From: Halorubrum sodomense
GTDB taxonomy: Archaea > Halobacteriota > Halobacteria > Halobacteriales > Haloferacaceae
DNA: 64,000 bases
Direction: 5' to 3'
NCBI RefSeq assembly: GCF_900111935.1
Contig: NZ_FOYN01000001.1
Location: 434,001 to 498,000, forward strand
Shown: positions 1-64,000 of the stretch, piece by piece
How the letters are laid out: each line of letters starts with the position of its first letter
How positions within the stretch are numbered: the first letter of the stretch is position 1
Position numbers and translations under genes: made by a program
Notes under the pieces: generated by a model
The model's input: only the letters and a program-made list of their open reading frames with translations
Database searches by the model: none
What the model was told of the DNA's origin: nothing

Positions 1-33
1 TCCGGCCGCTCGCCGGCACGCGCCACCGCGGAT
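1..33 (-). repeat. Dispersed structured repeat, copy A (cut by window edge)
   Basis: Read on the minus strand, this is the 5' start of the element seen in full at 20237 and 29827: CCGCGGTGGCGCGTGCC, then a sequence that matches the first hairpin arm of the 29827 copy. Only about 30 bases are inside the window. A TATA-like palindrome lies immediately upstream, as it does for copy D. Confidence 0.6.
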
Positions 34-47
34 CTATTTATAAATAG
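34..47. promoter_or_regulatory. TATA-like palindrome upstream of repeat copy A
   Basis: The 14-bp perfect palindrome CTATTTATAAATAG matches the haloarchaeal TATA-box style. It sits between the end of tmcA and repeat copy A. The same core followed by the same CCGCGGTGGCGCG start recurs at copy D (37030). It could drive leftward transcription into the repeat; this is inferred. Confidence 0.4.
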
Positions 48-62
48 TCGTCGTCTGCCCGC

Positions 63-2396
63 TCACTCGGTTATAAATCGCTCCCGCTCTTTGCGCGCGA
101 ACTCGGTCCCGTACCGCTCCACGAGCGGGGCGTAGGCGTCGCCGAGCGCGCGCATACACGCGCTCGTCGAGACGAAGTCCAGTTCGTCGGCGACCTCGTC
201 CCACGGGCGGCCCTGAAGCACCTTCCGGACGAGCAGGCGCTCCGCGCGGTCGTCGAGGTCGGTCCCCTCGACCAGCGCCGCGAGCGCGAGGTCCCGGAAC
301 GCGCCGGGCGCGGTGTCGTACATCCCCGGGCCGACGGAGGCGCCGACGACCGAGCGCCACTCGGTCTCGGTGAGGTCGACCGGGACCGGGGCGGAACAGG
401 CCCGGAGCGCGCCGCGGACCACGTCCGGGTCGACGTCGCGGTGCGCGTCCGAGAGGCCGTCGCGCTCGCGGTCCCGGAGGGCGACCGCGTGGCGGTCCAG
501 GAGGCCGCGGCCGGCCTCGGTCTCCGGGCGGAGCATGACCGCGGAGTACTCGCCCGAGGCGTCGTTCCGGCTCGTCGAGAAGTGAACGGTCCGGTAGCCT
601 GCCCGACGCCAGAAGCGGAGCAGGCGCGGCGTCGCGCCGTAGCCGACCGAGAAGTAGTCGAGGCCGCCGTCGCCGTCGTCCTCGCTCCCGGCCCCCCGCT
701 CGCCGCCGAACTCCGCGTGGACCTCGTCGAGCAGCCGCGAGCCGAACCCCGCGTCCCGGAGCGCGTGGTGGGTCGCGATCCGAACCGTCCGCAGGCCGCG
801 CGGCGCGGCGGCCGCCTCGTCCCGCAGTTGGCTCGTGAGCACGTCCGGCACCATGTTCCCCCGCACGCGCTCGCCCTCGTACATCCCTCGGCGGGTCGCG
901 GCGTCGAGCCCGCCCTCCCGTGCGAGCAGCGCCACCGCGACGACCCGGCCGTCCGCGACGAGCGCCCGCGCGACGAGGTTCGGCGCGTCCAGCAGCCGCG
1001 CCAGGTCGTTCGGCTCGGTCCGGTAGTGCGCGGCGACGAGCAGCCCGAACGCCTCCGAGAGCAGCGTCTCGTCCGCGAGCAGGTCGGCGGGGTCGAGCGC
1101 TCGGTAGGTCGCCTCGTCGACCGACGCGTCCGCGACTGCCGCGTCGACCGCCGGCCGGGCGTCGAGCAGGAGCGCGCGCGACGCCCACGCCTCGACGGGG
1201 TCGTTTCGCGCGTACCGGATCGGCTCGTCGAGCCGCACGTCGCTGACCGCGAACCGCGAGTCGAGCAGCCGCTCCCGGAACCGGACCGCGAACCCCCGGC
1301 CCGCGCCCTCGTAGCCGTGAACCGTCGTACAGAACGCGACCGCGGGCGCGTCGAGGAACCCCTCCAGCAGCCGCACCGGGAGCGCCGCCGCCTCGTCGAC
1401 GACCGCGGCGTCCGCCTCGGCCGCGGCTTCCGCCGCGGCGGCGGGCGGGAGGAACCGGACGCGGCCGCCGGAGGGCGTTCGGAGGTCGCGCTCGTCGCGG
1501 TCGCGGTCGCCGTCGAGACCGCCCCCGTCGTCCCGCTCGCTCGCGGTGGCGTCTCCCCCCGTCTCCGCCGCGATCAGTTCTCGCGCCCGGGCGAACACCT
1601 CCGCGGCGTTCCGGAACGCGGGCGCGGTGACGAGCACGTCGGCGCCGTCGAGCGCGAGCGCGCCGGCCGCGAGCCCGGCCGCGCTCGACTTCCCGCGCCC
1701 CCGGTCCGACTCGACGACGACGGCCGAGCCGGGGGCGGCGAGCGATTCGAACGCCCGAAGCGCCCGCGCCTGATCGCCCGTGAGACAGGCTCGGTACGCG
1801 GCCGCGGGGAACGTCGCGTCAGGCGGCGCGCTCGGGGGACCGACGGGCTCGCCGCGCCCCTCGCCCGCGCTCCCGGTGAGTCCGTCGCGCTCGAGCGCGT
1901 CACCGTCGGGTCCCTCGCCGAGCGCGACGACCGCGATTCCGGGATGCGTCCGGAGCGTCGAAACCAGGCGTTCGCGGAACCGCCCCGTCACATCGTCGAC
2001 CTGGTACGGGGGCACCGCCAGCGAGTCGTCGAAGCGGTCGCGAATCGCCGGCCAGTCGTCGAGCGCGGGCGTCAGGAGGATCAGGAGGCCGCCGCCGTCG
2101 ACGGCGCCGACCGCCCGCCCGAGCGCGTTCGGAACGAACCGGTCGTGGCAGTCGAGGACGACCGCCTCGCGGGTGCGGCCCAGGAGTTCGTCGGCGCTCC
2201 GCGGCCGGTGTTCCTCGAACCGGAACCCCTTCCGCGTCGAGACGATCGAGGCGTCCCCGTCGTCGACCTCGACCGATTCGACCGCGTCGTACGCGGCGTC
2301 GATACCGCGGTCGCGGTCGCCCGCGAGCACGAGGACCCGCCGCTCGTTCGTCCGCTCGGCCTCGGCGCGCAGTTCCCGCGTGACCCCCGCGATCAT
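63..2396 (-). CDS. tmcA: tRNA cytidine N4-acetyltransferase TmcA
   Basis: This enzyme makes N4-acetylcytidine in RNA (wobble C34 of elongator tRNA-Met in bacteria; several RNAs in archaea), using acetyl-CoA and ATP/GTP. The 777-residue protein has the family order: an N-terminal DUF1726-like part, a helicase-like ATPase with Walker A DRGRGKSS near 231-238 and DEAA near 334-337, then a GNAT fold near 470-570 and a C-terminal RNA-binding tail. An acidic Asp/Arg insert lies near 281-305. The UPF0179 gene is divergent. The last codons overlap a 25-base sequence that recurs at 37135, so its 3' end may have been shaped by a repeat. Confidence 0.95.
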   Translation of the reverse strand: MIAGVTRELRAEAERTNERRVLVLAGDRDRGIDAAYDAVESVEVDDGDASIVSTRKGFRFEEHRPRSADELLGRTREAVVLDCHDRFVPNALGRAVGAVDGGGLLILLTPALDDWPAIRDRFDDSLAVPPYQVDDVTGRFRERLVSTLRTHPGIAVVALGEGPDGDALERDGLTGSAGEGRGEPVGPPSAPPDATFPAAAYRACLTGDQARALRAFESLAAPGSAVVVESDRGRGKSSAAGLAAGALALDGADVLVTAPAFRNAAEVFARARELIAAETGGDATASERDDGGGLDGDRDRDERDLRTPSGGRVRFLPPAAAAEAAAEADAAVVDEAAALPVRLLEGFLDAPAVAFCTTVHGYEGAGRGFAVRFRERLLDSRFAVSDVRLDEPIRYARNDPVEAWASRALLLDARPAVDAAVADASVDEATYRALDPADLLADETLLSEAFGLLVAAHYRTEPNDLARLLDAPNLVARALVADGRVVAVALLAREGGLDAATRRGMYEGERVRGNMVPDVLTSQLRDEAAAAPRGLRTVRIATHHALRDAGFGSRLLDEVHAEFGGERGAGSEDDGDGGLDYFSVGYGATPRLLRFWRRAGYRTVHFSTSRNDASGEYSAVMLRPETEAGRGLLDRHAVALRDRERDGLSDAHRDVDPDVVRGALRACSAPVPVDLTETEWRSVVGASVGPGMYDTAPGAFRDLALAALVEGTDLDDRAERLLVRKVLQGRPWDEVADELDFVSTSACMRALGDAYAPLVERYGTEFARKERERFITE

Positions 2397-2533
2397 TCGC
2401 TCGTCGTTGCCGAGGCGCGGGCATGTGTCTTGCCCTCCGCGTCGTCGCCCCGAGTTTCGAGCCGCCCCGGCGACGCTCCCGCCGCGCCGGCGGAGGCGGG
2501 AGGCTTACGGACTCGCGGCGCGTCGCTCCGGAC

Positions 2534-2980
2534 ATGACCACGGTCACGCTCATCGGGACTCGACTCGCGGACGTCAGCCGCGAGTTCGTCTACGAGGGTG
2601 AATCGGGCGACTGCGAGGGGTGTCCATATCGCAGCCAGTGTCTCAACCTCTCCGAGGGGACTCGCTACCGGGTGACCGGGATCCGCGAGAACGCGCAGAC
2701 GCTCGACTGCGCGGTCCACGACGCGGGCGTCCGCGCGGTCGAGGTCGAACCCGCCTCCGTCCCCGCCAACGTCCCGTCGGAGCGCGCGTACGCGGGAAGT
2801 AAGGTGTCGCTCGCCGGCCCCTGCCCGCACACCGAGTGCCCGAGCCACGGCTACTGCGTCCCCGACGGCGCCGACTTCGACGAGGAGCGCGTCATCGATC
2901 AGGTGCTCGGCGACCCGCCCCACGAGACGTGCGCGCTCGACCGGGACCTGACGCTCGTGGAGTTTCGCGCGGAGGAGTGA
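2534..2980 (+). CDS. UPF0179 family cysteine-rich protein
   Basis: A 148-residue archaeal protein of unknown function, belonging to UPF0179. Eight cysteines (27, 30, 36, 59, 97, 102, 108, 133) fall in motifs such as CEGCPYRSQC and CPHTECPSHGYC. They suggest a metal site or iron-sulfur cluster, but this is inferred. The start ATG at 2534 gives the conserved MTTVTLIG beginning; the reading frame stays open upstream but that part looks non-coding. It is divergent from tmcA and convergent with the nucleoside phosphorylase. Confidence 0.88.
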   Translation: MTTVTLIGTRLADVSREFVYEGESGDCEGCPYRSQCLNLSEGTRYRVTGIRENAQTLDCAVHDAGVRAVEVEPASVPANVPSERAYAGSKVSLAGPCPHTECPSHGYCVPDGADFDEERVIDQVLGDPPHETCALDRDLTLVEFRAEE

Positions 2981-3008
2981 GCGCCCGGCGGTCGCGGGTT
3001 TTCGACCG

Positions 3009-3734
3009 TTACAGCGACGCGATGGCGTTCAGCGTGATCCGGATCGCGCGCTCGACGTTGTCCTTCGCCTTCGCCGGCAGCTCGTCGTCGGAGTCCGCGC
3101 CCTTCTGCGTTCCCGCGACGAGGTTGCCGTCGACGGTGCAGATGGCGCCGGCGGCCAGCCCCTTCCGGCGCGCGAGCGCGAAGACGGTCGCGGCCTCCAT
3201 CTCGACCGCGAGCAGGTTCGCGTCGTTCCAGTCGTCGACCGACTCCTCGTCTTCGTTGTAGAACGCGTCGTCCGAGACGATCGGGCCGACGTGGATCTCT
3301 TCGCCGTTGTCCTCGGCCGCCCCGACGAGTCCGGTGAGCACGTCGTAGTCCGGCACCGCGGGATAGTTCGCGGACTCGTATCGCTTGCTCGTCCCCTCCT
3401 CTTTGGCCGCGCCGGTCGCGACGACCATGTCGCCGACCTCCATCTCCGACTGGAGCGCGCCGCAGGTGCCGCACCGGACGAACGTCTCGACGCCGACCCG
3501 CGAGAGCTCCTCGACCGCGATGGCCGCCGACGGACAGCCGATCCCGGTCGAGCAGATCGTGAGGTCGACCCCCTCGTAGCTCGCGTTGACGACCTTGTAC
3601 TCGCGGTTCTGCGCGACGACCTCGCTGTCGTCGCACAGGTCCGCGATCCGGTCGACGCGCCCCGGATCGCCCGGGATGACCGCGATTTCGTGGACGTCGC
3701 CCTCCTCGACCAGCAGGTGCGGCTGTTTCGCCAT
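3009..3734 (-). CDS. Nucleoside phosphorylase (uridine/purine phosphorylase family)
   Basis: Cytosolic enzyme of the PNP/UDP family, which splits nucleosides with phosphate to give a free base and ribose-1-phosphate. The 241-residue protein has the phosphate-binding loop GDPGR at 22-26, the family segment STGIGCPSAAIAVEEL near 62-77, and the substrate/ribose motif VEMEAATVFALA near 177-188. The start at 3734 (MAKQPHLL) is preferred over the upstream in-frame codon at 3761 because the family begins there. Substrate preference, uridine or purine nucleoside, cannot be fixed from sequence. The accessory island begins about 110 bases upstream of its start. Confidence 0.9.
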   Translation of the reverse strand: MAKQPHLLVEEGDVHEIAVIPGDPGRVDRIADLCDDSEVVAQNREYKVVNASYEGVDLTICSTGIGCPSAAIAVEELSRVGVETFVRCGTCGALQSEMEVGDMVVATGAAKEEGTSKRYESANYPAVPDYDVLTGLVGAAEDNGEEIHVGPIVSDDAFYNEDEESVDDWNDANLLAVEMEAATVFALARRKGLAAGAICTVDGNLVAGTQKGADSDDELPAKAKDNVERAIRITLNAIASL

Positions 3735-3844
3735 ACGAGCGGGGACAGCCGCCGCGCGCAAAAACGGACCGGTCGGCAGGCGGGGTAGCGGTGCGAGACG
3801 GATTTGATATCGCGCTATGAGATTTATAAGCGGGTCTATTTGTG
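3735..3844. other. Spacer upstream of the phosphorylase, outside the island
   Basis: Holds the likely promoter of the nucleoside phosphorylase and an AT-rich patch near 3820-3842 with a TATA-like gatttataag. No gene is seen. Confidence 0.4.
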
Positions 3845-3858
3845 GAAGTTGAGACTAC
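3845..3858 (+). repeat. Left 14-bp terminal inverted repeat of the island
   Basis: GAAGTTGAGACTAC here is the exact reverse complement of GTAGTCTCAACTTC at 9729-9742. The pair lies in the gaps between ordinary chromosomal genes and encloses the transposase remnant and the wtp genes. No matching target-site duplication is obvious outside the two ends. Confidence 0.5.
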
Positions 3859-4064
3859 AGCGGGTATAGGAGAGCTGTAATGAGTGGATTTTGCCGATTT
3901 GGTCAGCAGAAACTACCTCAATTCTCTCTCAAAGCGGCATTCTTGTTATACTTCCAATCATAAGGGCGAATTTTCGAGACATCCAACAGTGTCGCCACTC
4001 AGACCGCGCGCTAGCCCAGACTGAGTGTCTCTCTATCCGATTCCAGTCTCCTTCTTCAGCAGCG

Positions 4065-5113
4065 TCAGTGTGTTATCTGCGTCACCATCGGCGAGTGCTC
4101 GTACTTACCAGTCAACGCGACCTGAACGAGCAAGTCGACGGCCCGCCAGATAGAGTACTCGCCTCTCGGCACGGGGCGAGCATCGAGGACGAGTGGAACA
4201 GCGTTACCGACCAATGGACTGTAGCCCACTGGTAGGCGTACTCGTCGGTGTTCTCCTTCGTTCCGATGATCTCGTCCTCGTGGCCCGTACGGTCGCCCGT
4301 GAAGGGGTCAGCTTCGGTAATGTCGATCGCGACGATGCCTGCGCGAAAGAACTCCTCCGTCTCTGCGACTTTGCCGATGAGTTGCCGGATCGCTCGTCGA
4401 TACATCGCTCGAACCTCCGGTATCGGGAGGTCACGTAGGTGGTCGCGGTGAGCATGTCCGGGTGGTGTCCGCTCCCGCGTTGACTCGTAGCTGAAACTCC
4501 GAGCACCCTCGTTGGCAGCCAAGTTCTCACGGAGCCCGAGATAGGTCTGTAACCCCCAGTAGGCGTTCTCGTGAATCTCACTCCCGTTACCACGGTCTAG
4601 CGAGAGCGCCGGGAAGACAACGCGGCTGACCTGTTCTATAATCGTCTCTGCCCGGCCCAAGATGCGTTGCTCGTCCGGTGCTGAATCCTCGACGGCGGTG
4701 TCCCGGTAACAGAGCTTCTGCTCAGGGTCGCGTGGAACCGAGATATCTGTATTCTAGGCTTCAATGAAAAGAGTCCGGGCAGTTGTCTCCACCGTCTCGC
4801 GAAGGTCGGCGGTGAACCGGGTGTTCCAACTGCGCCACAGCGTCGATTGATCTGGAACCGTCTCTAACCCCAACTGATCGCATACGACTGGCGCGTTTCT
4901 CAGATAATCAACGAGGGACGTTTGGTGCTCCCAGCCGTGGAGTTCCTTCAGTACAAACATCCGAAAGAGTGTGTCCACCTCGTAGCGGGTTGAGCCCTCG
5001 TAGCGGTCGTGGACATTGAATAGGAAGTACGCCATAGGAAGTGAACAGGTGAGCTGCTCAACCGAGTCGTGACTCTTATGACCGGAACCACGTCTCCGAA
5101 ACCGTCCGAACAT
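4065..5113 (-). pseudogene. Degenerate DDE-type IS transposase
   Basis: Three coding pieces on one strand form one haloarchaeal transposase. The first (5113 down to 4754, starting MFGRFRRRGSGHKSH) ends at an in-frame TAG. The same frame continues past it (NTDISVPRDPEQKLCY..., then FRAGIVAIDITEADPFTG). A single missing G after a Trp codon near 4210 shifts the frame, after which VGNAVPLVLDARPV resumes the family sequence before it decays and stops at 4065. The C-terminal third, expected to hold the last catalytic residue, is absent. The AIDIT segment probably carries the first catalytic Asp. The IS family was not identified with confidence. Confidence 0.75.
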
Positions 5114-5443
5114 CCGATTCTACTCCGGCAAGCGATCTCCGATCATACAACGGCGACGTATCGTAAACTGGCCAGTTGGCGTACGGTCGTCGCGCGATGT
5201 ATCGAAAAACGGCTCGCCGAGACTCAAGAGTTGGAGCCATCAACAGACGCTGGATAGGTCACGCTCAAGAACGCATTCACATCCCTAGATACGCCGACGT
5301 ACGGACTACAGAACTCTGTAAGTGCTCTGTACGAGACCCAAACATAGTTTTCCACGGAGCGCCTCGTCTGGTTTGTATCGACCAACTACCTCAACAGCCT
5401 GCCACAGTCCGGGTGAAAGAGTCCGCTGAGAGCGCTCTTTCCT
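5114..5443. other. Non-coding scar between transposase remnant and ModE gene
   Basis: About 330 bases with no convincing gene. Short open frames exist on both strands but show no haloarchaeal codon bias and no recognisable motif. It probably holds decayed IS sequence and the 3' end region of the regulator gene. Confidence 0.4.
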
Positions 5444-6124
5444 CTATTTGGGGGTTGCACGTGTTGCTGTCGCTTTGAACGACGCGACAATATGACGACC
5501 CGACTCAAGTTGGAGCCGCTCTCGACTGTCTTCAGTTACAAGAGCATACAGGGGGTCTTCGGCCCCAACATCGACAGAAACCAGCGAAATCACGTCACCG
5601 CAGTCGACACTGAGTACGTGCCCGTCGAATCGGTTTCGGGCACTCGTGGCGCTCTCCGTCGGCGTCTCATCCAGATTGTGTAGCGTTACCGTATCAGCAC
5701 GAAGACTCACCTGTACCGTGTCAGTATCGGCCGGGACGATTGCCCGTACATCTCCAGCAGCGGTGGTTACTGTTCCGAGTTCGCCAGTCCGTGTCACGAC
5801 GGTCCCGTTTAATACTGCCTCAGTAGTTTCCGCAACTGACGAGTATCCTGTACAAAGCCGCTCAAATCGGGAGAGTAACTTATCGGCGTTTTCAGTGAGA
5901 GTACTTCCGCCACCGCCAGATCCTCCGCGCTGCCGTTCAACTAGCGTCCCGAAGGCCCCTTCCAGTTCAGTAATGCGTTGGTGCGAGCGCGAGTACGACC
6001 GACCGAGTTCGTCAGCGGCCTTGTGAATCGATCCGATCTCGTCTACAGCTTTGAGGAGTGACGCGTCCTTCTGTGTGAATTCCACACTATCTGCCCGAAG
6101 CTGTGCGTCGAAGCTCGCGTCCAT
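5444..6124 (-). CDS. ModE-like molybdate/tungstate-responsive regulator
   Basis: A DNA-binding regulator, 226 residues. The N-terminal LysR/ModE-type winged helix (about 15-80) includes SIHKAADELGRSYSRSHQRITELE, typical of ModE. A Gly/Ser-rich stretch follows near 68-74. The C-terminal half (about 108-175) resembles a Mop/TOBE oxyanion-binding fold (GTVVTRTGELGTVTTAAGDVRAIVP). It is divergent from wtpA across only 64 bases, so it probably controls the transporter in response to tungstate or molybdate; the ligand is inferred from context. No clear operator palindrome could be identified in the shared spacer. The direction (repressor when loaded) is assumed from E. coli ModE. Confidence 0.82.
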   Translation of the reverse strand: MDASFDAQLRADSVEFTQKDASLLKAVDEIGSIHKAADELGRSYSRSHQRITELEGAFGTLVERQRGGSGGGGSTLTENADKLLSRFERLCTGYSSVAETTEAVLNGTVVTRTGELGTVTTAAGDVRAIVPADTDTVQVSLRADTVTLHNLDETPTESATSARNRFDGHVLSVDCGDVISLVSVDVGAEDPLYALVTEDSRERLQLESGRHIVASFKATATRATPK

Positions 6125-6188
6125 ACCGGGTCAAGACGGGCAGGGAGGAAAACAATTATGCCGGTGTCGAAATAACGCCGATGTATCA

Positions 6189-7229
6189 ATGACAGAACAT
6201 CGTACACGACGTGCGTTCCTCGCGAGTAGTGCAACAGCAGCGGCGCTTGGTTTAGCCGGCTGTACTGGTGACGGTGGGAGCGATGGCGGTGGCGACAGTG
6301 GAACCCCGACAAGCACACCGATGTCGGACTCTATGACCATCTTCCACGCCGGCTCGCTCGCCCCGCCGTTCTCGGCTGCCGAACCGCAGTTCGAGGATGA
6401 GTTCGGCGTTGATGTCACCCGGGAGGCGCAGGGATCCGTGGCATCGACACAGAAGATCACCCAGCAGGGACGGTCGGCAGACGTACTCGGCGTCTCCGAT
6501 TTCCGGCTCATCCGTAACCGGGTACTCCCGGAATACGGCGACTGGTACGCCATCTTCACGACGAACTCGATGTCGATTCAGTACCGGGAGGACTCCCCCG
6601 GCGCGGACGACATCTCGGCCGACAACTGGTGGGAGGTCCTCTCACGTGACGGCATCACCATCGGACACTCGGACCCGGCGGTCGACCCCGGCGGCTATCG
6701 CGCGGTGATGACGCTACAGTTGGGTGCCGAGGAGTTCCAGGGCGAGCGGCTCTACGACGAGGGGACCCTTGACGCCCTGATGAGCAACACGACCGTTCCA
6801 ACGGGGACCGAGACGAACCTTGAGGGCCAGCTCGAGTCTGGCGAACTCGACTACGTCCTGTACTACCAGTCTATCTCGGCCACCTCCGGGCTGCCGTACG
6901 TCGACCTCCAGCCGGAGGTTGACCTCTCGCAGGCGACGAATGAGTACGCACAACACTACGCGAAGGCCGAGGTCGAGACCGACAGTGGCACCTTCACCGG
7001 CGCGCCCATCGCGTACGGACTGACCGTCCCGAGCGTCGCCGAGGCCCCTGGCCGCGGCGCACAGTGGGTCGAGTATTTCGGCACCGAGCCGGGTCGGGCG
7101 ATCCTCGAAGAACAGGGCCTCGTTCCTGTTGATCCCATTGTCGTTCCCGCGAGTTCGGAGGACGCCGTCCCCGACAACGTGATGGGAGTCGCCAGCGCAC
7201 AGAGTTCTCTCGGGCCACTGGAGCTCTAG
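6189..7229 (+). CDS. wtpA: Tungstate/molybdate ABC transporter substrate-binding lipoprotein WtpA
   Basis: Binds tungstate or molybdate outside the cell and delivers it to WtpBC. The 346-residue precursor has a twin-arginine style start (RRAFLAS) and a lipobox LAGC with Cys25, followed by a Gly/Ser/Thr-rich tether. The mature part begins with IFHAGSLAPPF, the WtpA/ModA hallmark, and continues with DVLGVSDFRLI, GDWYAIF and GHSDPAVDPGGYRAVM, which match the archaeal WtpA class more than bacterial ModA. The start ATG at 6189 is the first that yields the signal peptide. It leads the wtpABC cluster and is divergent from the ModE-like gene. Confidence 0.9.
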   Translation: MTEHRTRRAFLASSATAAALGLAGCTGDGGSDGGGDSGTPTSTPMSDSMTIFHAGSLAPPFSAAEPQFEDEFGVDVTREAQGSVASTQKITQQGRSADVLGVSDFRLIRNRVLPEYGDWYAIFTTNSMSIQYREDSPGADDISADNWWEVLSRDGITIGHSDPAVDPGGYRAVMTLQLGAEEFQGERLYDEGTLDALMSNTTVPTGTETNLEGQLESGELDYVLYYQSISATSGLPYVDLQPEVDLSQATNEYAQHYAKAEVETDSGTFTGAPIAYGLTVPSVAEAPGRGAQWVEYFGTEPGRAILEEQGLVPVDPIVVPASSEDAVPDNVMGVASAQSSLGPLEL

Positions 7230-7286
7230 TGGGGTCCGTCGCCATTTCATCGATATTTATGCACAACGTGCCCCGCTTCACAGACC

Positions 7287-8264
7287 ATGGCAACGGAGAC
7301 TGAACGCCGGTTCGAGATCGACGCAGTCGGGCGGACACCACTAGTCGTGGCGTTCGTCGCCGTCCAAGCGCTGGCATTCGCCGCTGCGTACTCGGTCGGC
7401 CAGCCGACCTGGTACGCCTACTTCATCGTGGGCAGCACGGCCGTCACCGCGTACGCGCTCGACGGTACCTCATTCACCGTGGCGACAGCGACCGCCGGGA
7501 GTCTCCTCATGATCGCCCTGGGGCTGCCCCTGTTCATGTTCGTCGCACGGCAGACTCCTGCACTCGTCATCGAGAAGGCACTGGATCCGGATGTCCACCG
7601 CGTACTCTATCTCGGTGTGTATGGTCCATTGTTGGCGGCCGTGCTCAGCCTCCTGTTTGGTGTCCCACTGGCACACCTGCTAGCGAAGGGATTCCCCGGC
7701 CAGCCCCTCGTCGAGAGTCTCGTCGACCTCCCCCTTGTCGTTCCCCACTCTGTCGCGGGTATTATCATCCTGTTCGGCTTTGGGAAGAGCGGTGCATTCC
7801 CCCAGTTCTCGGTCCTCGGAACGATGGTTGGAATGGTGTTGGCGATGGCGTTCGTCTCGGCCCCGTACGCGGTCAACGCCAGCCGGGAGGCATTCGAGGC
7901 CATCGACGACCGCCTTGAGTACGCCTCTCGCATCCACGGCGCTAACAAGTGGGAGACGTTCCGGCGGGTGACCGGCCCGCTCGCTGTCCGAGGCATGATC
8001 ACCGGCGGCGTGCTCGCGTGGGCCCGTGCTGTCTCCGAATTCGGTGCCGTCGCGGTGGTTGCCTACTCTGTAGAGTTCTTTTACCCGTTCGCAGGCGAGA
8101 AGGTGACCGCCCAACACGCACCCGTCTTCGTGTACAACACGTACCTCCAGGGGGGACTCGAGGAGAGTGGGGCGGTCGCGTTCTTGCTCTTGGCCGTCTC
8201 GGCAGCAATCTTCCTCCTCGTCCGCTACCTGACCGACGATGGCACAGCAGGAGGGATGCCATGA
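7287..8264 (+). CDS. wtpB: Tungstate/molybdate ABC transporter permease WtpB
   Basis: Integral membrane channel of the WtpABC importer, 325 residues. Several hydrophobic helices are visible. The cytoplasmic EAA loop that docks the ATPase is EAFEAIDDRLEYASRIHG near 197-214. The N-terminal 90 residues contain two or three extra helices compared with short ModB proteins. A TATA-like atatttatg lies about 27-32 bases before the ATG, so this gene may have its own leaderless promoter as well as read-through from wtpA. Its end overlaps the wtpC start (ATGA). Confidence 0.9.
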   Translation: MATETERRFEIDAVGRTPLVVAFVAVQALAFAAAYSVGQPTWYAYFIVGSTAVTAYALDGTSFTVATATAGSLLMIALGLPLFMFVARQTPALVIEKALDPDVHRVLYLGVYGPLLAAVLSLLFGVPLAHLLAKGFPGQPLVESLVDLPLVVPHSVAGIIILFGFGKSGAFPQFSVLGTMVGMVLAMAFVSAPYAVNASREAFEAIDDRLEYASRIHGANKWETFRRVTGPLAVRGMITGGVLAWARAVSEFGAVAVVAYSVEFFYPFAGEKVTAQHAPVFVYNTYLQGGLEESGAVAFLLLAVSAAIFLLVRYLTDDGTAGGMP

Positions 8265-9289
8265 CCCGGCTCACTGCCGACATCCGCTCGACGTTTACCG
8301 CCGACGGTGCGGAACCGTTTACCGTCGATGCCGCAATCGAGGTCGAGTCCAACGAGACCTGTGTAATACTTGGTCCGAGTGGGAGCGGCAAGACGCTGCT
8401 GTTAGAGACGATAGCCGGCTTCCACGAGCACAACGGGGTAGTGACGGCGAACGAAACGGATATCACGGGGAAACCGCCGGAGGAGCGGGGATTCGGCTTC
8501 GTGTTCCAAGATTACGCGCTCTTCCCGCATATGACTGTCCGGGAGAACGTCGAGTACGGCACCCGGTACCGAGAGTCGTCGCGTGATGCCGCCGAGCTGC
8601 TTGATGAACTCGGTGTGGCCCATCTCTCGGAGCGAAACCCACCGACCCTGTCGGGCGGAGAGAAACAGCGGGTTGCCCTCGCCCGAGCGCTCGCGATTTG
8701 CCCCTCTGTGATGCTGCTTGACGAACCGCTGGCAGCACTCGATGTCCCGACAAAACAGGCCCTGCGAGACGATCTCGCGGATATACTTGACGACGTGACC
8801 GCGGTATACGTGACGCACAACCGCACGACGGCCCGCGCTGTCGCCGACCGGATCGTCGTGATGCAGGAGGGGCGGGTCGTTCAGCGTGGTACGCCCGAGG
8901 ACGTGTTCGAACGGCCCGCTTCGCCGATGGTTGCCCGGTTCACCGGGTCGAACGTTATCGACCTCTCGGCGGCGCCCTCGCTACGCCGTATTCTCGATGA
9001 TGGCATCGGGTCCCAGGCACGCTCCGACGGAAGCGGTCGGAGTCCAATCGATCACGACAGCGATACCGACGCAGCGCCCCAGGTCGCCATCAGACCGGAG
9101 GCAATCACACTCGGTGACGCTGACGGCGACCTGTCTGCGACCGTCGAGCGCGTCGTGCGCGAGGATGCAACGAACCGCGTGACGCTCGCGTTCGACGACG
9201 TCACTGTTGAAGCGTTCGCTACCTCGCCACCGGTCGTAGGCACAGAAGTCACCCTGTCGTTCCCGCGCGATCGCCTCCACCCCTGTTAG
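8261..9289 (+). CDS. wtpC: Tungstate/molybdate ABC transporter ATPase WtpC
   Basis: Cytoplasmic ATPase driving oxyanion import, 342 residues. Walker A GPSGSGKT at 38-45, Q-loop Gln83 in FVFQDYALFP, signature LSGGEKQRVALARALA from 130, Walker B VMLLDEPLAALD near 150-161, and a switch His in YVTHN. A C-terminal TOBE/Mop-like domain follows (about 275-342; LSATVERVVREDATNR). ATG at 8261 overlaps the wtpB stop, so the two are co-translated or co-transcribed; the longer upstream frame is a shadow of wtpB. Confidence 0.92.
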   Translation: MTRLTADIRSTFTADGAEPFTVDAAIEVESNETCVILGPSGSGKTLLLETIAGFHEHNGVVTANETDITGKPPEERGFGFVFQDYALFPHMTVRENVEYGTRYRESSRDAAELLDELGVAHLSERNPPTLSGGEKQRVALARALAICPSVMLLDEPLAALDVPTKQALRDDLADILDDVTAVYVTHNRTTARAVADRIVVMQEGRVVQRGTPEDVFERPASPMVARFTGSNVIDLSAAPSLRRILDDGIGSQARSDGSGRSPIDHDSDTDAAPQVAIRPEAITLGDADGDLSATVERVVREDATNRVTLAFDDVTVEAFATSPPVVGTEVTLSFPRDRLHPC

Positions 9290-9606
9290 CGGCGCGCCCA
9301 TTTGGCACGGTAGCCTGTTCAGCCGTTCGTCTCGACCAGTTTGACCGGGTGATGCCAGCGGCATCCGTGTTCGACGTATTGAGAACAGTAGTGCGAGTCG
9401 CAACCACTACCGTCGTGTCGTGGTCATGTGCGCTACCGGCTGAGTCGATGGACTATACGGCACTCACGTCGATATATCGGACCGTCGTTCGGAGGAAGTG
9501 TTCGTCTCCCGATTCTGCCGATGTCCCTCGAATTGAGGCTGTGACCTCCGACTGCTTGGTCCCCGGTAGGTATCTCTCGGTCGTGAAAGTATACTCTCTA
9601 TGTCAC
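9290..9606. other. Gene-free stretch after wtpC
   Basis: About 317 bases inside the island without a supported gene. Open frames on both strands have poor codon bias for this genome. No clear hairpin or terminator was recognised. Confidence 0.4.
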
Positions 9607-9720
9607 TTAGATCGGTTGACTGACGCACCGTCCTCGGGTGTAAATACCGAGGGCGGCGATCCCGAGAGAGGTCAACAAATGAAAGTTCTTGTCTATAAAC
9701 TGGTTCAGAAACGTGTACAT
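9607..9720 (-). pseudogene. Possible remnant of a small membrane protein
   Basis: A 37-codon frame starts MYTFLNQFIDKNFHLL and continues into a hydrophobic segment TSLGIAALGIYT, then stops after a few polar residues. It has the look of a haloarchaeal single-helix membrane protein cut short. It begins 9 bases inside the right terminal repeat of the island. Too short to assign; a chance frame is possible. Confidence 0.25.
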
Positions 9721-9728
9721 TGAGATGG

Positions 9729-9742
9729 GTAGTCTCAACTTC
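9729..9742 (-). repeat. Right 14-bp terminal inverted repeat of the island
   Basis: GTAGTCTCAACTTC, the exact inverse of 3845-3858. Outside it the sequence returns to ordinary chromosomal composition before the small membrane gene at 9833. Confidence 0.5.
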
Positions 9743-9832
9743 TGATCCATTTGCCGTCAACCTCCTCTCGACCAGACGGACGGACTCGGCCCGGACCGGC
9801 CGATTTATCGCCCGATAACCCCCAGTTCGCGT

Positions 9833-10021
9833 ATGCCCGACGCTGACGCCTCGCTCGCCTCGACGCTCGGTGCCCTCACAGCCGCGTTTCTCGTCGTCAC
9901 GCTGGTCGCGGGAACGCTGATCGGCTTCAACTGGACGCAGGCGGTGCTGCTCGGCGGGTTCGCCGGCGTCGTCGCCGTCGCGTCGGCGTGGCTGACGGCG
10001 CGGCGGGCGGACGGCGACTGA
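9833..10021 (+). CDS. Small two-helix membrane protein
   Basis: A 62-residue protein with two hydrophobic segments, about 14-31 (AAFLVVTLVAGTLIGF) and 36-54 (AVLLGGFAGVVAVASAWL), and a charged C-terminus. The function is unknown. Codon use is typical of the genome, unlike the island on its left. A TATA-like cgatttatcg lies about 30 bases upstream, consistent with a leaderless transcript. Confidence 0.65.
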   Translation: MPDADASLASTLGALTAAFLVVTLVAGTLIGFNWTQAVLLGGFAGVVAVASAWLTARRADGD

Positions 10022-10116
10022 GCGGGTCCGTCCGGGTTCTGACCGCGCGAACCCGAGTATCGCGACTGAGAGGTCGGACGGAGGATTTTATACCCGTTCG
10101 GCGTCGACATCGGATA

Positions 10117-11448
10117 ATGCGATTCAATCGCGACCGTCGGGGCCAGTCGGTCGTGGTCGGGACGGTGGTGCTGTTCGGCTTTCTGATCCTGGCGCTCTCG
10201 CTGTATCAGGTACAGATCGTGCCGCAAGAGAACGCGGAGGTCGAGTTTCAGCACTTCGAGGAAGTCAGGAACGACCTCGTCGAGCTCAGGAACGGAATCT
10301 TATCGGCCGGGAGCTCCGAGCGTCCGCAGTTCGTCGACGTAAAACTCGGAACGAGGTACCAGACGAGGGTATTCACCGTTAATCCACCCGATCCAGTGGG
10401 AACACTGCGGACAAGCGACGCATACAACATCACGATTACCGACGATTCAGGGACCAAAGTGAACATTTCGACGCGGTTCATTGAGTACCGACCGGGGTAC
10501 AACGAGCTTGAGTCGGGGTCGATGTGGTACGATAACTCCGTTCTCTACCTCGCTGAATCGAACTCAAACCGTCCCGCAGTGGTCATCGAAGATCAGAACA
10601 TCTTAGTCGACAACGACACGCTCAGGCTGACCGCCGTCCAGAACGAGTTCAGCGCGTCCGGCACCCGGAAAGTCGCCGTGGAACTGTACCCGACGAGTGA
10701 CGCGACCGATCTCTCGAATCTGAGCGGAACAATCGATGTTCGAATCCCAACGAGATTGGGGAGCGAGGACGGCTATTGGAACGAGTCGATCGAGAACGGC
10801 TCGGTCACGTACCAGGGTGTGAATGACAGTGCGTACCCCACGTCGAGTGAGGTCTCGGCCCTGCTGCTTCAGGTTGATAGCCCAGATAACGTCACCGTGA
10901 ACTCCGTGGGTATACAGTCAGAACCGAGCGGTGAGACGGTGAAAGATAACGTCGGGCCTGTAACCGGGGGCGGTGCCGGTGCTGGTGGTGGTAACGGTGG
11001 AGATACTTCTCCCGGAGGCGACCCGGAACTCAAGTATGTCACTGGAACTGGCACCGACACCGATGATAATGGTAGGATAGCTTTTGAACTCGAAAACACC
11101 GGGAGCGGCGATGTAACAATTACTGGGATCAGAGTTGACAGTACCACAGATGAGCAAGCGGACAGGGTGAATAACGACGGTAATAGCGAATTTAATGGTG
11201 CTGGCGGCGATCTTAATCTTCCATCCGGGCAGGCCTTACTCATTGGTGCAGCAGGGATAACTGATCTTGATACGAACGCGGTAGTAGCTCAGGGATCGAC
11301 GGAAACGTTCAATCTACAACAGTTTAGCAGATCGCCTGGCAATTCTGGAAAAATTAAATCTAGAGACATGTCCGGCGATAACGTAACAATTACGCTGAGA
11401 CTCGATGACGGTACTACGACGACAATCACAATTGAAAATATCTCCTAA
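10117..11448 (+). CDS. Type IV pilin-like surface protein with modular C-terminal domain
   Basis: 443 residues. The start RGQSVVVGTVVLFGFLILAL resembles the haloarchaeal pilin-like class III signal plus helix (DUF7289-like proteins), probably anchored in the membrane with an extracellular body. Residues about 20-285 form one beta-rich region; a Gly-rich linker (GGGAGAGGGNGGD, about 288-300) joins a second domain of about 140 residues. The DNA of this second domain (from about 11030) is distinctly AT-richer with relaxed codon use, which suggests it was exchanged or acquired separately. A TATA-like box near 10086 implies a leaderless start at 10117. The exact role is unknown. The prepilin peptidase at 36003 could process it only if the N-terminus is a true class III signal. 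Confidence 0.7.
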   Translation: MRFNRDRRGQSVVVGTVVLFGFLILALSLYQVQIVPQENAEVEFQHFEEVRNDLVELRNGILSAGSSERPQFVDVKLGTRYQTRVFTVNPPDPVGTLRTSDAYNITITDDSGTKVNISTRFIEYRPGYNELESGSMWYDNSVLYLAESNSNRPAVVIEDQNILVDNDTLRLTAVQNEFSASGTRKVAVELYPTSDATDLSNLSGTIDVRIPTRLGSEDGYWNESIENGSVTYQGVNDSAYPTSSEVSALLLQVDSPDNVTVNSVGIQSEPSGETVKDNVGPVTGGGAGAGGGNGGDTSPGGDPELKYVTGTGTDTDDNGRIAFELENTGSGDVTITGIRVDSTTDEQADRVNNDGNSEFNGAGGDLNLPSGQALLIGAAGITDLDTNAVVAQGSTETFNLQQFSRSPGNSGKIKSRDMSGDNVTITLRLDDGTTTTITIENIS

Positions 11449-11512
11449 TATTCCACAATCGACGTAAACCACCATCGACACACCCATATGCCGTCCGTAT
11501 GAACGACCGCGT

Positions 11513-12856
11513 ATGACCGCAGTCGGGATCGACGGCATCGAGATCTGGACCGGGAAGCTCAAGCTCGACCTGCCGGGCACGTTCGCGCCGGAGAAGGGCG
11601 ACGACCCGGAGAAGTACACGAAGGGGCTCGGGCTCACCAACTCCTCGTTCCCGGACGTGTACGAGGACATCGTCACGATGGGCGCGAACGCCGCGAAGCG
11701 ACTGATGGACCGCAAGGGGCTCGAACCCTCCGACATCGGCCGTATCGACGTCGCAACCGAGTCGGCGTTCGACCACTCGAAGCCGGTGTCGACGTACATC
11801 GCTGGCTGCCTCGAACAGGTGTACGACGGCGACTTCACCCACGCCAACAAGGGCGAGCGCAAGTTCGCCTGCCTCGCCGGCACGCAGGCCATCGACGACG
11901 CGTACAACTGGATCCGGGCGGGGCGGAACCGAGACCGTCCCGCGATCGTGATCACGACGGACACCGCCCTCTACGCCCGGGGCGACCCCGGCGAGGCGAC
12001 GCAGGGCGCCGGCGCCGTCGCGATGCTGATCGACGAGGATCCGTCTATCGTCGAACTCTCGACCGATCAGGGGTACGGGTCGAAAGACGAGACGGACTTC
12101 CTCAAGCCGAACCAGCAGTTCCCCAGCGTCGACGGGAAGCGCTCGGTCCAGGTGTACCTCTCTCGGATGCGCGAGGCCCTGGAGGACTACGAGTCCGTCA
12201 CGGACGACATCGAACTAGAGGACTTCACCTACGCCCCGTTCCACACGCCGTTCCCGGGGATGGTCCGGAAGGCGGCGCTTCTGGCGTACCGCCACGTCAT
12301 CCGCGACACCGCTCACGAGGACGCGCTGGCCGACGAGATCGGTCGCCAACCCCGCGAGGACGAGTACGACGACCGCGAGGCGTACGAGGAGGCGATCCGC
12401 GGGTACATGGACGACCTGAAGACCACCGAGCAGTACCGGACGTGGTACGACACCGCGGTCGAGCCGACGCTCGAACTCTCCCGCGAGGTCGGTAACTGGT
12501 ACACTAGTTCCGTCCACATCGCCCGCGTGAGCGCCCTGCGAGACGCCCTGACCCGCGACCGCGAGTTCGTCGGGGACACCCTGCTCGTCGCCTCCTACGG
12601 CTCCGGCGCGCAGGCCGAGATCCACGCCGAGACGATCCGCGAGGGCTGGCGCGCGGAGATCGAGGGGCTCGACGTCGACGACCAGCTCGACGCTCGCTAC
12701 GATCTGACCTGGGACGAGTACGAGGACGTTCACGACGTCCACGAGTACGACATGGACGTCGAACGCGAGATAGAGGAGTTCACCCAGCCCGACGGCGAGT
12801 TCGTCTTCACCGGCTGGGGCCGGATGAACGAGCGGCAGTACGAGTACGTCGAGTAG
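11513..12856 (+). CDS. hmgB: Hydroxymethylglutaryl-CoA synthase
   Basis: Condenses acetyl-CoA with acetoacetyl-CoA to HMG-CoA, the first committed step toward the isoprenoid lipids of archaeal membranes. At 447 residues it has the haloarchaeal HmgB length. Catalytic residues are visible: Glu83 in ATESAFD, nucleophile Cys120 in FACLAGTQA, and His244 in PFHTPFPGMVRKAA. Its stop codon sits inside a short tandem duplication. S19e follows about 150 bases later on the same strand but has its own promoter. Confidence 0.95.
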   Translation: MTAVGIDGIEIWTGKLKLDLPGTFAPEKGDDPEKYTKGLGLTNSSFPDVYEDIVTMGANAAKRLMDRKGLEPSDIGRIDVATESAFDHSKPVSTYIAGCLEQVYDGDFTHANKGERKFACLAGTQAIDDAYNWIRAGRNRDRPAIVITTDTALYARGDPGEATQGAGAVAMLIDEDPSIVELSTDQGYGSKDETDFLKPNQQFPSVDGKRSVQVYLSRMREALEDYESVTDDIELEDFTYAPFHTPFPGMVRKAALLAYRHVIRDTAHEDALADEIGRQPREDEYDDREAYEEAIRGYMDDLKTTEQYRTWYDTAVEPTLELSREVGNWYTSSVHIARVSALRDALTRDREFVGDTLLVASYGSGAQAEIHAETIREGWRAEIEGLDVDDQLDARYDLTWDEYEDVHDVHEYDMDVEREIEEFTQPDGEFVFTGWGRMNERQYEYVE

Positions 12857-12890
12857 GGCGCGCGGCGAGGTACGTCGAGCGCGCGGCGAG
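12844..12890 (+). repeat. Tandem duplication across the hmgB stop codon
   Basis: GTACGTCGAG followed by GCGCGCGGCGAG occurs twice in a row; the first copy contains the stop codon (TAGGG inserted between the two parts). It looks like a local slippage duplication of the gene's 3' end. Confidence 0.6.
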
Positions 12891-12981
12891 AGTCGACGGC
12901 GGGATCGAGTCCCGTAGTTCCGTTCTGTGGGTCCGCTTTCCCGTGAAAACGGGTCACACGACGCTTCTCGAATACGATGGG

Positions 12982-12988
12982 TTTAAAC
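12982..12988 (+). promoter_or_regulatory. TATA-like box for rps19e
   Basis: TTTAAAC lies about 28 bases before the ATG at 13013, the spacing expected for a leaderless haloarchaeal transcript. Confidence 0.5.
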
Positions 12989-13012
12989 AACGTTAGGCTG
13001 AAAATCACCTCA

Positions 13013-13468
13013 ATGGTAACCGTCTACGACGTGCCGGCCGACGACCTCATCGAGGCCGTCGCCGCGCGACTCGAGGACCGGATCGACGAGCCCGATTGGG
13101 TCGAGTTCACCAAGAGCGGCGCCGGCAAGGAACTCCCGCCGGAGCAGGACGACTTCTGGTACGTCCGCTCGGCGAGCCTCCTGCGGAAGGTCGCTCAGAA
13201 CGAGCCGGTCGGCATCGAGCGGCTCGCGACCGAGTACGGCTCGAAGAAGCGCGGATCGAACCGCTACTCCGTCCGCCCCGGCGAACACGAGGGGGGCTCC
13301 CGCAAGCTCATCCGCTCGGCGCTTCAGGCGCTCGAAGAGGAGGGGCTCGTCACGACCGCCTCCGGCGAGGGGCGTCGCGTCTCCGACGAGGGCGAGGCGT
13401 TCCTCTCGGAGGTCGCGACCGAGGTCTTCGAAGACCTCGACCGGCCGGAACTCGAGCGCTACGCGTAG
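13013..13468 (+). CDS. rps19e: 30S ribosomal protein S19e
   Basis: Small-subunit ribosomal protein shared by archaea and eukaryotes, needed for 30S/40S maturation. The 151-residue winged-helix protein begins MVTVYDVPADDLIEAVA and contains the family core DDFWYVRSASLLRKVAQNEPVG and GSKKRGSNR. The ATG at 13013 is chosen over the upstream in-frame codon at 12977 because a TATA-like box lies just before it and the family starts here. Confidence 0.95.
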   Translation: MVTVYDVPADDLIEAVAARLEDRIDEPDWVEFTKSGAGKELPPEQDDFWYVRSASLLRKVAQNEPVGIERLATEYGSKKRGSNRYSVRPGEHEGGSRKLIRSALQALEEEGLVTTASGEGRRVSDEGEAFLSEVATEVFEDLDRPELERYA

Positions 13469-13774
13469 ACCGTTTCTTCTGTTCGTTTTCGTCGAAGTTC
13501 GATAGCCTCGGCACCGCCCAGCGCCGCCGAGACGCCCGATTCGTGACGTTTCGTCGTTTTCCCCCGTCGCTCAGTGGTCTCCGCCGATCGTTCAGATTAT
13601 ACCGTTTTCCGCTATATAGAATTGGCCCGGCACCGCACCCTGCCCGTTCGTGCGAACGCCGTGCCGTCGGTTCGCGCGATCGGTGAGCGAGAGGTGAGGC
13701 TACCGCGTCGGACGTCGACGAAGCGAAAAGGGGATCGCGGGCGGTGTCCGCTCGGTTCGACCGGCGCGGTCGCG
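13469..13774. other. Convergent spacer between rps19e and ppc
   Basis: About 306 bases with no supported gene. It contains several T-rich runs just after rps19e (tttcttctgttcgttttcg) that may terminate its transcript, and an AT patch near 13590-13622. Nothing else was recognised. Confidence 0.4.
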
Positions 13775-16477
13775 CTATCCGGTGTTCTTCATCCCGGCGG
13801 CGATGCCGTTGACGGTGAGCCGCAGGGTGCGTTCCTCCTCGTCGGTGCGGTGAGTGCGCCCGAGCAGGTTCGCTTGGAGCAGGTTCAGCGGGTCGACGTA
13901 GGGGTTCCGGCGGTCGAGGCTCTCTTCGAGCCACTCGCGGCGGAGCAGCTGGTCGCGGCCGCTGATATCCAAGACCAGCTCGCGCCCGCGCTCGTACTCG
14001 TCGACGAGCTCGGGGAAGAAGCGCTCGCGGAGGTCCTCGTCGGCCAGGTCGGCGTACTCGGCGGCGATCTCCGGCTCGGTGCGCGCGAGCGCCAGCGAGG
14101 CGTTGTCGAGGGTGGTCCGGAAGAACGGCCACTCGTCGAACATCTCGCGGAGGGTCTCCATTCCAGCCTCCTCGCCGACCTCGTCGAGGTACGCGTCGAT
14201 GCCGGAGGCGACCGCGTACCAGCCGGGGAGAATGAGCCGGGTCTGGGTCCACGAGAACACCCACGGGATCGCCCGTAGGTCCTCGACGCTACGCTCGCCC
14301 GACCGCGAGGCGGGCCGCGAGCCGAGGTTGAGGTCCTCGACGACGCTGATCGGCGTCGCCTGCTCGAAGTAGGAGACGAACCCGTCGGTGTCCAGGAGAC
14401 TGCGATACGTCTCCCGCGCGGCGGGCGCCATGATCTCCATCGCCTCCACCCAGCGGTCGGGCACGTCCTCGACCGGCTCCTCGTTCGCCTCCTTCCGGGC
14501 GCGGATCTGCGCGTCGAGCATCTGTTCGAGCTCGCGCTCGGCGATGCGGGGGTTGGCGTACTTCTCGGCGATCGCCTCGCCCTGTTCGGTGAACTTCACC
14601 TGCCCGGTGACCGTCTCGTTCGGGAGCGCGAGCAGCGCCTCGTTCATCGGGCCGCCGCCGCGCGAGATGGAGCCGCCGCGGCCGTGGAACAGCCGGAGTG
14701 TGACCTCCTCCTCGCGGCAGAACCGCGCGATCCGGCGCTGGTTCTCGTAGAGGTCCCAGTTCGCGGCGAGGAACCCGTTCTCCTTGTTGGAGTCGGAGTA
14801 GCCGAGCATGACCTCCTGAACCTCGCCGCGGGCCTCGAGCGCGGCCGCGTACGCCTCGTTCTCGAAGAGCGTGCCGAGGATGCGCTCGGCGCCGTTGAGC
14901 GCCGACTCGGTCTCGAGCAGGGGGACCACGTCGACCGCGCAGTGATCGGGCAAGGAGACGACGCCGACCTGGTCGGCCAGGAAGAGCACCTCGAGCACGT
15001 GGCTGGGCTCTTCGGTCATCGAGATACAGTAGGTGTCTATCGCCTGCTGGCCGTACTCCTCTTGCCACTCCGCGAACGACGCGAACCGCCGGAGGACGCG
15101 CTCGGTCGTCTCCGAGACGTCGCCGGGTTCGTCGAGGTCGACGACCGGATCCTCCTGAAGGATCGCCTCGGTGAGGAAGTCGACGCGCTCGGACTCGTCC
15201 ATCTCGCGGTAGTCGACGCCCTCGACGCCGACCGCCTCCGCGACGGCCTCGGTGTGGTTCTCGCGGTGGTCGCGCAGGTCGAGCGACGCCAGGGTGAGAC
15301 CGAACGTGTCCACCTGCCGGCGGAACGGCTCGATCGACGACTCCAGCACCGACCCCTGGCCGTCCTCGCGCAGCGACTCGGCGATGACGTCGAGGTCGTC
15401 GAGGAAGGCGTCGCCGTCGGGGTACTCGCCCGGCCGCACGTCGTTGACGCGGTCGAGCCGCTCGCGCATCAGGCGGAGCTTCTGGCGGTACGGCTCGTCG
15501 GGGTAGCGCTCGCGCGCCTCCTCGACGACCGCCGGGAACCGCTCGGCGTCGGCCGCGAGGGACCGCGCCAGCGCGTCGCCCTTCGCGTACCGGTCGCCGT
15601 CCTGGCTCAGGACGGCCGAGAGCCGCTTACACCGCTCCCGGTACTTCTCGACGGCGACCTCGCGCTGGCGTTCGAGCGTCTCGTCTGTCACCTCGGGGGT
15701 GACGAACGGGTTGCCGTCGCGGTCGGAGCCCGCCCACGAGCGGAACTCGAAGAGCTTCGGGCAGTCGACGTCGTCGTACTCCTTCGAGATGGTCTCCTCG
15801 AACTCCTCGTAGGCGTCTCCGACCACGTCGAACAGCGTGTTCTCGAGGTACCACTGAACGTTTCGCGCCTCGTCTTCCGGCTCGGGCGATCGCTGGCGGA
15901 CCTGTCGGGTGCCCCACAGGCTGGTCACCTCGGCGGTGACGTCTCGCCAGACGGCGCGCCGCTCCCGGTCGGTGAGGTTGCGCTCGTCGAGCTCCTCCAA
16001 GTGGTTCGCGATGGAGCGGAGCTTGGACTTCACCGTCGAGCGACGGGCCTCGGTCGGGTGGGCGGTGAACGTCGGCTCGATGAGTACGTCGGCGAGCAGC
16101 TCCTCCAGCTCGGCGGCGTCGACGCCTTCCTCGGCGAACTCGGCGATCGTCGCGTCGAACGAGTCGTGGAGGGCGCTCCCGTCGTCGGCGTTTCGGACCG
16201 CGCGGACCCGCTCGCGCTCCTCGGCGAGGTTGATAAGCTCGAAGTAGGTCGTGAACGCCCGCGCGACCACCTCCTCGCGGGTCGTCGACAGGCCGTCGAC
16301 GACTTCGTGGAGGGCGTCGCGGTTCGACGCGTCTCCCCGTCGGTAGTCGATCGCCGCGTTTCGGAGCGTCTCGACGGTCTCGTACGCCTCGGTCGAGGCC
16401 TGCGCGGCGAGGACGTCTCCCACCAGCGCCCCGAGTTCCCGAACGTCCGTCCGCACGTCCCGATTGTGCAACTTCAT
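13775..16477 (-). CDS. ppc: Phosphoenolpyruvate carboxylase
   Basis: Carboxylates phosphoenolpyruvate with bicarbonate to oxaloacetate, refilling the citric acid cycle. The 900-residue bacterial-type enzyme has catalytic His140 in FTAHPTEARRST, GYSDSNKENG near 560, the Arg/Gly loop FHGRGGSISRGGGP near 599-612, and the C-terminal end GIAAGMKNTG typical of the family. The start at 16477 (MKLHNRDVR) is preferred to the codon three residues upstream. It stands alone, divergent from the Rieske gene. Confidence 0.96.
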   Translation of the reverse strand: MKLHNRDVRTDVRELGALVGDVLAAQASTEAYETVETLRNAAIDYRRGDASNRDALHEVVDGLSTTREEVVARAFTTYFELINLAEERERVRAVRNADDGSALHDSFDATIAEFAEEGVDAAELEELLADVLIEPTFTAHPTEARRSTVKSKLRSIANHLEELDERNLTDRERRAVWRDVTAEVTSLWGTRQVRQRSPEPEDEARNVQWYLENTLFDVVGDAYEEFEETISKEYDDVDCPKLFEFRSWAGSDRDGNPFVTPEVTDETLERQREVAVEKYRERCKRLSAVLSQDGDRYAKGDALARSLAADAERFPAVVEEARERYPDEPYRQKLRLMRERLDRVNDVRPGEYPDGDAFLDDLDVIAESLREDGQGSVLESSIEPFRRQVDTFGLTLASLDLRDHRENHTEAVAEAVGVEGVDYREMDESERVDFLTEAILQEDPVVDLDEPGDVSETTERVLRRFASFAEWQEEYGQQAIDTYCISMTEEPSHVLEVLFLADQVGVVSLPDHCAVDVVPLLETESALNGAERILGTLFENEAYAAALEARGEVQEVMLGYSDSNKENGFLAANWDLYENQRRIARFCREEEVTLRLFHGRGGSISRGGGPMNEALLALPNETVTGQVKFTEQGEAIAEKYANPRIAERELEQMLDAQIRARKEANEEPVEDVPDRWVEAMEIMAPAARETYRSLLDTDGFVSYFEQATPISVVEDLNLGSRPASRSGERSVEDLRAIPWVFSWTQTRLILPGWYAVASGIDAYLDEVGEEAGMETLREMFDEWPFFRTTLDNASLALARTEPEIAAEYADLADEDLRERFFPELVDEYERGRELVLDISGRDQLLRREWLEESLDRRNPYVDPLNLLQANLLGRTHRTDEEERTLRLTVNGIAAGMKNTG

Positions 16478-16702
16478 ACCACACATACTGCGGTCGGGAT
16501 CGGTTAAAACCGCCGTCTGAACGAATGTTTGCCTCGGTTCCGAGTCAATACATACACGAACGTTCCTGTTCGACCGCCGCCGGAACCGATGCGTCCGCGC
16601 CGCGGTGAACCACCGACCCGCAGCGAGCCGTCGCGGAGAGCCGATTCTCGCGGCGGTGGAGGGTTCGTCACCCTTTTTACCGGTCCTCCCCGAGAGCGGG
16701 GT

Positions 16703-17542
16703 ATGAGCGCGTCCGACAAGTATCCGTCAGAGTCCGGACGGCGACGCTTCGTGAAGGGCGTCGTCGGCGGCGCGGCCCTCGCAGGGGTCGGTGCGATGGG
16801 GTCGGCGACCGTGAACACCCTGACGACCGCCGGCGGCGTCGGCGGCGGGTCGACTATCGCGAAGACCATCGAGCACACTGGCGGTCCGGCCCCCCGAGGA
16901 CTCCCGCAGGTACCGGTCCGCGTCACCGACGACGGGTACATTCAGGGGATCTGGCCCGAGACGAAGACTATCACTCAGGAGGGACAGGAGATCGAGGTCG
17001 CCCAACAGCAGCTCGGCGGGGTGACCTACTCCGGCGCGTGGTACCAGTACTGCGGCGTCGAGTCACAGGAGAATATCCAGCCGAACTTCGAGTCGGATAA
17101 CCTGTTCCGTTCCGCGAGCGCCCCGCCGTACGACTGGCAGTCGGAGACGTACTCCGGCGGCGACCGGATCCACGTCGACGACTTCGCCAACTACACCGAG
17201 TGGGGCAACGGGATCGGCAGCGAGGGCGTCGGTAAGCCGGCGGAGGTCACGTGGCGCTCCGAGGACGCCGAGACCAACCTCAACGTGATCGTCATCCGCT
17301 CGCCGCAGATCGAGGAGGCGGCCCAGAACAACGAGTGGCTCCAGGCGTCGACCGATCAGGGGTTCATGGCGTACCTCAACGTCTGTACGCACTTCTGTTG
17401 CATCCCGGGCTACAAGGTGTTAGAGGAGTCCGCCCGCTACGGCGCCGCCGACGGGACGTACTGCGTCTGCCACCAGTCGACCTACAACCCGTTCACCATC
17501 GAAGAGGCGCTGTTCATCGCACGACCCCGGCCCGAAGAGTAA
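16703..17542 (+). CDS. Rieske [2Fe-2S] protein of the cytochrome bc type
   Basis: Membrane-anchored electron-transfer protein, 279 residues. A twin-arginine style N-terminus (RRRFVKGVVGGAALAGVGAMG, about 13-33) serves as signal or anchor. Cluster ligands are in CTHFCCIPGY near 227 and CVCHQS near 253, including the extra cysteine pair that forms the stabilising disulfide. The region between the anchor and the cluster, about 190 residues, is long compared with bacterial PetA proteins. No cytochrome b gene is adjacent in the window, so its partner complex is not shown. The start ATG at 16703 directly precedes the signal. Confidence 0.88.
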   Translation: MSASDKYPSESGRRRFVKGVVGGAALAGVGAMGSATVNTLTTAGGVGGGSTIAKTIEHTGGPAPRGLPQVPVRVTDDGYIQGIWPETKTITQEGQEIEVAQQQLGGVTYSGAWYQYCGVESQENIQPNFESDNLFRSASAPPYDWQSETYSGGDRIHVDDFANYTEWGNGIGSEGVGKPAEVTWRSEDAETNLNVIVIRSPQIEEAAQNNEWLQASTDQGFMAYLNVCTHFCCIPGYKVLEESARYGAADGTYCVCHQSTYNPFTIEEALFIARPRPEE

Positions 17543-17620
17543 CGACTGTTGCCCGGTTTCCCGTCTCGGGGTTCCCCTTCCGCCGCCGCGCTTTTCACGC
17601 CGCTCGCCCGAGACGACGGT

Positions 17621-17968
17621 ATGAGCGACGACCCCGCTTCCGACGACTCCGCCGGAGACGACCCCGCCGGAGACGACTTCCAGACGGAACTCTCCCGCGC
17701 CCGTGACCTCCTCGACGGCGACGGCGTCGACGCGGTCCACGTCGGCGTCGTCCGCGACGGCGAGGTCGACACCACGTTCGCCCAGCGCACCGACGGCGAC
17801 GATCCGGACGGTGCCGGGCTTCGCGCGCTCGCGCTGCTCGCCGCGCACGTCAGGCTGGTCGCGAGCGAGGCCGGCGTCGACCCCTCCACCGTCGCCGGCG
17901 ACGCCGCGACGCTCGCCGGACAGGTGGAACAGATCCCGGCGAACACCGACCAGATACCCGACGAGTAG
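17621..17968 (+). CDS. Conserved haloarchaeal hypothetical protein
   Basis: 115 residues. An Asp-rich low-complexity start (DDPASDDSAGDDPAGDD) is followed by a compact region (about 24-115) with VDAVHVGVVRDGEVDTTF, then helices LRALALLAAHVRLVASEAG and LAGQVEQIPANTDQIPDE. No catalytic motif or membrane helix is seen. It lies 78 bases after the Rieske gene and may share its transcript. The function is unknown. Confidence 0.7.
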   Translation: MSDDPASDDSAGDDPAGDDFQTELSRARDLLDGDGVDAVHVGVVRDGEVDTTFAQRTDGDDPDGAGLRALALLAAHVRLVASEAGVDPSTVAGDAATLAGQVEQIPANTDQIPDE

Positions 17969-17995
17969 CGGAGGCGGTTCGCGTCGGCGCGAGCG

Positions 17996-18550
17996 CTACT
18001 TCCGACCGCCGGCTTCCGTCGTGCGGATCCGGCGGAGCTGGTGGGTCACGCCCGCCAGCGCGACGAGCAGGACGGCGAGGTTGAACACCGCCAGCGCGAC
18101 GGACTGGTAAGCCGGGTCGAACCAGGTGCGGATCGCGTTTCCGGACTGGCTGTAGAACCCCCAGCCGGCGACGACCGCGAGCAGCGACAGCGCGGCCAGT
18201 CCGACGCGGTCGAGCAGCCCGCGGAGGTCGTCCGTCGAGAGGCGGTCGAGCCCCGACTCGTCGGCCGGTTCCGTCGCCTCGTTCGTGTCGGTGCGGTCGG
18301 AGTCGGTTCCCGTGCGGTCGGAGTCGGTTCCCGTGCGGTCGGAGTCGGTCCCTATGCGGTCGGAGTCGGTCCCTATGCGGTCGGAGTCGGTTCCCGTGCG
18401 GTCGGTCGCGTCGGTGTCGTCGGTCATGGACTGTGGTGGGTCGGCGTTCGGATCGCGGTCGCCGGCCGTGCCGGCAGTGCGGTCGTCGGTGGCGCGTTCG
18501 TCCGTCTCGAACCGGTCGGTAGTGTCGTCCGCGGGCGGTTCGTCCGTCAT
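17996..18550 (-). CDS. Membrane protein with acidic tandem-repeat N-terminus
   Basis: 184 residues. The first 100 are disordered and acidic, with five copies of a 7-residue unit of the form GTDSDRT/I. Two hydrophobic helices follow (about 113-132 and 150-170), and the C-terminus is basic. The ATG at 18550 overlaps the stop of the upstream PGF-CTERM gene (ATGA), which supports this long start and an operon; a second in-frame ATG at 18427 lies before the repeat. The function is unknown. The repeat number is likely to vary between strains. Confidence 0.65.
   Translation of the reverse strand: MTDEPPADDTTDRFETDERATDDRTAGTAGDRDPNADPPQSMTDDTDATDRTGTDSDRIGTDSDRIGTDSDRTGTDSDRTGTDSDRTDTNEATEPADESGLDRLSTDDLRGLLDRVGLAALSLLAVVAGWGFYSQSGNAIRTWFDPAYQSVALAVFNLAVLLVALAGVTHQLRRIRTTEAGGRK
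18291..18395 (-). repeat. 21-bp tandem repeat, five units, inside a gene
   Basis: Five consecutive 21-base units, each gtgcggtcggagtcggttcc plus one base, with small variants (cctat for cccgt). They stay in frame and encode the GTDSDRT units on the minus strand. Confidence 0.85.
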
Positions 18551-19560
18551 CGTCGCCCCCGTGCGGTCAGCGCCGCGACGACGAGCGCGACGAGCGCGAC
18601 GAGGGGGCCGAAGCCGGGCGTCGAGTCGCCGCTGGTGCCCCTGTCCTGCGGAGCGCCGGCGTCGTCGCCGGCGCCGGCGCCGTCGCTCCCCTGTTCGAAG
18701 TCCTCGACGGAGAACTCCACGTCGCGGACGGTCCGGTTCGCGGTGATGGTCTCTCGCGGATTCAGGTTCGCGACGCCCTGCGTCTCGTCGACGAGCACGT
18801 CGTCGTCGAACAGCGCGGCGTCGACGTAGTAGTTGTACCCGCTAGGGACCTCGACGGTCGCCGTCACGGTGTCGGTGCGGCCGGGACGAACGGTGCCGAC
18901 CGTCTCCGTCGCCTCCGCGGCGATCACGTTCGACTCCGCCTGCCGGAGGTAGAGGCGGAGGCCGACGTCGTCAGACGGCTCGTCGCCGCGGTTCGTCACC
19001 GAGACGGAGACCGACAGGGTCGCCGTCCGGTTGTCGGCCTCGACGACGCTCACCGCGACCGTCGGCCAGACGGTCCCGTCGGTGAAACCGACCTGCGTGT
19101 CCGCGTAGTCGGGAGTGAGCGCCGCGACGCCGGCGATACGGGTTGTCCGCTGCTCGCGGCGCCGCCCGTCCGCGAAGACCACCGTCTCGATGCGGTAGCC
19201 CCCCTCGCGCTCGACGGTCACGGTGCCGTTGACGGTGCGTTCGCCCTCGAAGTCGACATCACCCACCTCGACGGTCGTCTCGTCGACGAGGAGGCCGGAC
19301 TCGGCTCCGATCGCCCGGTGGCGGACGGTGACGTTCTCGACCGTCCCACCGCGGTGGCGGAGGTCGGTGCCGAGCCTGAGTTCGGCGGTCTCGCCGCCAA
19401 CCTCGCCGGGCGCGACGGTCGTGCCGGCGATGTCTATCTGACCGGGCGGTTCGTCCCGTTCTCGGGGGTCGGTGAGGGCGTCCGGCGCGGCGACGGCGCC
19501 GACCGCGCCCGCGACGAGGAGGGCGACCGCGGCCGTCAGGAGGGCCGTGCGGGTGTCCAT
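18547..19560 (-). CDS. PGF-CTERM surface protein with CARDB-like domains
   Basis: 337-residue exported protein. The N-terminal signal helix is ALLTAAVALLVAGAVGAVA. The middle is beta-rich, with repeated phrases such as VTVRHRAIGAE, LSVSVSVTNRGDEPSDDVG and TATVEVPSGYNYYVDAALF, resembling CARDB/DUF7490 adhesion-like folds. The C-terminus has a low-complexity linker, the PGF motif in STPGFGPLVALVALVVAAL and a basic tail. This is the signature processed by archaeosortase A, so the protein is probably lipid-anchored at the S-layer. The gene overlaps the next gene by four bases. The ligand is unknown. Confidence 0.8.
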   Translation of the reverse strand: MDTRTALLTAAVALLVAGAVGAVAAPDALTDPRERDEPPGQIDIAGTTVAPGEVGGETAELRLGTDLRHRGGTVENVTVRHRAIGAESGLLVDETTVEVGDVDFEGERTVNGTVTVEREGGYRIETVVFADGRRREQRTTRIAGVAALTPDYADTQVGFTDGTVWPTVAVSVVEADNRTATLSVSVSVTNRGDEPSDDVGLRLYLRQAESNVIAAEATETVGTVRPGRTDTVTATVEVPSGYNYYVDAALFDDDVLVDETQGVANLNPRETITANRTVRDVEFSVEDFEQGSDGAGAGDDAGAPQDRGTSGDSTPGFGPLVALVALVVAALTARGRR

Positions 19561-19628
19561 GTCCGACCCGTCACAACCCCGATATAAGTGCTTTGTCCGG
19601 CTCCGGGTCCGAACGGGACAGAACCGGA

Positions 19629-20159
19629 TCAGAGGGCCCGATACCGCCCGTTCGACTCGGTGACTTCCCCTCGGCGCGCGAGGCGAGTCAGAATCTCTCG
19701 GGCCGCGTCGGCGGGGACGCCGGCGGCCGCGGCGCGTTCCACCACGGTCGACTCGGTGGGATCGTCGACCGCGTCGACCGCGTCGCGGACGATCTCGGTG
19801 CGACTCCGCGAGTCGCCCCCGCCGCCCTCGGCCCGGTCCCCGGCCTCGTCGACCGCGTCGGCGTCGACGCCCGCGGACTCGAGGTACTCCCGGTCGTCGA
19901 TGCCGGCGTCCTCGACCGCGGCTTCGAGGTCGGCGACGTGGTCGACCTCGGCGAAGGCGGCGCTGTCGCCGCGCTTCTTCGCGAGGAGCGCCGACCGAGC
20001 CTCCTGCGCGGCCGCGCGGTCCTCGGACTCGAAGAAGCGCTTGAGCTTCGCCGTCCGGTGGGTCTTGCCGCACCGTGAGCACTGCGCCGTCTCGCTCGTC
20101 TCCGGGTCCGTGACCAGCCACATGTTGGCGCACTCGTTGCAGCCGACGACCGCGTACAT
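19629..20159 (-). CDS. DUF5817-type zinc-ribbon/winged-helix protein
   Basis: 176 residues, common in haloarchaea. The N-terminal zinc ribbon has paired cysteines in VVGCNECANMW and AQCSRCGKTHRT (residues 7, 10, 27, 30). The middle is charged and helical, and the last 55 residues (about 120-176) look like a winged helix (TEIVRDAVDAVDDPTESTVVERAAAAG then REILTRLARRGEVTE). This suggests a nucleic-acid-binding role, but no target is known. The start at 20159 (MYAVVGCNEC) is the family start; the longer frame upstream runs into spacer. Confidence 0.82.
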   Translation of the reverse strand: MYAVVGCNECANMWLVTDPETSETAQCSRCGKTHRTAKLKRFFESEDRAAAQEARSALLAKKRGDSAAFAEVDHVADLEAAVEDAGIDDREYLESAGVDADAVDEAGDRAEGGGGDSRSRTEIVRDAVDAVDDPTESTVVERAAAAGVPADAAREILTRLARRGEVTESNGRYRAL

Positions 20160-20236
20160 ACGAGGGGATTCGCCGGCCCCGAATGTGAACCCTCGGTCCC
20201 AGAATACGACGCCGTCGTCGACCACACCATCACTGC

Positions 20237-20472
20237 CGTGGCGCGTGCCTCCGAGTGGCCGCCGAAGGCGGCCGCGAGGAGCACGCGCGAGGGAGTCAGT
20301 CGCCGGAGCAAGGCGACGGCGACTGACGAGGCTGGGGAGGCGTGAGGTGCGGGGCGGGATTCAAAGGGGCAGCCGCGAGGGCGAAGACGGGCGACGTAAG
20401 GACCGCAGGAGCGAGCGAAGCGAGCGACGAGGACCGCAGCGAGCCCATCGAGCCCTCGCGGCTGGGGCTTTG
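20237..20472 (+). repeat. Dispersed structured repeat, copy B (long form)
   Basis: A 236-bp element with three hairpins in series. The first arms are GCGCGTGC/GCACGCGC, enclosing GGCCGCC-GAA-GGCGGCC. The second is TCAGTCGCCG (20296-20305) with CGGCGACTGA (20317-20326). The third is long-range: CAGCCGCGAGGGC (20370-20382) with GCCCTCGCGGCTG (20452-20464), bordered by GGG facing GGG and closed by CAAAG/CTTTG. Copy C at 29827 keeps all of these with compensating base changes. The open frames crossing it are not believed to be genes. Confidence 0.8.
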
Positions 20473-20557
20473 GAGGCAGTTGTCTCCGAGCGATCGTTGG
20501 CCTCGTCTCACCGACCGACGACCCAGTGTCGACTGGCGACAGCCACAGGGCCCCGTA

Positions 20558-21406
20558 TCAGTCCGATTCGATCTCGTTCGCGGCTGCCAGCACCTCGTCG
20601 TGGAGGGCGCCGTTCGAGGCGACCAGCCCTTTCGAGTCGTGGCGCCACCGGTTCCCCTCCAAGTCCGTCACGCGCCCGCCGGCCCGCCGAACCACGAAGA
20701 CCCCCGCAACCGTGTCCCAGGGGTTCGCGCGGAGGTTCGTGATCGTCCCCTCCAACCCGCCCGCGGCGACGGTCGGCAGCACCACCTGCGCGGCGCCGAG
20801 CCGGCGCATGTCCCCGAAGCGGGCCACGATCGCCTCGCAGGCGCGAGCGTACTCGTCGCGGGCGTCGTACGCCCACCAGATCGTCGGGTCGACGGCCGCG
20901 TCGCGGGGCTCGCTCGCGTCGCTCACCGCGATCGGGTCGCCGTTGCGGTACGCGCCCGTGGCGTCGGCGGTGTAGGTGTCGCCGAGCGCGGGCGCGACGA
21001 TGGCGGCCGCGACCGGCTCGCCGTCGACGACGGCCGCGACCGCGGTGGCCCAGATCCGGACGTCGCGGACGTAGTTGTTCGTCCCGTCGATGGGGTCGAT
21101 CACCCACGCGGCGCCGTCGTCGGGCACGGTCTTGCGCTCGTCCTCCTCCTCGCCGACGACCGCGTCGTCCGGGTACGACTCGCGGATTTTCTCGATGACG
21201 GTGCGCTGGGCGGCGCGGTCGGCCTCCGTCACCACGTCGTCCTCGCCCTTCGTCTCCACGTCGATGTCGCTGCGGAACCCCTCGTTCGCGACCGCGGCGC
21301 CGGCCCGCGCCGCGCGCTCCGCGACCGCGGCGCGCTCGGCGACGTCGTCCGCGCGGTCCGCGACGGGGGGCACGTCATCGGCGTCGCGCTCGTCTGCGTC
21401 GGTCAT
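20558..21406 (-). CDS. Inositol monophosphatase/fructose-1,6-bisphosphatase family enzyme
   Basis: Mg2+-dependent, lithium-sensitive type sugar phosphatase, 282 residues. Metal-binding motifs are GEEED near 85-89, DPIDGTNNY at 104-112 and NPWDTVAG near 226-233. Archaeal members often hydrolyse both inositol-1-phosphate and fructose-1,6-bisphosphate, so the substrate is not decided by sequence. An Asp/Ala-rich N-terminal extension of about 25 residues precedes the fold. It stands alone next to repeat copy B. Confidence 0.9.
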   Translation of the reverse strand: MTDADERDADDVPPVADRADDVAERAAVAERAARAGAAVANEGFRSDIDVETKGEDDVVTEADRAAQRTVIEKIRESYPDDAVVGEEEDERKTVPDDGAAWVIDPIDGTNNYVRDVRIWATAVAAVVDGEPVAAAIVAPALGDTYTADATGAYRNGDPIAVSDASEPRDAAVDPTIWWAYDARDEYARACEAIVARFGDMRRLGAAQVVLPTVAAGGLEGTITNLRANPWDTVAGVFVVRRAGGRVTDLEGNRWRHDSKGLVASNGALHDEVLAAANEIESD

Positions 21407-21523
21407 GGCGCCAGTCCACCGCCCGGCGGCGTATAAACGTCGATTCGGCGCGGGGAGCGCGTCGAAATTAACTCGATTTCGAATCCGAGTAGTTTTAAGT
21501 GGGTCGACCCCGGTGGATCGGGT

Positions 21524-21781
21524 ATGGAACCCGAAGAAGCGGTCCGCCAGCTCGAGTACACCATCGACGTCTCGCTCGACGAAATCGGTCAGCGCGCCGC
21601 CGCGGCCTACCGGCCCACCTTCGAGCGCGTGGCCGAGCGCGCGGACGGGACCGCGGTGTACGACCTCGCGGGCGAGCTCTCACAGGAGGTCGTCGACGGC
21701 TCCCGTCCCTCCCCGGCGGAGGCGAACGCGGTCGCCGAGCGCGTGCTCGACGACTGGGCGTACACCGACGGCGGGGAGTAA
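21524..21781 (+). CDS. Small conserved haloarchaeal protein
   Basis: 85 residues, all-helical and acidic (MEPEEAVRQLEYTIDVSLDE...). No known motif is recognised. A TATA-like TTTTAA lies about 27-31 bases upstream of the ATG, giving a leaderless start. Codon use matches the genome. The AT-rich DUF1102 locus begins just after it. Confidence 0.65.
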   Translation: MEPEEAVRQLEYTIDVSLDEIGQRAAAAYRPTFERVAERADGTAVYDLAGELSQEVVDGSRPSPAEANAVAERVLDDWAYTDGGE

Positions 21782-21835
21782 GTGCTTGTATATACTACAA
21801 AAATAGAACACCGATCCTAATTATTTTAATTCGGA

Positions 21836-22411
21836 TTACGTCCCGGACTTGACCACGATGGTGTCAATTTCTCCCGTAAGTTCCTGAGTGTCAATATCGT
21901 CCACAACCACGTCAAGCCCGATGCTCACTGATTCACCAGAATCAATTTGCGGGTAACCTAGATTCTCGTCGGGGTCTGTCTGTCTCGGCGCAAACTCATT
22001 ATCTAGGTTCTCAAACCTATTTTCCAGATCCGGGCAAGTAAGTGCGTTTCCGTCGCTGCTGCGGAATAGGTTTATAATCCGGTTGTCCCCACTACTGAGC
22101 GGACCGGTCACGCGGGCTGTAATCATAATATCATCCTCAGTCCCGGAGTTACCGATCTCGAAAATGTCGTTCAATAGGGTACTACTATCCTTATTAACTC
22201 CCGTTCCTCCATTTCCATTACCGTTGAGATCAATTTTCAGCTTCCCGCCCTCGGTCGTCGCGTACGGTGACGTGGGTTCCAGACGGAGGTACGCATTCTT
22301 GTCCGTAACCACGTTAACGCTCACACCGCGTGACGTTTGCGTCTGCGTGAATGCGCCAGTACCCGTTGCGGCTGCCCCGCCGGCAGCGAGCGATCCAAGT
22401 CCGACGACGAA
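21836..22411 (-). pseudogene. DUF1102 exported protein, 5'-truncated copy
   Basis: Reading leftward from 22411, the frame gives FVVGLGSLAAGG, AAATGTGAFTQTQTSRGVSV and then a DUF1102 body ending SGT. This matches the signal peptide and mature start of the intact paralogue (22730-23524), but the ATG and the MERRK start are gone: upstream of Phe the sequence passes into Glu-Leu-Tyr and a stop. The only start left in frame (GTG near 22324) would lack the signal peptide, giving 162 residues. The gene is AT-rich compared with its neighbours. It was probably inactivated by the deletion that joined it to the fragment at 22415. Confidence 0.75.
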
Positions 22412-22414
22412 TTC

Positions 22415-22650
22415 GAGGTATTACGCGGGCGTGAGATCTCTTGGAGCCTCTACTACCTCGGGCTCGCAGTCCTCGCAGGCCTCGTCCAGCTCGTGGTCGC
22501 GGTCGAGGTGCCTCTCTTCGCCGCGCTCGACAGGACCGCAGTCGCCGTCTTCGTCGTGACCGCGTTCGGCGTCTCCGCCGCGCTCCACTATTACTACGGT
22601 GAGCGCGCTCGCTTGGAGAACTTGGAGAAGCCGCCCGAACTACGGGAAAA
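22415..22650 (+). pseudogene. DUF7344 membrane regulator, C-terminal fragment
   Basis: From the junction, the plus strand reads EVLRGREISWSLYYLGLAVL, two hydrophobic helices, then GERARLENLEKPPELREKG. This parallels the last 75 residues of the intact protein at 23975-24562 (EVLRSKEIPWSLYYVGLA ... GNTAKPPELRRRE). The winged-helix N-terminal half, the promoter and the start codon are absent. With the fragment at 21836 it forms a collapsed copy of the divergent cassette; the joint lies in GAATTC at 22409-22414. Confidence 0.75.
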
Positions 22651-22729
22651 GGGAGTGACCGCAGTGGCTCGCGACCGTCTCGAATCAGATCTATCTCTAA
22701 ATAGACATTTCTTATCGTTTTATAACTCT

Positions 22730-23524
22730 CTAGATGCTCGTCGCCTGATCAAGAGTCGTCGGACCCTGCTCGCTGTACGCTTCAACGGCGAGGAACTGTC
22801 CGGAGAAGATGTTATTGGCCTTATCAGGTCCGTCAAGCGTGTAGAATTCGCTGTTCACGACAACACGCACGATGACGGCAATGCTCTCCCCCGGACCCAG
22901 TTCGATGTGCCCGGTCTTGCTGTCGTCGGCGAGAGTGTTGTAGTTGTTACTGTAGTTGGTAGTGACCCTACTGCGTGCCTGAACGTTGCCGGACGGATCG
23001 TCGAAGTTCGAGCCGTTGAAATTAGGCGGAGTGTCCCGATCAATGAGCGCCACGCTGCCACCCGACGACTGCGGGTCGACGAAGTCGGCGGTGGCTGCGA
23101 TGAACTGTACGTCGATCCCTGCCGGAACTTCGATTGTCCCGTCCGAAGCGAACGTATTGTTCGTAGCGGAGCTGGTGTACACTGGGTTTCGCAGGGGGTT
23201 GTTGACCTCGATGTACAGCGTTTCAGTGGTCTGGTTTTTCAGCGTGTAAGCCGGGCGAGCCGCCGTGACACCGTCAGTGTTGACACCTTTTCCGCCGTTG
23301 TGATCACTGGCGAAGTCGAGTCTGATCTGCCCGTTGGTATTAGTCGTTTCGACGAACTCAGAGTCTTTGTTCGGGATGATACCGAGGTATGCCGCCCCGT
23401 CTCCCGCGACATCGACCGCCATACCACGCTCTGCTTGGATGGTATCCACCGCGCCAGTACCCATTGCGGCTGCCCCGCCGGCAGCGAGCGATCCGAGTCC
23501 GACAACGAACTTGCGTCGTTCCAT
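22730..23524 (-). CDS. DUF1102 family exported protein
   Basis: 264 residues with signal MERRKFVVGLGSLAAGGAAA (two Arg, hydrophobic core). The mature protein begins near QAERGMAVDVAGDGAAYLGI, the DUF1102 signature, and is rich in Asn, Thr, Ser and Gly, as expected for a beta-sandwich surface or cell-envelope protein. The start at 23524 is preferred over the codon four residues upstream because MERRKF begins the signal. It is divergent from the DUF7344 gene across about 450 bases. The biological role is unknown. Confidence 0.82.
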   Translation of the reverse strand: MERRKFVVGLGSLAAGGAAAMGTGAVDTIQAERGMAVDVAGDGAAYLGIIPNKDSEFVETTNTNGQIRLDFASDHNGGKGVNTDGVTAARPAYTLKNQTTETLYIEVNNPLRNPVYTSSATNNTFASDGTIEVPAGIDVQFIAATADFVDPQSSGGSVALIDRDTPPNFNGSNFDDPSGNVQARSRVTTNYSNNYNTLADDSKTGHIELGPGESIAVIVRVVVNSEFYTLDGPDKANNIFSGQFLAVEAYSEQGPTTLDQATSI

Positions 23525-23974
23525 ATCGTATCTCACCTGTGTTCGGGCACCCCCGCAGTCCGGACGTCCGGGCCGGGAGTGCTCGAATAACCCATACGAG
23601 GGGTGATACTTCGTTATGATATTCTCGACATGTCCGCGTGCTATCCTCGTTGCGTGACGTGCGCGGCTCGTTGCGGAGCAGACACTCCTCGCTAACTGTG
23701 TCGGGATGTCCCTGAATGCGCGTTAAACAGCGCCTAATACGCGTTAGAAGGCTACTATAGCTATCAGCAGTATCCTGAACGACACACCGAAAGTCCGTGG
23801 GGGCTCCGGCTGGCCGGCGTCGGACCGACGATCACTTCCTGATAATATATGAAAAATTATGTGTTAAGCTAAACAATCCTCCCTATTTATGACATATTAC
23901 CGCACACGCTACAAGCGAAATCCGCCGGTCCGAGGAAGGGGTTCCGCCGGCGCGAGACGAAGGTGCTCAGATCG
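23525..23974. other. Divergent regulatory spacer of the DUF1102/DUF7344 cassette
   Basis: 450 bases without a supported gene. AT-rich stretches (about 23700-23760 and 23840-23890, including tatatgaaaaattatgtg) could hold divergent promoters. The equivalent spacer is missing from the collapsed upstream copy. Confidence 0.45.
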
Positions 23975-24562
23975 ATGGGATCTACGACTACGAGGACGAA
24001 CGAACCGAGTCGAACCGGAGGTGAACTGTCCGAAGACGAGATCTTCGAAGTGCTGTCGAACAGGCGGCGCCGCTTCGTCATTCACGCGCTCAAGCGCGCG
24101 GACGAGCCGGTCGATGTCTCCGAGCTCTCCACGCACGTCACCGCGTGGGAACGCGGTATCGACCCGGTGGACGTTCAGTACGAGGACCGCCGGAACGTGT
24201 ACAGCACGCTCCAACGCACGCACCTGCCGAAGCTGGAAGAGAAGAACGTGGTGACGGTCCACGAGGAGGAGAACCTCGTCGAACCGACGCCCGAACTCGA
24301 GGAGCTCGACATCTACGTCGAGGTCCTCCGGAGCAAGGAGATCCCGTGGAGCCTCTACTACGTCGGGCTCGCGGGCCTCACCGCCTCGCTCCTGCTCGCC
24401 GTCGCCGCGGGAACGCCGGGGTTCGCCGGCTTCGAGGCGATCGACGTGGGAGTGTTCACGGCTACCGTCTTCGGGATCTCCTCGGTCGCGCACCACGTCG
24501 TCGGCCGGCGAACGCGCTTGGGAAACACGGCGAAACCGCCCGAGCTCCGGCGCCGAGAATGA
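23975..24562 (+). CDS. DUF7344 winged-helix protein with two membrane helices
   Basis: 195 residues. The N-terminal region (about 18-100) is the DUF7344 winged-helix domain: LSEDEIFEVLSNRRRRFVIH, ELSTHVTAWERGIDP, RRNVYSTLQRTHLPKLEE. The C-terminal part has two hydrophobic helices (about 127-145 and 150-172) after the conserved SKEIPWSLYYVGLA. It may act as a membrane-tethered transcription regulator of the divergent DUF1102 gene; this is inferred from arrangement. The ATG at 23975 is preferred to the GTG four codons upstream. Its end overlaps the next start (ATGA). Confidence 0.8.
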   Translation: MGSTTTRTNEPSRTGGELSEDEIFEVLSNRRRRFVIHALKRADEPVDVSELSTHVTAWERGIDPVDVQYEDRRNVYSTLQRTHLPKLEEKNVVTVHEEENLVEPTPELEELDIYVEVLRSKEIPWSLYYVGLAGLTASLLLAVAAGTPGFAGFEAIDVGVFTATVFGISSVAHHVVGRRTRLGNTAKPPELRRRE

Positions 24563-25476
24563 ATACCGCGACCCGAACGCCGCCGGCTCGGGCGCCGTCG
24601 GCCCGCGTGAGACCCCTCCGCGCGCTGAGCATCGTACTCGCGTTCACGGCGGCGCTCGGGCTGATCTTCGGCACCGCCGGATTCACCGCGATGGAGGCCC
24701 AACGCGGGCTCGCCGTCAACGTGACGAACGACGCGAGCGCGTACCTGGGCTACGTACCGCTCACCGACGAAGTCCACGACGGGGAACCGACGGCCGTCGT
24801 CGAGTACCGCAACCAGTTCGGCACCGCTCTCGACGAGTTCGACGTCGCCGTCTCGATAGCGGACCCCGGGTCGACCGAAGTCGCGATCGAGTCCGTCGAC
24901 TCGCCCTCGTCGCTCGACGAGGGAACCGCCGCCGCGGTCAACGTCACGCTGCGCTGCCCGGAGAGAGAGCCCGTTTCCCTCCTGTTCGAGGCCGACGGGA
25001 GCGGCGGCGGCGTCAGCGTCTCGCTTGACCGCGTCCACACCGTGACCTGCGTGCCGAAGGGCCCGACTGTGACGGGGATCAGATTCGACGACGCGGCGAA
25101 CGGCCGAGCGCTGGTCGACGGTCGACACGGCGAGGTCACCGCGAACGTGTGGGTCGCTGAGACCCCGCCGGTCGAGGAGGCGGAGGACCTCACGGAGGTG
25201 AGTTTCGACGGAGCGACCCCGTTCGATACGTCGACCAAGATCCGCCGTCAAGTCAACACCGTCCCCTCGTCGACGGTCGGCGGTAACTGGAAGATCGTCG
25301 CCGTCGAGTTCCCCGATCGGAACCTCACCTACCTCCATCCCGAGTGGAACGAAGGAGCGTACGACACCCCCAAGGCGGGCGGCGGCGTCGCGTACGACGG
25401 GACGGTCGACGAGGCGTTCCTGCTGAACGCCTCCGTCGATGGCGGCGAGGTCGTCGAGGCCGGGGAGGAGGACTGA
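24559..25476 (+). CDS. DUF1102-related exported protein, co-transcribed with the DUF7344 gene
   Basis: 305 residues. After an Arg-rich start comes a hydrophobic signal helix (LSIVLAFTAALGLIFGTAGF, about 24-43), then MEAQRGLAVNVTNDASAYLG, which matches the mature start of the DUF1102 proteins next door. The rest is a beta-rich acidic body. The ATG overlaps the stop of the DUF7344 gene, so the two form an operon. This links the regulator to a DUF1102-type export product. The function is unknown. Confidence 0.75.
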   Translation: MNTATRTPPARAPSARVRPLRALSIVLAFTAALGLIFGTAGFTAMEAQRGLAVNVTNDASAYLGYVPLTDEVHDGEPTAVVEYRNQFGTALDEFDVAVSIADPGSTEVAIESVDSPSSLDEGTAAAVNVTLRCPEREPVSLLFEADGSGGGVSVSLDRVHTVTCVPKGPTVTGIRFDDAANGRALVDGRHGEVTANVWVAETPPVEEAEDLTEVSFDGATPFDTSTKIRRQVNTVPSSTVGGNWKIVAVEFPDRNLTYLHPEWNEGAYDTPKAGGGVAYDGTVDEAFLLNASVDGGEVVEAGEED

Positions 25477-25496
25477 CCCGTCGAGGCCCGACTCGC

Positions 25497-26747
25497 TTAC
25501 AGCTTCACCTGCTCGCCCGTCCCGGGCGCGCTCGCGTCGAACCCGTCCGCGCGCAGATCTTCCGCGAACGCCTCGCAGCGGTCGCCGTGGTTCACCAGCA
25601 CGCGCGCTCCGCGATACGACTCCAGGAACGACTCCAACCCCTCGCGGTCGGCGTGCGCGGAGAAGTCGTACGAGTCGACCCGCGCGCTCACCGGCCGAAC
25701 GCGTCCGTTCAGCTCCAACTGCCCGCGCTCCTGAAGCTCGCGGCCCGGCGTTCCCTCCACCTGGTACCCCGTGAGCGTCACGAGGTTCGTCGGGTTCGTC
25801 CGGATCTCCGGGAGGTAGGTGTGGACCGGACCGCCGGCGAGCATCCCGGAAGTCGTGACGATCAGGGCGTTCTCGCCCGCGATCCGCTCGCGCCGTCCGT
25901 CGCGGCCCGTGACGACCCGGGCCCGGCCGACCGCCTCGTCGAACGCGTCCGCGTCGCGCAGGAACGAGGGATACTGCCGGAGCATCTCGGTCACCTCGAC
26001 GCCCATCCCGTCGACGTACGGCGTGAGGTCGTTCGCGGCCGCGACGAGGAGCATTTCCTGCGTCCGACCGATGGCGAACGCGGGCGCGACGACGGTGCCG
26101 CCCTCCCAGATCGTCCGCTCGACGCGCTCGGCCCACGCCGACTCCACCGCGGCGCGGTCCTCGTGGGTCACGTCCGCGTAGGTGGACTCGCAGACGACGA
26201 CGTCGGCGTCGGGGCGCGCGGTCGTCCCCGCAACCAACCGCTGGTCGTCGGTGTGGAAGTCGCCGGTGTACAGCAGGCGCGTCTCGCCGTCGTCGACGAG
26301 GACGTGCGCGGAGCCCGGGATGTGGCCGGCCGAGAACAGCGTCACCTCGTACCCCCCGTCGTCGATCCCGCCGGCGACCGCGAAGGGTTCCTCGTAACCG
26401 TGCCGCCGCTCCACCTCGCCCAGCCGAGCGACGTGTTCCGCGCCGAACGGACACAGCGGGCTGTTGCCGTGGAGCTTCAGCGTGTCCTCGGCGAGCGTCC
26501 GCGCGAGCTCGCCCGTCGGCGGCGTCCAGTGGACCGGCGGTCGCCGGTCGCCCTTCAGCAGCGCGGGGACGGCGCCGACGTGGTCGAGGTGCCCGTGCGA
26601 GACCACGACCGCGTCTGGCTCCGGGTCCCGAACCGGGTACTGCGGCGGGTCGGCGGTCTTGAGTCCGTAGTCTAGGAGGAGGGTCTCGTCGACGAGGAGG
26701 GCGCTCCGACCGACCTCGCGGGCGCCGCCGAGGAGCTCCAGTTCCAT
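25497..26747 (-). CDS. Metallo-beta-lactamase/beta-CASP family nuclease
   Basis: 416 residues. The MBL zinc motif VVVSHGHLDHVG lies at 47-58 and the later metal histidine in GHIPGSAHVL. The beta-CASP segment follows (TYADVTHEDR ... VVAPAFAIGRTQEMLLV ... VTTSGMLAGGPVHTYLP), with SAHADREGLESFL and LVNHGDRCEAFAEDL at the end. These are features of archaeal CPSF-like RNA exo/endonucleases. It lacks the KH domains of the large aCPSF1, so it is closer to the short aCPSF2-like group. RNA turnover or 3' processing is the likely role. Confidence 0.87.
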   Translation of the reverse strand: MELELLGGAREVGRSALLVDETLLLDYGLKTADPPQYPVRDPEPDAVVVSHGHLDHVGAVPALLKGDRRPPVHWTPPTGELARTLAEDTLKLHGNSPLCPFGAEHVARLGEVERRHGYEEPFAVAGGIDDGGYEVTLFSAGHIPGSAHVLVDDGETRLLYTGDFHTDDQRLVAGTTARPDADVVVCESTYADVTHEDRAAVESAWAERVERTIWEGGTVVAPAFAIGRTQEMLLVAAANDLTPYVDGMGVEVTEMLRQYPSFLRDADAFDEAVGRARVVTGRDGRRERIAGENALIVTTSGMLAGGPVHTYLPEIRTNPTNLVTLTGYQVEGTPGRELQERGQLELNGRVRPVSARVDSYDFSAHADREGLESFLESYRGARVLVNHGDRCEAFAEDLRADGFDASAPGTGEQVKL

Positions 26748-26772
26748 CGGAGATCCGTAGCCGCCCGCGGGG

Positions 26773-27432
26773 TTAGTGTCCGTCGGTCGGGTCGCCGGCG
26801 GGAGACCGAACCGCTTCGGTGACCGGCGCCGGCCCGACGACCCAGACCCACGCGGCGAGCATCAGCGCGCCGGGGAGCTCCGGCAGCGCGAGCCCGGTCA
26901 CGGGCCACCACCCGGCGACGAACGTCGCCCAGACGGCGACGTGGACCGGGGCGAACGCGAGCGCGACGCGGCCGGTCGCCTCGCCTCGCCTGAGCCACCC
27001 GTCGACGGCGAAGACCGCCGTGATAAGTCCGTAGAACCCGACTGCCGCAGGGCCGTGAAGCGGCTCGGTGAGATCGAAGGTGCCGATCCCGGCCATCGCG
27101 ACCATCGCGAGCGCGAGCAGGAGCGCCCGGAGCGGTCGACCGGCTCGTCCGAGGCCCGCGGCGTAGCAGACGCCCGCCGCCCCGCCGACGATCAGTCCCC
27201 AGTTGAACGCGACGGCGCTTCCGTCGCGGACGCCCAGGTCGGAGAGGGCGTCGGCCGTCCACGAGAAGGTCGGATCGAGGAGCACCGCGAGCGCGATGCC
27301 GCCGAGCGCCGAGAGCGTCGCGACGGCGCCGAACGCGGCCGCGACACGCCCGAATTCGTCGACTTCGGGAGAACGGGAGTCCGCGTCGGTGCCGGCCCGA
27401 CCGTCGGCTGAGGAGGGCACGGAGGGCGCCAT
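26773..27432 (-). CDS. DUF998 family membrane protein
   Basis: 219 residues with about six hydrophobic helices, including FGAVATLSALGGIALAVLL and PLRALLLALAMVAMAGIG. DPTFSWTADALSDLGV resembles the conserved loop of DUF998 proteins. An acidic, disordered N-terminus of about 28 residues precedes the first helix. The function is unknown. It is 25 bases from the MBL gene and 9 bases after Gins51 on the same strand, so it may be co-transcribed. Confidence 0.8.
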   Translation of the reverse strand: MAPSVPSSADGRAGTDADSRSPEVDEFGRVAAAFGAVATLSALGGIALAVLLDPTFSWTADALSDLGVRDGSAVAFNWGLIVGGAAGVCYAAGLGRAGRPLRALLLALAMVAMAGIGTFDLTEPLHGPAAVGFYGLITAVFAVDGWLRRGEATGRVALAFAPVHVAVWATFVAGWWPVTGLALPELPGALMLAAWVWVVGPAPVTEAVRSPAGDPTDGH

Positions 27433-27441
27433 CGACCGCGG

Positions 27442-28518
27442 TCAGTCGAGCCGCTCGGCCGCGTCGCGCTGGACCAACGGGTCGGCGTTCTCGACCGGGA
27501 GGGAGACGACGTCCTCGCTCGCGAGCTCGTACTCCCGCTCGTCGACGCCGAAGATGGCCCCGACGTCGCGGGTGATCCGGACGGTCGCTCGCTCGGTTCC
27601 TGCGGCCGGGTCGGCGTCGGCGGTCGTCGGCGAGTCGGCCGCCGGCTCGCCGGCTGGCGCTCCCTCGGGCACCGCTCCGCCGTCCGTCGTCGCGTCAGCG
27701 GTCGATTCCTCGTCGGCGTCGCCCGCGGGAGTCCCGTCGCGCTCCTCGTCGACGCCGACCGCTCCCGGAGGCGCCGGATCGGGCGGCACCGGCGTCGGCT
27801 CGTCGCCGTTCGCCCCGGTTCCTTCGGCCGGCTCCGATTCGGAGGGATCCGGGCCGCTCTCGGTCGGCTCGGGCGGCGTGGGCGGAGCGTCGGCGGACGG
27901 ATCGGACTCCCCGCCGCCCATCGCACCGGCGAGCGCGTCCGAGGCGGCGGGGCCGTCGGCGGCGTCCGCCACCTCGGTACTCGGATCCGTCGGCTCCGCG
28001 CCCGTCGGGGACGCATCGGTTTCGGATGTCGGGTCGCTCGGCGTCGGGTCGCGCGACCCCGCGGCGTCGGGTGCGGCAGCGGTCTCGTCGGCGATCTCGT
28101 CGGTGGTCTGGGAATCGTCCGGGACCGGTGACTCGCCCGCGAGCACGTCGAGCACCTCCGACTTGTTCGCGGTGATGCGCTCGACGAGGTCGTCGAACAG
28201 CCGGCGCTCCTCGGTCGTCATCCCCTCCTCGTCGACGGACATGTCGGCGGCGGCGAAGGAGGCGAGCTTGACGACCTTGCCGACCCGGCGCTCGTAGAGG
28301 GCCTCCGCGACCTCTTCGGCGGTCTCGACCTCGTCGGAGAGCCGACGGATGTCGTCGTCCTCGAAGGGGTTGTCGACCTGCTCGGCGCGGCGGTCGCGCG
28401 CGGCCCGGAGGTCCGCGACGTACGCGCCCACGTCGTCGTAAAACGAGTCCCGCAGGTGCTGGAGGCTGTCCTTCCGGCGCTCTTTCGCCTGCGCGGATCG
28501 GAGTTCGTCGAGGTTCAT
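27442..28518 (-). CDS. DNA replication factor Gins51 (GINS complex)
   Basis: Subunit of the GINS complex that couples the MCM helicase to the replication machinery. 358 residues. The N-terminal A-domain (about 1-125) starts MNLDELRSAQAKERRKDSLQ and includes LYERRVGKVVKLASFAA and MTTEERRLFDDLVERI. A long acidic, low-complexity linker follows (about 130-300). A C-terminal B-domain follows (about 305-358; TVRITRDVGAIFGVDEREYELASEDVVSLP). The gene lies 16 bases after primase priS, the usual haloarchaeal pairing. Confidence 0.92.
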   Translation of the reverse strand: MNLDELRSAQAKERRKDSLQHLRDSFYDDVGAYVADLRAARDRRAEQVDNPFEDDDIRRLSDEVETAEEVAEALYERRVGKVVKLASFAAADMSVDEEGMTTEERRLFDDLVERITANKSEVLDVLAGESPVPDDSQTTDEIADETAAAPDAAGSRDPTPSDPTSETDASPTGAEPTDPSTEVADAADGPAASDALAGAMGGGESDPSADAPPTPPEPTESGPDPSESEPAEGTGANGDEPTPVPPDPAPPGAVGVDEERDGTPAGDADEESTADATTDGGAVPEGAPAGEPAADSPTTADADPAAGTERATVRITRDVGAIFGVDEREYELASEDVVSLPVENADPLVQRDAAERLD

Positions 28519-28534
28519 TCGTCGGTGTACTCCG

Positions 28535-29698
28535 TCATCGTTCGGGGGCTTTCCGCGCCTCGCCGCGGGCCATCAGGAAGACCCCCGCGAACTCCGGCAC
28601 GGTGTCTCTACCGGATTCAACTCTGACGCGCTCGCCGTTTAATTCTACCGTCCGATCCGCGTCGGTCTCGATCCGTATCTCGCGGCCGACGAACCGGTCG
28701 GGAACCGCGTCTCGGAGCGGGTCGAAGTCGGCCAGTTCGCCGCGGTCGAGCGGCGTGACGACGAGCCCGGACCCGCCGTGGAGCGTCCCCGGCAGCCGGA
28801 TGAGCCGACGGGTGTCGGTGGTCACCGGCTCGTCGATCGGCGCCGCGTCCTCGGCGGCGACGCGCGTCGCGAGCGCCGAGACGAGTCGCCTGACGCCCGG
28901 ACCGCCCGCCTCCACGTTCCCCTCGCGGACCGCGGTCGGGTTCCGGTCGAACGCGCCGAGGATCGTCTCCGCGCGGCCCTCCCCGATCCCGTCGAGCTCC
29001 ATCAGCCGCTCGCGGGCGGCCTCCTCGTCCATCTCGCGGAGGTCGTCGGCGTACTCGACCAGGGCGTCGTGGACGCGCGCGCCCCACCCGCCCTCGGTCC
29101 GGAGGACGCGCTTCGTCGTCCCGCGCTCCGAGACGGTCCGGATCAGGGCGTCGGTGTCGAGGTCGATCGCGCGCACGTAGTCGACGATCTCACGGCGCGC
29201 GTCGCTGTCTAACTCCCGGACGCTCTGATCGCGGACGTGGACGTGGTAGCCGCGCCCCCCGGAGAAGACGACGGTCACGTCCTCGAACGCGAAGTCGTCG
29301 TCGAGGAAGTCCAAGAGCCGAAAGAGGGCGTCCTTACACGCCGCCAGCATCTCGGGGTACGAGGTGGTCTCGGGGTCGATGCCGGGGAGGTGGTCGGCGT
29401 CTAAGTCGAAGACGAGGTCGGCGTTCCGCCACCCCTTCTGTCCCATCGTCGCAGCCCCCGGCTCGTCGTAGCGCGCGGCCGAGAAGTAGGCGTGTCGCGG
29501 CGCGTTGTCCGCGAAGAACGTGTCGACGTGGCCGAGTTCGGTCAGCGCTTGGTGGCGGACCATCGTCGTCCCCGACCCCGGGGTCCACGGGATGTGGCCC
29601 CACTCGCGGAGGTTCGCGTCGGGCGGCAGCGACAGCGACACCGACCGGTAGTAGTCGCCGAACCGCCCCCGGAGGTACTCGCGGGTCCGGTCGTCCAT
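28535..29698 (-). CDS. priS: DNA primase catalytic subunit PriS
   Basis: Archaeo-eukaryotic primase small subunit, which makes RNA/DNA primers together with PriL. 387 residues. Catalytic acidic motif DLDADH at 98-103 and the active-site [10 protein letters not shown] near 138-147. [19 protein letters not shown] is typical of the haloarchaeal branch. The ATG at 29698 begins the family sequence [17 protein letters not shown]; the open frame extends much further upstream but looks non-coding. gins51 follows directly. Confidence 0.95.
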
Positions 29699-29755
29699 CG
29701 TCTCCTCTCGTACCCGCGGTCGACGTATCAACGTTACCGTTCGCGGGCGACCGCG

Positions 29756-29801
29756 GAAGAAGCGAGATGAGCGGGGGGGAAGAAGCGAGATGAGCGCGGG
29801 G
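29756..29801 (+). repeat. 23-bp tandem duplication upstream of repeat copy C
   Basis: GAAGAAGCGAGATGAGCG followed by a G-run occurs twice, with a 23-base period, in the priS upstream spacer. Confidence 0.6.
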
Positions 29802-29826
29802 GGACGACGGATCACGACCCGAGACG

Positions 29827-30091
29827 CGGTGGCGCGTGCCTGCGAGCGGCCGGAGCGAAGCGGAGGCCGCGAGGAGCACGCGCGAGGGAGTCGGTCGCCC
29901 GAGCGGAGCGACGGGCGACCGACGAGGCTGGGGAGGTGTGAGGCTGCGGTGCCGTGTGGGGGGTGGGGCTCAAAGGGGCAGCCGCGAGGGCGAAGCACGA
30001 CGACGCAAGCACTGGAACGAGGGAGTGAACGGAGTGAGCGACCGAGTGAAGCGCGCAGCGAGTCGCGCGAGTCCTCGCGGCTGGGGCTTTG
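29827..30091 (+). repeat. Dispersed structured repeat, copy C (long form)
   Basis: A 265-bp version of the element at 20237. It starts CGGTGGCGCGTGCC and ends GGCTGGGGCTTTG. Hairpin two is TCGGTCGCCCG (29891-29901) with CGGGCGACCGA (29912-29922), a compensated change plus one added C:G pair relative to copy B. The long-range stem CAGCCGCGAGG (29979-29989) with CCTCGCGGCTG (30073-30083) is identical, as are the flanking GGG/GGG and CAAAG/CTTTG. The insert between the long arms differs from copy B. Hypothetical frames crossing it are not credible genes. Confidence 0.8.
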
Positions 30092-30214
30092 GAAGTGTTT
30101 GCCGCGGCGACGTTACCGACGTACCGGTGAGCATCTGAGACTTCGACGTCGACAGTCGGGTTCACCACCACCTTCGGCCAAACACTATCCGGGACGGCTC
30201 CCTATCCCTCTCGT

Positions 30215-30361
30215 ATGCGATCCGAAGAGGAGGTCAGAGAGCAGTACGAGTTCCTCCGCGAGCAGCTGGACGACGAGGAGATGAGCCACCGCGGCGTCGA
30301 GGAGCTGTTCACCCACTACAAGCGCGCGATCGGCTGGGTGTTAGAAGAAGAACATATGTGA
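30215..30361 (+). CDS. Small 48-residue conserved-looking protein
   Basis: ATG at 30215 opens MRSEEEVREQYEFLREQLDD and closes with AIGWVLEEEHM. It is a highly charged helical protein with strong haloarchaeal codon use and acidic character, which makes a chance frame unlikely. The function is unknown; a helical hairpin mediating protein contact is possible. It follows repeat copy C and precedes a candidate small RNA. Confidence 0.65.
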   Translation: MRSEEEVREQYEFLREQLDDEEMSHRGVEELFTHYKRAIGWVLEEEHM

Positions 30362-30829
30362 GCGCCGTACGACACGTTTATCACTCTCTACGCTGTACAG
30401 TCTAGTGACGCTTCGTCTGGAGGGCCGAAGCGTCAGCGGGGACCAATCGGCAGGCCTGACGCGGCTTTTTTCCGCGTCGGGCGTGCCTTCTTCGGAAACT
30501 CGACCCCTTAGCGTTCCGCTCGTCGCCTCGCGCCCGAGCGGAGTCGCGCGCAGTTCCACGTTCCACGCCGAGCGGCGCCGCCGAGACGCGGCGAGGTTCC
30601 GTTTCCGCCTTGCCACGGCAGGTGGTACCGTTCGACTCTCGAACGGATGCGTATCAGTAGATCGAAACGAGTTCCGGCCGTGAGCACGCGGTCCGGACTC
30701 GCGTGACAGTTACGGAATTGACAGAACGGAGGTCGGTGTTCCGGGGACGTAAGCCCCGCTGTTCGGTCGTACGTGGACTGATATAACGGTATATTTATTT
30801 ATTTTCGACAGGTATGTATAGTCAGTTGT
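30362..30829. other. Spacer holding the candidate RNA and the PadR promoter
   Basis: 468 bases without a protein gene. The left part holds the candidate small RNA. The right part, from about 30780, is AT-rich (ggtatatttatttattttcg) and supplies the likely promoter of the padR-family gene, whose ATG lies about 28 bases beyond. Nothing else was recognised between 30480 and 30780. Confidence 0.5.
30404..30471 (+). ncRNA. Candidate small RNA with 10-bp hairpin and oligo-T end
   Basis: A TATA-like TTTA at 30377-30380 predicts a start near 30404. The first bases form a perfect 10-bp stem, TGACGCTTCG (30406-30415) with CGAAGCGTCA (30426-30435). About 20 unpaired bases follow (GCGGGGACCAATCGGCAGGC), then six T residues at 30466-30471 held between GACGCGG and CCGCGTC. 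Transcript size would be about 68 nt. No known RNA family was recognised; expression is unproven. Confidence 0.4.
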
Positions 30830-31105
30830 ATGTACGACCTCACAGGTTTTCAGCGCGACCTGCTCTACGTGATCGCGGGGCTCGACGAGCCGCACGGGCT
30901 GGCCATCAAAGAGGAGCTCGAAGGGTACTACGAGAAGGAGATCCACCACGGCCGCCTCTACCCGAACCTCGACACGCTCGTCGAGAAGGGGCTCGTCGAG
31001 AAGGGCCAGCGCGACCGCCGCACGAACTACTACACGCTGACCCGCCGGGGCCGCCGCGAAATCGAGGCCCGCACCGATTGGGAAGCCGAGTACATCGAGC
31101 ACTGA
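30830..31105 (+). CDS. PadR family transcriptional regulator
   Basis: 91-residue winged-helix DNA-binding protein. MYDLTGFQRDLLYVIAGLDE leads into the recognition region; GRLYPNLDTLVEKGLVEKGQ is the PadR hallmark, and TNYYTLTRRGRREIEAR is the wing. It is the short type with no C-terminal coiled-coil domain. The AT-rich upstream box gives a leaderless promoter. Targets are unknown; the gatD operon is downstream but 130 bases away, with its own spacer. Confidence 0.9.
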   Translation: MYDLTGFQRDLLYVIAGLDEPHGLAIKEELEGYYEKEIHHGRLYPNLDTLVEKGLVEKGQRDRRTNYYTLTRRGRREIEARTDWEAEYIEH

Positions 31106-31235
31106 CGCGGCCGCCCGTTACCCCCGCGACCGGCCGATAGCCGCCGGCCTCCGTCTCCTCTCCTGTTTCCCGCCGGCCTCCCGCCCCGCGCCGCGAACGG
31201 TTGGATTCAAGTCGACCCCGAGGGAACTCCGTCGT

Positions 31236-32534
31236 ATGCAACCGGGAGATCGCGTCCGCGTCGACCGCGGGGGCGTCACCAACGAGGGCGTACTGCTCCC
31301 CTCCACGACGCGCGACCACCTCGTCGTCAAGCTCGACGGCGGGTACAACGTCGGCATCGACCGCGAGGAAGCCGACGTCGAGGTGCTCGAATCCGGCGTC
31401 CGCGAGGTCGACCCCGCCGCCGAGACCGACGACGCGGGCGAGGCGACCTCCGAGATCACCTTCGACGACGGCCTGCCCACGATTTCGCTCATCTCGACCG
31501 GCGGGACCATCGCCTCCACCGTCGACTACCGGACGGGGGCCGTCACGGCCCAGTTCGACGCCGAGGACGTCCTCCGGGCCGTGCCCGAGCTCGCCGGGCG
31601 CGCGAACTACCGCGGCCGAGTCGTCGCGAACATCCTCTCGGAGAACATGGAGCCGTCGATCTGGCGCGAGCTTGCCGAAGCCGTCGCCGAGGAGATCGAG
31701 GCCGGCGCCGACGGCGTCGTCGTGATGCACGGCACCGACACGATGCAGTACTCCGCGTCCGCGCTCTCGTTCATGCTCGACTCGCCGGTCCCGGTCGTGT
31801 TCACCGGGAGTCAGCGATCCGCCGATCGCCCCTCCTCCGACAACGTGATGAACGCGGTCTGCGCCGTCGAGGCCGCGAAGGCCGACCACGCCGAGACGCT
31901 CGTCTGTATGCACGCGGGCCCCTCCGACGACGCCTGCGCGCTCCACCGCGGCACGCGCGTCCGCAAGAACCACACCTCCCGCCGGGACGCCTTCGAGACC
32001 GTCGGCGCCGCGCCCCTCGGCCTGATCGACTACGAGGCCGCCGCGGAGGCGGGCGCCGAGGGCGACGCGGCCGACGCCGCCATCGAGTGGCGCCGCGAGC
32101 CGCTCGCACGCGGGAGCGCGGCGCAATCGGTCGACCTCGCGCCCGACCTCGCTCCCGACGTCGAGCTCGTCAAGTTCACGCCCGGGATGGATCCGGCGGC
32201 GTGGACGTACTTAGACGGGAAGGACGGCGTCGTGATCGAGGGCACCGGGCTCGGCCACGTCCACACCGACCTCATCCCGCGGATCGAGGACCTCGTCGAG
32301 GGCGGCGCCGTCGTCGCGATGACGAGCCAGTGCCTCGACGGGCGGGTCTGCGACCGCGTGTACGACACCGGCCGCGACCTGCTGGACGCGGGGGTCGTCG
32401 AGGCCGGCGACACCCTCCCCGGCACCGCGAAGGTGAAGCTGATGTGGGCGCTCGCGAACGCCGCCGACCCGGCCGACGCGATGACCCGGGACCTCGCGGG
32501 CGAACTGACCGAGGAGTCGCAGCCCTGGCGATGA
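31236..32534 (+). CDS. gatD: Glu-tRNA(Gln) amidotransferase subunit D
   Basis: Asparaginase-like subunit of the archaeal GatDE complex, which releases ammonia from glutamine so that GatE can convert Glu-tRNA(Gln) to Gln-tRNA(Gln). 432 residues. The small N-terminal beta-domain (about 1-60) is followed by the L-asparaginase fold with STGGTIAS at 87-94 and MHGTDTM at 164-170; SQRSADRPSSDN and MTSQCLDGRV follow. gatE is not in the window. The stop overlaps the next ATG (ATGA), so the GNAT gene is in the same operon. Confidence 0.95.
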   Translation: MQPGDRVRVDRGGVTNEGVLLPSTTRDHLVVKLDGGYNVGIDREEADVEVLESGVREVDPAAETDDAGEATSEITFDDGLPTISLISTGGTIASTVDYRTGAVTAQFDAEDVLRAVPELAGRANYRGRVVANILSENMEPSIWRELAEAVAEEIEAGADGVVVMHGTDTMQYSASALSFMLDSPVPVVFTGSQRSADRPSSDNVMNAVCAVEAAKADHAETLVCMHAGPSDDACALHRGTRVRKNHTSRRDAFETVGAAPLGLIDYEAAAEAGAEGDAADAAIEWRREPLARGSAAQSVDLAPDLAPDVELVKFTPGMDPAAWTYLDGKDGVVIEGTGLGHVHTDLIPRIEDLVEGGAVVAMTSQCLDGRVCDRVYDTGRDLLDAGVVEAGDTLPGTAKVKLMWALANAADPADAMTRDLAGELTEESQPWR

Positions 32535-33568
32535 CGGGGGCGGGAGGCGAGTCCGATGTCGTCGTCCGCGAGGCCCGCCCCGCCGACGCCGACGCGGTCG
32601 CGGCGTTCACGCGCGACACCTGGGGCGAGCGCCACGACGACTACATCCCGCGGGTGTTCCCCGACTGGGCCGGGTCCGACGACCCCGACTGCGGCACCTT
32701 CGTCGCGACGCTTCCCCCGGACGCCGTCGACATCTCCGGCCTCGACGGCCGAGAGCCGGGCGACACGCACGTCGCGGGCGACGGCGCCGGCGCCGCCGAC
32801 GCGGAGCCCGAGGCGGTCGTCGGCTGTATTCAGGCCGTCTCGCTCTCGGAGTGGGAGGCGTGGGGACAGGGGATCCGCGTCGACCCCGCCGCGCGCGGCC
32901 ACGGCGTCGGCACCGCGCTCTCGGCTGCCGCGCTCGACTGGGCCCGCGACCGCGGCGCCGCAGTCTGCCGAAACATGGTCTTTTCGTGGAACGTCATGGG
33001 ACTCGGCCAGTCGCGCGCGGTCGGCTTCGAGCCCGAGACCGAGTTCCGGTTCGCGGAGCCGGAGCCCGATCCGGACGCGATCGACGATTCGGGGGTCGAT
33101 CTCGAACCCCTCGTCGACCCCGACCCGAACGCCGCGTGGGCGTTCTGGAGCGACAGCGACGCCCGCGACCGCCTGCGCGGCCTCGCGCTCGACCCCGACG
33201 AGCCGTGGGCCTGCTCCCAACTCACCCGAGAGCGACTCGCGACCGCGGCCGCCGAGGACCGACTGATCGCGGTCGCCGGTCCGAGGTCGGTCGCCGGCTT
33301 CGCGGTCCGGACCCGCGTGACGGAGCGCGAAGCCGATGGGGAGACCACGCGGACCGCGACGTACGGCGTCGCCGCGTGGCGCGACCTCGACGCCGCGGGG
33401 GCGCTGTACGACGCCGTCGCTGCCGACGCCGCGGCCGCCGACGCCGACGCCGCCCGCGTGCTGATACCCGAGACGGTCGAACACGTGAGCGACACCGGCG
33501 CGAACCGCGTCCCGGTCGCGGCCGAGCCCGACTTCGTGATGTCCGCGGATCTCACCGGCGGGTCGTGA
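32531..33568 (+). CDS. GNAT family N-acetyltransferase
   Basis: 345 residues. The first GNAT domain (about 10-165) has the acetyl-CoA loop VDPAARGHGVGTALSAAAL near 117-135. The C-terminal half (about 210-345) resembles a second, degenerate GNAT-like domain (RLIAVAGPRSVAGFAVRTRV, ATYGVAAWRDLDAAGALYDAV). The substrate is unknown. It overlaps the gatD stop by four bases, which suggests co-expression but does not define a role in tRNA charging. It is followed by a hairpin at 33597. Confidence 0.85.
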   Translation: MTGAGGESDVVVREARPADADAVAAFTRDTWGERHDDYIPRVFPDWAGSDDPDCGTFVATLPPDAVDISGLDGREPGDTHVAGDGAGAADAEPEAVVGCIQAVSLSEWEAWGQGIRVDPAARGHGVGTALSAAALDWARDRGAAVCRNMVFSWNVMGLGQSRAVGFEPETEFRFAEPEPDPDAIDDSGVDLEPLVDPDPNAAWAFWSDSDARDRLRGLALDPDEPWACSQLTRERLATAAAEDRLIAVAGPRSVAGFAVRTRVTEREADGETTRTATYGVAAWRDLDAAGALYDAVAADAAAADADAARVLIPETVEHVSDTGANRVPVAAEPDFVMSADLTGGS

Positions 33569-33596
33569 GCGGTCGCCGACGGCGAACCGACCGCCG

Positions 33597-33624
33597 GGTC
33601 GTGAGCGGTCGGTTTCTCACGACC
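33597..33624 (+). terminator. Hairpin with T-rich loop after the GNAT gene
   Basis: GGTCGTGAG (33597-33605) pairs perfectly with CTCACGACC (33616-33624) around a loop ending GGTTT. The left arm belongs to a 17-bp direct repeat, CGGGTCGTGAGCGGTCG, found at 33559 (across the gene's stop codon) and at 33595. It could serve as a transcription end signal. Confidence 0.35.
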
Positions 33625-33674
33625 GGATCCCCCCGATCGAAGGGCTCAATCCGTTCGACCTCCACTAGCGGGGT

Positions 33675-33887
33675 ATGACCCTCTTCGGCGTCGCCCTCCC
33701 GTGGTCGCTCCCGCTCACGCTCGTGATCTACGGCGTCGTCGTCGCCGCCGCGGCGTGGATCTTCCGCGACGCGAGGGCGCGCGGGAGCCGCTACGCGGTC
33801 GTCTGGGGGCTCTCGACGCTCCTCTTCACGATCGTTCCGGTGCTCGCGTACCTGTACCTTCACCGCCGCGCCGGTCCGGCGCGCTGA
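33675..33887 (+). CDS. Small two-helix membrane protein
   Basis: 70 residues: helix about 9-28 (WSLPLTLVIYGVVVAAAAWIF), a basic loop DARARGSR, helix about 42-61 (VWGLSTLLFTIVPVLAYLYL), and a basic tail. It resembles the phospholipase_D-nuclease N-terminal type of small membrane protein, but no function is known. Its codon use is typical of the genome. Confidence 0.7.
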   Translation: MTLFGVALPWSLPLTLVIYGVVVAAAAWIFRDARARGSRYAVVWGLSTLLFTIVPVLAYLYLHRRAGPAR

Positions 33888-34002
33888 GACGGCCGCCTCG
33901 CGCGGGAGGGAGGTCGGTCCGGTGTCGCGCCGACCCGGTCCGCCATCGCGACGCGCGACCGCTCCGGACCGCTTATGTGCGGCGCCGCGGAACGACCGGC
34001 GG

Positions 34003-35298
34003 ATGCCCTCCCTCCGCTCTACCGACCGACTGCGCGCGCTCGGTCGCGGTCGCCGGCCGCGCGCGCTCTCCGTCGCGCTCGCCACCCTGCTCCCGCTCGT
34101 CGGCGTGGTCGCGCTCGGCTGGAACGCGGCCGCGCTGATGACGCTGTACTGGTTCGAACTCGGCATCACGTCGCTCTGGGCGCTCGTCCGCGCGCTGTTC
34201 GCCGGGCGCCCCTCGGAGATCGAACGCGACGGACTGATCGTCGGCCCGCTCGCGCAGCGACGCGCCGGGCTGTCGATCCCGTGGACCGGGGTCGAGATCC
34301 GGGTCTCGTCGCTGCTCGTCCTCCCGATCGCCGCGCCGATCCTCGCGGCCGTCTGGGCCGTCGTCGGCGCGCTCACGGTCGGCGTCGTCGCGGACGGCGG
34401 GCTGTCGGCCGACGCGCTCGACACCGTGACGCTCGCGGTCATCGCCGTCTTCGTCGGCGAGGCGGCGACGACGCTCGTCGAGTACTTCGGTCGCGGCGAG
34501 TACCGCGACCACAGCGCCCAGACCGCGATCCAAGGGGTGTTCGCCCGCGGCGCGGCGATCTTTCTCGGCGCGCTGTTCACCGTCACGATCGTCGCCGCGA
34601 GCACGCTGGAGGGCGACACGCCGATCTCCGCGCTCGACCCCGACGCGATCGGGCTCCCGCTCCTGCTCGGCATCGTCGCGGTGAAGTTCGCCTTCGACCT
34701 CGCGGGGCTGTACGGCGACCGACTGGCGGCGTTCGACGAGTCGTCGGCGCTCGACCTGGGATTCTCGTACGACCCGCCCGCGGCGGAGTCTGTCGACGGC
34801 TCGACCGCGGAGCCGGTCGAAGCGGTCCGACAGCCCGGCCGCGCGCGACTCGCCGGGGCGTCGGCGACGCTCGTTCGCCACCCGGGGCTGTGGTACCTCG
34901 CGGCGCTCCCCGCGCTCGTCGGCGTCCTGTTCGCGATCGGTGGCGACCGGGGGACCGCCGCCGCCCTCGCCGCGGTCGCGGTCGCGCTCCCGCTGGGGCT
35001 CGCCGCGCTCGACCGCGAACTCCGGTACGGGCTCGTCGAGTACCGCGCCGCCGACGGCGCGCTCGTCGCCCGCGACCGCCTGTTCGGCGTCGTGCTGTGG
35101 CGCGTCGAGCCGTGGGACGAGACCGACCTGCGGGTGGAACGCGGGCGGCTCGACCGACGGCTCGGAACCGAGACCGTCGTGATCGAACTCCGCGACGACG
35201 AACACCGGATTCCGGGACTCGCCGATCCCGAGCCGGTCCTCGACGTGTTCGACAGGCGACCGGACCGCCCCGACGGACCGGACCGACCGGACGAGTGA
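34003..35298 (+). CDS. DUF6498-type polytopic membrane protein
   Basis: 431 residues. The N-terminal two thirds contain about seven to eight hydrophobic helices, including LATLLPLVGVVALGWNAAALM and MTLYWFELGITSLWALVRALF, which resembles the opening of DUF6498 proteins. The C-terminal 100 residues are soluble and acidic (VERGRLDRRLGTETVVIELRD), with PH-like beta strands. The ATG at 34003 is the first before the hydrophobic block. The function is unknown. It is convergent with the HPP gene, six bases apart. Confidence 0.75.
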   Translation: MPSLRSTDRLRALGRGRRPRALSVALATLLPLVGVVALGWNAAALMTLYWFELGITSLWALVRALFAGRPSEIERDGLIVGPLAQRRAGLSIPWTGVEIRVSSLLVLPIAAPILAAVWAVVGALTVGVVADGGLSADALDTVTLAVIAVFVGEAATTLVEYFGRGEYRDHSAQTAIQGVFARGAAIFLGALFTVTIVAASTLEGDTPISALDPDAIGLPLLLGIVAVKFAFDLAGLYGDRLAAFDESSALDLGFSYDPPAAESVDGSTAEPVEAVRQPGRARLAGASATLVRHPGLWYLAALPALVGVLFAIGGDRGTAAALAAVAVALPLGLAALDRELRYGLVEYRAADGALVARDRLFGVVLWRVEPWDETDLRVERGRLDRRLGTETVVIELRDDEHRIPGLADPEPVLDVFDRRPDRPDGPDRPDE

Positions 35299-35304
35299 GT
35301 CGCG

Positions 35305-35841
35305 TCAGCCGTTCGCATCGCCCGCGTCGTCGCGCCCGTAGAGGGGGTGTGCGTCCCCGGCGAGGCGCTCGAACAGCAGGACGACGGCCCCGTGGAAGGC
35401 GACGAGGACGGTCACGCTCGCGACGATGATCGCCACCTCGGCCGGCGTCGAGAGCAGGCCGAGCGAGACGATGAGCGTCGTCGCGCACGCCGGCGGGTGG
35501 GCCGTCTCGGTCGCGATCATCGCCCAGCTGGTCGTCACGAGGGAGACGACCGCGCTCGCGGTCAGCCGGAACCCCTCGGGGGAGAAGGCGGGGGGCGTCG
35601 CCGTCAGCGCGGCGCCGTCAGCGATACCCGCCCACGCCGCGAGCCCCGCGAGCCCGCCGATCAGGTGGCTCCCCACGACGCGGACGGCGCGCTCGCGCTC
35701 GCTCCGGCGGTCGAACGCGAGGACGAACGCGGACGGGCCGAGGCTCGGAAAGACGAACGGCTGGCCGGTCGCCCACGCGACCAGACCGAGGACGGTGAAG
35801 AGCAGGCCGGCGTAGAGGCTCGTCCCGAGGCGGCGACGCAT
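35305..35841 (-). CDS. HPP family membrane protein
   Basis: 178 residues with about five hydrophobic helices. The family motif HPP is present in TAHPPACATTLIVSLG near 114-129, and the first helix carries FPSLGPSAFVLAF, another conserved part of the family. Some HPP proteins transport nitrite in plastids and cyanobacteria; the archaeal substrate is unknown. It is divergent from the prepilin peptidase gene; the spacer includes three imperfect GATCGGCC-type repeats. Confidence 0.85.
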   Translation of the reverse strand: MRRRLGTSLYAGLLFTVLGLVAWATGQPFVFPSLGPSAFVLAFDRRSERERAVRVVGSHLIGGLAGLAAWAGIADGAALTATPPAFSPEGFRLTASAVVSLVTTSWAMIATETAHPPACATTLIVSLGLLSTPAEVAIIVASVTVLVAFHGAVVLLFERLAGDAHPLYGRDDAGDANG

Positions 35842-36002
35842 TGCGCCCCGGTCGACCGGCGACCCACAAATGCCCGGCGGATCGGCCTCGGCACCCCGCG
35901 AATCGGCCGCGACACCCCGCGGATCGGCCGTCGGGAACCGGCGCTATCGCTCGCGATAGCCGAACCCGAACGCCTAATTGGTCCCGTCTCGCCCGTGGAG
36001 AC

Positions 36003-37013
36003 ATGTTCGCGACGCTGCCGGACCTCCTCCGACTGCTCGTCGTCCCCGTGTTCGGGTGGGCGGCCCTTCGGGACGTCCGGACCCGCCGCCTCCCGAACCG
36101 GATCTGGCCGCCGCTGTACCTGTTCGGCGCGCTGCTCCTGATCTGGGAGGCCGCCTCGCTGTGGCCGTTCGCCGGGTACGACGGGCGGATCTTCCTCCTG
36201 CGGGCCGCGATCAGCCTGCTGTTCGTCGCGCCGCTCGGCTACGCGTTCTGGTACCTCGGCGCGTTCGGCGGCGCCGACGCCAAGGCGATGATCGCGCTCG
36301 CGGTGATATTCCCGACGTTCCCGGCCTACGAGATCGGGGCCTTCGCCCTCCCGCTCGTCGACACCGAGGTCGGCGTGTTCTCGCTGACGATCCTCACGAA
36401 CACCGTCCTGCTCGGCCTCGCGTACCCGGTCGGTCTCGCCGCTCTCAACCTCGTCCGCGGCGAGGCCTCGCCGAGCATGTTCTTCGCGCGACCGGTCCCG
36501 ACCGACTCGCTGCCCGACCGGCACGGGCGACTGTTCGAGGCCCCGGACGGGCCGACTCGGAACGGTCTCGACCTCGACGCGCTCCGGATGTACCTCCGCT
36601 GGCGCGGCCTCGCGCTCGCGGACCTGCGGGCCGACCCGGAGGGGCTCCGCGATCCGGCCTCGGTCGACGAGACGTTCGACCCGACCGACGGCGGGACCCA
36701 CGTCGGCCCTCGGACGGACGGCGGGACCGCGGTCGACGCCGAGGCCGGCGGCGACGCGGAGCGAGGCGCTCCGTCCCGCTCCGACTTCGACGACCCGTGG
36801 GCCGCCGAGCGCTTCCTCGACGAGATCGACCACGGCGCCTACGGCACCGACGCCGCCACGCTTCGCGACGGCCTCGACGTCGTCGCCCGCGAGGGCCGCG
36901 TGCTGGTCTCGCCCGGGATGCCGTTCGTCGTCCCGATGGCCGTCGGGCTCGTCGTCTCGCTGACGTACGGCGACGCGCTGTTCGCGGTGCTCGGCGCGGT
37001 CGGGCTGGTGTGA
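36003..37013 (+). CDS. pibD: Type IV prepilin/archaellin peptidase (PibD family)
   Basis: Aspartic membrane peptidase that removes the positively charged class III signal from pilins and archaellins. 336 residues. The first catalytic Asp is Asp24 in RDVRTRRLPN; the second is Asp92 in GGADAK (89-94). Several hydrophobic helices surround them. A long acidic soluble insert (about 215-300) precedes the last helix (VSPGMPFVVPMAVGLVVSLTYG). The start at 36003 places the first helix directly after the ATG. It may process the pilin-like protein at 10117. Confidence 0.85.
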   Translation: MFATLPDLLRLLVVPVFGWAALRDVRTRRLPNRIWPPLYLFGALLLIWEAASLWPFAGYDGRIFLLRAAISLLFVAPLGYAFWYLGAFGGADAKAMIALAVIFPTFPAYEIGAFALPLVDTEVGVFSLTILTNTVLLGLAYPVGLAALNLVRGEASPSMFFARPVPTDSLPDRHGRLFEAPDGPTRNGLDLDALRMYLRWRGLALADLRADPEGLRDPASVDETFDPTDGGTHVGPRTDGGTAVDAEAGGDAERGAPSRSDFDDPWAAERFLDEIDHGAYGTDAATLRDGLDVVAREGRVLVSPGMPFVVPMAVGLVVSLTYGDALFAVLGAVGLV

Positions 37014-37029
37014 GCCGACGGGACGAGCG

Positions 37030-37041
37030 TATTTATAAATA
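37030..37041 (+). promoter_or_regulatory. TATA-like palindrome at repeat copy D
   Basis: TATTTATAAATA, followed by AGAACCGCGGTGGCGCG. The same TATA-palindrome and repeat-start combination occurs in inverse orientation at 1-47. Confidence 0.4.
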
Positions 37042-37046
37042 GAACC

Positions 37047-37115
37047 GCGGTGGCGCGCGAGCGACCGAGTGAGGACCACAGCGAGTGTGCGCCCGCCTCG
37101 CGACTGGGGCTTTGA
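37047..37115 (+). repeat. Dispersed structured repeat, copy D (short derivative)
   Basis: About 69 bp: the element start CGCGGTGGCGCG joins directly to the last part, GAGCGACCGAGTGAGGACC ... CCTCGCGACTGGGGCTTTG. The two upstream hairpins and the 5' arm of the long stem are missing, and one base in the remaining stem arm is changed (GGCTG to GACTG). It is probably an internal deletion of the long form. Confidence 0.65.
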
Positions 37116-37225
37116 AAACAATCACCCTACCAAGAGCGATTTATAAACGACTGAGTGGGGAACTCGGGGATTCTCTGTCCGGCTTCGCGAGTCGCTATTT
37201 ATATATGACCGACGACGGCCTCGTC

Positions 37226-38782
37226 TTAATTCCCGGCCCAGACGTCGTCCGCGGCGAGGACGCGCGTGCCGACCGGGCGCTTCACGAACTCGCCGAGGTC
37301 GCGGCCGACCAGGTCGCCGACGCCGCGCTGGGCGGCCACGTCGAGCAGCCGCTGGTCGACGATCCCGTCGACGACCACGGCGTGCGGCGCGGGCTCGGCG
37401 CCCTCGACCGCGTCGAACGCCTCCGCGGCGTCGACCTCGCTGAGAACCTCGAATCCGTCGTCGAGGAGCCGCGCACGGCCGGTCTCCCCGTCGACGACCT
37501 CGTCGACATGCGCCGCCATCGATCCCGGTTCGTCGGACTCGCCGTCGCGCTCTGTCCCGGCGGCTTCGTCGCGGTCGGCTTCGGCGCACTCGTCGGATTC
37601 TGATTCCAGATCGGCGTCCGTGTCGGGTTCGACGGTTGAGGCCGCGTCGGTGTCGGGCGTCGAGTCGAGCTCGTCCTCGTCGGTCGGCGTCGACTCCGGC
37701 TCCGGCGCTTCGCTCGTTCCGTCGGCCGGGGGCGGATCGCCGGTCTCGGTCGCCGCGTCGCGCGCTTCGGACCCTTCGGACTCTGACGGTTCGGACTCGT
37801 CCGATTCGGTCTCCGGCTCGATATCGGGCGAGGCGGCCGACCGGGTCGACGGTCCGGCCGAGTCGTCGTCCGAGGAGTCGTCCGGGACCGCCCCGCCGTC
37901 GCCGACGCGGGCGACCGACCCGGGGTCGTCGCCGTCGGCGATCTCCTCGTCGCTCGCTGCGGCTCGGAGGTCGGCGGCGTCCGCGAGGCTGGCGTACGGC
38001 ACCTTCCCGCGGAGCGCCTCGAAGACGGCGTCGCGGTCGAGGTCCTCGACGGACTCGCCGGGCGGCGCGAACGCGACGTAGTCGACCTCGCCCACCTGGG
38101 CGAGCTCGCGGAGGATGAGCTCGCCGCCGCGGTCGCCGTCGAGGAACGCGGTGACGGTCCGGTCGGCGGTCAGGTCGGCGACCGACTCCGGGACGTTCGT
38201 CCCCTCGACCGCGACGGCGTTCTTGATCCCGCAGTCGAGCAGCGTGAGCACGTCCGCGCGCCCCTCGACGACGATGACGGCGTCGGAGTCGCCGACGCGG
38301 GGGCCCGCCGGGAGCCCCTCGTAGTCGACGATCCCCTCGACGCGGGCGGCGTCGCGGACCTCGTCTAAGACGTCGCTGCTGGCGAGGCTCGTCTCCTCGA
38401 AGCCGCCGGCGATCAGCTCCTTCGCGCGCTCGACGACCTCGCGGCGCTTGGCCGCCCGCACGTCCTCGATGCTCGTCACCTCCACGGAGGCGTGACAGGG
38501 TCCGATGCGGTCGATGGTCTCCAGCGCGGCCGCGAGGATGGCGGTCTCGACTTTGTCCAGGCTCGACGCGACGGTGACCTCGCCGAACGACTGACCGTTC
38601 TCCGACTCGACGGAGACGTCGATTCGGCCGACGCGCGAGGACTCTTGGAGGTCTCGGAGGTCCAACTCGTCTCCGAGGAGCCCCTCGGTCTGCCCGAACA
38701 CCGCCCCGACGACGTCGCTCCGCTCGACGACGCCGTCGGCCGCGATGGTGGCGTGTATCAGGTATTTTTCTGTGTCTTTCAT
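37226..38782 (-). CDS. dnaG: Archaeal DnaG-type primase / exosome subunit
   Basis: Toprim-domain protein, 518 residues, that in archaea associates with the RNA exosome and can make short primers. The N-terminal region (1-130) has the archaeal sequence YLIHATIAADGVVERSDVVG. The Toprim core carries Glu173 in VIVVEGRADVL and the DxD pair in FLDGDRGG near 213-220. A long acidic low-complexity insert (about 290-430) is followed by a conserved C-terminal domain (VNDEV-like HVDEVVDGETGRARLLDDGF to the end). The start at 38782 (MKDTEKYL) is the family start; the frame extends upstream through spacer. Confidence 0.93.
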   Translation of the reverse strand: MKDTEKYLIHATIAADGVVERSDVVGAVFGQTEGLLGDELDLRDLQESSRVGRIDVSVESENGQSFGEVTVASSLDKVETAILAAALETIDRIGPCHASVEVTSIEDVRAAKRREVVERAKELIAGGFEETSLASSDVLDEVRDAARVEGIVDYEGLPAGPRVGDSDAVIVVEGRADVLTLLDCGIKNAVAVEGTNVPESVADLTADRTVTAFLDGDRGGELILRELAQVGEVDYVAFAPPGESVEDLDRDAVFEALRGKVPYASLADAADLRAAASDEEIADGDDPGSVARVGDGGAVPDDSSDDDSAGPSTRSAASPDIEPETESDESEPSESEGSEARDAATETGDPPPADGTSEAPEPESTPTDEDELDSTPDTDAASTVEPDTDADLESESDECAEADRDEAAGTERDGESDEPGSMAAHVDEVVDGETGRARLLDDGFEVLSEVDAAEAFDAVEGAEPAPHAVVVDGIVDQRLLDVAAQRGVGDLVGRDLGEFVKRPVGTRVLAADDVWAGN

Positions 38783-38959
38783 GAGTGGTGAATGGTGATG
38801 TCGGGCGGTAGCGCCCGTCCGTGTGTGGTTGCGCTCCTCGCGGAAAGTAGTTATCGCCACGCCCCTCCGGCCGCGATTGTTGAAGAATAATTTTTTTCGA
38901 TACGCATATCCGAACCCGTCCAACAGTTCTTAGTGTTTATAGACACATTATTATCTCAC

Positions 38960-39256
38960 ATGACGCGCTCACGGAGCGATCTCGTGTGGATACCGACGTT
39001 CGCGATACTCGTGGCGTTCGCCGTGCCGTGGCCGCTGTGGGGCGTCGACCGCGTCGTCGCGGGGCTCCCGGTCTGGATCTGGTGGCACGTGGCGTGGCTC
39101 GGGCTGTGCGCGGCCCTGTTCGCGCTGTTCGTCCGGAGCGGCGCGTGGGAGCGCGGGATGGGGCAGCGCCCGACCGCTGGCGCCGCCGGAACCGCGGAGG
39201 AGATCACGGACCAGGCCGCCGCCGAGGCCGCCGACCGGGAGGTGGAGCGCCGATGA
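38960..39256 (+). CDS. DUF3311 small membrane protein
   Basis: 98 residues with two hydrophobic helices (IPTFAILVAFAVPWPLWGV and WIWWHVAWLGLCAALFALFV) and an acidic Ala-rich tail. DUF3311 genes commonly precede a sodium:solute symporter gene, and here its stop overlaps the symporter ATG by four bases. It is probably an accessory subunit of the symporter. An AT-rich patch with a T-run (aataattttttt) near 38886 may terminate or initiate transcription on one side. Confidence 0.85.
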   Translation: MTRSRSDLVWIPTFAILVAFAVPWPLWGVDRVVAGLPVWIWWHVAWLGLCAALFALFVRSGAWERGMGQRPTAGAAGTAEEITDQAAAEAADREVERR

Positions 39257-40737
39257 CGCTCGGCCTCTCGCTCGGCGTCGTCGTCGGGTACCTCGTCGTC
39301 GCGCTCGCGCTCGGGCTGGTCGCGTACCGCGTCTCGGAGACGACCGCCGAGGACTACTACCTCGCGAGCCGGTCGATCGGGACGCTCGTGCTGCTCTTCA
39401 CGACGTTCGCGACGCTGCTGTCGGCGTTCACCTTCTTCGGCGGCCCGAACCTCGCGTACCGCGCGGGCCCCGAGTGGCTGATCGTGATGGGGACGTTAGA
39501 CGGCGTCCTGTTCGCCGTGCTGTGGTACGTGATCGGCTACAAGCAGTGGCTGATCGGCGCCCGCAACGGCTACGTGACGCTCGGCGAGATGCTCGGCGAC
39601 CGGTTCGGCTCGACCGGGCTGCGCGCGCTCGTCGCGGGCGTGAGCCTCCTGTGGCTGTTCCCGTACGTGATGCTCCAGCAGATGGGCGCCGGCGAGGCGC
39701 TCGTGGGGCTCACGAACGGCGCGGTTCCCTACTGGGGCGGCGCGGCGCTCATCACGGCGTTCATGATCCTCTACGTCGCCGTCGCGGGGCTCCGCGGCGT
39801 GGCGTGGACCGACACGCTTCAGGGGCTGTTCATGCTCTCCGTCGTCTGGCTCGCGGCCGCGTGGGTCGTCTCGGCGCTCGGCGGCGTCGGCGCCGCGACC
39901 GAGGGGATGCTGGCGGCCCGGCCCGAGTTCGGGGGCTTCGGCGGCGGGACGTACACGCCCGGGTTCATCATCTCGACCGCGATCACCATCGCGTTCGGGG
40001 TGACGATGTTCCCGCAGATCAACCAGCGGTTCTTCGTCGCGAAGTCGGCGGCGACGCTGAAGCGGTCGTTCGCGTTATGGCCCGTGCTGGTGCTGCTCCT
40101 CTTCGTCCCCGCGTTCATGCTCGGCGCGTGGGCGGCGGGCACCCCGCTGACCGTCCCGGAGAACGCGAACGTGCTCCCGGTCGTGTTGAACGAGTACGCG
40201 CCGACGTGGCTCGCCGCGGTCGTCGTCGCCGGCGCGATGGCCGCGATGATGTCCTCCTCTGATTCGATGCTGCTCTCGGGGTCGTCGTACTTCACTCGGG
40301 ACCTCTACCGCCCGCTGATCGACGCGGAGGCCTCCGAGCGCCGCGAGGCGTGGATCGCGCGGATCGGCGTCGGGGCGTTCGCGGCGCTGGCGTTCGTCGC
40401 GAGCCTCTTCCGGCCGGGAACGCTGATCGAGGTCGGTGGCACCGCATTCTCCGGGTTCGCGCTGCTCGCGCTCCCCGTGATCTGCGCGCTCTACTGGCCC
40501 CGGACGACGCGCACCGGGATGATCGCGGGCGTCGCGGTCCCGCAGGCGATCTACCTCGCGGTGGTGCTGTCGGCGGTCGTCGGCGCCGTTCCGACGCTGC
40601 CCCGTACCGTCGCCGGCGGCTGGGACGTGGCGCTCGGGCTGATGGTCCTGTCCGGGGCGCTCACGGTGGGCGTGTCGCTCGTGACCGCGCCGAGCGAGGA
40701 GAGCGACGCCTCGCGGTTCGCGGTGGCCGGGGACTGA
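39253..40737 (+). CDS. Sodium:solute symporter (SSS family)
   Basis: 494-residue polytopic transporter coupling Na+ influx to uptake of an organic solute. About 13 hydrophobic helices. Family motifs include SETTAEDYYLASRSIGTLVL at the first loop, FTFFGGPNLAYRAG, and AMAAMMSSSDSMLLSGSSY near 330-350, a Na+-binding segment. With the DUF3311 partner it resembles the pantothenate/proline-like branch, but the solute cannot be fixed from sequence. Confidence 0.9.
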   Translation: MTLGLSLGVVVGYLVVALALGLVAYRVSETTAEDYYLASRSIGTLVLLFTTFATLLSAFTFFGGPNLAYRAGPEWLIVMGTLDGVLFAVLWYVIGYKQWLIGARNGYVTLGEMLGDRFGSTGLRALVAGVSLLWLFPYVMLQQMGAGEALVGLTNGAVPYWGGAALITAFMILYVAVAGLRGVAWTDTLQGLFMLSVVWLAAAWVVSALGGVGAATEGMLAARPEFGGFGGGTYTPGFIISTAITIAFGVTMFPQINQRFFVAKSAATLKRSFALWPVLVLLLFVPAFMLGAWAAGTPLTVPENANVLPVVLNEYAPTWLAAVVVAGAMAAMMSSSDSMLLSGSSYFTRDLYRPLIDAEASERREAWIARIGVGAFAALAFVASLFRPGTLIEVGGTAFSGFALLALPVICALYWPRTTRTGMIAGVAVPQAIYLAVVLSAVVGAVPTLPRTVAGGWDVALGLMVLSGALTVGVSLVTAPSEESDASRFAVAGD

Positions 40738-40781
40738 GTCCGGGCTCACACGGCTGCCACCGTCGGGGATCGGCTCCGACC

Positions 40782-41213
40782 TCAGTTGTCGCGCAGGAAC
40801 CGGAGCGTCTTCGGGTCGGGCTCGTCGTAGTACCGCTCCAGCGCCGTCCCGAACGGTTCGGACTCGTCCGCGACAGAGTCGAACAGCGTCATCGACGACC
40901 GGAACTTCAGGTCGTCCGGCGACCCAAACACTTCGTGCGCTGTCCGTCCCTCCAGGGCGTTGACGATCTCCGTACACTCCCGTAGCCGCGGCCCCAGCGT
41001 CGAGTGTGCGAGGTACGCGCTCGCCTCCTCGCGGGACCCGATCGCGTAGCGCCGGGAGGTCCGGCTGCTCCCCAACCCCTCGACCTGCGGGAACACGTAC
41101 CACATCCAGTGGCCGCGCTTCCGTCCCGATCGCAGCTCCTCTTTGGCCGACTCGATCACGCCGGCCTGCGCTTCGACGAAGCGGTCGAGGCCGTGGGGGT
41201 CGCCGTCGGACAT
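40782..41213 (-). CDS. DUF1810 family protein
   Basis: 143 residues. MSDGDPHGLDRFVEAQAG starts the fold, and GHWMWYVFPQVEGLGSS is the DUF1810 signature. YAIGSREEASAYLAHSTLGPRL and MTLFDSVADESEPF follow. Structures of relatives show a calpastatin-like helical fold; the function is unclear. The ATG at 41213 is chosen over a longer frame because the family begins here. It is convergent with the symporter gene. Confidence 0.88.
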   Translation of the reverse strand: MSDGDPHGLDRFVEAQAGVIESAKEELRSGRKRGHWMWYVFPQVEGLGSSRTSRRYAIGSREEASAYLAHSTLGPRLRECTEIVNALEGRTAHEVFGSPDDLKFRSSMTLFDSVADESEPFGTALERYYDEPDPKTLRFLRDN

Positions 41214-41355
41214 CTCGTCGGACGACGTTCCCGCCGAGCCGAAATAAATCCGGGTACCGGACCGCCGGGTCTCCGTGTCTCGAACTCGACCGCGCCGGTT
41301 CCCACCGCGCCGAACCCGGCGAAAGCCAAAAGACCGTCTCGCCCCGATAACGCGC

Positions 41356-42216
41356 ATGAACGAGCCCGGAACCGAGGGCGTGCTGCTGGACCAGGAGACG
41401 CTCCGCGGTCGGCTCGACGACGCGCCGCCGTGGCTCCGCGAGCACTACCGAACCTTCCGGGAGTCGATGCTCGGCGAGCGCGACGGGTCGCCGTTCCCCT
41501 GCTACTTCGGCATCGAGGCCGAGCGCGAGGGCGACCTCCTCTACGCGGCCTGCGAGTCGACGACGGACCCAGCCGCGCTGTTGCGGCTGCGCGACGTCCT
41601 CTTGGAGTACCTCGACACCTACGCGGACCACGCCGACCGCGCGCCGCTCGCGGTGTTCTTCAGGCCGCCGGCCGGGGACCGGGGCGAGGCGCACTACCAC
41701 GAGCGGCTCTGGCACGTGCTGGAGTTCCTCCACGTCCACGACCCGGAGCCGTGGCCCGACGACATCCCGACCGACCCGGACACGCCGCGCTGGGAGTTCT
41801 GCTTCGGCGGCGAACCGCTGTTCCCCACGTCGCGGGCGCCCTTCTACGACGAGCGGAAGAGCCGGTACTCGCCGGTCGGGCTGGAGGTCACCTTCCAGCC
41901 CCGCGCCGTCTTCGAGGGGATCACGGCCGACACCGAGGCCGGCGAGCGCGCCCGCGAGGCGATCCGCGACCGGATGGGCGAGTACGACGGGGTCTGTCCC
42001 CACGCCGACCTCGGAGACTGGGGCGCCGAGGGCGACCGCGAGTGGACGCAGTACCTCTTCCGCGAGGACGACGAGGCGAGCCCCGACGCCTGCCCGCTCG
42101 ACCCCGCGCGAGATCACCCGCGGGCGCGCGAGTCCCTGCTGGAACCCGGCGCGTGGCGTCGGTTCGCGGGCGGAGACCGGAGCGACCCGCCGGTCGCGGA
42201 GAGCGCGGATGACTGA
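41356..42216 (+). CDS. YqcI/YcgG family protein
   Basis: 286 residues. [59 protein letters not shown] and [20 protein letters not shown] are the conserved blocks of YqcI/YcgG proteins, which lack a proven function. It is soluble, with no signal peptide. The gene overlaps the isochorismatase gene by eight bases on the same strand, so the two are one operon. Confidence 0.83.
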
Positions 42217-42778
42217 GCCGATCGCGCTCCCCGACGACGCCGTCCTCCTCCTCGTCGACTTCCAGACCGGCTTCGACGAGCCGGGCTGGGGCGAGCGCAA
42301 CAACCCCGACGCCGAGGCGGTCGCGGCCGCCCTCCTCGACCGCTGGCGCGCCACCGGCCGCCCCGTCGCGCACGTGCGACACGCATCGACGGAGCCGGAC
42401 TCGCCGCTCCGCCCCGACGCCCCCGGCTTCGCGTGGAAGCCCGAGACGGCCCCCGCCGACGGGGAACCGACGTTCGAGAAGTCGGTCAACGGCGCCTTCC
42501 TCGACTCAGGGCTCGACGAGTGGCTCCGCGAGGCGGGCCACGAGTCGCTCGTCGTCTGCGGGCTCACCACGGACCACTGCGTCTCGACAACGACGCGCGA
42601 GGCCGAGAACCGCGGCTACGACGTCCGCGTGGTCGCCGACGCGACCGCGACTCACGCCCGCGAGGCGCCGGACGGCGATCGGATCGACCCCGAGACCTCT
42701 CACCGCGTCGCGCTCGCGCACCTGCGCGGCGAGTTCGCGACGGTCGTCGAGAGCGCGGAGCTGCTGGCGGAGGCCTGA
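42209..42778 (+). CDS. Isochorismatase-like cysteine hydrolase
   Basis: 189 residues. The catalytic triad of the family is visible: Asp17 in LLVDFQTGF, Lys91 in [10 protein letters not shown] and Cys124 in [13 protein letters not shown]. The cis-peptide region precedes the Cys. The family includes nicotinamidases and isochorismatases; metal-binding residues of nicotinamidase are not evident, so the substrate is open. It is translationally linked to the YqcI/YcgG gene and convergent with the MATE gene. Confidence 0.88.
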
Positions 42779-42794
42779 GCCGAGGCGCCCGCGG

Positions 42795-44261
42795 TTAGTC
42801 GTCGTCGGTCGTCCCGGCGACCGCTTCGCCGCCGCTCGCGCGCTCGGCGGCGTTCGCGAACATCCCGCGCCGCGTCGCGTACAGGAAGTACGCGCCGAGG
42901 CCGAGGAAGCCGAGGACGTTCGAGGCCGCGACCGCCCAGAAGACGGCCGCGACGCCCCAGCCCAGCCCCGGCGTCACCGTGACGCCGAAGGCGCCGAACG
43001 TCGTCGCGGCGGGAACGGCCGCGAGCGCGATCGGGAACCGGACCGCCCAGTACTTGATCAGGTCGGCGGCGAACGAGGTGCGGGTGCGGGAGGCGCCGTT
43101 GAACGCGGCTAACAGGGTGTAGGTCCCGCCGAGCGCCCAGTACGAGGCGCCGAGGATCCGGAGGTACGTGACCGCGAGGTCGCGTCCCGCCGCGGTGAGG
43201 TCCGGGGCGAGCAGGTCCGCGATTCCCCCGGCGAACAGGAACTGGACGGCGCCGAGCGCGAGGAACCCCGCGACGACCATCGCGGTGCCGACGGTGGTCG
43301 TCCGGCGGGCGCGCGCGGGAGCGTCCGCGCCGACGTTCTGCCCGATCATCGACTGGGCGGCCTGCTGTATCCCGAGCGCCGGGACGATCGCCAGCGTCGC
43401 GACCCGCGCGCCGACCGTGTACGCCGCGACGCCCGCCGTCCCGCCGGCGATCGCGACGAGGCCGACGACGAGGACCCTGACCAGCTCGCTCACGCCGCGC
43501 TGGCCGCCGAGCGGGAGGCCGACGGAGACGACCTCGCGGACGGTCGCGGGATCGAACGCGAACGCCCGGCGGGTGAGCCGGAACGTGTCGCGGCCGATCC
43601 CTGCGGCGTACCCGAGGATCCACAGGAGTCCGGCGACGCCGGCGAGCGCGGTGCCGATCGCGGCGCCGGCGACGCCGAGTTCCGGGGCCGGCCCGACCCC
43701 GAAGATGAGCACCGGCGCGGCCACGAGGTTGACGAGGACGCCCACGAGGCTCACGTGGAACACCGCGCGGGTGTCGCCGTACGCCGTGAAGCAGTTCTCG
43801 ACGGTGTCGCCGACGGCGCCGACGGGGAGGACGGCGACCACGATCGCGAGGTACGTCGCCGTCGTCCCGGCGAGCGCCGGGTCCGCCCCGAGCAGCGTTA
43901 CCACCTCCTCGGCGTAGACGACAACCGGAACCGCGACCGCAGCGGTGACCGCGAGCGCGACGAGCGCGCCGTTGACCGCGACGCGGCGCGCGCCCGCCTC
44001 GTCGTCGTCGCCGGCGCGCTGCGCGACGAGGATCTGGGTGCCGACCGCGCCGATCACGACCGTCGCGCCGAGCAGCGACTGGATCGGGAGGCTGAGGCCG
44101 ACGGCGGCGACCGCGTCCTCGCCGACCCGCCCGAGCCAGAACGTGTCGATCAGCGCGTTGGCGACGTACACGACGTTCTGCGCGACGAGCGGCGCGGCGA
44201 GGACGAGCAACACGCGCCCGACCGGCCCGTCGGTGACCGCCTCTCGGTCGACGTCCCACAT
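42795..44261 (-). CDS. MATE family multidrug/metabolite exporter
   Basis: 488-residue cation-coupled exporter with twelve hydrophobic helices in two related halves. Each half has MATE features: PLVAQNVVYVANALIDTFWLGR in helix 1 and VSVGLPLGGQRGVSELVRVLV in helix 7. AALNGASRTRT-like loops (LLAAFNGASRTRTSFAADLI) appear late. The start MWDVDREAVTDG places the first helix about 15 residues in. The substrate is unknown. Confidence 0.9.
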   Translation of the reverse strand: MWDVDREAVTDGPVGRVLLVLAAPLVAQNVVYVANALIDTFWLGRVGEDAVAAVGLSLPIQSLLGATVVIGAVGTQILVAQRAGDDDEAGARRVAVNGALVALAVTAAVAVPVVVYAEEVVTLLGADPALAGTTATYLAIVVAVLPVGAVGDTVENCFTAYGDTRAVFHVSLVGVLVNLVAAPVLIFGVGPAPELGVAGAAIGTALAGVAGLLWILGYAAGIGRDTFRLTRRAFAFDPATVREVVSVGLPLGGQRGVSELVRVLVVGLVAIAGGTAGVAAYTVGARVATLAIVPALGIQQAAQSMIGQNVGADAPARARRTTTVGTAMVVAGFLALGAVQFLFAGGIADLLAPDLTAAGRDLAVTYLRILGASYWALGGTYTLLAAFNGASRTRTSFAADLIKYWAVRFPIALAAVPAATTFGAFGVTVTPGLGWGVAAVFWAVAASNVLGFLGLGAYFLYATRRGMFANAAERASGGEAVAGTTDDD

Positions 44262-44529
44262 CGAATCGTTTCGGTATTAGAAGGAGATAATAAAAGAGTG
44301 CTGGTCGTGAACACGACTCTCGAACCGGAGGGTCCGCCGTCGGTTCGTCCCGGCTCACCGGCGGTCCGGCCGTCCCGCGGCGGCGGTCGGTCTCCGGTCG
44401 CAGGCGGTCTGTCCGCCGCGCACACCGTCCCGGTTCCGCGCGCTCGGCGCCGGCCCGGTTCCGCGCACAGGCCGCTTGCCGCCCGCGAAGGGAAACCTCT
44501 TAATGGACTACACACGGACTCTGTGATAT

Positions 44530-46023
44530 ATGAGCAACGGCGACGACGACCCGGCCGACGCCTCCGAGGAGGCCGACGCCGCGGACGACGGCGGGGACGC
44601 CGGCGAGTCGGCGGAGACGGCCGCCCCGACGCTCCCCGATGACGCGACCGAGGAGTCCCTGACCGAGTACCTCGACGAGATCGCCGACCGCCTCGAGGCC
44701 GCCGAGACGGAGGCCGACCTCGACGATGTCGAGGCGCTCTTAGACGACGCGGAGACCGGGATCGAGGAGGCGGACCTCCCCGAGCCGGACGAGGACGACG
44801 AGGACGCCGACGACCCCCGCGGCGACCTCGAAGCCCGCGTCGCGGAGCTCCGCGAGGGGGTCGAAGACGCCCGCGGCCCCTACGGAGAAGACGTCGTCGA
44901 CGCGGTCGAGGCGGCCGCCGGGACGGTCGAGGACACGGAGTGGACCGACGCCGGGCACGACGACGTCGCGGCCGCCGTCGCGTCGTTCGTCGCCGAGGCC
45001 GCCGACGCGATCGACGACGCGGCCCCTGACGCGATCGACGACGCGGCCCCTGACGCGATCGACGTGGCGCCCGACGCGATCGACGGGGCCGAGGAGGACC
45101 CCGAGGCGCTCTTAGACGAGGTCGCGGACGGCGAGGAGACCGACGACGCCCCCGGGCCGATACCCGTCGATCGGCTCACCGCGGCGCTCGACGCCGTCGC
45201 CGCGGCGGTCGCAGACGCCGGCTTCGACGCGGACGACGACGCGGACGTGATCGCCGCGCTGCTGGAGGCGACCGGCGACCTGGAGGCCGCCCTCGACGAC
45301 GCCGAGGAGTGGGACGACCTCGAGACCCACGAGCAGCTCCGGGCGCAGGAGTACTACGATGTGCTCGGCCACTACAAGGACTTCCCGGTGGAGTGGGCCG
45401 CGCTGAAGGAGCACGAGTCGCGCGGGAACGTCGACATGATCCTGCTCGCGCTCGACTCGCTCCAGTCCGAGTTCATGGAGCGCCACTGCCTGGAGGCGTT
45501 CGAGCGGATGGGCAAGCGCGGCAAGACGGACGACTCCGTCGAGGAGGTCCTCGGCCGCGCCGAGAAGCGCGACCGGCCCGCGATCCGGATACTCGGGAAG
45601 ATGGCGGCCGCGGAGGCGACCGACACCCTGATCGAGTACGTCGGCGAGGACTCGAACCCGCAGCTCCAGAAGGCGACGTTCAAAGCCCTCGGCGAGATCG
45701 GCGCGCCCGAGGCGGTCCAGCCGCTCGCGGACCGGCTCGACCCCGACGGCGACACCGACGAGCTGGTCCGTCCCCACGCCGCCCGCGCGCTCGGGCTGAT
45801 CGGCGACACCCGCGCCGTCAAGCCGCTCGCCGACGCGCTCGAAGCGCACCCGTCCGACGACGTCCGCGCGGCCGCCGGCTGGGCGCTGCGGCAGATCGGC
45901 ACCCGCGAGGCGCTCGAAGCGGTCGCCGAGTACGCCGACGAGCGCTCGTTCGTCGTCTCGACCGAGGGCGAGAAGGCGCTGGACGCGCTCGACGACGAGA
46001 CCGAGCCCGCGGCGACGGCCTGA
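44530..46023 (+). CDS. HEAT-repeat protein with acidic N-terminal region
   Basis: 497 residues. The first 240 are highly acidic and helical, including an 8-residue unit repeated in frame (DAPDAIDD-like, near 157-185; 24-bp DNA repeats at about 45006-45086). The C-terminal half (about 260-490) is a series of HEAT/PBS-lyase repeats, for example ILGKMAAAEATDTLIEYVGE, ALGEIGAPEAVQPLADRLD, ALGLIGDTRAVKPLADALE and ALRQIGTREALEAVAEYAD. It is a likely protein-binding scaffold; the partner is unknown. A TATA-like cttaatgg lies about 28 bases before the ATG. Confidence 0.85.
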   Translation: MSNGDDDPADASEEADAADDGGDAGESAETAAPTLPDDATEESLTEYLDEIADRLEAAETEADLDDVEALLDDAETGIEEADLPEPDEDDEDADDPRGDLEARVAELREGVEDARGPYGEDVVDAVEAAAGTVEDTEWTDAGHDDVAAAVASFVAEAADAIDDAAPDAIDDAAPDAIDVAPDAIDGAEEDPEALLDEVADGEETDDAPGPIPVDRLTAALDAVAAAVADAGFDADDDADVIAALLEATGDLEAALDDAEEWDDLETHEQLRAQEYYDVLGHYKDFPVEWAALKEHESRGNVDMILLALDSLQSEFMERHCLEAFERMGKRGKTDDSVEEVLGRAEKRDRPAIRILGKMAAAEATDTLIEYVGEDSNPQLQKATFKALGEIGAPEAVQPLADRLDPDGDTDELVRPHAARALGLIGDTRAVKPLADALEAHPSDDVRAAAGWALRQIGTREALEAVAEYADERSFVVSTEGEKALDALDDETEPAATA

Positions 46024-46105
46024 ATCGCCCGCGACTGTCCGTCTCGGGTCCAAGTAATCGTCCCGGTCGCGAACCCTTTTATCAGATACCGGTGACAGGT
46101 CCCCC

Positions 46106-47830
46106 GTGTCGCTCCGTCCTCCGAAACGCCCGTCTCGCGTCGCGACGCTCGTCCTGCTCGTCGCGGTGACGAGCGTCGCCTGCTGTTCCACGGCGGCTGC
46201 CGCCCCTCTCGACGGGGGTGAACCGACGCCGACGAACGCGTCCGACGCCGCCCGTGAGCCGCGGATCGTCGAGCTGTACCCGAACCCGGCGACGGAGGAG
46301 GACCGCGGCGAGTACCTCGTCGTCTCCCTCCCGGAGCGCGGGAACTGGTCGCTCTCCGACGGCTACTACGACGCCGACATCCCGGCGAACGCGAGCGGAA
46401 CCGTGACGCTGTCGATGGCGCCGAACCGGACCGCGTCGATCCTCGGCGGCTCCGCGGGGGATACCGAGGCGACGGGTCCCGACACCCCGGAGATCCGTCG
46501 CCTGAACGACTATTTTCCCCTCTCGGCCTCGGGCGAACGGATCGAACTCCGTCGTGACGGAGCCGCGGTCGACGTCGCCGCCTACGACCGCGCCAGCGAG
46601 GGGGACCGCTGGCGGGCCGCGTGGGGGGAGTGGCGGCCGCGAGGGTACGAGCCCCGGTCGCCGCGTCGAACGCCGGGCGCCGCCGTCACGCCGTTCGTCC
46701 TCCCGGACAGTCCCGGGATGCCCGTCGAACCGTTCCGAACCGCCGACGACCGCCTGTTCGTCGCCGGCTACACGCTGGCGTCGGAGCGGGTCGTCGAGGC
46801 GCTCGCCGCCGCGGCCGACCGCGGGGTGCGCGTTCGGGTGCTGCTGGAGGGCTCGCCGGTCGGCGGATTCTCGTCGCGGAGCGCGAAACTGATCGACCGG
46901 CTGACGGCCGCCGGCGTCGAGGTCCGGATCCTCGACGGCGAGGTCGAACGGTTCCGGTTCCACCACCCCAAGTACGCGGTCGCGGACGACGACGCCGTCG
47001 TCCTCACGGAGAACTGGAAGCCGTCCGGCACGGGCGGGCGGAGCAACCGCGGGTGGGGAGCGCTCGTCGAAGGCGACACCGGTATCGAGGGGAGCACCGG
47101 GACCGAGGGGGGCACCGCCTCCGAGCGCAACGCGACCGTCGCGGACGACCTCGCCGCGCTGTTCCTCGCCGACTTTCGGGCGCACGACGCGCGGCGGTGG
47201 CGCGATTTTCGCGCCGATACCGAGTTCTACGACGGCGGGCGGGCGAACGGCTCGTTCCCGACCCGGTTCGAGGCTCCGAGGGAGCCGGCGGCGGCGAACG
47301 TGACCGTCCTGACCGCGCCCGGCAACGCGGCCGACCGGATCGTCGCGCGGATCGACGCGGCCGACGAGCGGGTGCTCGCGGTCGTGCCGCGCGTCGGCGG
47401 TCCCGACGGTCGGATCGTGCGCGCGCTCCGACGTGCGGCCGACCGCGGCGTCGACGTTCACCTGCTCCTCTCGAACGCGTGGTACGACCGCGAGGAGAAC
47501 CGGAACCTCTCGGCGGCGCTCGCGAACGAACCGATCGCGGTCGACCTCGCGGCGCCGCGCGGTCGGTACGGGAAGGTCCACGCGAAGGGACTCGTCGTCG
47601 ACGACACGGCGATCGTCGGCAGCCTCAACTGGAACCCGAGCGCGACGACGAACAACCGGGAGGTCCTGATCGCGATGGAGAACGAGTCCGTCGCGGACTT
47701 CTACGCCCGCGCGTACGCCGCCGACTGGCGCGGCGGCGGCGTTCACCTCCCGATCACGCTCGTCGCCGGGTTCGGCGTCGCCCTCGCGGGGGCCGGTGCC
47801 GTCGCTCGGCGCGGAGTCGAGTTCGGCTGA
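46106..47830 (+). CDS. Secreted phospholipase D-like protein with lamin-tail-type domain
   Basis: 574 residues. Signal helix ATLVLLVAVTSVACCSTAAAA. The N-terminal beta domain (about 50-165; IVELYPNPATEEDRGEYLVV) looks like a lamin-tail domain. Two PLD HKD motifs follow: HHPKYAVADDDAVVLTENW near 286 and VHAKGLVVDDTAIVGSLNWN near 491, so a two-site active centre is likely. A C-terminal hydrophobic helix (LPITLVAGFGVALAGAGAVA) anchors it. It probably acts on phosphodiester bonds, lipid or nucleic acid, outside the cell. The start is GTG at 46106. Confidence 0.87.
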   Translation: MSLRPPKRPSRVATLVLLVAVTSVACCSTAAAAPLDGGEPTPTNASDAAREPRIVELYPNPATEEDRGEYLVVSLPERGNWSLSDGYYDADIPANASGTVTLSMAPNRTASILGGSAGDTEATGPDTPEIRRLNDYFPLSASGERIELRRDGAAVDVAAYDRASEGDRWRAAWGEWRPRGYEPRSPRRTPGAAVTPFVLPDSPGMPVEPFRTADDRLFVAGYTLASERVVEALAAAADRGVRVRVLLEGSPVGGFSSRSAKLIDRLTAAGVEVRILDGEVERFRFHHPKYAVADDDAVVLTENWKPSGTGGRSNRGWGALVEGDTGIEGSTGTEGGTASERNATVADDLAALFLADFRAHDARRWRDFRADTEFYDGGRANGSFPTRFEAPREPAAANVTVLTAPGNAADRIVARIDAADERVLAVVPRVGGPDGRIVRALRRAADRGVDVHLLLSNAWYDREENRNLSAALANEPIAVDLAAPRGRYGKVHAKGLVVDDTAIVGSLNWNPSATTNNREVLIAMENESVADFYARAYAADWRGGGVHLPITLVAGFGVALAGAGAVARRGVEFG

Positions 47831-47866
47831 AAACGACGTCGACTGTCGGCGGTCGCGGCCGCCGGC

Positions 47867-49840
47867 TCAGTCGTCGAGCGCGATGGTCGACGAGAGCGCC
47901 TCGTCGATCTCGGCGCCGGCCATCTTCTCGACGAGCGCCTCGATGACCTCGCTCCGGCGGCCCTTCACGAACTTGATCGAGCCGACGACGAGGTGGCCGC
48001 CGCCGGAGACGCCGGCCTCGGGCAGCTCCTCGTTCAGCTCGGTCACCATGTTCGGGATATCGAGCCGGACCCCGTCGGAGCGGAGCACGCAGAAGTCGGG
48101 CCCGTAGCCGATGGTGATGACCGGGTCGCCCGTCTCCTTCACCCGCGCGTCGTGGAGTTCGCCGGTCGTCTTCCCCGGCGCGGGGTAGGTGAACCGGTGG
48201 GCGTACTCGTCTAGGTCGATCCGGTAGAGGTGCGCGCCGGAGGCGAGCCGCTCGTATTCGACGTGGTCGTCGACGGCGTCGAGCTGGCGATCCACGTCGC
48301 GTTCGGCGCGCTCCGAGAGGAACTCCACGAGCTCCTCGTGACGCTGTTCGTCGTCGCAGCCCACGTTCAGGGCGTCGTTGACCAGCGTCTTCCCCTCGGA
48401 GTAGCGGAGCCAGTGGGCGGCGTAGTCGAGCGCCTCGCCGATGTCGAGGAGGTCGGACTCGTCGTACCCCGCGCCCGCGGCGAGCGCGACGTAGTCGTCC
48501 ATCGCCTCCGCCTTCGAGCGGTCGGAGAGGCCGGCGACCGCCGGCACGTGTTCGAGCTCCTCGGTGAGCGATGGGTCGATCAGGCGGGCGAGCTCGACGC
48601 ACATCATCCCCGTCGTGACCCGGTAGTCCTCGCCGTGGAGGTAGGGATTGACGTGGGCGTCGAGCAGCGGCTCGACCGCCTCGGGGTCGGGGTGGTGGTG
48701 GTCGACGGCCGCGATGGGGATGTCGTAGTGCGCGAGGTTCTCGTAGGCCGGCACGTCCTCCTCGGTCGACCCGTTGTCGAGCATCAGCAGGAAGGGGAGC
48801 TTCTGCCCGTGGCGGGCCCGGCCTTCGAGCGCGAAGTTGAGGTCGCGGGTGACGTCCTCCATCTCGTAGTAGGGCGCCTTGCTCGGGAGCCGCTTGAACA
48901 GGTGGCGCGCCGCGTCCGGGTCCCCGTGGACCTCCTCGATCAGGTTCTCGACGGCGAGCTGGACCGGGATCGCGGCGCACATCCCGTCGCCGTCGGCGTG
49001 GTGCCGGACGCGGATCGGGCGGCCGGCGAGGACGGTCCGGCGGAGGAGTCGCGCGAGCTCGCGGAGGTCCTCGTGGATCGGCTCGAACGCCTCCCACTCG
49101 ACGAGCGGGTCGACGTCGGCGGGCTCGGCGCGCTCGTCGAGGGCCGTCTCGTAGCGCTCGCGGGCGTCGCCGGCGCGCTCGTCGGAGAGCCGCTTCAGCG
49201 AGTCGACCTCGAGCTGGAGCGCCTCCTCGCGGCTCTCGATCGTCCCCGAGGCGTGGACCATGTCGCCGACCTCGACCTCGGGGTACGCCCGGACGCCGGC
49301 GGACTCGAAGGCGGCACAGGAGAGGACGCCGGAGGCGTCCGCGACGGCGAACACCGTCGGGCCGCCCGTCTGTTTCGCCTGGACGACCTCCCCCTCGACC
49401 GTGACCTCGTCGCCCGGGGTGAGCCCCCGGACCCGCGAGACGGTCGGTTCGTGGGCGACGGCTTCGGTGCGGTAGTCGTCGGGGTCGACGTCGTCGAACG
49501 CCACGTCGCCGTTCTCCTTCACCTCGGTGAGCCGGACGATCAGCCGGTCGCCGACCGCGTACTCGCCGTCGAGGTTCGACTCGTGGACCAGGCCGCTCAC
49601 GGCGTCGGAGAGGTCGACGAACACGCCGTAGTCGACGACGCCGTTGACCTCCGCGTGGTACAGGGCGTCGACTTCTGCGTCTTCGAGGGTGCAGTCCGGC
49701 GCCAGGTCGTAGACGGTCGGGCGGTCGCCGGTCGCGCTCTCCGCTCGCTCGTCCTCGGCCGTCCCCTCCGCCGCGTCGGCGTCGAGTTCGGGGCTCGAAT
49801 CGCCCCGCGTGCCGGAATCTCCGGCGGTGTTTTCGCTCAT
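47867..49840 (-). CDS. DHH-family RecJ-like phosphoesterase with S1 and OB domains
   Basis: 657 residues, cytosolic nucleic-acid enzyme. Order: acidic leader (about 1-45), S1-like RNA/DNA-binding domain (about 50-115; [20 protein letters not shown]), OB-fold (about 130-210; [20 protein letters not shown]), then the DHH domain with [12 protein letters not shown] and VDHHHPD, and DHHA1 near the end with [17 protein letters not shown]. Archaeal relatives act as single-strand nucleases or exosome-like partners; the polarity is not shown here. The start ATG is at 49840; it is divergent from the JAMM gene. Confidence 0.9.
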
Positions 49841-49979
49841 GGACACGTCTCGGGAACGGCCGGTGTTAAGCCTGTTCTCTCGGGGCTCACGGCACCGGAC
49901 TCGATCGTCGACGGCCGAGAGACCCATCCGCGTCCCGCGGTCCGGAACCCCTATGAGGCGACGGCGACTTGTCTCGTTC

Positions 49980-50495
49980 ATGCGACTGTTCCGCTCGGAC
50001 AAGCTCCTCGGCATCGCCCGAGAGACCCTGGAGTTCGTGCTCGAGGCGAGCGAGGAGACGCACCCCAACGAGTACATGGGGTTCCTCCGCGCGGACGACG
50101 CCCGGAAGCTGGACCTCGACCGGGACGGCCAGGTGATCACCGACGTGCTCGTCATCCCGGGCACGGAGTCGAGCCCGACGAGCGCCAGCGTCCGCTCGCA
50201 CATGAAGCCGAACGACATGCGCGCGGTCGGGTCGGTCCACTCGCACCCGAACGGCGCGCTGCGCCCGAGCGACGCCGACCTCGCCACCTTCGGACAGGGG
50301 AAGGTGCACATCATCGTGGGCGCTCCCTACGGGTGGGGCGACTGGAAGGCGTTCGACAACGAGGGGGCCCAGACCACCCTCGACGTGCTCGACGTGGCGG
50401 TGCCCGACGAGCACTTCTTCGATTTCACCCAGGCGGACATCGACCGCGAGCTGGACGACCGCGACTCCGGCGGCTTCCTCTCGTGGTTCAGATGA
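49980..50495 (+). CDS. JAMM/MPN+ metalloprotease
   Basis: 171 residues, zinc-dependent isopeptidase-type protein. The JAMM motif is complete: Glu31 in NEYMG, then His87-x-His89 and Asp100 in [16 protein letters not shown]. Haloarchaeal JAMM proteins can remove ubiquitin-like SAMP tags, so a desampylase role is plausible but unproven here. The ATG at 49980 ([10 protein letters not shown]) gives the family start. It overlaps the RibL gene by four bases. Confidence 0.88.
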
Positions 50496-50944
50496 CGCGG
50501 GTCGTCGCGCAGGGGACCTTCGACCTGCTTCACCCCGGCCACGTCCACTACCTGGAGGACGCGGCGACGTACGGCGACGAGCTCCACGCGATCGTCGCCC
50601 GCCGCCCCAACGTCACGCACAAGCCCGCGCCGGTGCTGTGCGCCCGCCAGCGGCGCGACATGGTCGACGCCCTCGACGCGGTCGACGAGGCGCACCTCGG
50701 GGACCCCGAGGACGTGTTCGTCCCCATCGAGCGGCTCGACCCCGACGTGATCGTGTTGGGGTTCGACCAGCACCACGACGAGGCCGACATCGCGGCCGCC
50801 CTCGACGCCCGCGAGATCGACTGCCGCGTCGAGCGCGCCTCGGGCCGGGAGCCGAACTACGAGGACGAACTGCTCTCCAGCGGCGACATCGTCGACCGGA
50901 TCCTCCGCGAGCGCGGCGACGAATCGGACGCGACGCCCTCGTGA
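50492..50944 (+). CDS. ribL: FAD synthase (archaeal RibL-type nucleotidyltransferase)
   Basis: Converts FMN and a nucleoside triphosphate to FAD. 150 residues of the cytidylyltransferase fold. The nucleotide-binding signature HPGH is His14-His17 in [37 protein letters not shown] and [13 protein letters not shown] are conserved in archaeal RibL. The ATG overlaps the JAMM stop (ATGA). The family is close to glycerol-3-phosphate cytidylyltransferases, which is the main alternative. Confidence 0.9.
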
Positions 50945-51040
50945 CTCGCCGCCGGAGGACCCGGTCGACCGCCACGCGCCCGGACTCGCCCGGGGGCGGA
51001 AGCGCGGCATCTAAATGGGCTGACTCCCAAATCGAGGTGA

Positions 51041-52444
51041 GTGAATATCCCCGATAAGTTCCCCGCGGTGTTGGCCGCGGCCGCGATGGGCGTGTACCTC
51101 CTCGTCGTCGTCGGTGCGACCACCTCCCTCACGGAGGCGGCGACCGCCTGTGGCGGCTGGCCCGCCTGCGGGGACGGCGCCGCGCTCCCGACGGCGACCG
51201 AGGGCTGGATCGCCCTCGGCCACCGCGCGCTCGCGGTCGCCGTCGGGCACCTCGTCGCCCTCTCCGCCGCGCTCGCGTGGCGGAACGGTGCCGACCGTCG
51301 GGTTCGCGCCGCGCTCGCGCTCGCGCTCGTCGTCTACCCGGCCCAAGCGGGCGTCGGGGCTCTCGTCGCGGTCGACGGGCTGCCGGCCGCGCTCGAGTCG
51401 GTTCACCTCCTCCTCGGCGTCGGCATCTTCGGCGCCGTCCTCGCGGCGCTCGCCTGGTGGCTGGAGAGCGAGACCGGCGTGCCGGACGACGCGCCCGACG
51501 ATTTCGAACCCGGTACCGACGACCTTCCGCCGATCGAGGACGCGCCGGAGCCGGAGATCCCTTCCGCGACGCTCCCCCGGCTGAAGGCGACCGCGGCGGC
51601 GTACTTCCGACTGATGAAGCCGCGGCTGATGTGGCTGCTCTGCCTCGTCGCCGCGGCCGCGATGGCGCTCGCGGGCGGGTCCGGGTTCACGCCCCGGGTC
51701 GTGGCCGCGACGCTCGCCGGCGGCGCGCTCTCCATCGGCGCCTCCGGGACGTTCAACCACGTCCTCGAACGCGACGTCGACAAGCGGATGCAACGCACCA
51801 GTGACCGCCCGCTGGCGACGGACCTGGTCCCGGTCACGAACGCCCTCGCGTTCGGCGGCCTGCTCGCGGTCGCCTCCCTCGCGCTGTTCTGGACGGTGAA
51901 CCCCCTGACGGCCGCGCTCGGGCTGGTCGCCATCGCGTTCTACAGCGTCGTGTACACCCTTGTGTTGAAGCCCAACACGGTCCAGAACACCGTCATCGGC
52001 GGCGCGGCCGGCGCGCTCCCGGCGCTCATCGGTTGGGCCGCGGTCACGGGCGAGGTCGGCGGCGGCGGGCTGCTGCTCGCCGCGGTGATCTTCCTGTGGA
52101 CGCCGGCGCACTTCTACAACCTCGCGTTGGCGTACAAGGATGACTACGAGCGCGGCGGCTTCCCGATGATGCCCGTCGTCCGCGGCGAGACCGCGACGCG
52201 CCGTCACATCCTCTGGTACCTCGGCGCGACGCTCGTCGCCGCGGTCGCGCTCGCCGCGGCCGCCGACCCGCTCGGCGCGCTGTACGCCGTCGTCGGGGTG
52301 GCCGTCGGAGGGGTCTTCCTCTGGACGGTCGTCCGGCTCCACTACGAGCAGACCGAGGGGGCGGCGTTCCGCGCGTTCCACGCCTCGAACGCCTACCTCG
52401 GCCTGCTGCTGTTCGCGGTCGTCTTCGACGCGCTGGTGGTCTGA
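51041..52444 (+). CDS. ctaB: CtaA-like/CtaB fusion: haem O synthase with N-terminal haem A synthase-like domain
   Basis: 467 residues. The N-terminal 150 residues contain four hydrophobic helices with CGGWPACGDG and GHRALAVAVGHLVALSAAL, like half of a haem A synthase (CtaA/Cox15). A linker of about 40 acidic residues follows. The UbiA-type prenyltransferase then carries NHVLERDVDKRMQRTSDRPL (Asp-rich motif) near 237-256 and the second motif YKDDYERGGFPMMP. The enzyme farnesylates haem B to haem O. The GTG at 51041 is the first start before the hydrophobic segment. A terminal oxidase operon lies 5 kb downstream. Confidence 0.88.
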   Translation: MNIPDKFPAVLAAAAMGVYLLVVVGATTSLTEAATACGGWPACGDGAALPTATEGWIALGHRALAVAVGHLVALSAALAWRNGADRRVRAALALALVVYPAQAGVGALVAVDGLPAALESVHLLLGVGIFGAVLAALAWWLESETGVPDDAPDDFEPGTDDLPPIEDAPEPEIPSATLPRLKATAAAYFRLMKPRLMWLLCLVAAAAMALAGGSGFTPRVVAATLAGGALSIGASGTFNHVLERDVDKRMQRTSDRPLATDLVPVTNALAFGGLLAVASLALFWTVNPLTAALGLVAIAFYSVVYTLVLKPNTVQNTVIGGAAGALPALIGWAAVTGEVGGGGLLLAAVIFLWTPAHFYNLALAYKDDYERGGFPMMPVVRGETATRRHILWYLGATLVAAVALAAAADPLGALYAVVGVAVGGVFLWTVVRLHYEQTEGAAFRAFHASNAYLGLLLFAVVFDALVV

Positions 52445-52524
52445 GGCGGTCGGCGGCTCGCTCGGACGATCCGGGGCCGACCGCGACCCTCCCCTTTAAT
52501 CCGGTTGGCGTACTACCGTCGAGT

Positions 52525-52767
52525 ATGACACGCGTCGAAATCGAGTACTGCGTCCCGTGTGGCATGTTGAACCGCGCTCAGGACGTCTCAGAGGCGATCC
52601 TCAAACAGTTCGGCGAGAGCGTCGACGAGGTCGCCCTGGTGACCGGCGACGCGGGCGTGTTCATCGTCCGCGCCGACGGCGAGGTCGTCTTCGACAAGGA
52701 GGAAGACGAGTACGACGTCGACGCCATCGTCCGCGCGGTCAAGCCGCACGTCGGCGCGACCGCGTAA
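52525..52767 (+). CDS. SelW/Rdx-family redox protein
   Basis: 80 residues with the thioredoxin-like CVPC motif at Cys9-Cys12 near the N-terminus (IEYCVPCGMLNRAQ) and the family end VRAVKPHVG. SelT/SelW/SelH-type proteins have a redox role of uncertain partner. Both motif positions are Cys here, with no selenocysteine. It stands alone 80 bases after ctaB. Confidence 0.88.
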   Translation: MTRVEIEYCVPCGMLNRAQDVSEAILKQFGESVDEVALVTGDAGVFIVRADGEVVFDKEEDEYDVDAIVRAVKPHVGATA

Positions 52768-52881
52768 CATCCGACCGCGGTCTCGGCGTCGCTCTTCTCG
52801 TCGACGCAGCGCCTCGAAATTCCTTGCGGATAGTTCACGAGGCGCAAGCTAACTGTCGCTCGGCCGCGAACCGCCCCGGCG

Positions 52882-53469
52882 ATGTCGGACGCATCGGAGT
52901 GGGCCCGCGACGAACCTCCCGCCGAGCACCCGACCTCCGGGACCGACGATCCGACGCTGGCGGGTGACCCCGCGTCCGGCGCGGACGACCGACCGTAGCT
53001 CGCGCGGACTCGGTATCGGTCCCGGCTCGGAACCGCCGTCGTCGCCGTCGCCGTCCTCCTCACCGCCGCGCTCACGGCCGCGGCGTCCGTGGCCGTCGAC
53101 GCGCCGTACGCGGGGGTCGAGGGCCTCGGTCCCGGGATCGTCCCCCCCGTTCGTCGCCCTGTTCACCTGCTCGGCGGGCTGGGATTCGTCTCCACCGCCC
53201 TGATCGAGCGGTTCGACGCCTCGGTCGGCAGGCTCCTCCGGTACAACCTCCGGCTGCCCGCCGCGCTGCCGCTCGGCGTCGAGATCTACCTGCTCTCGGA
53301 CCTCGTCCTCGGTCAGGGCGTCGACGACGTGCCGCTCGTCGTCGGGACCGTCTTCCTCTCGGGGCTGTACGTGAACTTCGCGTACAAGCGCCTCGCCGCG
53401 CTGGCGCGCCGGCTCCTCCCCCCGGAGAGCGGTCGGAGCGAGGGCGGCACCGGACAGGGCGGGAACTGA
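52882..53469 (+). pseudogene. Membrane protein gene interrupted by an in-frame amber codon
   Basis: From ATG 52882 the frame gives an acidic, disordered leader MSDASEWARDEPPAEHPTSG, then TAG at 52996-52998, and then continues in the same frame as LARTRYRSRLGTAVVAVAVL into four hydrophobic segments (to about residue 180) with clear haloarchaeal codon use. No start codon exists between the amber codon and the first helix; the first GTG (53089) would remove that helix. So the gene is probably broken, or the base is a sequencing error. The function is unknown. Confidence 0.6.
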
Positions 53470-53482
53470 CCGGCCCGGGGCC

Positions 53483-55906
53483 TCAGTCCGGGTCGAACAC
53501 CGCCCGCGCGGAGTTCGTCACCACGAGGAGGCTGCTCGACGCCATCGCGAGCGCGGCCAGCAGGGGATTGAGGACGCCCGAGAGCGCCAACGGGATCGCG
53601 ACGGCGTTGTAGACGAACGCCCAGCCGAGGTTCTGTTTCAGCCGCCGGTTCGTCCCGCGCGTGACGGCGAACAGCTCCGGGACCGCGGAGAGGCGGTCTT
53701 CCAGTAGGACCGCGTCCGCGGCGTCCGCCGCGAGGTCCGTCCCGGAGGCGATCGAGACGCCGAGGTCGGCCGCGGCGAGCGCGGGCGCGTCGTTGCTCCC
53801 GTCGCCCACCATCGCGACCGAGCCGTCGGCGCGGAGGCGTCTGACGGTTTCGGCCTTCGCCTCCGGCGGCACCTCCGCGAACACCTCGTCGATCGCGGGG
53901 TGGTCCGCGAACCGCGTCGCGGCCGCTGGCGCGTCGCCGGTGAGGACGACCACGCGCCGCCCGTCCGCGTCGAGTTCGGCGACGACCGCCTCCCACCCCT
54001 CGCGCACCTCGTCACCGACGGCGAGGACCCCTCGCACGCGACCGTCCCAGCCGACGTAGACGGGGACGTTCCCGCGGTCGCGGGCGGCCGTCCCCGCCTC
54101 GCGGAGCCGATCCGCGGCCGGCCAGCCGCGCTCGTCGAAGCAGTCGGGGTGGCCGACGAGGACCTCATCGCCGTCGACGACGCCGGAGACCCCGCGGTCG
54201 AGGACGTCGACGTCGGTCGCGGCGGGGCCGTCGAGGGCGTCGGTCACGTCGGCGGTCGGATCCCCGGCGGTCGCGGCCCCGCCGTCGGCCGCGGCCCGTT
54301 CCTCGTTTCGGCCCGTCTCGTCTCCCAGCACGCCGGAGACGATCGCCTCGGCGACCGGATGGATCGAGGCGCGCTCGACGGCGGCCGCGCGACTCCGGAC
54401 CCGGTCGACCGGGGTCCCCGCCTCGGCGGTCGCGTCGAGCAGCCGCATCTCGCCGTCGGTGAGCGTCCCGGTCTTGTCGAGGACGACGGTGTCGACGTCG
54501 GCGGCCGCCTCGAAGACGGCGTCGGAGACGACGACGATGCCCCGCTCCGCCGCGTCGCGGATCCCGGCGGCGACCGCGAGCGGGGTCGCCAGCCCGAGCG
54601 CGCACGGACACGAGACGATGAGCACCGTCAGCCCGACCAAGGCGGCGTCGATCGGCGCCGAGCCGAGGGCGAGGGTGGCGGCGGCGCCGACGGTCGCGAC
54701 TGCCACGACGAGCGGGACGAACACCGTCGCCAGCCGGTCGACGAGCCGCTGGATTCCGGACCGCGAGCTCTGGATCTCCCACAGCAGGCGCACGAGGGTG
54801 TCGAGGGTGTTCGCCGCGTCCTCGCCGACCTCGATCACGACGGGCGAGTCGGTGACGACGGTGCCGCCGCGGACCGGGTCGCCCTCGCGCTTCGTCGCCG
54901 GGAGCGACTCGCCCGTGACCAGGGCCTCGTCGACCGCGGCGGTCCCCTCGGCGACGGTCCCGTCGAACGGCACGCGCTCGCCGGGGCGCACGAGCAGGCG
55001 GTCGCCCGGGTCGACCGCGTCGGCGTCGAGTGGCTCGCCCGCCTCGGTGCGCACGGTGCGGTCATCGGTCGTCGTCAGGTCGGCGAGCATGCCCGTCGCC
55101 CGGCGCTTAATTATCGACTCGTAGTGGTTGCCGGCGGTGACGACCAGGATCACGGCGATGGTTACGTCGAAGTAGAGGTCGGTCCGGCCGACGAGCAGCG
55201 CGAGCGTGCTGTACGCGTACGAGCTCGTCGCCGCGAGCGACACGAGGAGGTCCATGTTGGGCTGTCGCGCCCGGAGGCTCACGTACGCGCCACGCAGGAT
55301 CGGGTAGCCGGTGTAAAACAGCACGATGGAGGCGAACAGCCAGATCTGCGCGAAGAGGTAGGTGCCGGAGACGCCCCCGAGGTCGACGATCGGATCGTAC
55401 CCGAAGTAGGTCGGGTACAGGAAGACGACGTACCACAGCATCGCCATCATCCCGAAGAAGCCGCCGCCGATCAGGAACCGGGCCACGGCGTCGTCGCCGT
55501 CGTCGGCCGGGTCCGCGCGGTCGCTCGCCGAGTAGCCAGCGACCGAGAGCCGGTCCGGGAGCTCGTCGGCGCTCACGGCGTCGGGGTCGTAGTCGACCCG
55601 GATCGTGTCGGTGGCGTAGCTCGCCTCGGCGGCCGCGACCCCGTCCTGCTCGCCGGCCGTCATCTCCAGGAAGGACTCGCAGGTCGCGCAGTGCATCCCG
55701 TCGACGTGGAGGAACGTCGTCTCGCCGTCGAACTCCTCGTCCGGCGTCGCGTCCGGGCCCCGCTCGTCGAGGTCGTCGAGGTCCTCGACGTCGTCGAGCG
55801 AGCGCGCGACCGTCAGGCAGCCGCGGCAGCAGAACTCGCCGTCGACGTCCGGAGCCGTGTGCGGGTCGTCCCCGGTCGGGAGGTCACAGAGTGTACAGCC
55901 TGGCAT
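53483..55906 (-). CDS. Copper-type P1B ATPase (CopA/FixI-like)
   Basis: 807 residues. The N-terminal cysteine cluster (Cys4, Cys7, Cys26, Cys27, Cys30) resembles the FixI/CcoI-type leader; one heavy-metal domain follows, with Cys73-Cys76 in MHCATCESF. Helices follow, then CPC in SCPCALGLATPL near 433, the phosphorylation site DKTGTLTDG near 475, and GDGSNDAPAL. These mark a Cu+ transporter. The leader and the neighbouring ba3 oxidase suggest copper delivery for oxidase assembly, though simple detoxification is possible. It is convergent with the broken gene at 52882. Confidence 0.92.
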   Translation of the reverse strand: MPGCTLCDLPTGDDPHTAPDVDGEFCCRGCLTVARSLDDVEDLDDLDERGPDATPDEEFDGETTFLHVDGMHCATCESFLEMTAGEQDGVAAAEASYATDTIRVDYDPDAVSADELPDRLSVAGYSASDRADPADDGDDAVARFLIGGGFFGMMAMLWYVVFLYPTYFGYDPIVDLGGVSGTYLFAQIWLFASIVLFYTGYPILRGAYVSLRARQPNMDLLVSLAATSSYAYSTLALLVGRTDLYFDVTIAVILVVTAGNHYESIIKRRATGMLADLTTTDDRTVRTEAGEPLDADAVDPGDRLLVRPGERVPFDGTVAEGTAAVDEALVTGESLPATKREGDPVRGGTVVTDSPVVIEVGEDAANTLDTLVRLLWEIQSSRSGIQRLVDRLATVFVPLVVAVATVGAAATLALGSAPIDAALVGLTVLIVSCPCALGLATPLAVAAGIRDAAERGIVVVSDAVFEAAADVDTVVLDKTGTLTDGEMRLLDATAEAGTPVDRVRSRAAAVERASIHPVAEAIVSGVLGDETGRNEERAAADGGAATAGDPTADVTDALDGPAATDVDVLDRGVSGVVDGDEVLVGHPDCFDERGWPAADRLREAGTAARDRGNVPVYVGWDGRVRGVLAVGDEVREGWEAVVAELDADGRRVVVLTGDAPAAATRFADHPAIDEVFAEVPPEAKAETVRRLRADGSVAMVGDGSNDAPALAAADLGVSIASGTDLAADAADAVLLEDRLSAVPELFAVTRGTNRRLKQNLGWAFVYNAVAIPLALSGVLNPLLAALAMASSSLLVVTNSARAVFDPD

Positions 55907-56011
55907 GCGTGATGGTGTCCGTCGTTCCGCCGAGCGGCGCGTTCCCGGACCGTCGGCCGCTGGGCGGCGTGCCCTCGGCCCGTCCGTCGCCTCGCGGTGC
56001 GTCCCGACCGG

Positions 56012-56212
56012 TTACGCCTGATCCGGTTCGGTCGTGTCGCCCCCGAACCCCGGTAGGCTTCCGCCGGTCGCGATCCGGAGGCTCGCCCAGATGAGCAGGA
56101 CGTTCACCAGCGTGACCGCGACGACGAACTCCGCGCGGTCGGCGATGAACACCGCCGCGGGAACGAGCCCGCCAAGGACCAAGAGGACGGCCTGTTGTAA
56201 CGAGAATCGCAT
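56012..56212 (-). CDS. Small two-helix membrane protein next to the oxidase operon
   Basis: 66 residues starting MRFSLQQAVLLVLGGLVPAA, with helices about 8-24 and 28-47 and a polar tail. It is divergent from the oxidase operon and 100 bases after the P-ATPase on the same strand. It is probably a respiratory accessory subunit or assembly protein, but no family is certain. Confidence 0.65.
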   Translation of the reverse strand: MRFSLQQAVLLVLGGLVPAAVFIADRAEFVVAVTLVNVLLIWASLRIATGGSLPGFGGDTTEPDQA

Positions 56213-56309
56213 AGAGTCGCTACGCTTCTGGTAGTCATAGATAACGGCAAAGTTCTCACGAGCTGGGAACGAGTCGATCGTATATATTACGAGGGTCGTA
56301 ATCCGGGGT

Positions 56310-56486
56310 ATGGCTCGAAGCGAGACCGCACGCGCCGACACGGACGACGTGGGCGGCGACGGGGAGGAGTTCGACCCGATCGGTACGCTCACGCTCATCG
56401 GGATCTACTTCGTGATTCTAGTGCTCGCATGGGTGTACATCTACTTCGTAGAGTTCCTGGGACGAGATCTCGTCGTGGTGGGGTGA
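56310..56486 (+). CDS. Small subunit of ba3-type cytochrome oxidase (CbaD-like)
   Basis: 58 residues: acidic leader MARSETARADTDDVGGDGEE, then one helix IGTLTLIGIYFVILVLAWVY and a short tail. Subunit IIa of ba3 oxidases has this single-helix form and position before subunit II. A TATA-like gtatatatta lies about 25-30 bases upstream, making it the likely first gene of the oxidase operon; cox subunit II starts 6 bases after it. Confidence 0.75.
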   Translation: MARSETARADTDDVGGDGEEFDPIGTLTLIGIYFVILVLAWVYIYFVEFLGRDLVVVG

Positions 56487-56492
56487 TCAGAG

Positions 56493-57002
56493 GTGCACAT
56501 CCACGCGTACGAGAAGCTCTGGCTCGCGCTCTCGATCGTGTTGATCCTCGCCCTTATCGGGACCGTGACGTACGGCGCCGTCGGCCCGGGCGTGGCGATG
56601 GTCGCCGACTCGCAGTCAACGATCGACCCGGCGGCGCTCGACGAGGACGAACGGTTCTCTGAGCCTCGAGTCGAGCAGGTCGGCGAGAACGAGTACGAGG
56701 CGTACGTCGTCGCCCGACAGTTCGGGTTCCAACCCGACCCGATCGTCGTGCCGGCGAACAGCACGGTGACGTTCTACGTCACCTCCGCCGACGTGATCCA
56801 CGGCTTCGAGGTGGTCGGCACGAGCGCGAACACGATGGTCGTCCCCGGCGAAGTCTCGGAGATCACGGTCGAGACCGACGAGCCCACCGAGTACGGGATC
56901 GTCTGTAACGAGTACTGCGGCGCGGGTCACCACGTCATGCAGGGGAAGCTCCACGTCGTCAGTCAGTCGCAGTTCGAGAACCGAGGAGGTGACTCGGCGT
57001 GA
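56493..57002 (+). CDS. ba3-type cytochrome c oxidase subunit II
   Basis: 169 residues. One N-terminal helix (LWLALSIVLILALIGTVTYG) anchors a cupredoxin domain. The CuA ligands are visible: His103, and Cys138, Cys142, His146, Met149 in VCNEYCGAGHHVM. It accepts electrons from a halocyanin-type donor and passes them to subunit I. The short single-helix form and CuA pattern fit the ba3 (type B) class. Start GTG at 56493; its stop overlaps the subunit I start (GTGA). Confidence 0.92.
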   Translation: MHIHAYEKLWLALSIVLILALIGTVTYGAVGPGVAMVADSQSTIDPAALDEDERFSEPRVEQVGENEYEAYVVARQFGFQPDPIVVPANSTVTFYVTSADVIHGFEVVGTSANTMVVPGEVSEITVETDEPTEYGIVCNEYCGAGHHVMQGKLHVVSQSQFENRGGDSA

Positions 57003-58789
57003 GCACGGCCCTCGAGTCCGAGCGGACGTTCGTCGACAAGTTCCCCGACGAGGCGCGCGTCGTCCGCGCGGCCTTCCTGAGTTCGTTCTTCGCCCTGTTC
57101 CTCGGCGCGGTGTTCGGGATCATCCAGACGCTCCACCGGACCGATGTCGCGCGGATCATCCCCTCGACGGATTACTACACCGTTCTCACCGCGCACGGCG
57201 TCTTCATGGTTATCAGCTTCACGATCTTCTTCCTCGTCGGGTTGTTCACTTGGGCGATAACTCGGAGCCTTGACCGGCCGCTGTTGAACATCAAGATCAC
57301 GTGGACGTGGTACGGACTGATGGCGACCGGCATGACGCTCACCGGCGTCTCGATCCTCGCCGGGTTCGTCGACTCCATCGACATGAGCGCGGACGTGCTA
57401 TACACCTTCTACGCGCCGCTTCAGGCCCACCCGCTGTTCTACGCCGGGCTCGTTGTGTTCATCGTCGGCACGTGGATCGCGGGGGCGGACTGGTTCCGGA
57501 CGTTCCTCGCGTGGCGGCGCGACCACCCGGACGAGCGGATCCCGCTCCAGACGTTCATGGTGTTGACCACGATGACGATGTGGTACATCGCCTCGTCCGC
57601 CGTCGCCGCCTCCGTGCTGCTGTTCCTCCTGCCGTGGTCGCTCGGCTTCATCGACCAGGTGAACCCGACGCTGACCCGGACGCTGTTCTGGTTCTTCGGC
57701 CACCCGGTCGTCTACTTCTGGCTGATGCCGGCGTACATGCTCTGGTACACCGTCCTGCCGAAGATCGCCGGCGGGCGGCTGTTCAGCGACCCGCTGGCCC
57801 GGGTCGTGTTCGTGCTGTTCGTCCTCCTCTCGACGCCGGTCGGGATCCACCACCAGTACCTCGACCCCGGCATCGCGGAGGGGTTCAAGTTCATCTCGAT
57901 GACGAACACGATGTTCCTGCTGTTGCCCAGCCTGCTCACCGCGTTCACCGTCGTCGCGAGCGTCGAGTACGGGGCTCGCAAAAACGGCGGCACCGGACTG
58001 CTCGGCTGGCTCACGCACCTCCCGTGGCGGAAGCCGGAGTTCACCGGCATGATGCTCGCCGGGCTCATGTTCGCGGCCGGCGGCTTCTCCGGGATGGTGA
58101 ACGCCGGGATGAACATCAACTACCTCATCCACAACACGCTGTGGGTGCCGGGCCACTTCCACCTCACCGTCGGGACCGCGGTCGCGCTGACCATGATGGC
58201 CGGGACCTACTGGCTCTGGCCGCAGATCAGCAACAAGCCGATCTACAGCAGTCAGATCGGGCTGTTCCAGGTCGTGCTCTGGTTCATCGGCATGGCGCTG
58301 ATGTCGAACGCGATGCACGCGCAGGGGCTGCTCGGTGTGCCGCGTCGGACCGCCGAACCGGAGTACTCCGGCTTCGACTACCCGACGATGTTCGGCGGCT
58401 TCGAGGAGCTGAACATCCAGATAGCGATCGGCGGGACGCTGCTTTTCGTCTCGACGATCCTCTTCCTCGGGAATCTCGTGTTGACGATGGGGAACCCGAC
58501 GGCCTCCGGCCTCGCGGAGACGCTGCCGACGCCGGTCTCCGGGCCGGAGGACGCCCCGCAGGTGCTCGATAACCTCCGCCTGTGGGTGAGTATCGCGCTC
58601 ACGCTCGTCGTCCTCGCGTACGCGCTCCCGCTCGCCGCGATCATCAACCGCGGCGGCCTGCTCGGCCCCGGCGTCGGCACGTACCCGGTGTGGCTCGCGC
58701 CGCTGTTCGACGCCCTCGCGGACGCCGCCGCGCCGCTGCTCGGCGCGGTCACCGACGCGTCGGCCGCGCTCGTCGAGGTGGGCCGATGA
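56999..58789 (+). CDS. ba3-type cytochrome c oxidase subunit I
   Basis: 596-residue catalytic subunit that reduces O2 to water and pumps protons, with about 13 helices. The His-Tyr centre HPVVYFWLMPAYM lies near 234-246, the CuB pair in GIHHQYLDPG near 283, and haem ligands in WVPGHFHLTVG near 380-390; an early ligand is in LTAHGVFMVI near 62-71. The sequence is the short type B form. Start GTG at 56999 overlaps the subunit II stop. Confidence 0.95.
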   Translation: MSTALESERTFVDKFPDEARVVRAAFLSSFFALFLGAVFGIIQTLHRTDVARIIPSTDYYTVLTAHGVFMVISFTIFFLVGLFTWAITRSLDRPLLNIKITWTWYGLMATGMTLTGVSILAGFVDSIDMSADVLYTFYAPLQAHPLFYAGLVVFIVGTWIAGADWFRTFLAWRRDHPDERIPLQTFMVLTTMTMWYIASSAVAASVLLFLLPWSLGFIDQVNPTLTRTLFWFFGHPVVYFWLMPAYMLWYTVLPKIAGGRLFSDPLARVVFVLFVLLSTPVGIHHQYLDPGIAEGFKFISMTNTMFLLLPSLLTAFTVVASVEYGARKNGGTGLLGWLTHLPWRKPEFTGMMLAGLMFAAGGFSGMVNAGMNINYLIHNTLWVPGHFHLTVGTAVALTMMAGTYWLWPQISNKPIYSSQIGLFQVVLWFIGMALMSNAMHAQGLLGVPRRTAEPEYSGFDYPTMFGGFEELNIQIAIGGTLLFVSTILFLGNLVLTMGNPTASGLAETLPTPVSGPEDAPQVLDNLRLWVSIALTLVVLAYALPLAAIINRGGLLGPGVGTYPVWLAPLFDALADAAAPLLGAVTDASAALVEVGR

Positions 58790-59001
58790 CCGTCGACGTG
58801 AGCCGCGGCGGACTGCTCGTGACGCTCGCGATCTTCGGGGTGATCGTCTACGAGTTCCGGACGGTGCTCGACTTCGTGGGGGTCGAACTGCCGCTGATCC
58901 CGTACATGGCGGGCGTCTTCCTCCTCGCCGCCGGCACGGTCTGGTACGTCACGCTGAGGGGCGGATGGCGAACCGAACCCGACGGCGACGAGGCGGCGTA
59001 G
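58786..59001 (+). CDS. Small membrane protein of the ba3 oxidase operon (CbaE-like)
   Basis: 71 residues with two helices (GGLLVTLAIFGVIVYEF and LIPYMAGVFLLAAGTVWYV) and a basic/acidic tail. The ATG overlaps the subunit I stop (ATGA), so it is a member of the operon. It may be an assembly or structural subunit. No catalytic motif is present. Confidence 0.75.
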   Translation: MTVDVSRGGLLVTLAIFGVIVYEFRTVLDFVGVELPLIPYMAGVFLLAAGTVWYVTLRGGWRTEPDGDEAA

Positions 59002-59083
59002 CGGCTCCCGTTCAATTCCTTCCTGCGTGACCGGTCTCGCCTCGGACCGCGACGGTTATGTCTGCTCGGCACAAGACGCCGCC

Positions 59084-59335
59084 ATGGACGAAACGCGCGT
59101 GACGGTCCGGTGTCGCGACTGCCCGCTCGCGGCGACCCATGACGCCCTTCGCGACGCCCGAGTCGCCCTGAACGACCACGAGTCGACGACCGGTCACGCG
59201 GTCGACTGGACCATCGAATCGCTCGATTCCGGTGTCTCGCAAGCCGGCGCCGACGCCGGCGTTTGCGGTCGCCCCGAGCGCGCGAACGAGGACTCGCCGC
59301 TCGTCCGTCCGCCGGCGTCGGAGACGGACTCGTAG
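59084..59335 (+). CDS. Small Cys/His-containing protein (possible zinc binder)
   Basis: 83 residues. The conserved-looking part is RVTVRCRDCPLAATH (Cys10, Cys13) followed by HESTTGHAVDW and GADAGVCG. The spacing of two Cys and two His suggests a zinc-finger-like site, which is inferred. The C-terminus is disordered. It is 80 bases after the oxidase operon on the same strand; the relation to it is unknown. Confidence 0.7.
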   Translation: MDETRVTVRCRDCPLAATHDALRDARVALNDHESTTGHAVDWTIESLDSGVSQAGADAGVCGRPERANEDSPLVRPPASETDS

Positions 59336-59469
59336 CGTCCGTCGGCGTCGGAGCGATGTCCGCCCGTCTGCCCCGTGCGCGTCGGCGCCGTCACAACCCT
59401 CCTCTCCGCGTCCGAGACCGGATCCCCGACGACGCGAGCGTTTATCCGTCTCCGGCGACAATAGTGTGT

Positions 59470-59865
59470 ATGAAAACCAATACTACGGCGAGCGACGCCG
59501 GAGATCCCGGAGCGGCCGGCGAGGGTGCGTCGGGCGCCGACCGGCCGGTCTCGCTGGCCAACGAGAACGCTCTCGACGGGTTCGTCGACGATGCGGGCGT
59601 CGCGCTCGTGGAGTTCTACACCGACGGCTGCGGCATCTGCGCAAGCATGGAACCGGTCCTGGGCAACGTGGCACGCGGCGTCGAGACGGACCTCGCGGTC
59701 GGGCTGATCAACCCTCGCGACGACGCGCCGCTGATCGAGCGGTTCGACGTGCGGAGCGTCCCGCTTTTCGTCCTCTTCGTCGACGGCGAGCCCGTCGCGC
59801 GGCGCGCCGAGGGGTTCGTCCCGGGCGACGACCTGACGGCGTGGATCGACGACCACGCGGCGTGA
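59470..59865 (+). CDS. Thioredoxin-family protein
   Basis: 131 residues. The thioredoxin fold starts near residue 28, with the active-site CGIC at 54-57 in VEFYTDGCGICASM and the cis-Pro loop VRSVPLFVLFVDG near 96-108. It follows a 25-residue disordered leader without a signal peptide, so it is cytosolic. It may reduce disulfides or assist metal-centre assembly. The ATG at 59470 is preferred because the upstream frame lacks coding character. Confidence 0.88.
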   Translation: MKTNTTASDAGDPGAAGEGASGADRPVSLANENALDGFVDDAGVALVEFYTDGCGICASMEPVLGNVARGVETDLAVGLINPRDDAPLIERFDVRSVPLFVLFVDGEPVARRAEGFVPGDDLTAWIDDHAA

Positions 59866-59994
59866 GGCGAACGGTTGCGAGCGGGCGTGCGGGCCCGCGA
59901 CCGAGGCGGCTCCCGCGATGAACCGTCACCGATTACGGCCGAGGTTCGGCCCGACGGAACCCTTTTGAGCCGGACCGGCGTACTCGGAGCCAGT

Positions 59995-60417
59995 ATGGGA
60001 CTGGGCTCGGACATGTACCGGCAGCAGATCCTCGACCACTACAAGAACCCCCGTAACTACGGGGAACTCGAGGATCCGGACTTCACGCACGTCGGCGAGA
60101 ACCCCTCCTGCGGCGACACGATCCGGATGGACGTCCAGCTCGACGACGCCGAAGAGACCGTGGAGACGGTCCGGTTCACCGGCGACGGCTGCGCAATCTC
60201 GATGGCCTCCGCGAGCATGCTCTCGGAACGGCTCCACGGGATGTCGGTCGACGAGTTAGACGCCCTCGACACCGACGACATCACCGAGATGCTCGGCGTC
60301 GACATCTCCCCGATGCGCGTGAAGTGCGCGGTGCTCGGCCGACAGGTCGCACAGGACGGCTCGAAGATCCACCGCGGCGAGCTCGACCCGGACGACCGCA
60401 CGATCACGGAGGAGTAG
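59995..60417 (+). CDS. Iron-sulfur cluster scaffold, IscU/SufU type
   Basis: 140 residues. The three cluster ligands Cys39, Cys66 and Cys111 and the modulating Asp41 are present (NPSCGDTIRMDV, GDGCAISMASASML, RVKCAVLGRQ). Cys66 sits in the usual GxGC context. It lacks the long insert of bacterial SufU between the second and third Cys. It assembles clusters for transfer to client proteins. The start MGLGSDMYRQQIL is the family start. Confidence 0.93.
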   Translation: MGLGSDMYRQQILDHYKNPRNYGELEDPDFTHVGENPSCGDTIRMDVQLDDAEETVETVRFTGDGCAISMASASMLSERLHGMSVDELDALDTDDITEMLGVDISPMRVKCAVLGRQVAQDGSKIHRGELDPDDRTITEE

Positions 60418-60508
60418 CCTCGACGCTCCGAGGAGGGCGTCGACCGCTCTCGCGGTTCGCCGTCTCGAGCCCACCGGACTTTTGCCCGCGAAAGACGTTC
60501 GTCCGCCC

Positions 60509-61246
60509 ATGAGCGACGGCTTCGACAAGGAGGCGGAACGCGAGAAGCTCCGCGAGAAGTTCGCGGAGGACGAGAAGAAGCGCGAGCACACCCAGCGGAT
60601 GTCGGAGCTCCTCCTGAAGGGCGCGACGATGACGAACCGGCACTGCGAGGAGTGCGGCGATCCCATCTTCCGACACGACGGCCGCGAGTTCTGCCCCACC
60701 TGCGGGAACGAGATCGGCGGCGCGGCCGGCGCGGGCGACGCGGTCGACGCTCCGGACGACGCGACCGAGGCCCGGGACGCTCCGGACGACGCGACCGAGG
60801 CCCGGGACGCTCCGGGCGACGCGACCGAGGCCCCGGACGGGGCGACCTCGACGTCGGCCGACGAGAGCGCGGAGGGCGCCGTCGACGCCGCGGCCGAGAA
60901 CGGCGCGGTCGGCTCCGACGCGGTCGACTCCGACGCGGTCGACTCCAACTCGGTCGGTTCCCGCGCGAACGGGCCCGCCCGGCCGCAGTCGCCTCCGTCG
61001 GCGGCCGGGTCGTCGGGAGGGTCGGCGTCGCCACGGGAACGGTCGCCGCGGGGGTCCGAGCCACAGCGGTCGCCCCCGTCGCAGTCGGCCGACGACGAAG
61101 GGATCGGAGCCGCTCGCGCGTCGCTGACGCGCACGCTGACTCGGTTCGCTCGCGCCGCCGAGGAGACGGACGACCCGCGGCGCGCCCGCGACCACCTCGA
61201 AGCGGCCCGCGAGGCGGCCGAGGCGCTCGCGGCGCTGAACCGGTAA
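60509..61246 (+). CDS. Autoantigen p27-like zinc-ribbon protein with disordered tail
   Basis: 245 residues. The N-terminal region (about 1-70) resembles the Sjogren/scleroderma autoantigen 1 (p27) family: MSELLLKGATMTNRHCEECG, with zinc ligands Cys46, Cys49, Cys62 and Cys65. The middle (about 75-205) is disordered and includes three in-frame 30-bp repeats (60746-60835) encoding a DAPDDATEAR unit. A helical C-terminus follows (TRTLTRFARAAEETDDPRRA). It is possibly involved in RNA or chromatin function; unproven. Confidence 0.78.
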   Translation: MSDGFDKEAEREKLREKFAEDEKKREHTQRMSELLLKGATMTNRHCEECGDPIFRHDGREFCPTCGNEIGGAAGAGDAVDAPDDATEARDAPDDATEARDAPGDATEAPDGATSTSADESAEGAVDAAAENGAVGSDAVDSDAVDSNSVGSRANGPARPQSPPSAAGSSGGSASPRERSPRGSEPQRSPPSQSADDEGIGAARASLTRTLTRFARAAEETDDPRRARDHLEAAREAAEALAALNR

Positions 61247-61338
61247 TCGGCGGTGAGACACCGCTTCGGGGGAACAGTTGGAGGGACCGAAGAATCGGAG
61301 AGCCGGCGGATCGGGGATCCGGCTCGGTAGCGCTGACG

Positions 61339-61626
61339 TTAGGCCCGAACCGGCGAGCCGGCCGGCTCCGCCTCGGCCCAGCTCGGCTCGTCGCGGAGCA
61401 GCGCGTGGACGATCCGGACGACCGCGTCGAGGTCCGCCTCGCCGTCGATCTCGCCGCGCTCCGCGCGCCGGACGAACCGATCGACTTCCTCCAGCGTCAC
61501 CGATCCCGCGGCGACGGCGCCGGTGATCGTCTCCGTGTCGCTTTCGAGCGCGTTCAACAGTTCGGGCGACGGGTCCGGGTCGGACGAGGCGGGGCGCGAC
61601 GAGCGGTCTGCCTTTGCGGCTGTCAT
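61339..61626 (-). CDS. Small helical hypothetical protein
   Basis: 95 residues: disordered start, then two helical segments (LLNALESDTETITGAVAAGS, VRRAERGEIDGEADLDAVVR). Upstream, the spacer (61627-61680) is AT-rich with gagttaatatattatt, which can serve as its promoter. No known motif is recognised. It is convergent with the p27-like gene. Confidence 0.6.
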   Translation of the reverse strand: MTAAKADRSSRPASSDPDPSPELLNALESDTETITGAVAAGSVTLEEVDRFVRRAERGEIDGEADLDAVVRIVHALLRDEPSWAEAEPAGSPVRA

Positions 61627-61794
61627 TCTCGATAGTTACTACATAGCGAGTTAATATATTATTACCGGTACTAGTCGGTTTTCTGTCAGTTCTGTGCCGG
61701 TCGTCGAGCGAGGCGAACCGACGCTTCGGCGCTCGAACCGGACACGCCGAGAGAATTCCCACACCCCCGGTCGATCCGTGTAATCAGATGGCCG

Positions 61795-63159
61795 CTACCG
61801 TCCGCTCTCGACGGCGACTCGCATGTCCTTCGCCAGCCGCTCGGCGCGGTCGGCGTCGGCGGACTCGGCGTAGATCCGGATCTTCGGTTCGGTGCCGGAG
61901 GGACGGACGAGCACCCACGCGTCGCCGTAGTCGAGCCGGTAGCCGTCGGTCGTGTTCGGCTCCGCGTCGGCGGTCTCGACGTAGGCCCGGGCGGCCGAGA
62001 GCATCTCGTCGCGCTCGTCGTCGTCCGCGTACTCGACGTTCGCCCGCACGAAGTGGTAGTCGGCGTACGGCGCGATCACCTCGCTGACGGGGGCGCCGTC
62101 CGCGGCCGCGAGCAGTTCGAGGAACCGCGCGCCGATGTACGCCCCGTCGCGTGAGAGCCGATACGGCGGGAAGAAGACGCCCCCGTTCCCCTCGCCGGCG
62201 ACCGGGACGTTCGTCCCCTCCTCGTGGAGCTCGCGCGTCCGGGTGACGATGTTCGTGGCGCCGATGGGCGTCAGCTCGAGGTCCGCGTCGTTGTCGGCGC
62301 AGACGTCGACGAGCCGCTGCGAGACGTTGACCGCGCTGACGACCGCGTCGCCCGGTTCGAGACAGGCGTCGGCCATCGCCGCGAAGGAGGTGTCGCCGTC
62401 GACGAACTCCCCCGCCTCGTCGACGAAGACCGCCCGGTCCGCGTCGCCGTCGTGCGCGATCCCGACGTCGGCGTCGGAGGTCGCGACCAGCCGGGAGAGC
62501 GCCCCGAGGTTCTCCGGGACCGGCTCGGAGTCGCGACCGGGGAAGTGGCCGTCCGGCGTCGCGTTCACCGTCAGCACCTCGCAGCCGAGTTCGCGGTAGA
62601 TCTGCGGTGACGCCACGGAGGCCGCCCCGTGACCGGGGTCGACCGCGACCGTGAGGTCGGCGTCGGCGATCGCGCCGCGGTCGACCGCGGCGATAAGCTG
62701 GTCGACGTAGTCGTCGACCGCCCCTTCGATCGGCGTCGTCGCGCCGGCGGACCGCCAGTCGGCGTGATCGTACTCGTCGTCGAGGACGCGCCGTTCGATC
62801 CGTTCTAACACGTCGACGGAGAGCTCCACGCCGTCGTCGCCGACGAGCTTGATCCCGTTGAACTCCGGGGGGTTGTGCGAGGCGGTGACGAGCACGGCGG
62901 GGATCCCCGCGGCCTCGCAGTAGTTGCCGACCGCGGGCGTGGGGACGACGCCGAGGCGGTCGACGTCGCACCCGACCGCGGCGAGCCCGCTCGCGGCCGC
63001 GTTCGCGAACAGCTCGCCGGTGGTCCGCGTGTCGCGCGCGACGGCGACGCGGTCCGCGTCCCACACCGTCCCGGCCGCCTTCGCGATGTCGAGGACGAGC
63101 GCGGGCGTGAGGTACCGCAGCGCGACCCCGCGGATGCCGCTGGATCCGAACAGCTCCAT
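61795..63159 (-). CDS. glmM: Phosphoglucosamine mutase / phosphohexomutase family (GlmM-like)
   Basis: 454 residues. Interconverts glucosamine-6-phosphate and glucosamine-1-phosphate, or related hexose phosphates, toward UDP-sugar precursors for glycans. The active phosphoserine is Ser94 in VTASHNPPEFNG; metal-binding DGDADR is at 237-242; sugar-binding GEGNGGVFFP follows; phosphate-binding RPSGTEPKIRIYAES lies near the end. Paralogues in haloarchaea are common, so the specificity (glucosamine, glucose or mannose) remains a prediction. Confidence 0.88.
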   Translation of the reverse strand: MELFGSSGIRGVALRYLTPALVLDIAKAAGTVWDADRVAVARDTRTTGELFANAAASGLAAVGCDVDRLGVVPTPAVGNYCEAAGIPAVLVTASHNPPEFNGIKLVGDDGVELSVDVLERIERRVLDDEYDHADWRSAGATTPIEGAVDDYVDQLIAAVDRGAIADADLTVAVDPGHGAASVASPQIYRELGCEVLTVNATPDGHFPGRDSEPVPENLGALSRLVATSDADVGIAHDGDADRAVFVDEAGEFVDGDTSFAAMADACLEPGDAVVSAVNVSQRLVDVCADNDADLELTPIGATNIVTRTRELHEEGTNVPVAGEGNGGVFFPPYRLSRDGAYIGARFLELLAAADGAPVSEVIAPYADYHFVRANVEYADDDERDEMLSAARAYVETADAEPNTTDGYRLDYGDAWVLVRPSGTEPKIRIYAESADADRAERLAKDMRVAVESGR

Positions 63160-63289
63160 GCGGGGCCATCCGCCGGCCGAGGGGAAAGCGGTTCCGAACC
63201 GGTCCGGCGCCGACGTGTCGACCGGGTGACTCCCGACTCGATCCGTCGCGACGCGTGCGGTTCATCCCGATGGCGCTCGTCGGTCCCGT

Positions 63290-63880
63290 ATGGACCACAC
63301 GCGACGCGACGCGCTCGTCGGAAGCGCGCTCGCTCTCTCGGTCGCGACGGCGGGCTGTCTCGACTTCGCCGCGGGCGAGGGGCCGCAGGGGCCCGACGGG
63401 ACGCCGCCGACGCTGGACTGCGACGACGACGCGTTCGTCCGCCTCGATCGGCCGTTCGAGGGGTCGGTCACCGAGACGGTCGTCGAGACCGACGCGACCA
63501 CGCTGGAGCTCTCCACCGAGGGGACGACCGAGACGTACGGGCAGTCCCTTCGGCTCATCCTCCGGAACACCGGCGACGACCCGGCGCCCACGCTCGGCGA
63601 GTTCGCGTACTCGATCCAGCGCGAGACGGGCGACGGGTGGCTCGACGTCCGCGGGTCGACGACCGGCGAAGCGGTCGAACTGCCCCGAACCGAGGTGTCC
63701 CTCGACGCCGGTTCGACGTACTCCTGGGACCTCACGCTGACGGAGGCGGGTATCGCCGACGCGGTCGACGGCCTCGATCTGACCGTCTGTCCGCCGCTGG
63801 GGCCGGGGATCTATCGGTTCGTCTACTGGGGGGTCGTCGGCGCGCCGCCGATCGGCGCGGAGTTCGAACTGGTCGGGTGA
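63290..63880 (+). CDS. Secreted lipoprotein, hypothetical
   Basis: 196 residues with a twin-arginine-like start (TRRDALVGSALALSVAT) and a lipobox ending in Cys23 (ATAGC). The mature part is beta-rich (VTETVVETDATTLELSTEG, QSLRLILRNTGDDP) and ends IGAEFELVG; it resembles an Ig-like fold. It is probably anchored to the outer membrane face. The function is unknown. Confidence 0.78.
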   Translation: MDHTRRDALVGSALALSVATAGCLDFAAGEGPQGPDGTPPTLDCDDDAFVRLDRPFEGSVTETVVETDATTLELSTEGTTETYGQSLRLILRNTGDDPAPTLGEFAYSIQRETGDGWLDVRGSTTGEAVELPRTEVSLDAGSTYSWDLTLTEAGIADAVDGLDLTVCPPLGPGIYRFVYWGVVGAPPIGAEFELVG

Positions 63881-63927
63881 GGCCGGCTCGCCGTCGGTCG
63901 GTCCCGGACCGCACCGCGGCACCCGGT

Positions 63928-64000
63928 TCAGAACGGCTGCCAGTCGGAGGGTTTGCCGACCCGGCCGCGGACGCGAAACTCTCGCTCGTCGTCGTCGACG
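63928..64000 (-). CDS. C-terminal end of an unidentified gene (cut by window edge)
   Basis: On the minus strand the last 23 codons read DDDEREFRVRGRVGKPSDWQ, then PF and a stop (TGA at 63928-63930). The frame is open to the window edge and has haloarchaeal codon use. Too little is visible to name the protein. Confidence 0.5.
   Translation of the reverse strand, partial: VDDDEREFRVRGRVGKPSDWQPF

Follow-up and report, generated by a model that had tools for sequence, protein, structure and literature searches.

In the genome of Halorubrum sodomense, a DUF1102 gene that has no ATG meets a DUF7344 gene that has no winged helix at the sequence GAATTC, beside an intact pair of genes of the same two families. 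How this arrangement arose is the question addressed here. The window analysed is a stretch of 64,000 nucleotides. A sequence-only reading of it had described the left feature as the collapsed copy of a duplicated divergent cassette, or possibly as a switchable storage cassette. We conclude that the left feature is very probably a recently dead second pilin cassette, and that its remnant is probably without function. As such it would be an ordinary but clean pseudogene, in which a single lesion shuts down both a surface-filament gene and the presumed regulator of that gene.

Organization of the locus

The positions of the GAATTC and of the intact DUF1102 and DUF7344 genes given in the sequence-only reading were confirmed (Table 1). 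Its description of the two truncated genes was likewise borne out by the Pfam search, the alignment and the start-codon scan.

Table 1. Features of the pilin island in the window
Feature	Position	Strand	Description
Conserved 85-aa gene	21524-21781	+	Left edge of the variable pilin island
Left DUF1102 (pilin) remnant	21836-22414	-	Body complete, signal peptide mostly kept; PF06510 match
59-bp signal-peptide block	22353-22411	-	Matches 23452-23510 of the intact pilin at 56/59 positions, direct orientation (blastn)
Deletion junction GAATTC	22409-22414	none	DUF1102 homology up to GAATT, DUF7344 homology from TCGAGG
DUF7344 C-terminal remnant	22412-22652	+	Predicted membrane part of two helices; no winged helix; frameshift close to the 3′ end
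Intact right DUF1102-like pilin	22730-23524	-	Leader ACACAGGTGAGATACGAT-ATG; twin-arginine signal MERRKF
Divergent intergenic region	23525-23974	none	Both promoters of the intact cassette; left counterpart deleted
Intact DUF7344	23975-24562	+	Winged helix and predicted membrane part; PF24035 86.9 bits, residues 24-103
Third gene of right cassette	24559-25476	+	Exported protein, DUF1102-like start (AxRGxxVNVxxDxxAYLG)
RNase J-like gene	25497-26747	-	Right edge of the variable island; synteny across genus loci

A working cassette would carry one or more pilin genes on one strand and DUF7344, a membrane-bound winged-helix protein for which we infer a regulatory role, on the other, with one divergent promoter region. 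The 85-aa gene was single-copy in 50 of the 52 genus genomes. The N-terminus MERRKF of the intact right pilin is a twin-arginine-type signal. The orthologues of the intact right DUF7344 in the genus reached up to 88%. The third gene of the right cassette matched both DUF1102 copies in blastp (E = 3e-7 and 3e-6); it has orthologues in the genus and no left counterpart. A further divergent cluster of DUF7344 and multiple DUF1102 genes, with a relative of the third gene, was present in the same genome (G000:C8:544496-548021; L002, L006).

Identity of the exported protein

The left DUF1102 passed the PF06510 cut-off in the Pfam profile search (37.3 bits against 22.2). A profile of this protein and 17 relatives matched PDB entry 9p0a over the whole length (E = 5e-32), and the fold search names this entry as the Tafi pilus subunit of Natrinema sp. 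J7-2. The intact right DUF1102 falls below the PF06510 cut-off, yet alone it matched the same solved pilin (E = 1e-9 over the first 107 residues). The predicted structure of the left protein was of low confidence (mean pLDDT 61.5), so the fold search with Foldseek serves only to back the sequence match. It also returned 9p0a as the best hit, with archaeal bundling pili and Sulfolobus threads among the best. The matches to Pyrobaculum bundling pili (7ueg), Sulfolobus threads (7pnb) and bacterial TasA fibres (8aur) were weak; their E-values ranged from 0.04 to 1.6, none of them significant, which indicates resemblance and not membership. All three are filaments built from beta-sandwich subunits (PMC9715654 for Sulfolobus threads and TasA fibres).

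A pilin function of the DUF1102 proteins is thus well supported by similarity. The left copy differs from the Natrinema subunit in having neither a start nor the twin-arginine motif, and the mature sequences have diverged strongly. The literature searched contained no paper on DUF1102 or DUF7344 by name, and none was found on 9p0a or the Tafi pilus.

The left pilin remnant

The minus-strand product of the left DUF1102 gene begins EFVVGLGSLAAGGAAATGTGAFTQ... and runs uninterrupted to its normal stop. The gene has no ATG, no Shine-Dalgarno sequence or other ribosome-binding site, and neither arginine of the twin-arginine motif; the right copy has both the start codon and the exported twin-arginine signal MxRRxF. 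Only TAC CTC stands between the junction and an in-frame TAA, which places a stop two codons upstream of the junction. Reading inward, no codon could serve as a start before a GTG at 22324, which lies 30 codons inside and has no Shine-Dalgarno sequence. With the TAA upstream and the first start so far in, no start restores the signal peptide. An upstream alternative, which would have contradicted the loss of the 5′ end, was sought and is not present.

Signal blocks resembling the left one occur in other species with 80–88% identity over 66 nt. The left block was closest to type A leaders (80–88%), and type B pilins were less alike (70–73%). Between the left and right cassettes the DNA matches scored 94 and 64 bits, against a maximum of 27 bits in 60 base shuffles, and the two DUF1102 bodies showed only distant resemblance. 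A search of 170 genomes from the family turned up no relative of the left body above about 50%, and the genome itself held no further copy at that level; none was confirmed in the genome collection and viral contigs. The G+C content is low from 21836 to 22729, with 53% in the left pilin and 42% in the gap behind the fragment, compared with 69% for the window. Across the genus, the third-position G+C of pilin bodies ranged from 0.46 to 0.93.

The left regulator fragment

The plus-strand product out of the same GAATTC reads EFEVLRGREISWSLYYLGLAV..., and by sequence comparison it is a true relative of DUF7344. It aligned with residues 116–194 of the intact right protein at about 50–51% identity, which answers the objection that the fragment might be unrelated to the intact gene. 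It corresponds to the C-terminal part of a gene of this family and contains none of the Pfam domain PF24035, which is the winged helix present at residues 24–103 of the right gene. The C-terminal membrane part is retained. Its amino acid identity was 88% to the intact left-position genes of species G022 and G048, 86% to that of G010, 75–78% to the second-position genes of these three species, and 50% to its own neighbour.

Relatives of the fragment end in ...ELRERE followed by a stop. Near the 3′ end of the fragment an extra base puts this ancestral stop out of frame, and translation would read on in the wrong frame; the sequence-only reading had missed this frameshift. At two residues that are invariant in the compared relatives the fragment has substitutions (P to S, G to E). 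The overall dN/dS against the left orthologues was 0.08–0.11, indicating that the sequence was under selection during most of its history and died late. Its synonymous divergence (0.53–0.79) was roughly double the value for the RNase J gene between the same species (0.27–0.29), so the fragment may not be a strict orthologue but an imported gene or a paralogue of greater age.

The deletion junction

In relatives the pilin leaders read ...GAA[C/T]TTGCG... and the regulators ...TACATCGAGG..., and the window reads GAATTCGAGG. The deletion ends therefore have at most one base in common. With intact cassettes as the yardstick, at least about 0.8 kb was lost: pilin codons 1–4 and their leader, an intergenic region of 450 bp and roughly the first 115 codons of the regulator.

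We propose that in the ancestor an old left cassette lay beside the present right one. A deletion spanning about 0.8 kb or more, whose ends had no real homology, would have taken the pilin start and leader, both promoters and the DNA-binding half of the regulator. It would have silenced the left pilin and the left regulator simultaneously, after which the regulator fragment began to decay. The deletion was presumably a single event. The earlier statement that one deletion explains everything is nearly right; the one-base frameshift came later, and two cassettes may have been joined. The latter possibility arises because a type A-like leader now stands beside a type B regulator fragment. The middle cassettes of G010, G022 and G048 are chimaeric, combining a type A leader with a regulator whose C-terminus is type B-like, so the mismatch is compatible with one cut cassette as well as with two joined ones.

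The island across the genus

The island site was compared across the genus as the interval between the 85-aa gene and the RNase J-like gene. The two genes directly adjoin, with no cassette between them, in seven species. Most of the other species have one cassette, G022, G048 and G027 have two, and G010 has three. The DUF7344 proteins form two main types according to position, and the left fragment grouped with the left-position type. An intact left-position DUF7344 stands at the same place in the sister species G010, G022 and G048; the corresponding gene in the window has lost required parts, as expected of a pseudogene made by deletion. This supports the proposed loss of both 5′ ends and the common promoter region of a divergent cassette.

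A tree of the two flanking genes grouped the window species with G048, G010, G025 and G022 (support 0.82), and placed G047 and G042 one step outside (support 0.97). Within this seven-species clade, the left-type regulator was intact in three species, frameshifted in G042, deleted in its core in the window and absent from G047 and G025, whose islands are empty; the array of this clade thus ranges from no cassette to three. These states make the window an intermediate stage as a tandem array loses one of its cassettes, and the sister species supply the states before and after. Since close relatives keep the intact version, the locus would be a recent gene loss caught halfway. The prediction that relatives carry an intact left cassette held for the regulator; an exact intact counterpart of the left pilin half was sought among relatives and not found.

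A recent duplication of the right cassette was considered and rejected, as the regulator parts share only 50% identity and fall with different paralogues. The idea of a duplicated cassette accordingly stands for old paralogues and fails for a copy of the right cassette (50%, against 86–88% to the sister left copies). By sequence, the left remnant is the relic of an old, second cassette of a tandem array.

Likely replacement of pilin bodies behind a conserved leader

The setting of this pseudogene is less ordinary. In a small island, predicted haloarchaeal pilins change wholesale behind a conserved leader and the regulator follows species descent. Among the pilin genes adjoining a regulator, the last 30 bases before the ATG were 82–91% identical and the first 20 residues 84%, and the bodies averaged 28%. 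The pilin DNA of G048 and G010 was 97–100% identical from -46 to +73 and then fell abruptly to about 40%. At L058 3779-4480 and L068 6519-7163, from two close relatives, the similarity is lost just past the signal peptide, and promoter and leader are near-identical. The most similar bodies often came from distant species. Between G022 and G028, for example, the body was 86% alike, the RNase J protein 79% and the regulator 71%. Over 231 species pairs, body identity was not correlated with flanking-gene identity (rho 0.09, P 0.19), whereas regulator identity did track it (rho 0.35); the pairs are non-independent, so the P values are a rough guide.

Because the leader and signal are conserved and the mature pilin is abruptly different and does not track species relationship, it is likely that mature pilins have been laterally replaced behind a constant leader across the genus. 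Gene conversion homogenising the signal block was rejected as superfluous, since the leader is conserved across species; at four-fold sites the signal region (0.52–0.57) was not more alike than the flanking genes (0.64–0.69). That the leader and signal act as a recombination landing pad for the exchange of whole mature pilins between species, and that in the window the promoterless left pilin could be moved behind the expressed leader, would be a long shot. The pattern makes the exchange of archaeal surface filaments directly testable, and such filaments are a likely target of viruses and of cell–cell contact.

Surface genes of haloarchaea can sit in flexible genomic islands. The locus agrees with these in that the same chromosomal site has different gene content, or none, in related species. 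It differs in being small, with one to three regulator–pilin cassettes, and in having its replacement breakpoints at the signal peptide. Silent-cassette antigenic variation is exemplified by pilS of Neisseria and vlsE of Borrelia, with which the locus shares a constant 5′ part, a variable body and a promoterless copy near an expressed one. Here, however, there is one copy, with no long homology at both ends and no evidence of switching; a search of the own genome for several silent donors did not find them.

Alternative explanations

Three observations run counter to the preferred reading: the left pilin body keeps an entirely open frame, the leader and the regulator fragment point to different cassette types, and the synonymous divergence of the fragment is high relative to the RNase J gene. 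The second also speaks for a deletion that spanned cassettes, joining the left pilin of one to the regulator fragment of the next, with a larger loss that possibly included whole genes or a whole cassette. Relatives, in which cassettes can number three and hold several pilins, would have offered the material. Both types nevertheless occur within the single chimaeric cassettes of G010, G022 and G048, whose regulators are 75–78% identical to the fragment, and one small deletion is simpler; we consider the spanning deletion rather unlikely. It is also conceivable that the left pilin, now 315 bp downstream of its right counterpart and in the same orientation, is read as a second gene in the operon of the right pilin and is possibly still of use. 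The regulator promoter that once separated the two is gone, and multi-pilin operons are common in relatives. Still, there is no start for an exported form; the twin-arginine motif is deleted, and the internal GTG without a Shine-Dalgarno sequence would yield an unexported protein, which makes this operon very doubtful.

Less probable again is silent storage, in which the promoterless left pilin would recombine with the expressed right pilin through the 59-bp block and switch the surface filament. The block is in direct orientation and in the same reading frame, 56 of its 59 bases match, and the body is intact. Across species, mature pilins are swapped exactly behind it (G048/G010, -46 to +73), and body identity ignores species distance (rho 0.09) where that of the regulator follows it (rho 0.35). 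Against this stand a single candidate donor, a homology that is short and no higher than conserved leaders elsewhere predict, and the absence of left-body relatives above about 50% in the 170 family genomes. Moreover, if the direct repeats recombined, the intact pilin would be lost and not exchanged, and lateral transfer accounts for the replacements at species level. The switchable cassette of the sequence-only reading, with one donor and ~59 bp of homology, thus found no direct support. An assembly error joining two unrelated stretches is the least probable explanation. A chimaeric junction with almost no homology, present in one genome only, would fit it in principle; yet the junction is internal to a contig of 960 kb, in a genome that is 99.8% complete and with the neighbours in correct gene order, and the independent frameshift and substitutions are consistent with biological decay. 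The recently dead second cassette remains the preferred explanation.

Other decayed cassettes in the genus

Decayed or truncated copies were found in three other species of the genus, with frameshifts in G042, the C-terminal part only in G003 and an internal deletion in G008. In G003, the C-terminal part of DUF7344 (L064 3240-3515, oriented coordinates) lies opposite an exported-type reading frame. An identical collapse was rejected there, as this antisense frame, beside a real regulator fragment, has no detectable DUF1102 similarity; the truncated regulator alone is claimed. The DUF7344 remnant of G008 (L073 549-953, oriented coordinates), with no pilin beside it, looks internally deleted, its first residues being fused to the last 31. 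At L049, two pilin genes (2659-3402 and 4511-5266) have in common a leader of 133 bp at 89% identity, and a regulator is missing from the interval; this pair may be a later stage of cassette collapse. In G022, a plus-strand exported protein with no detectable DUF1102 similarity replaces the left pilins (L057 698-1744), and G048 apparently has the same replacement.
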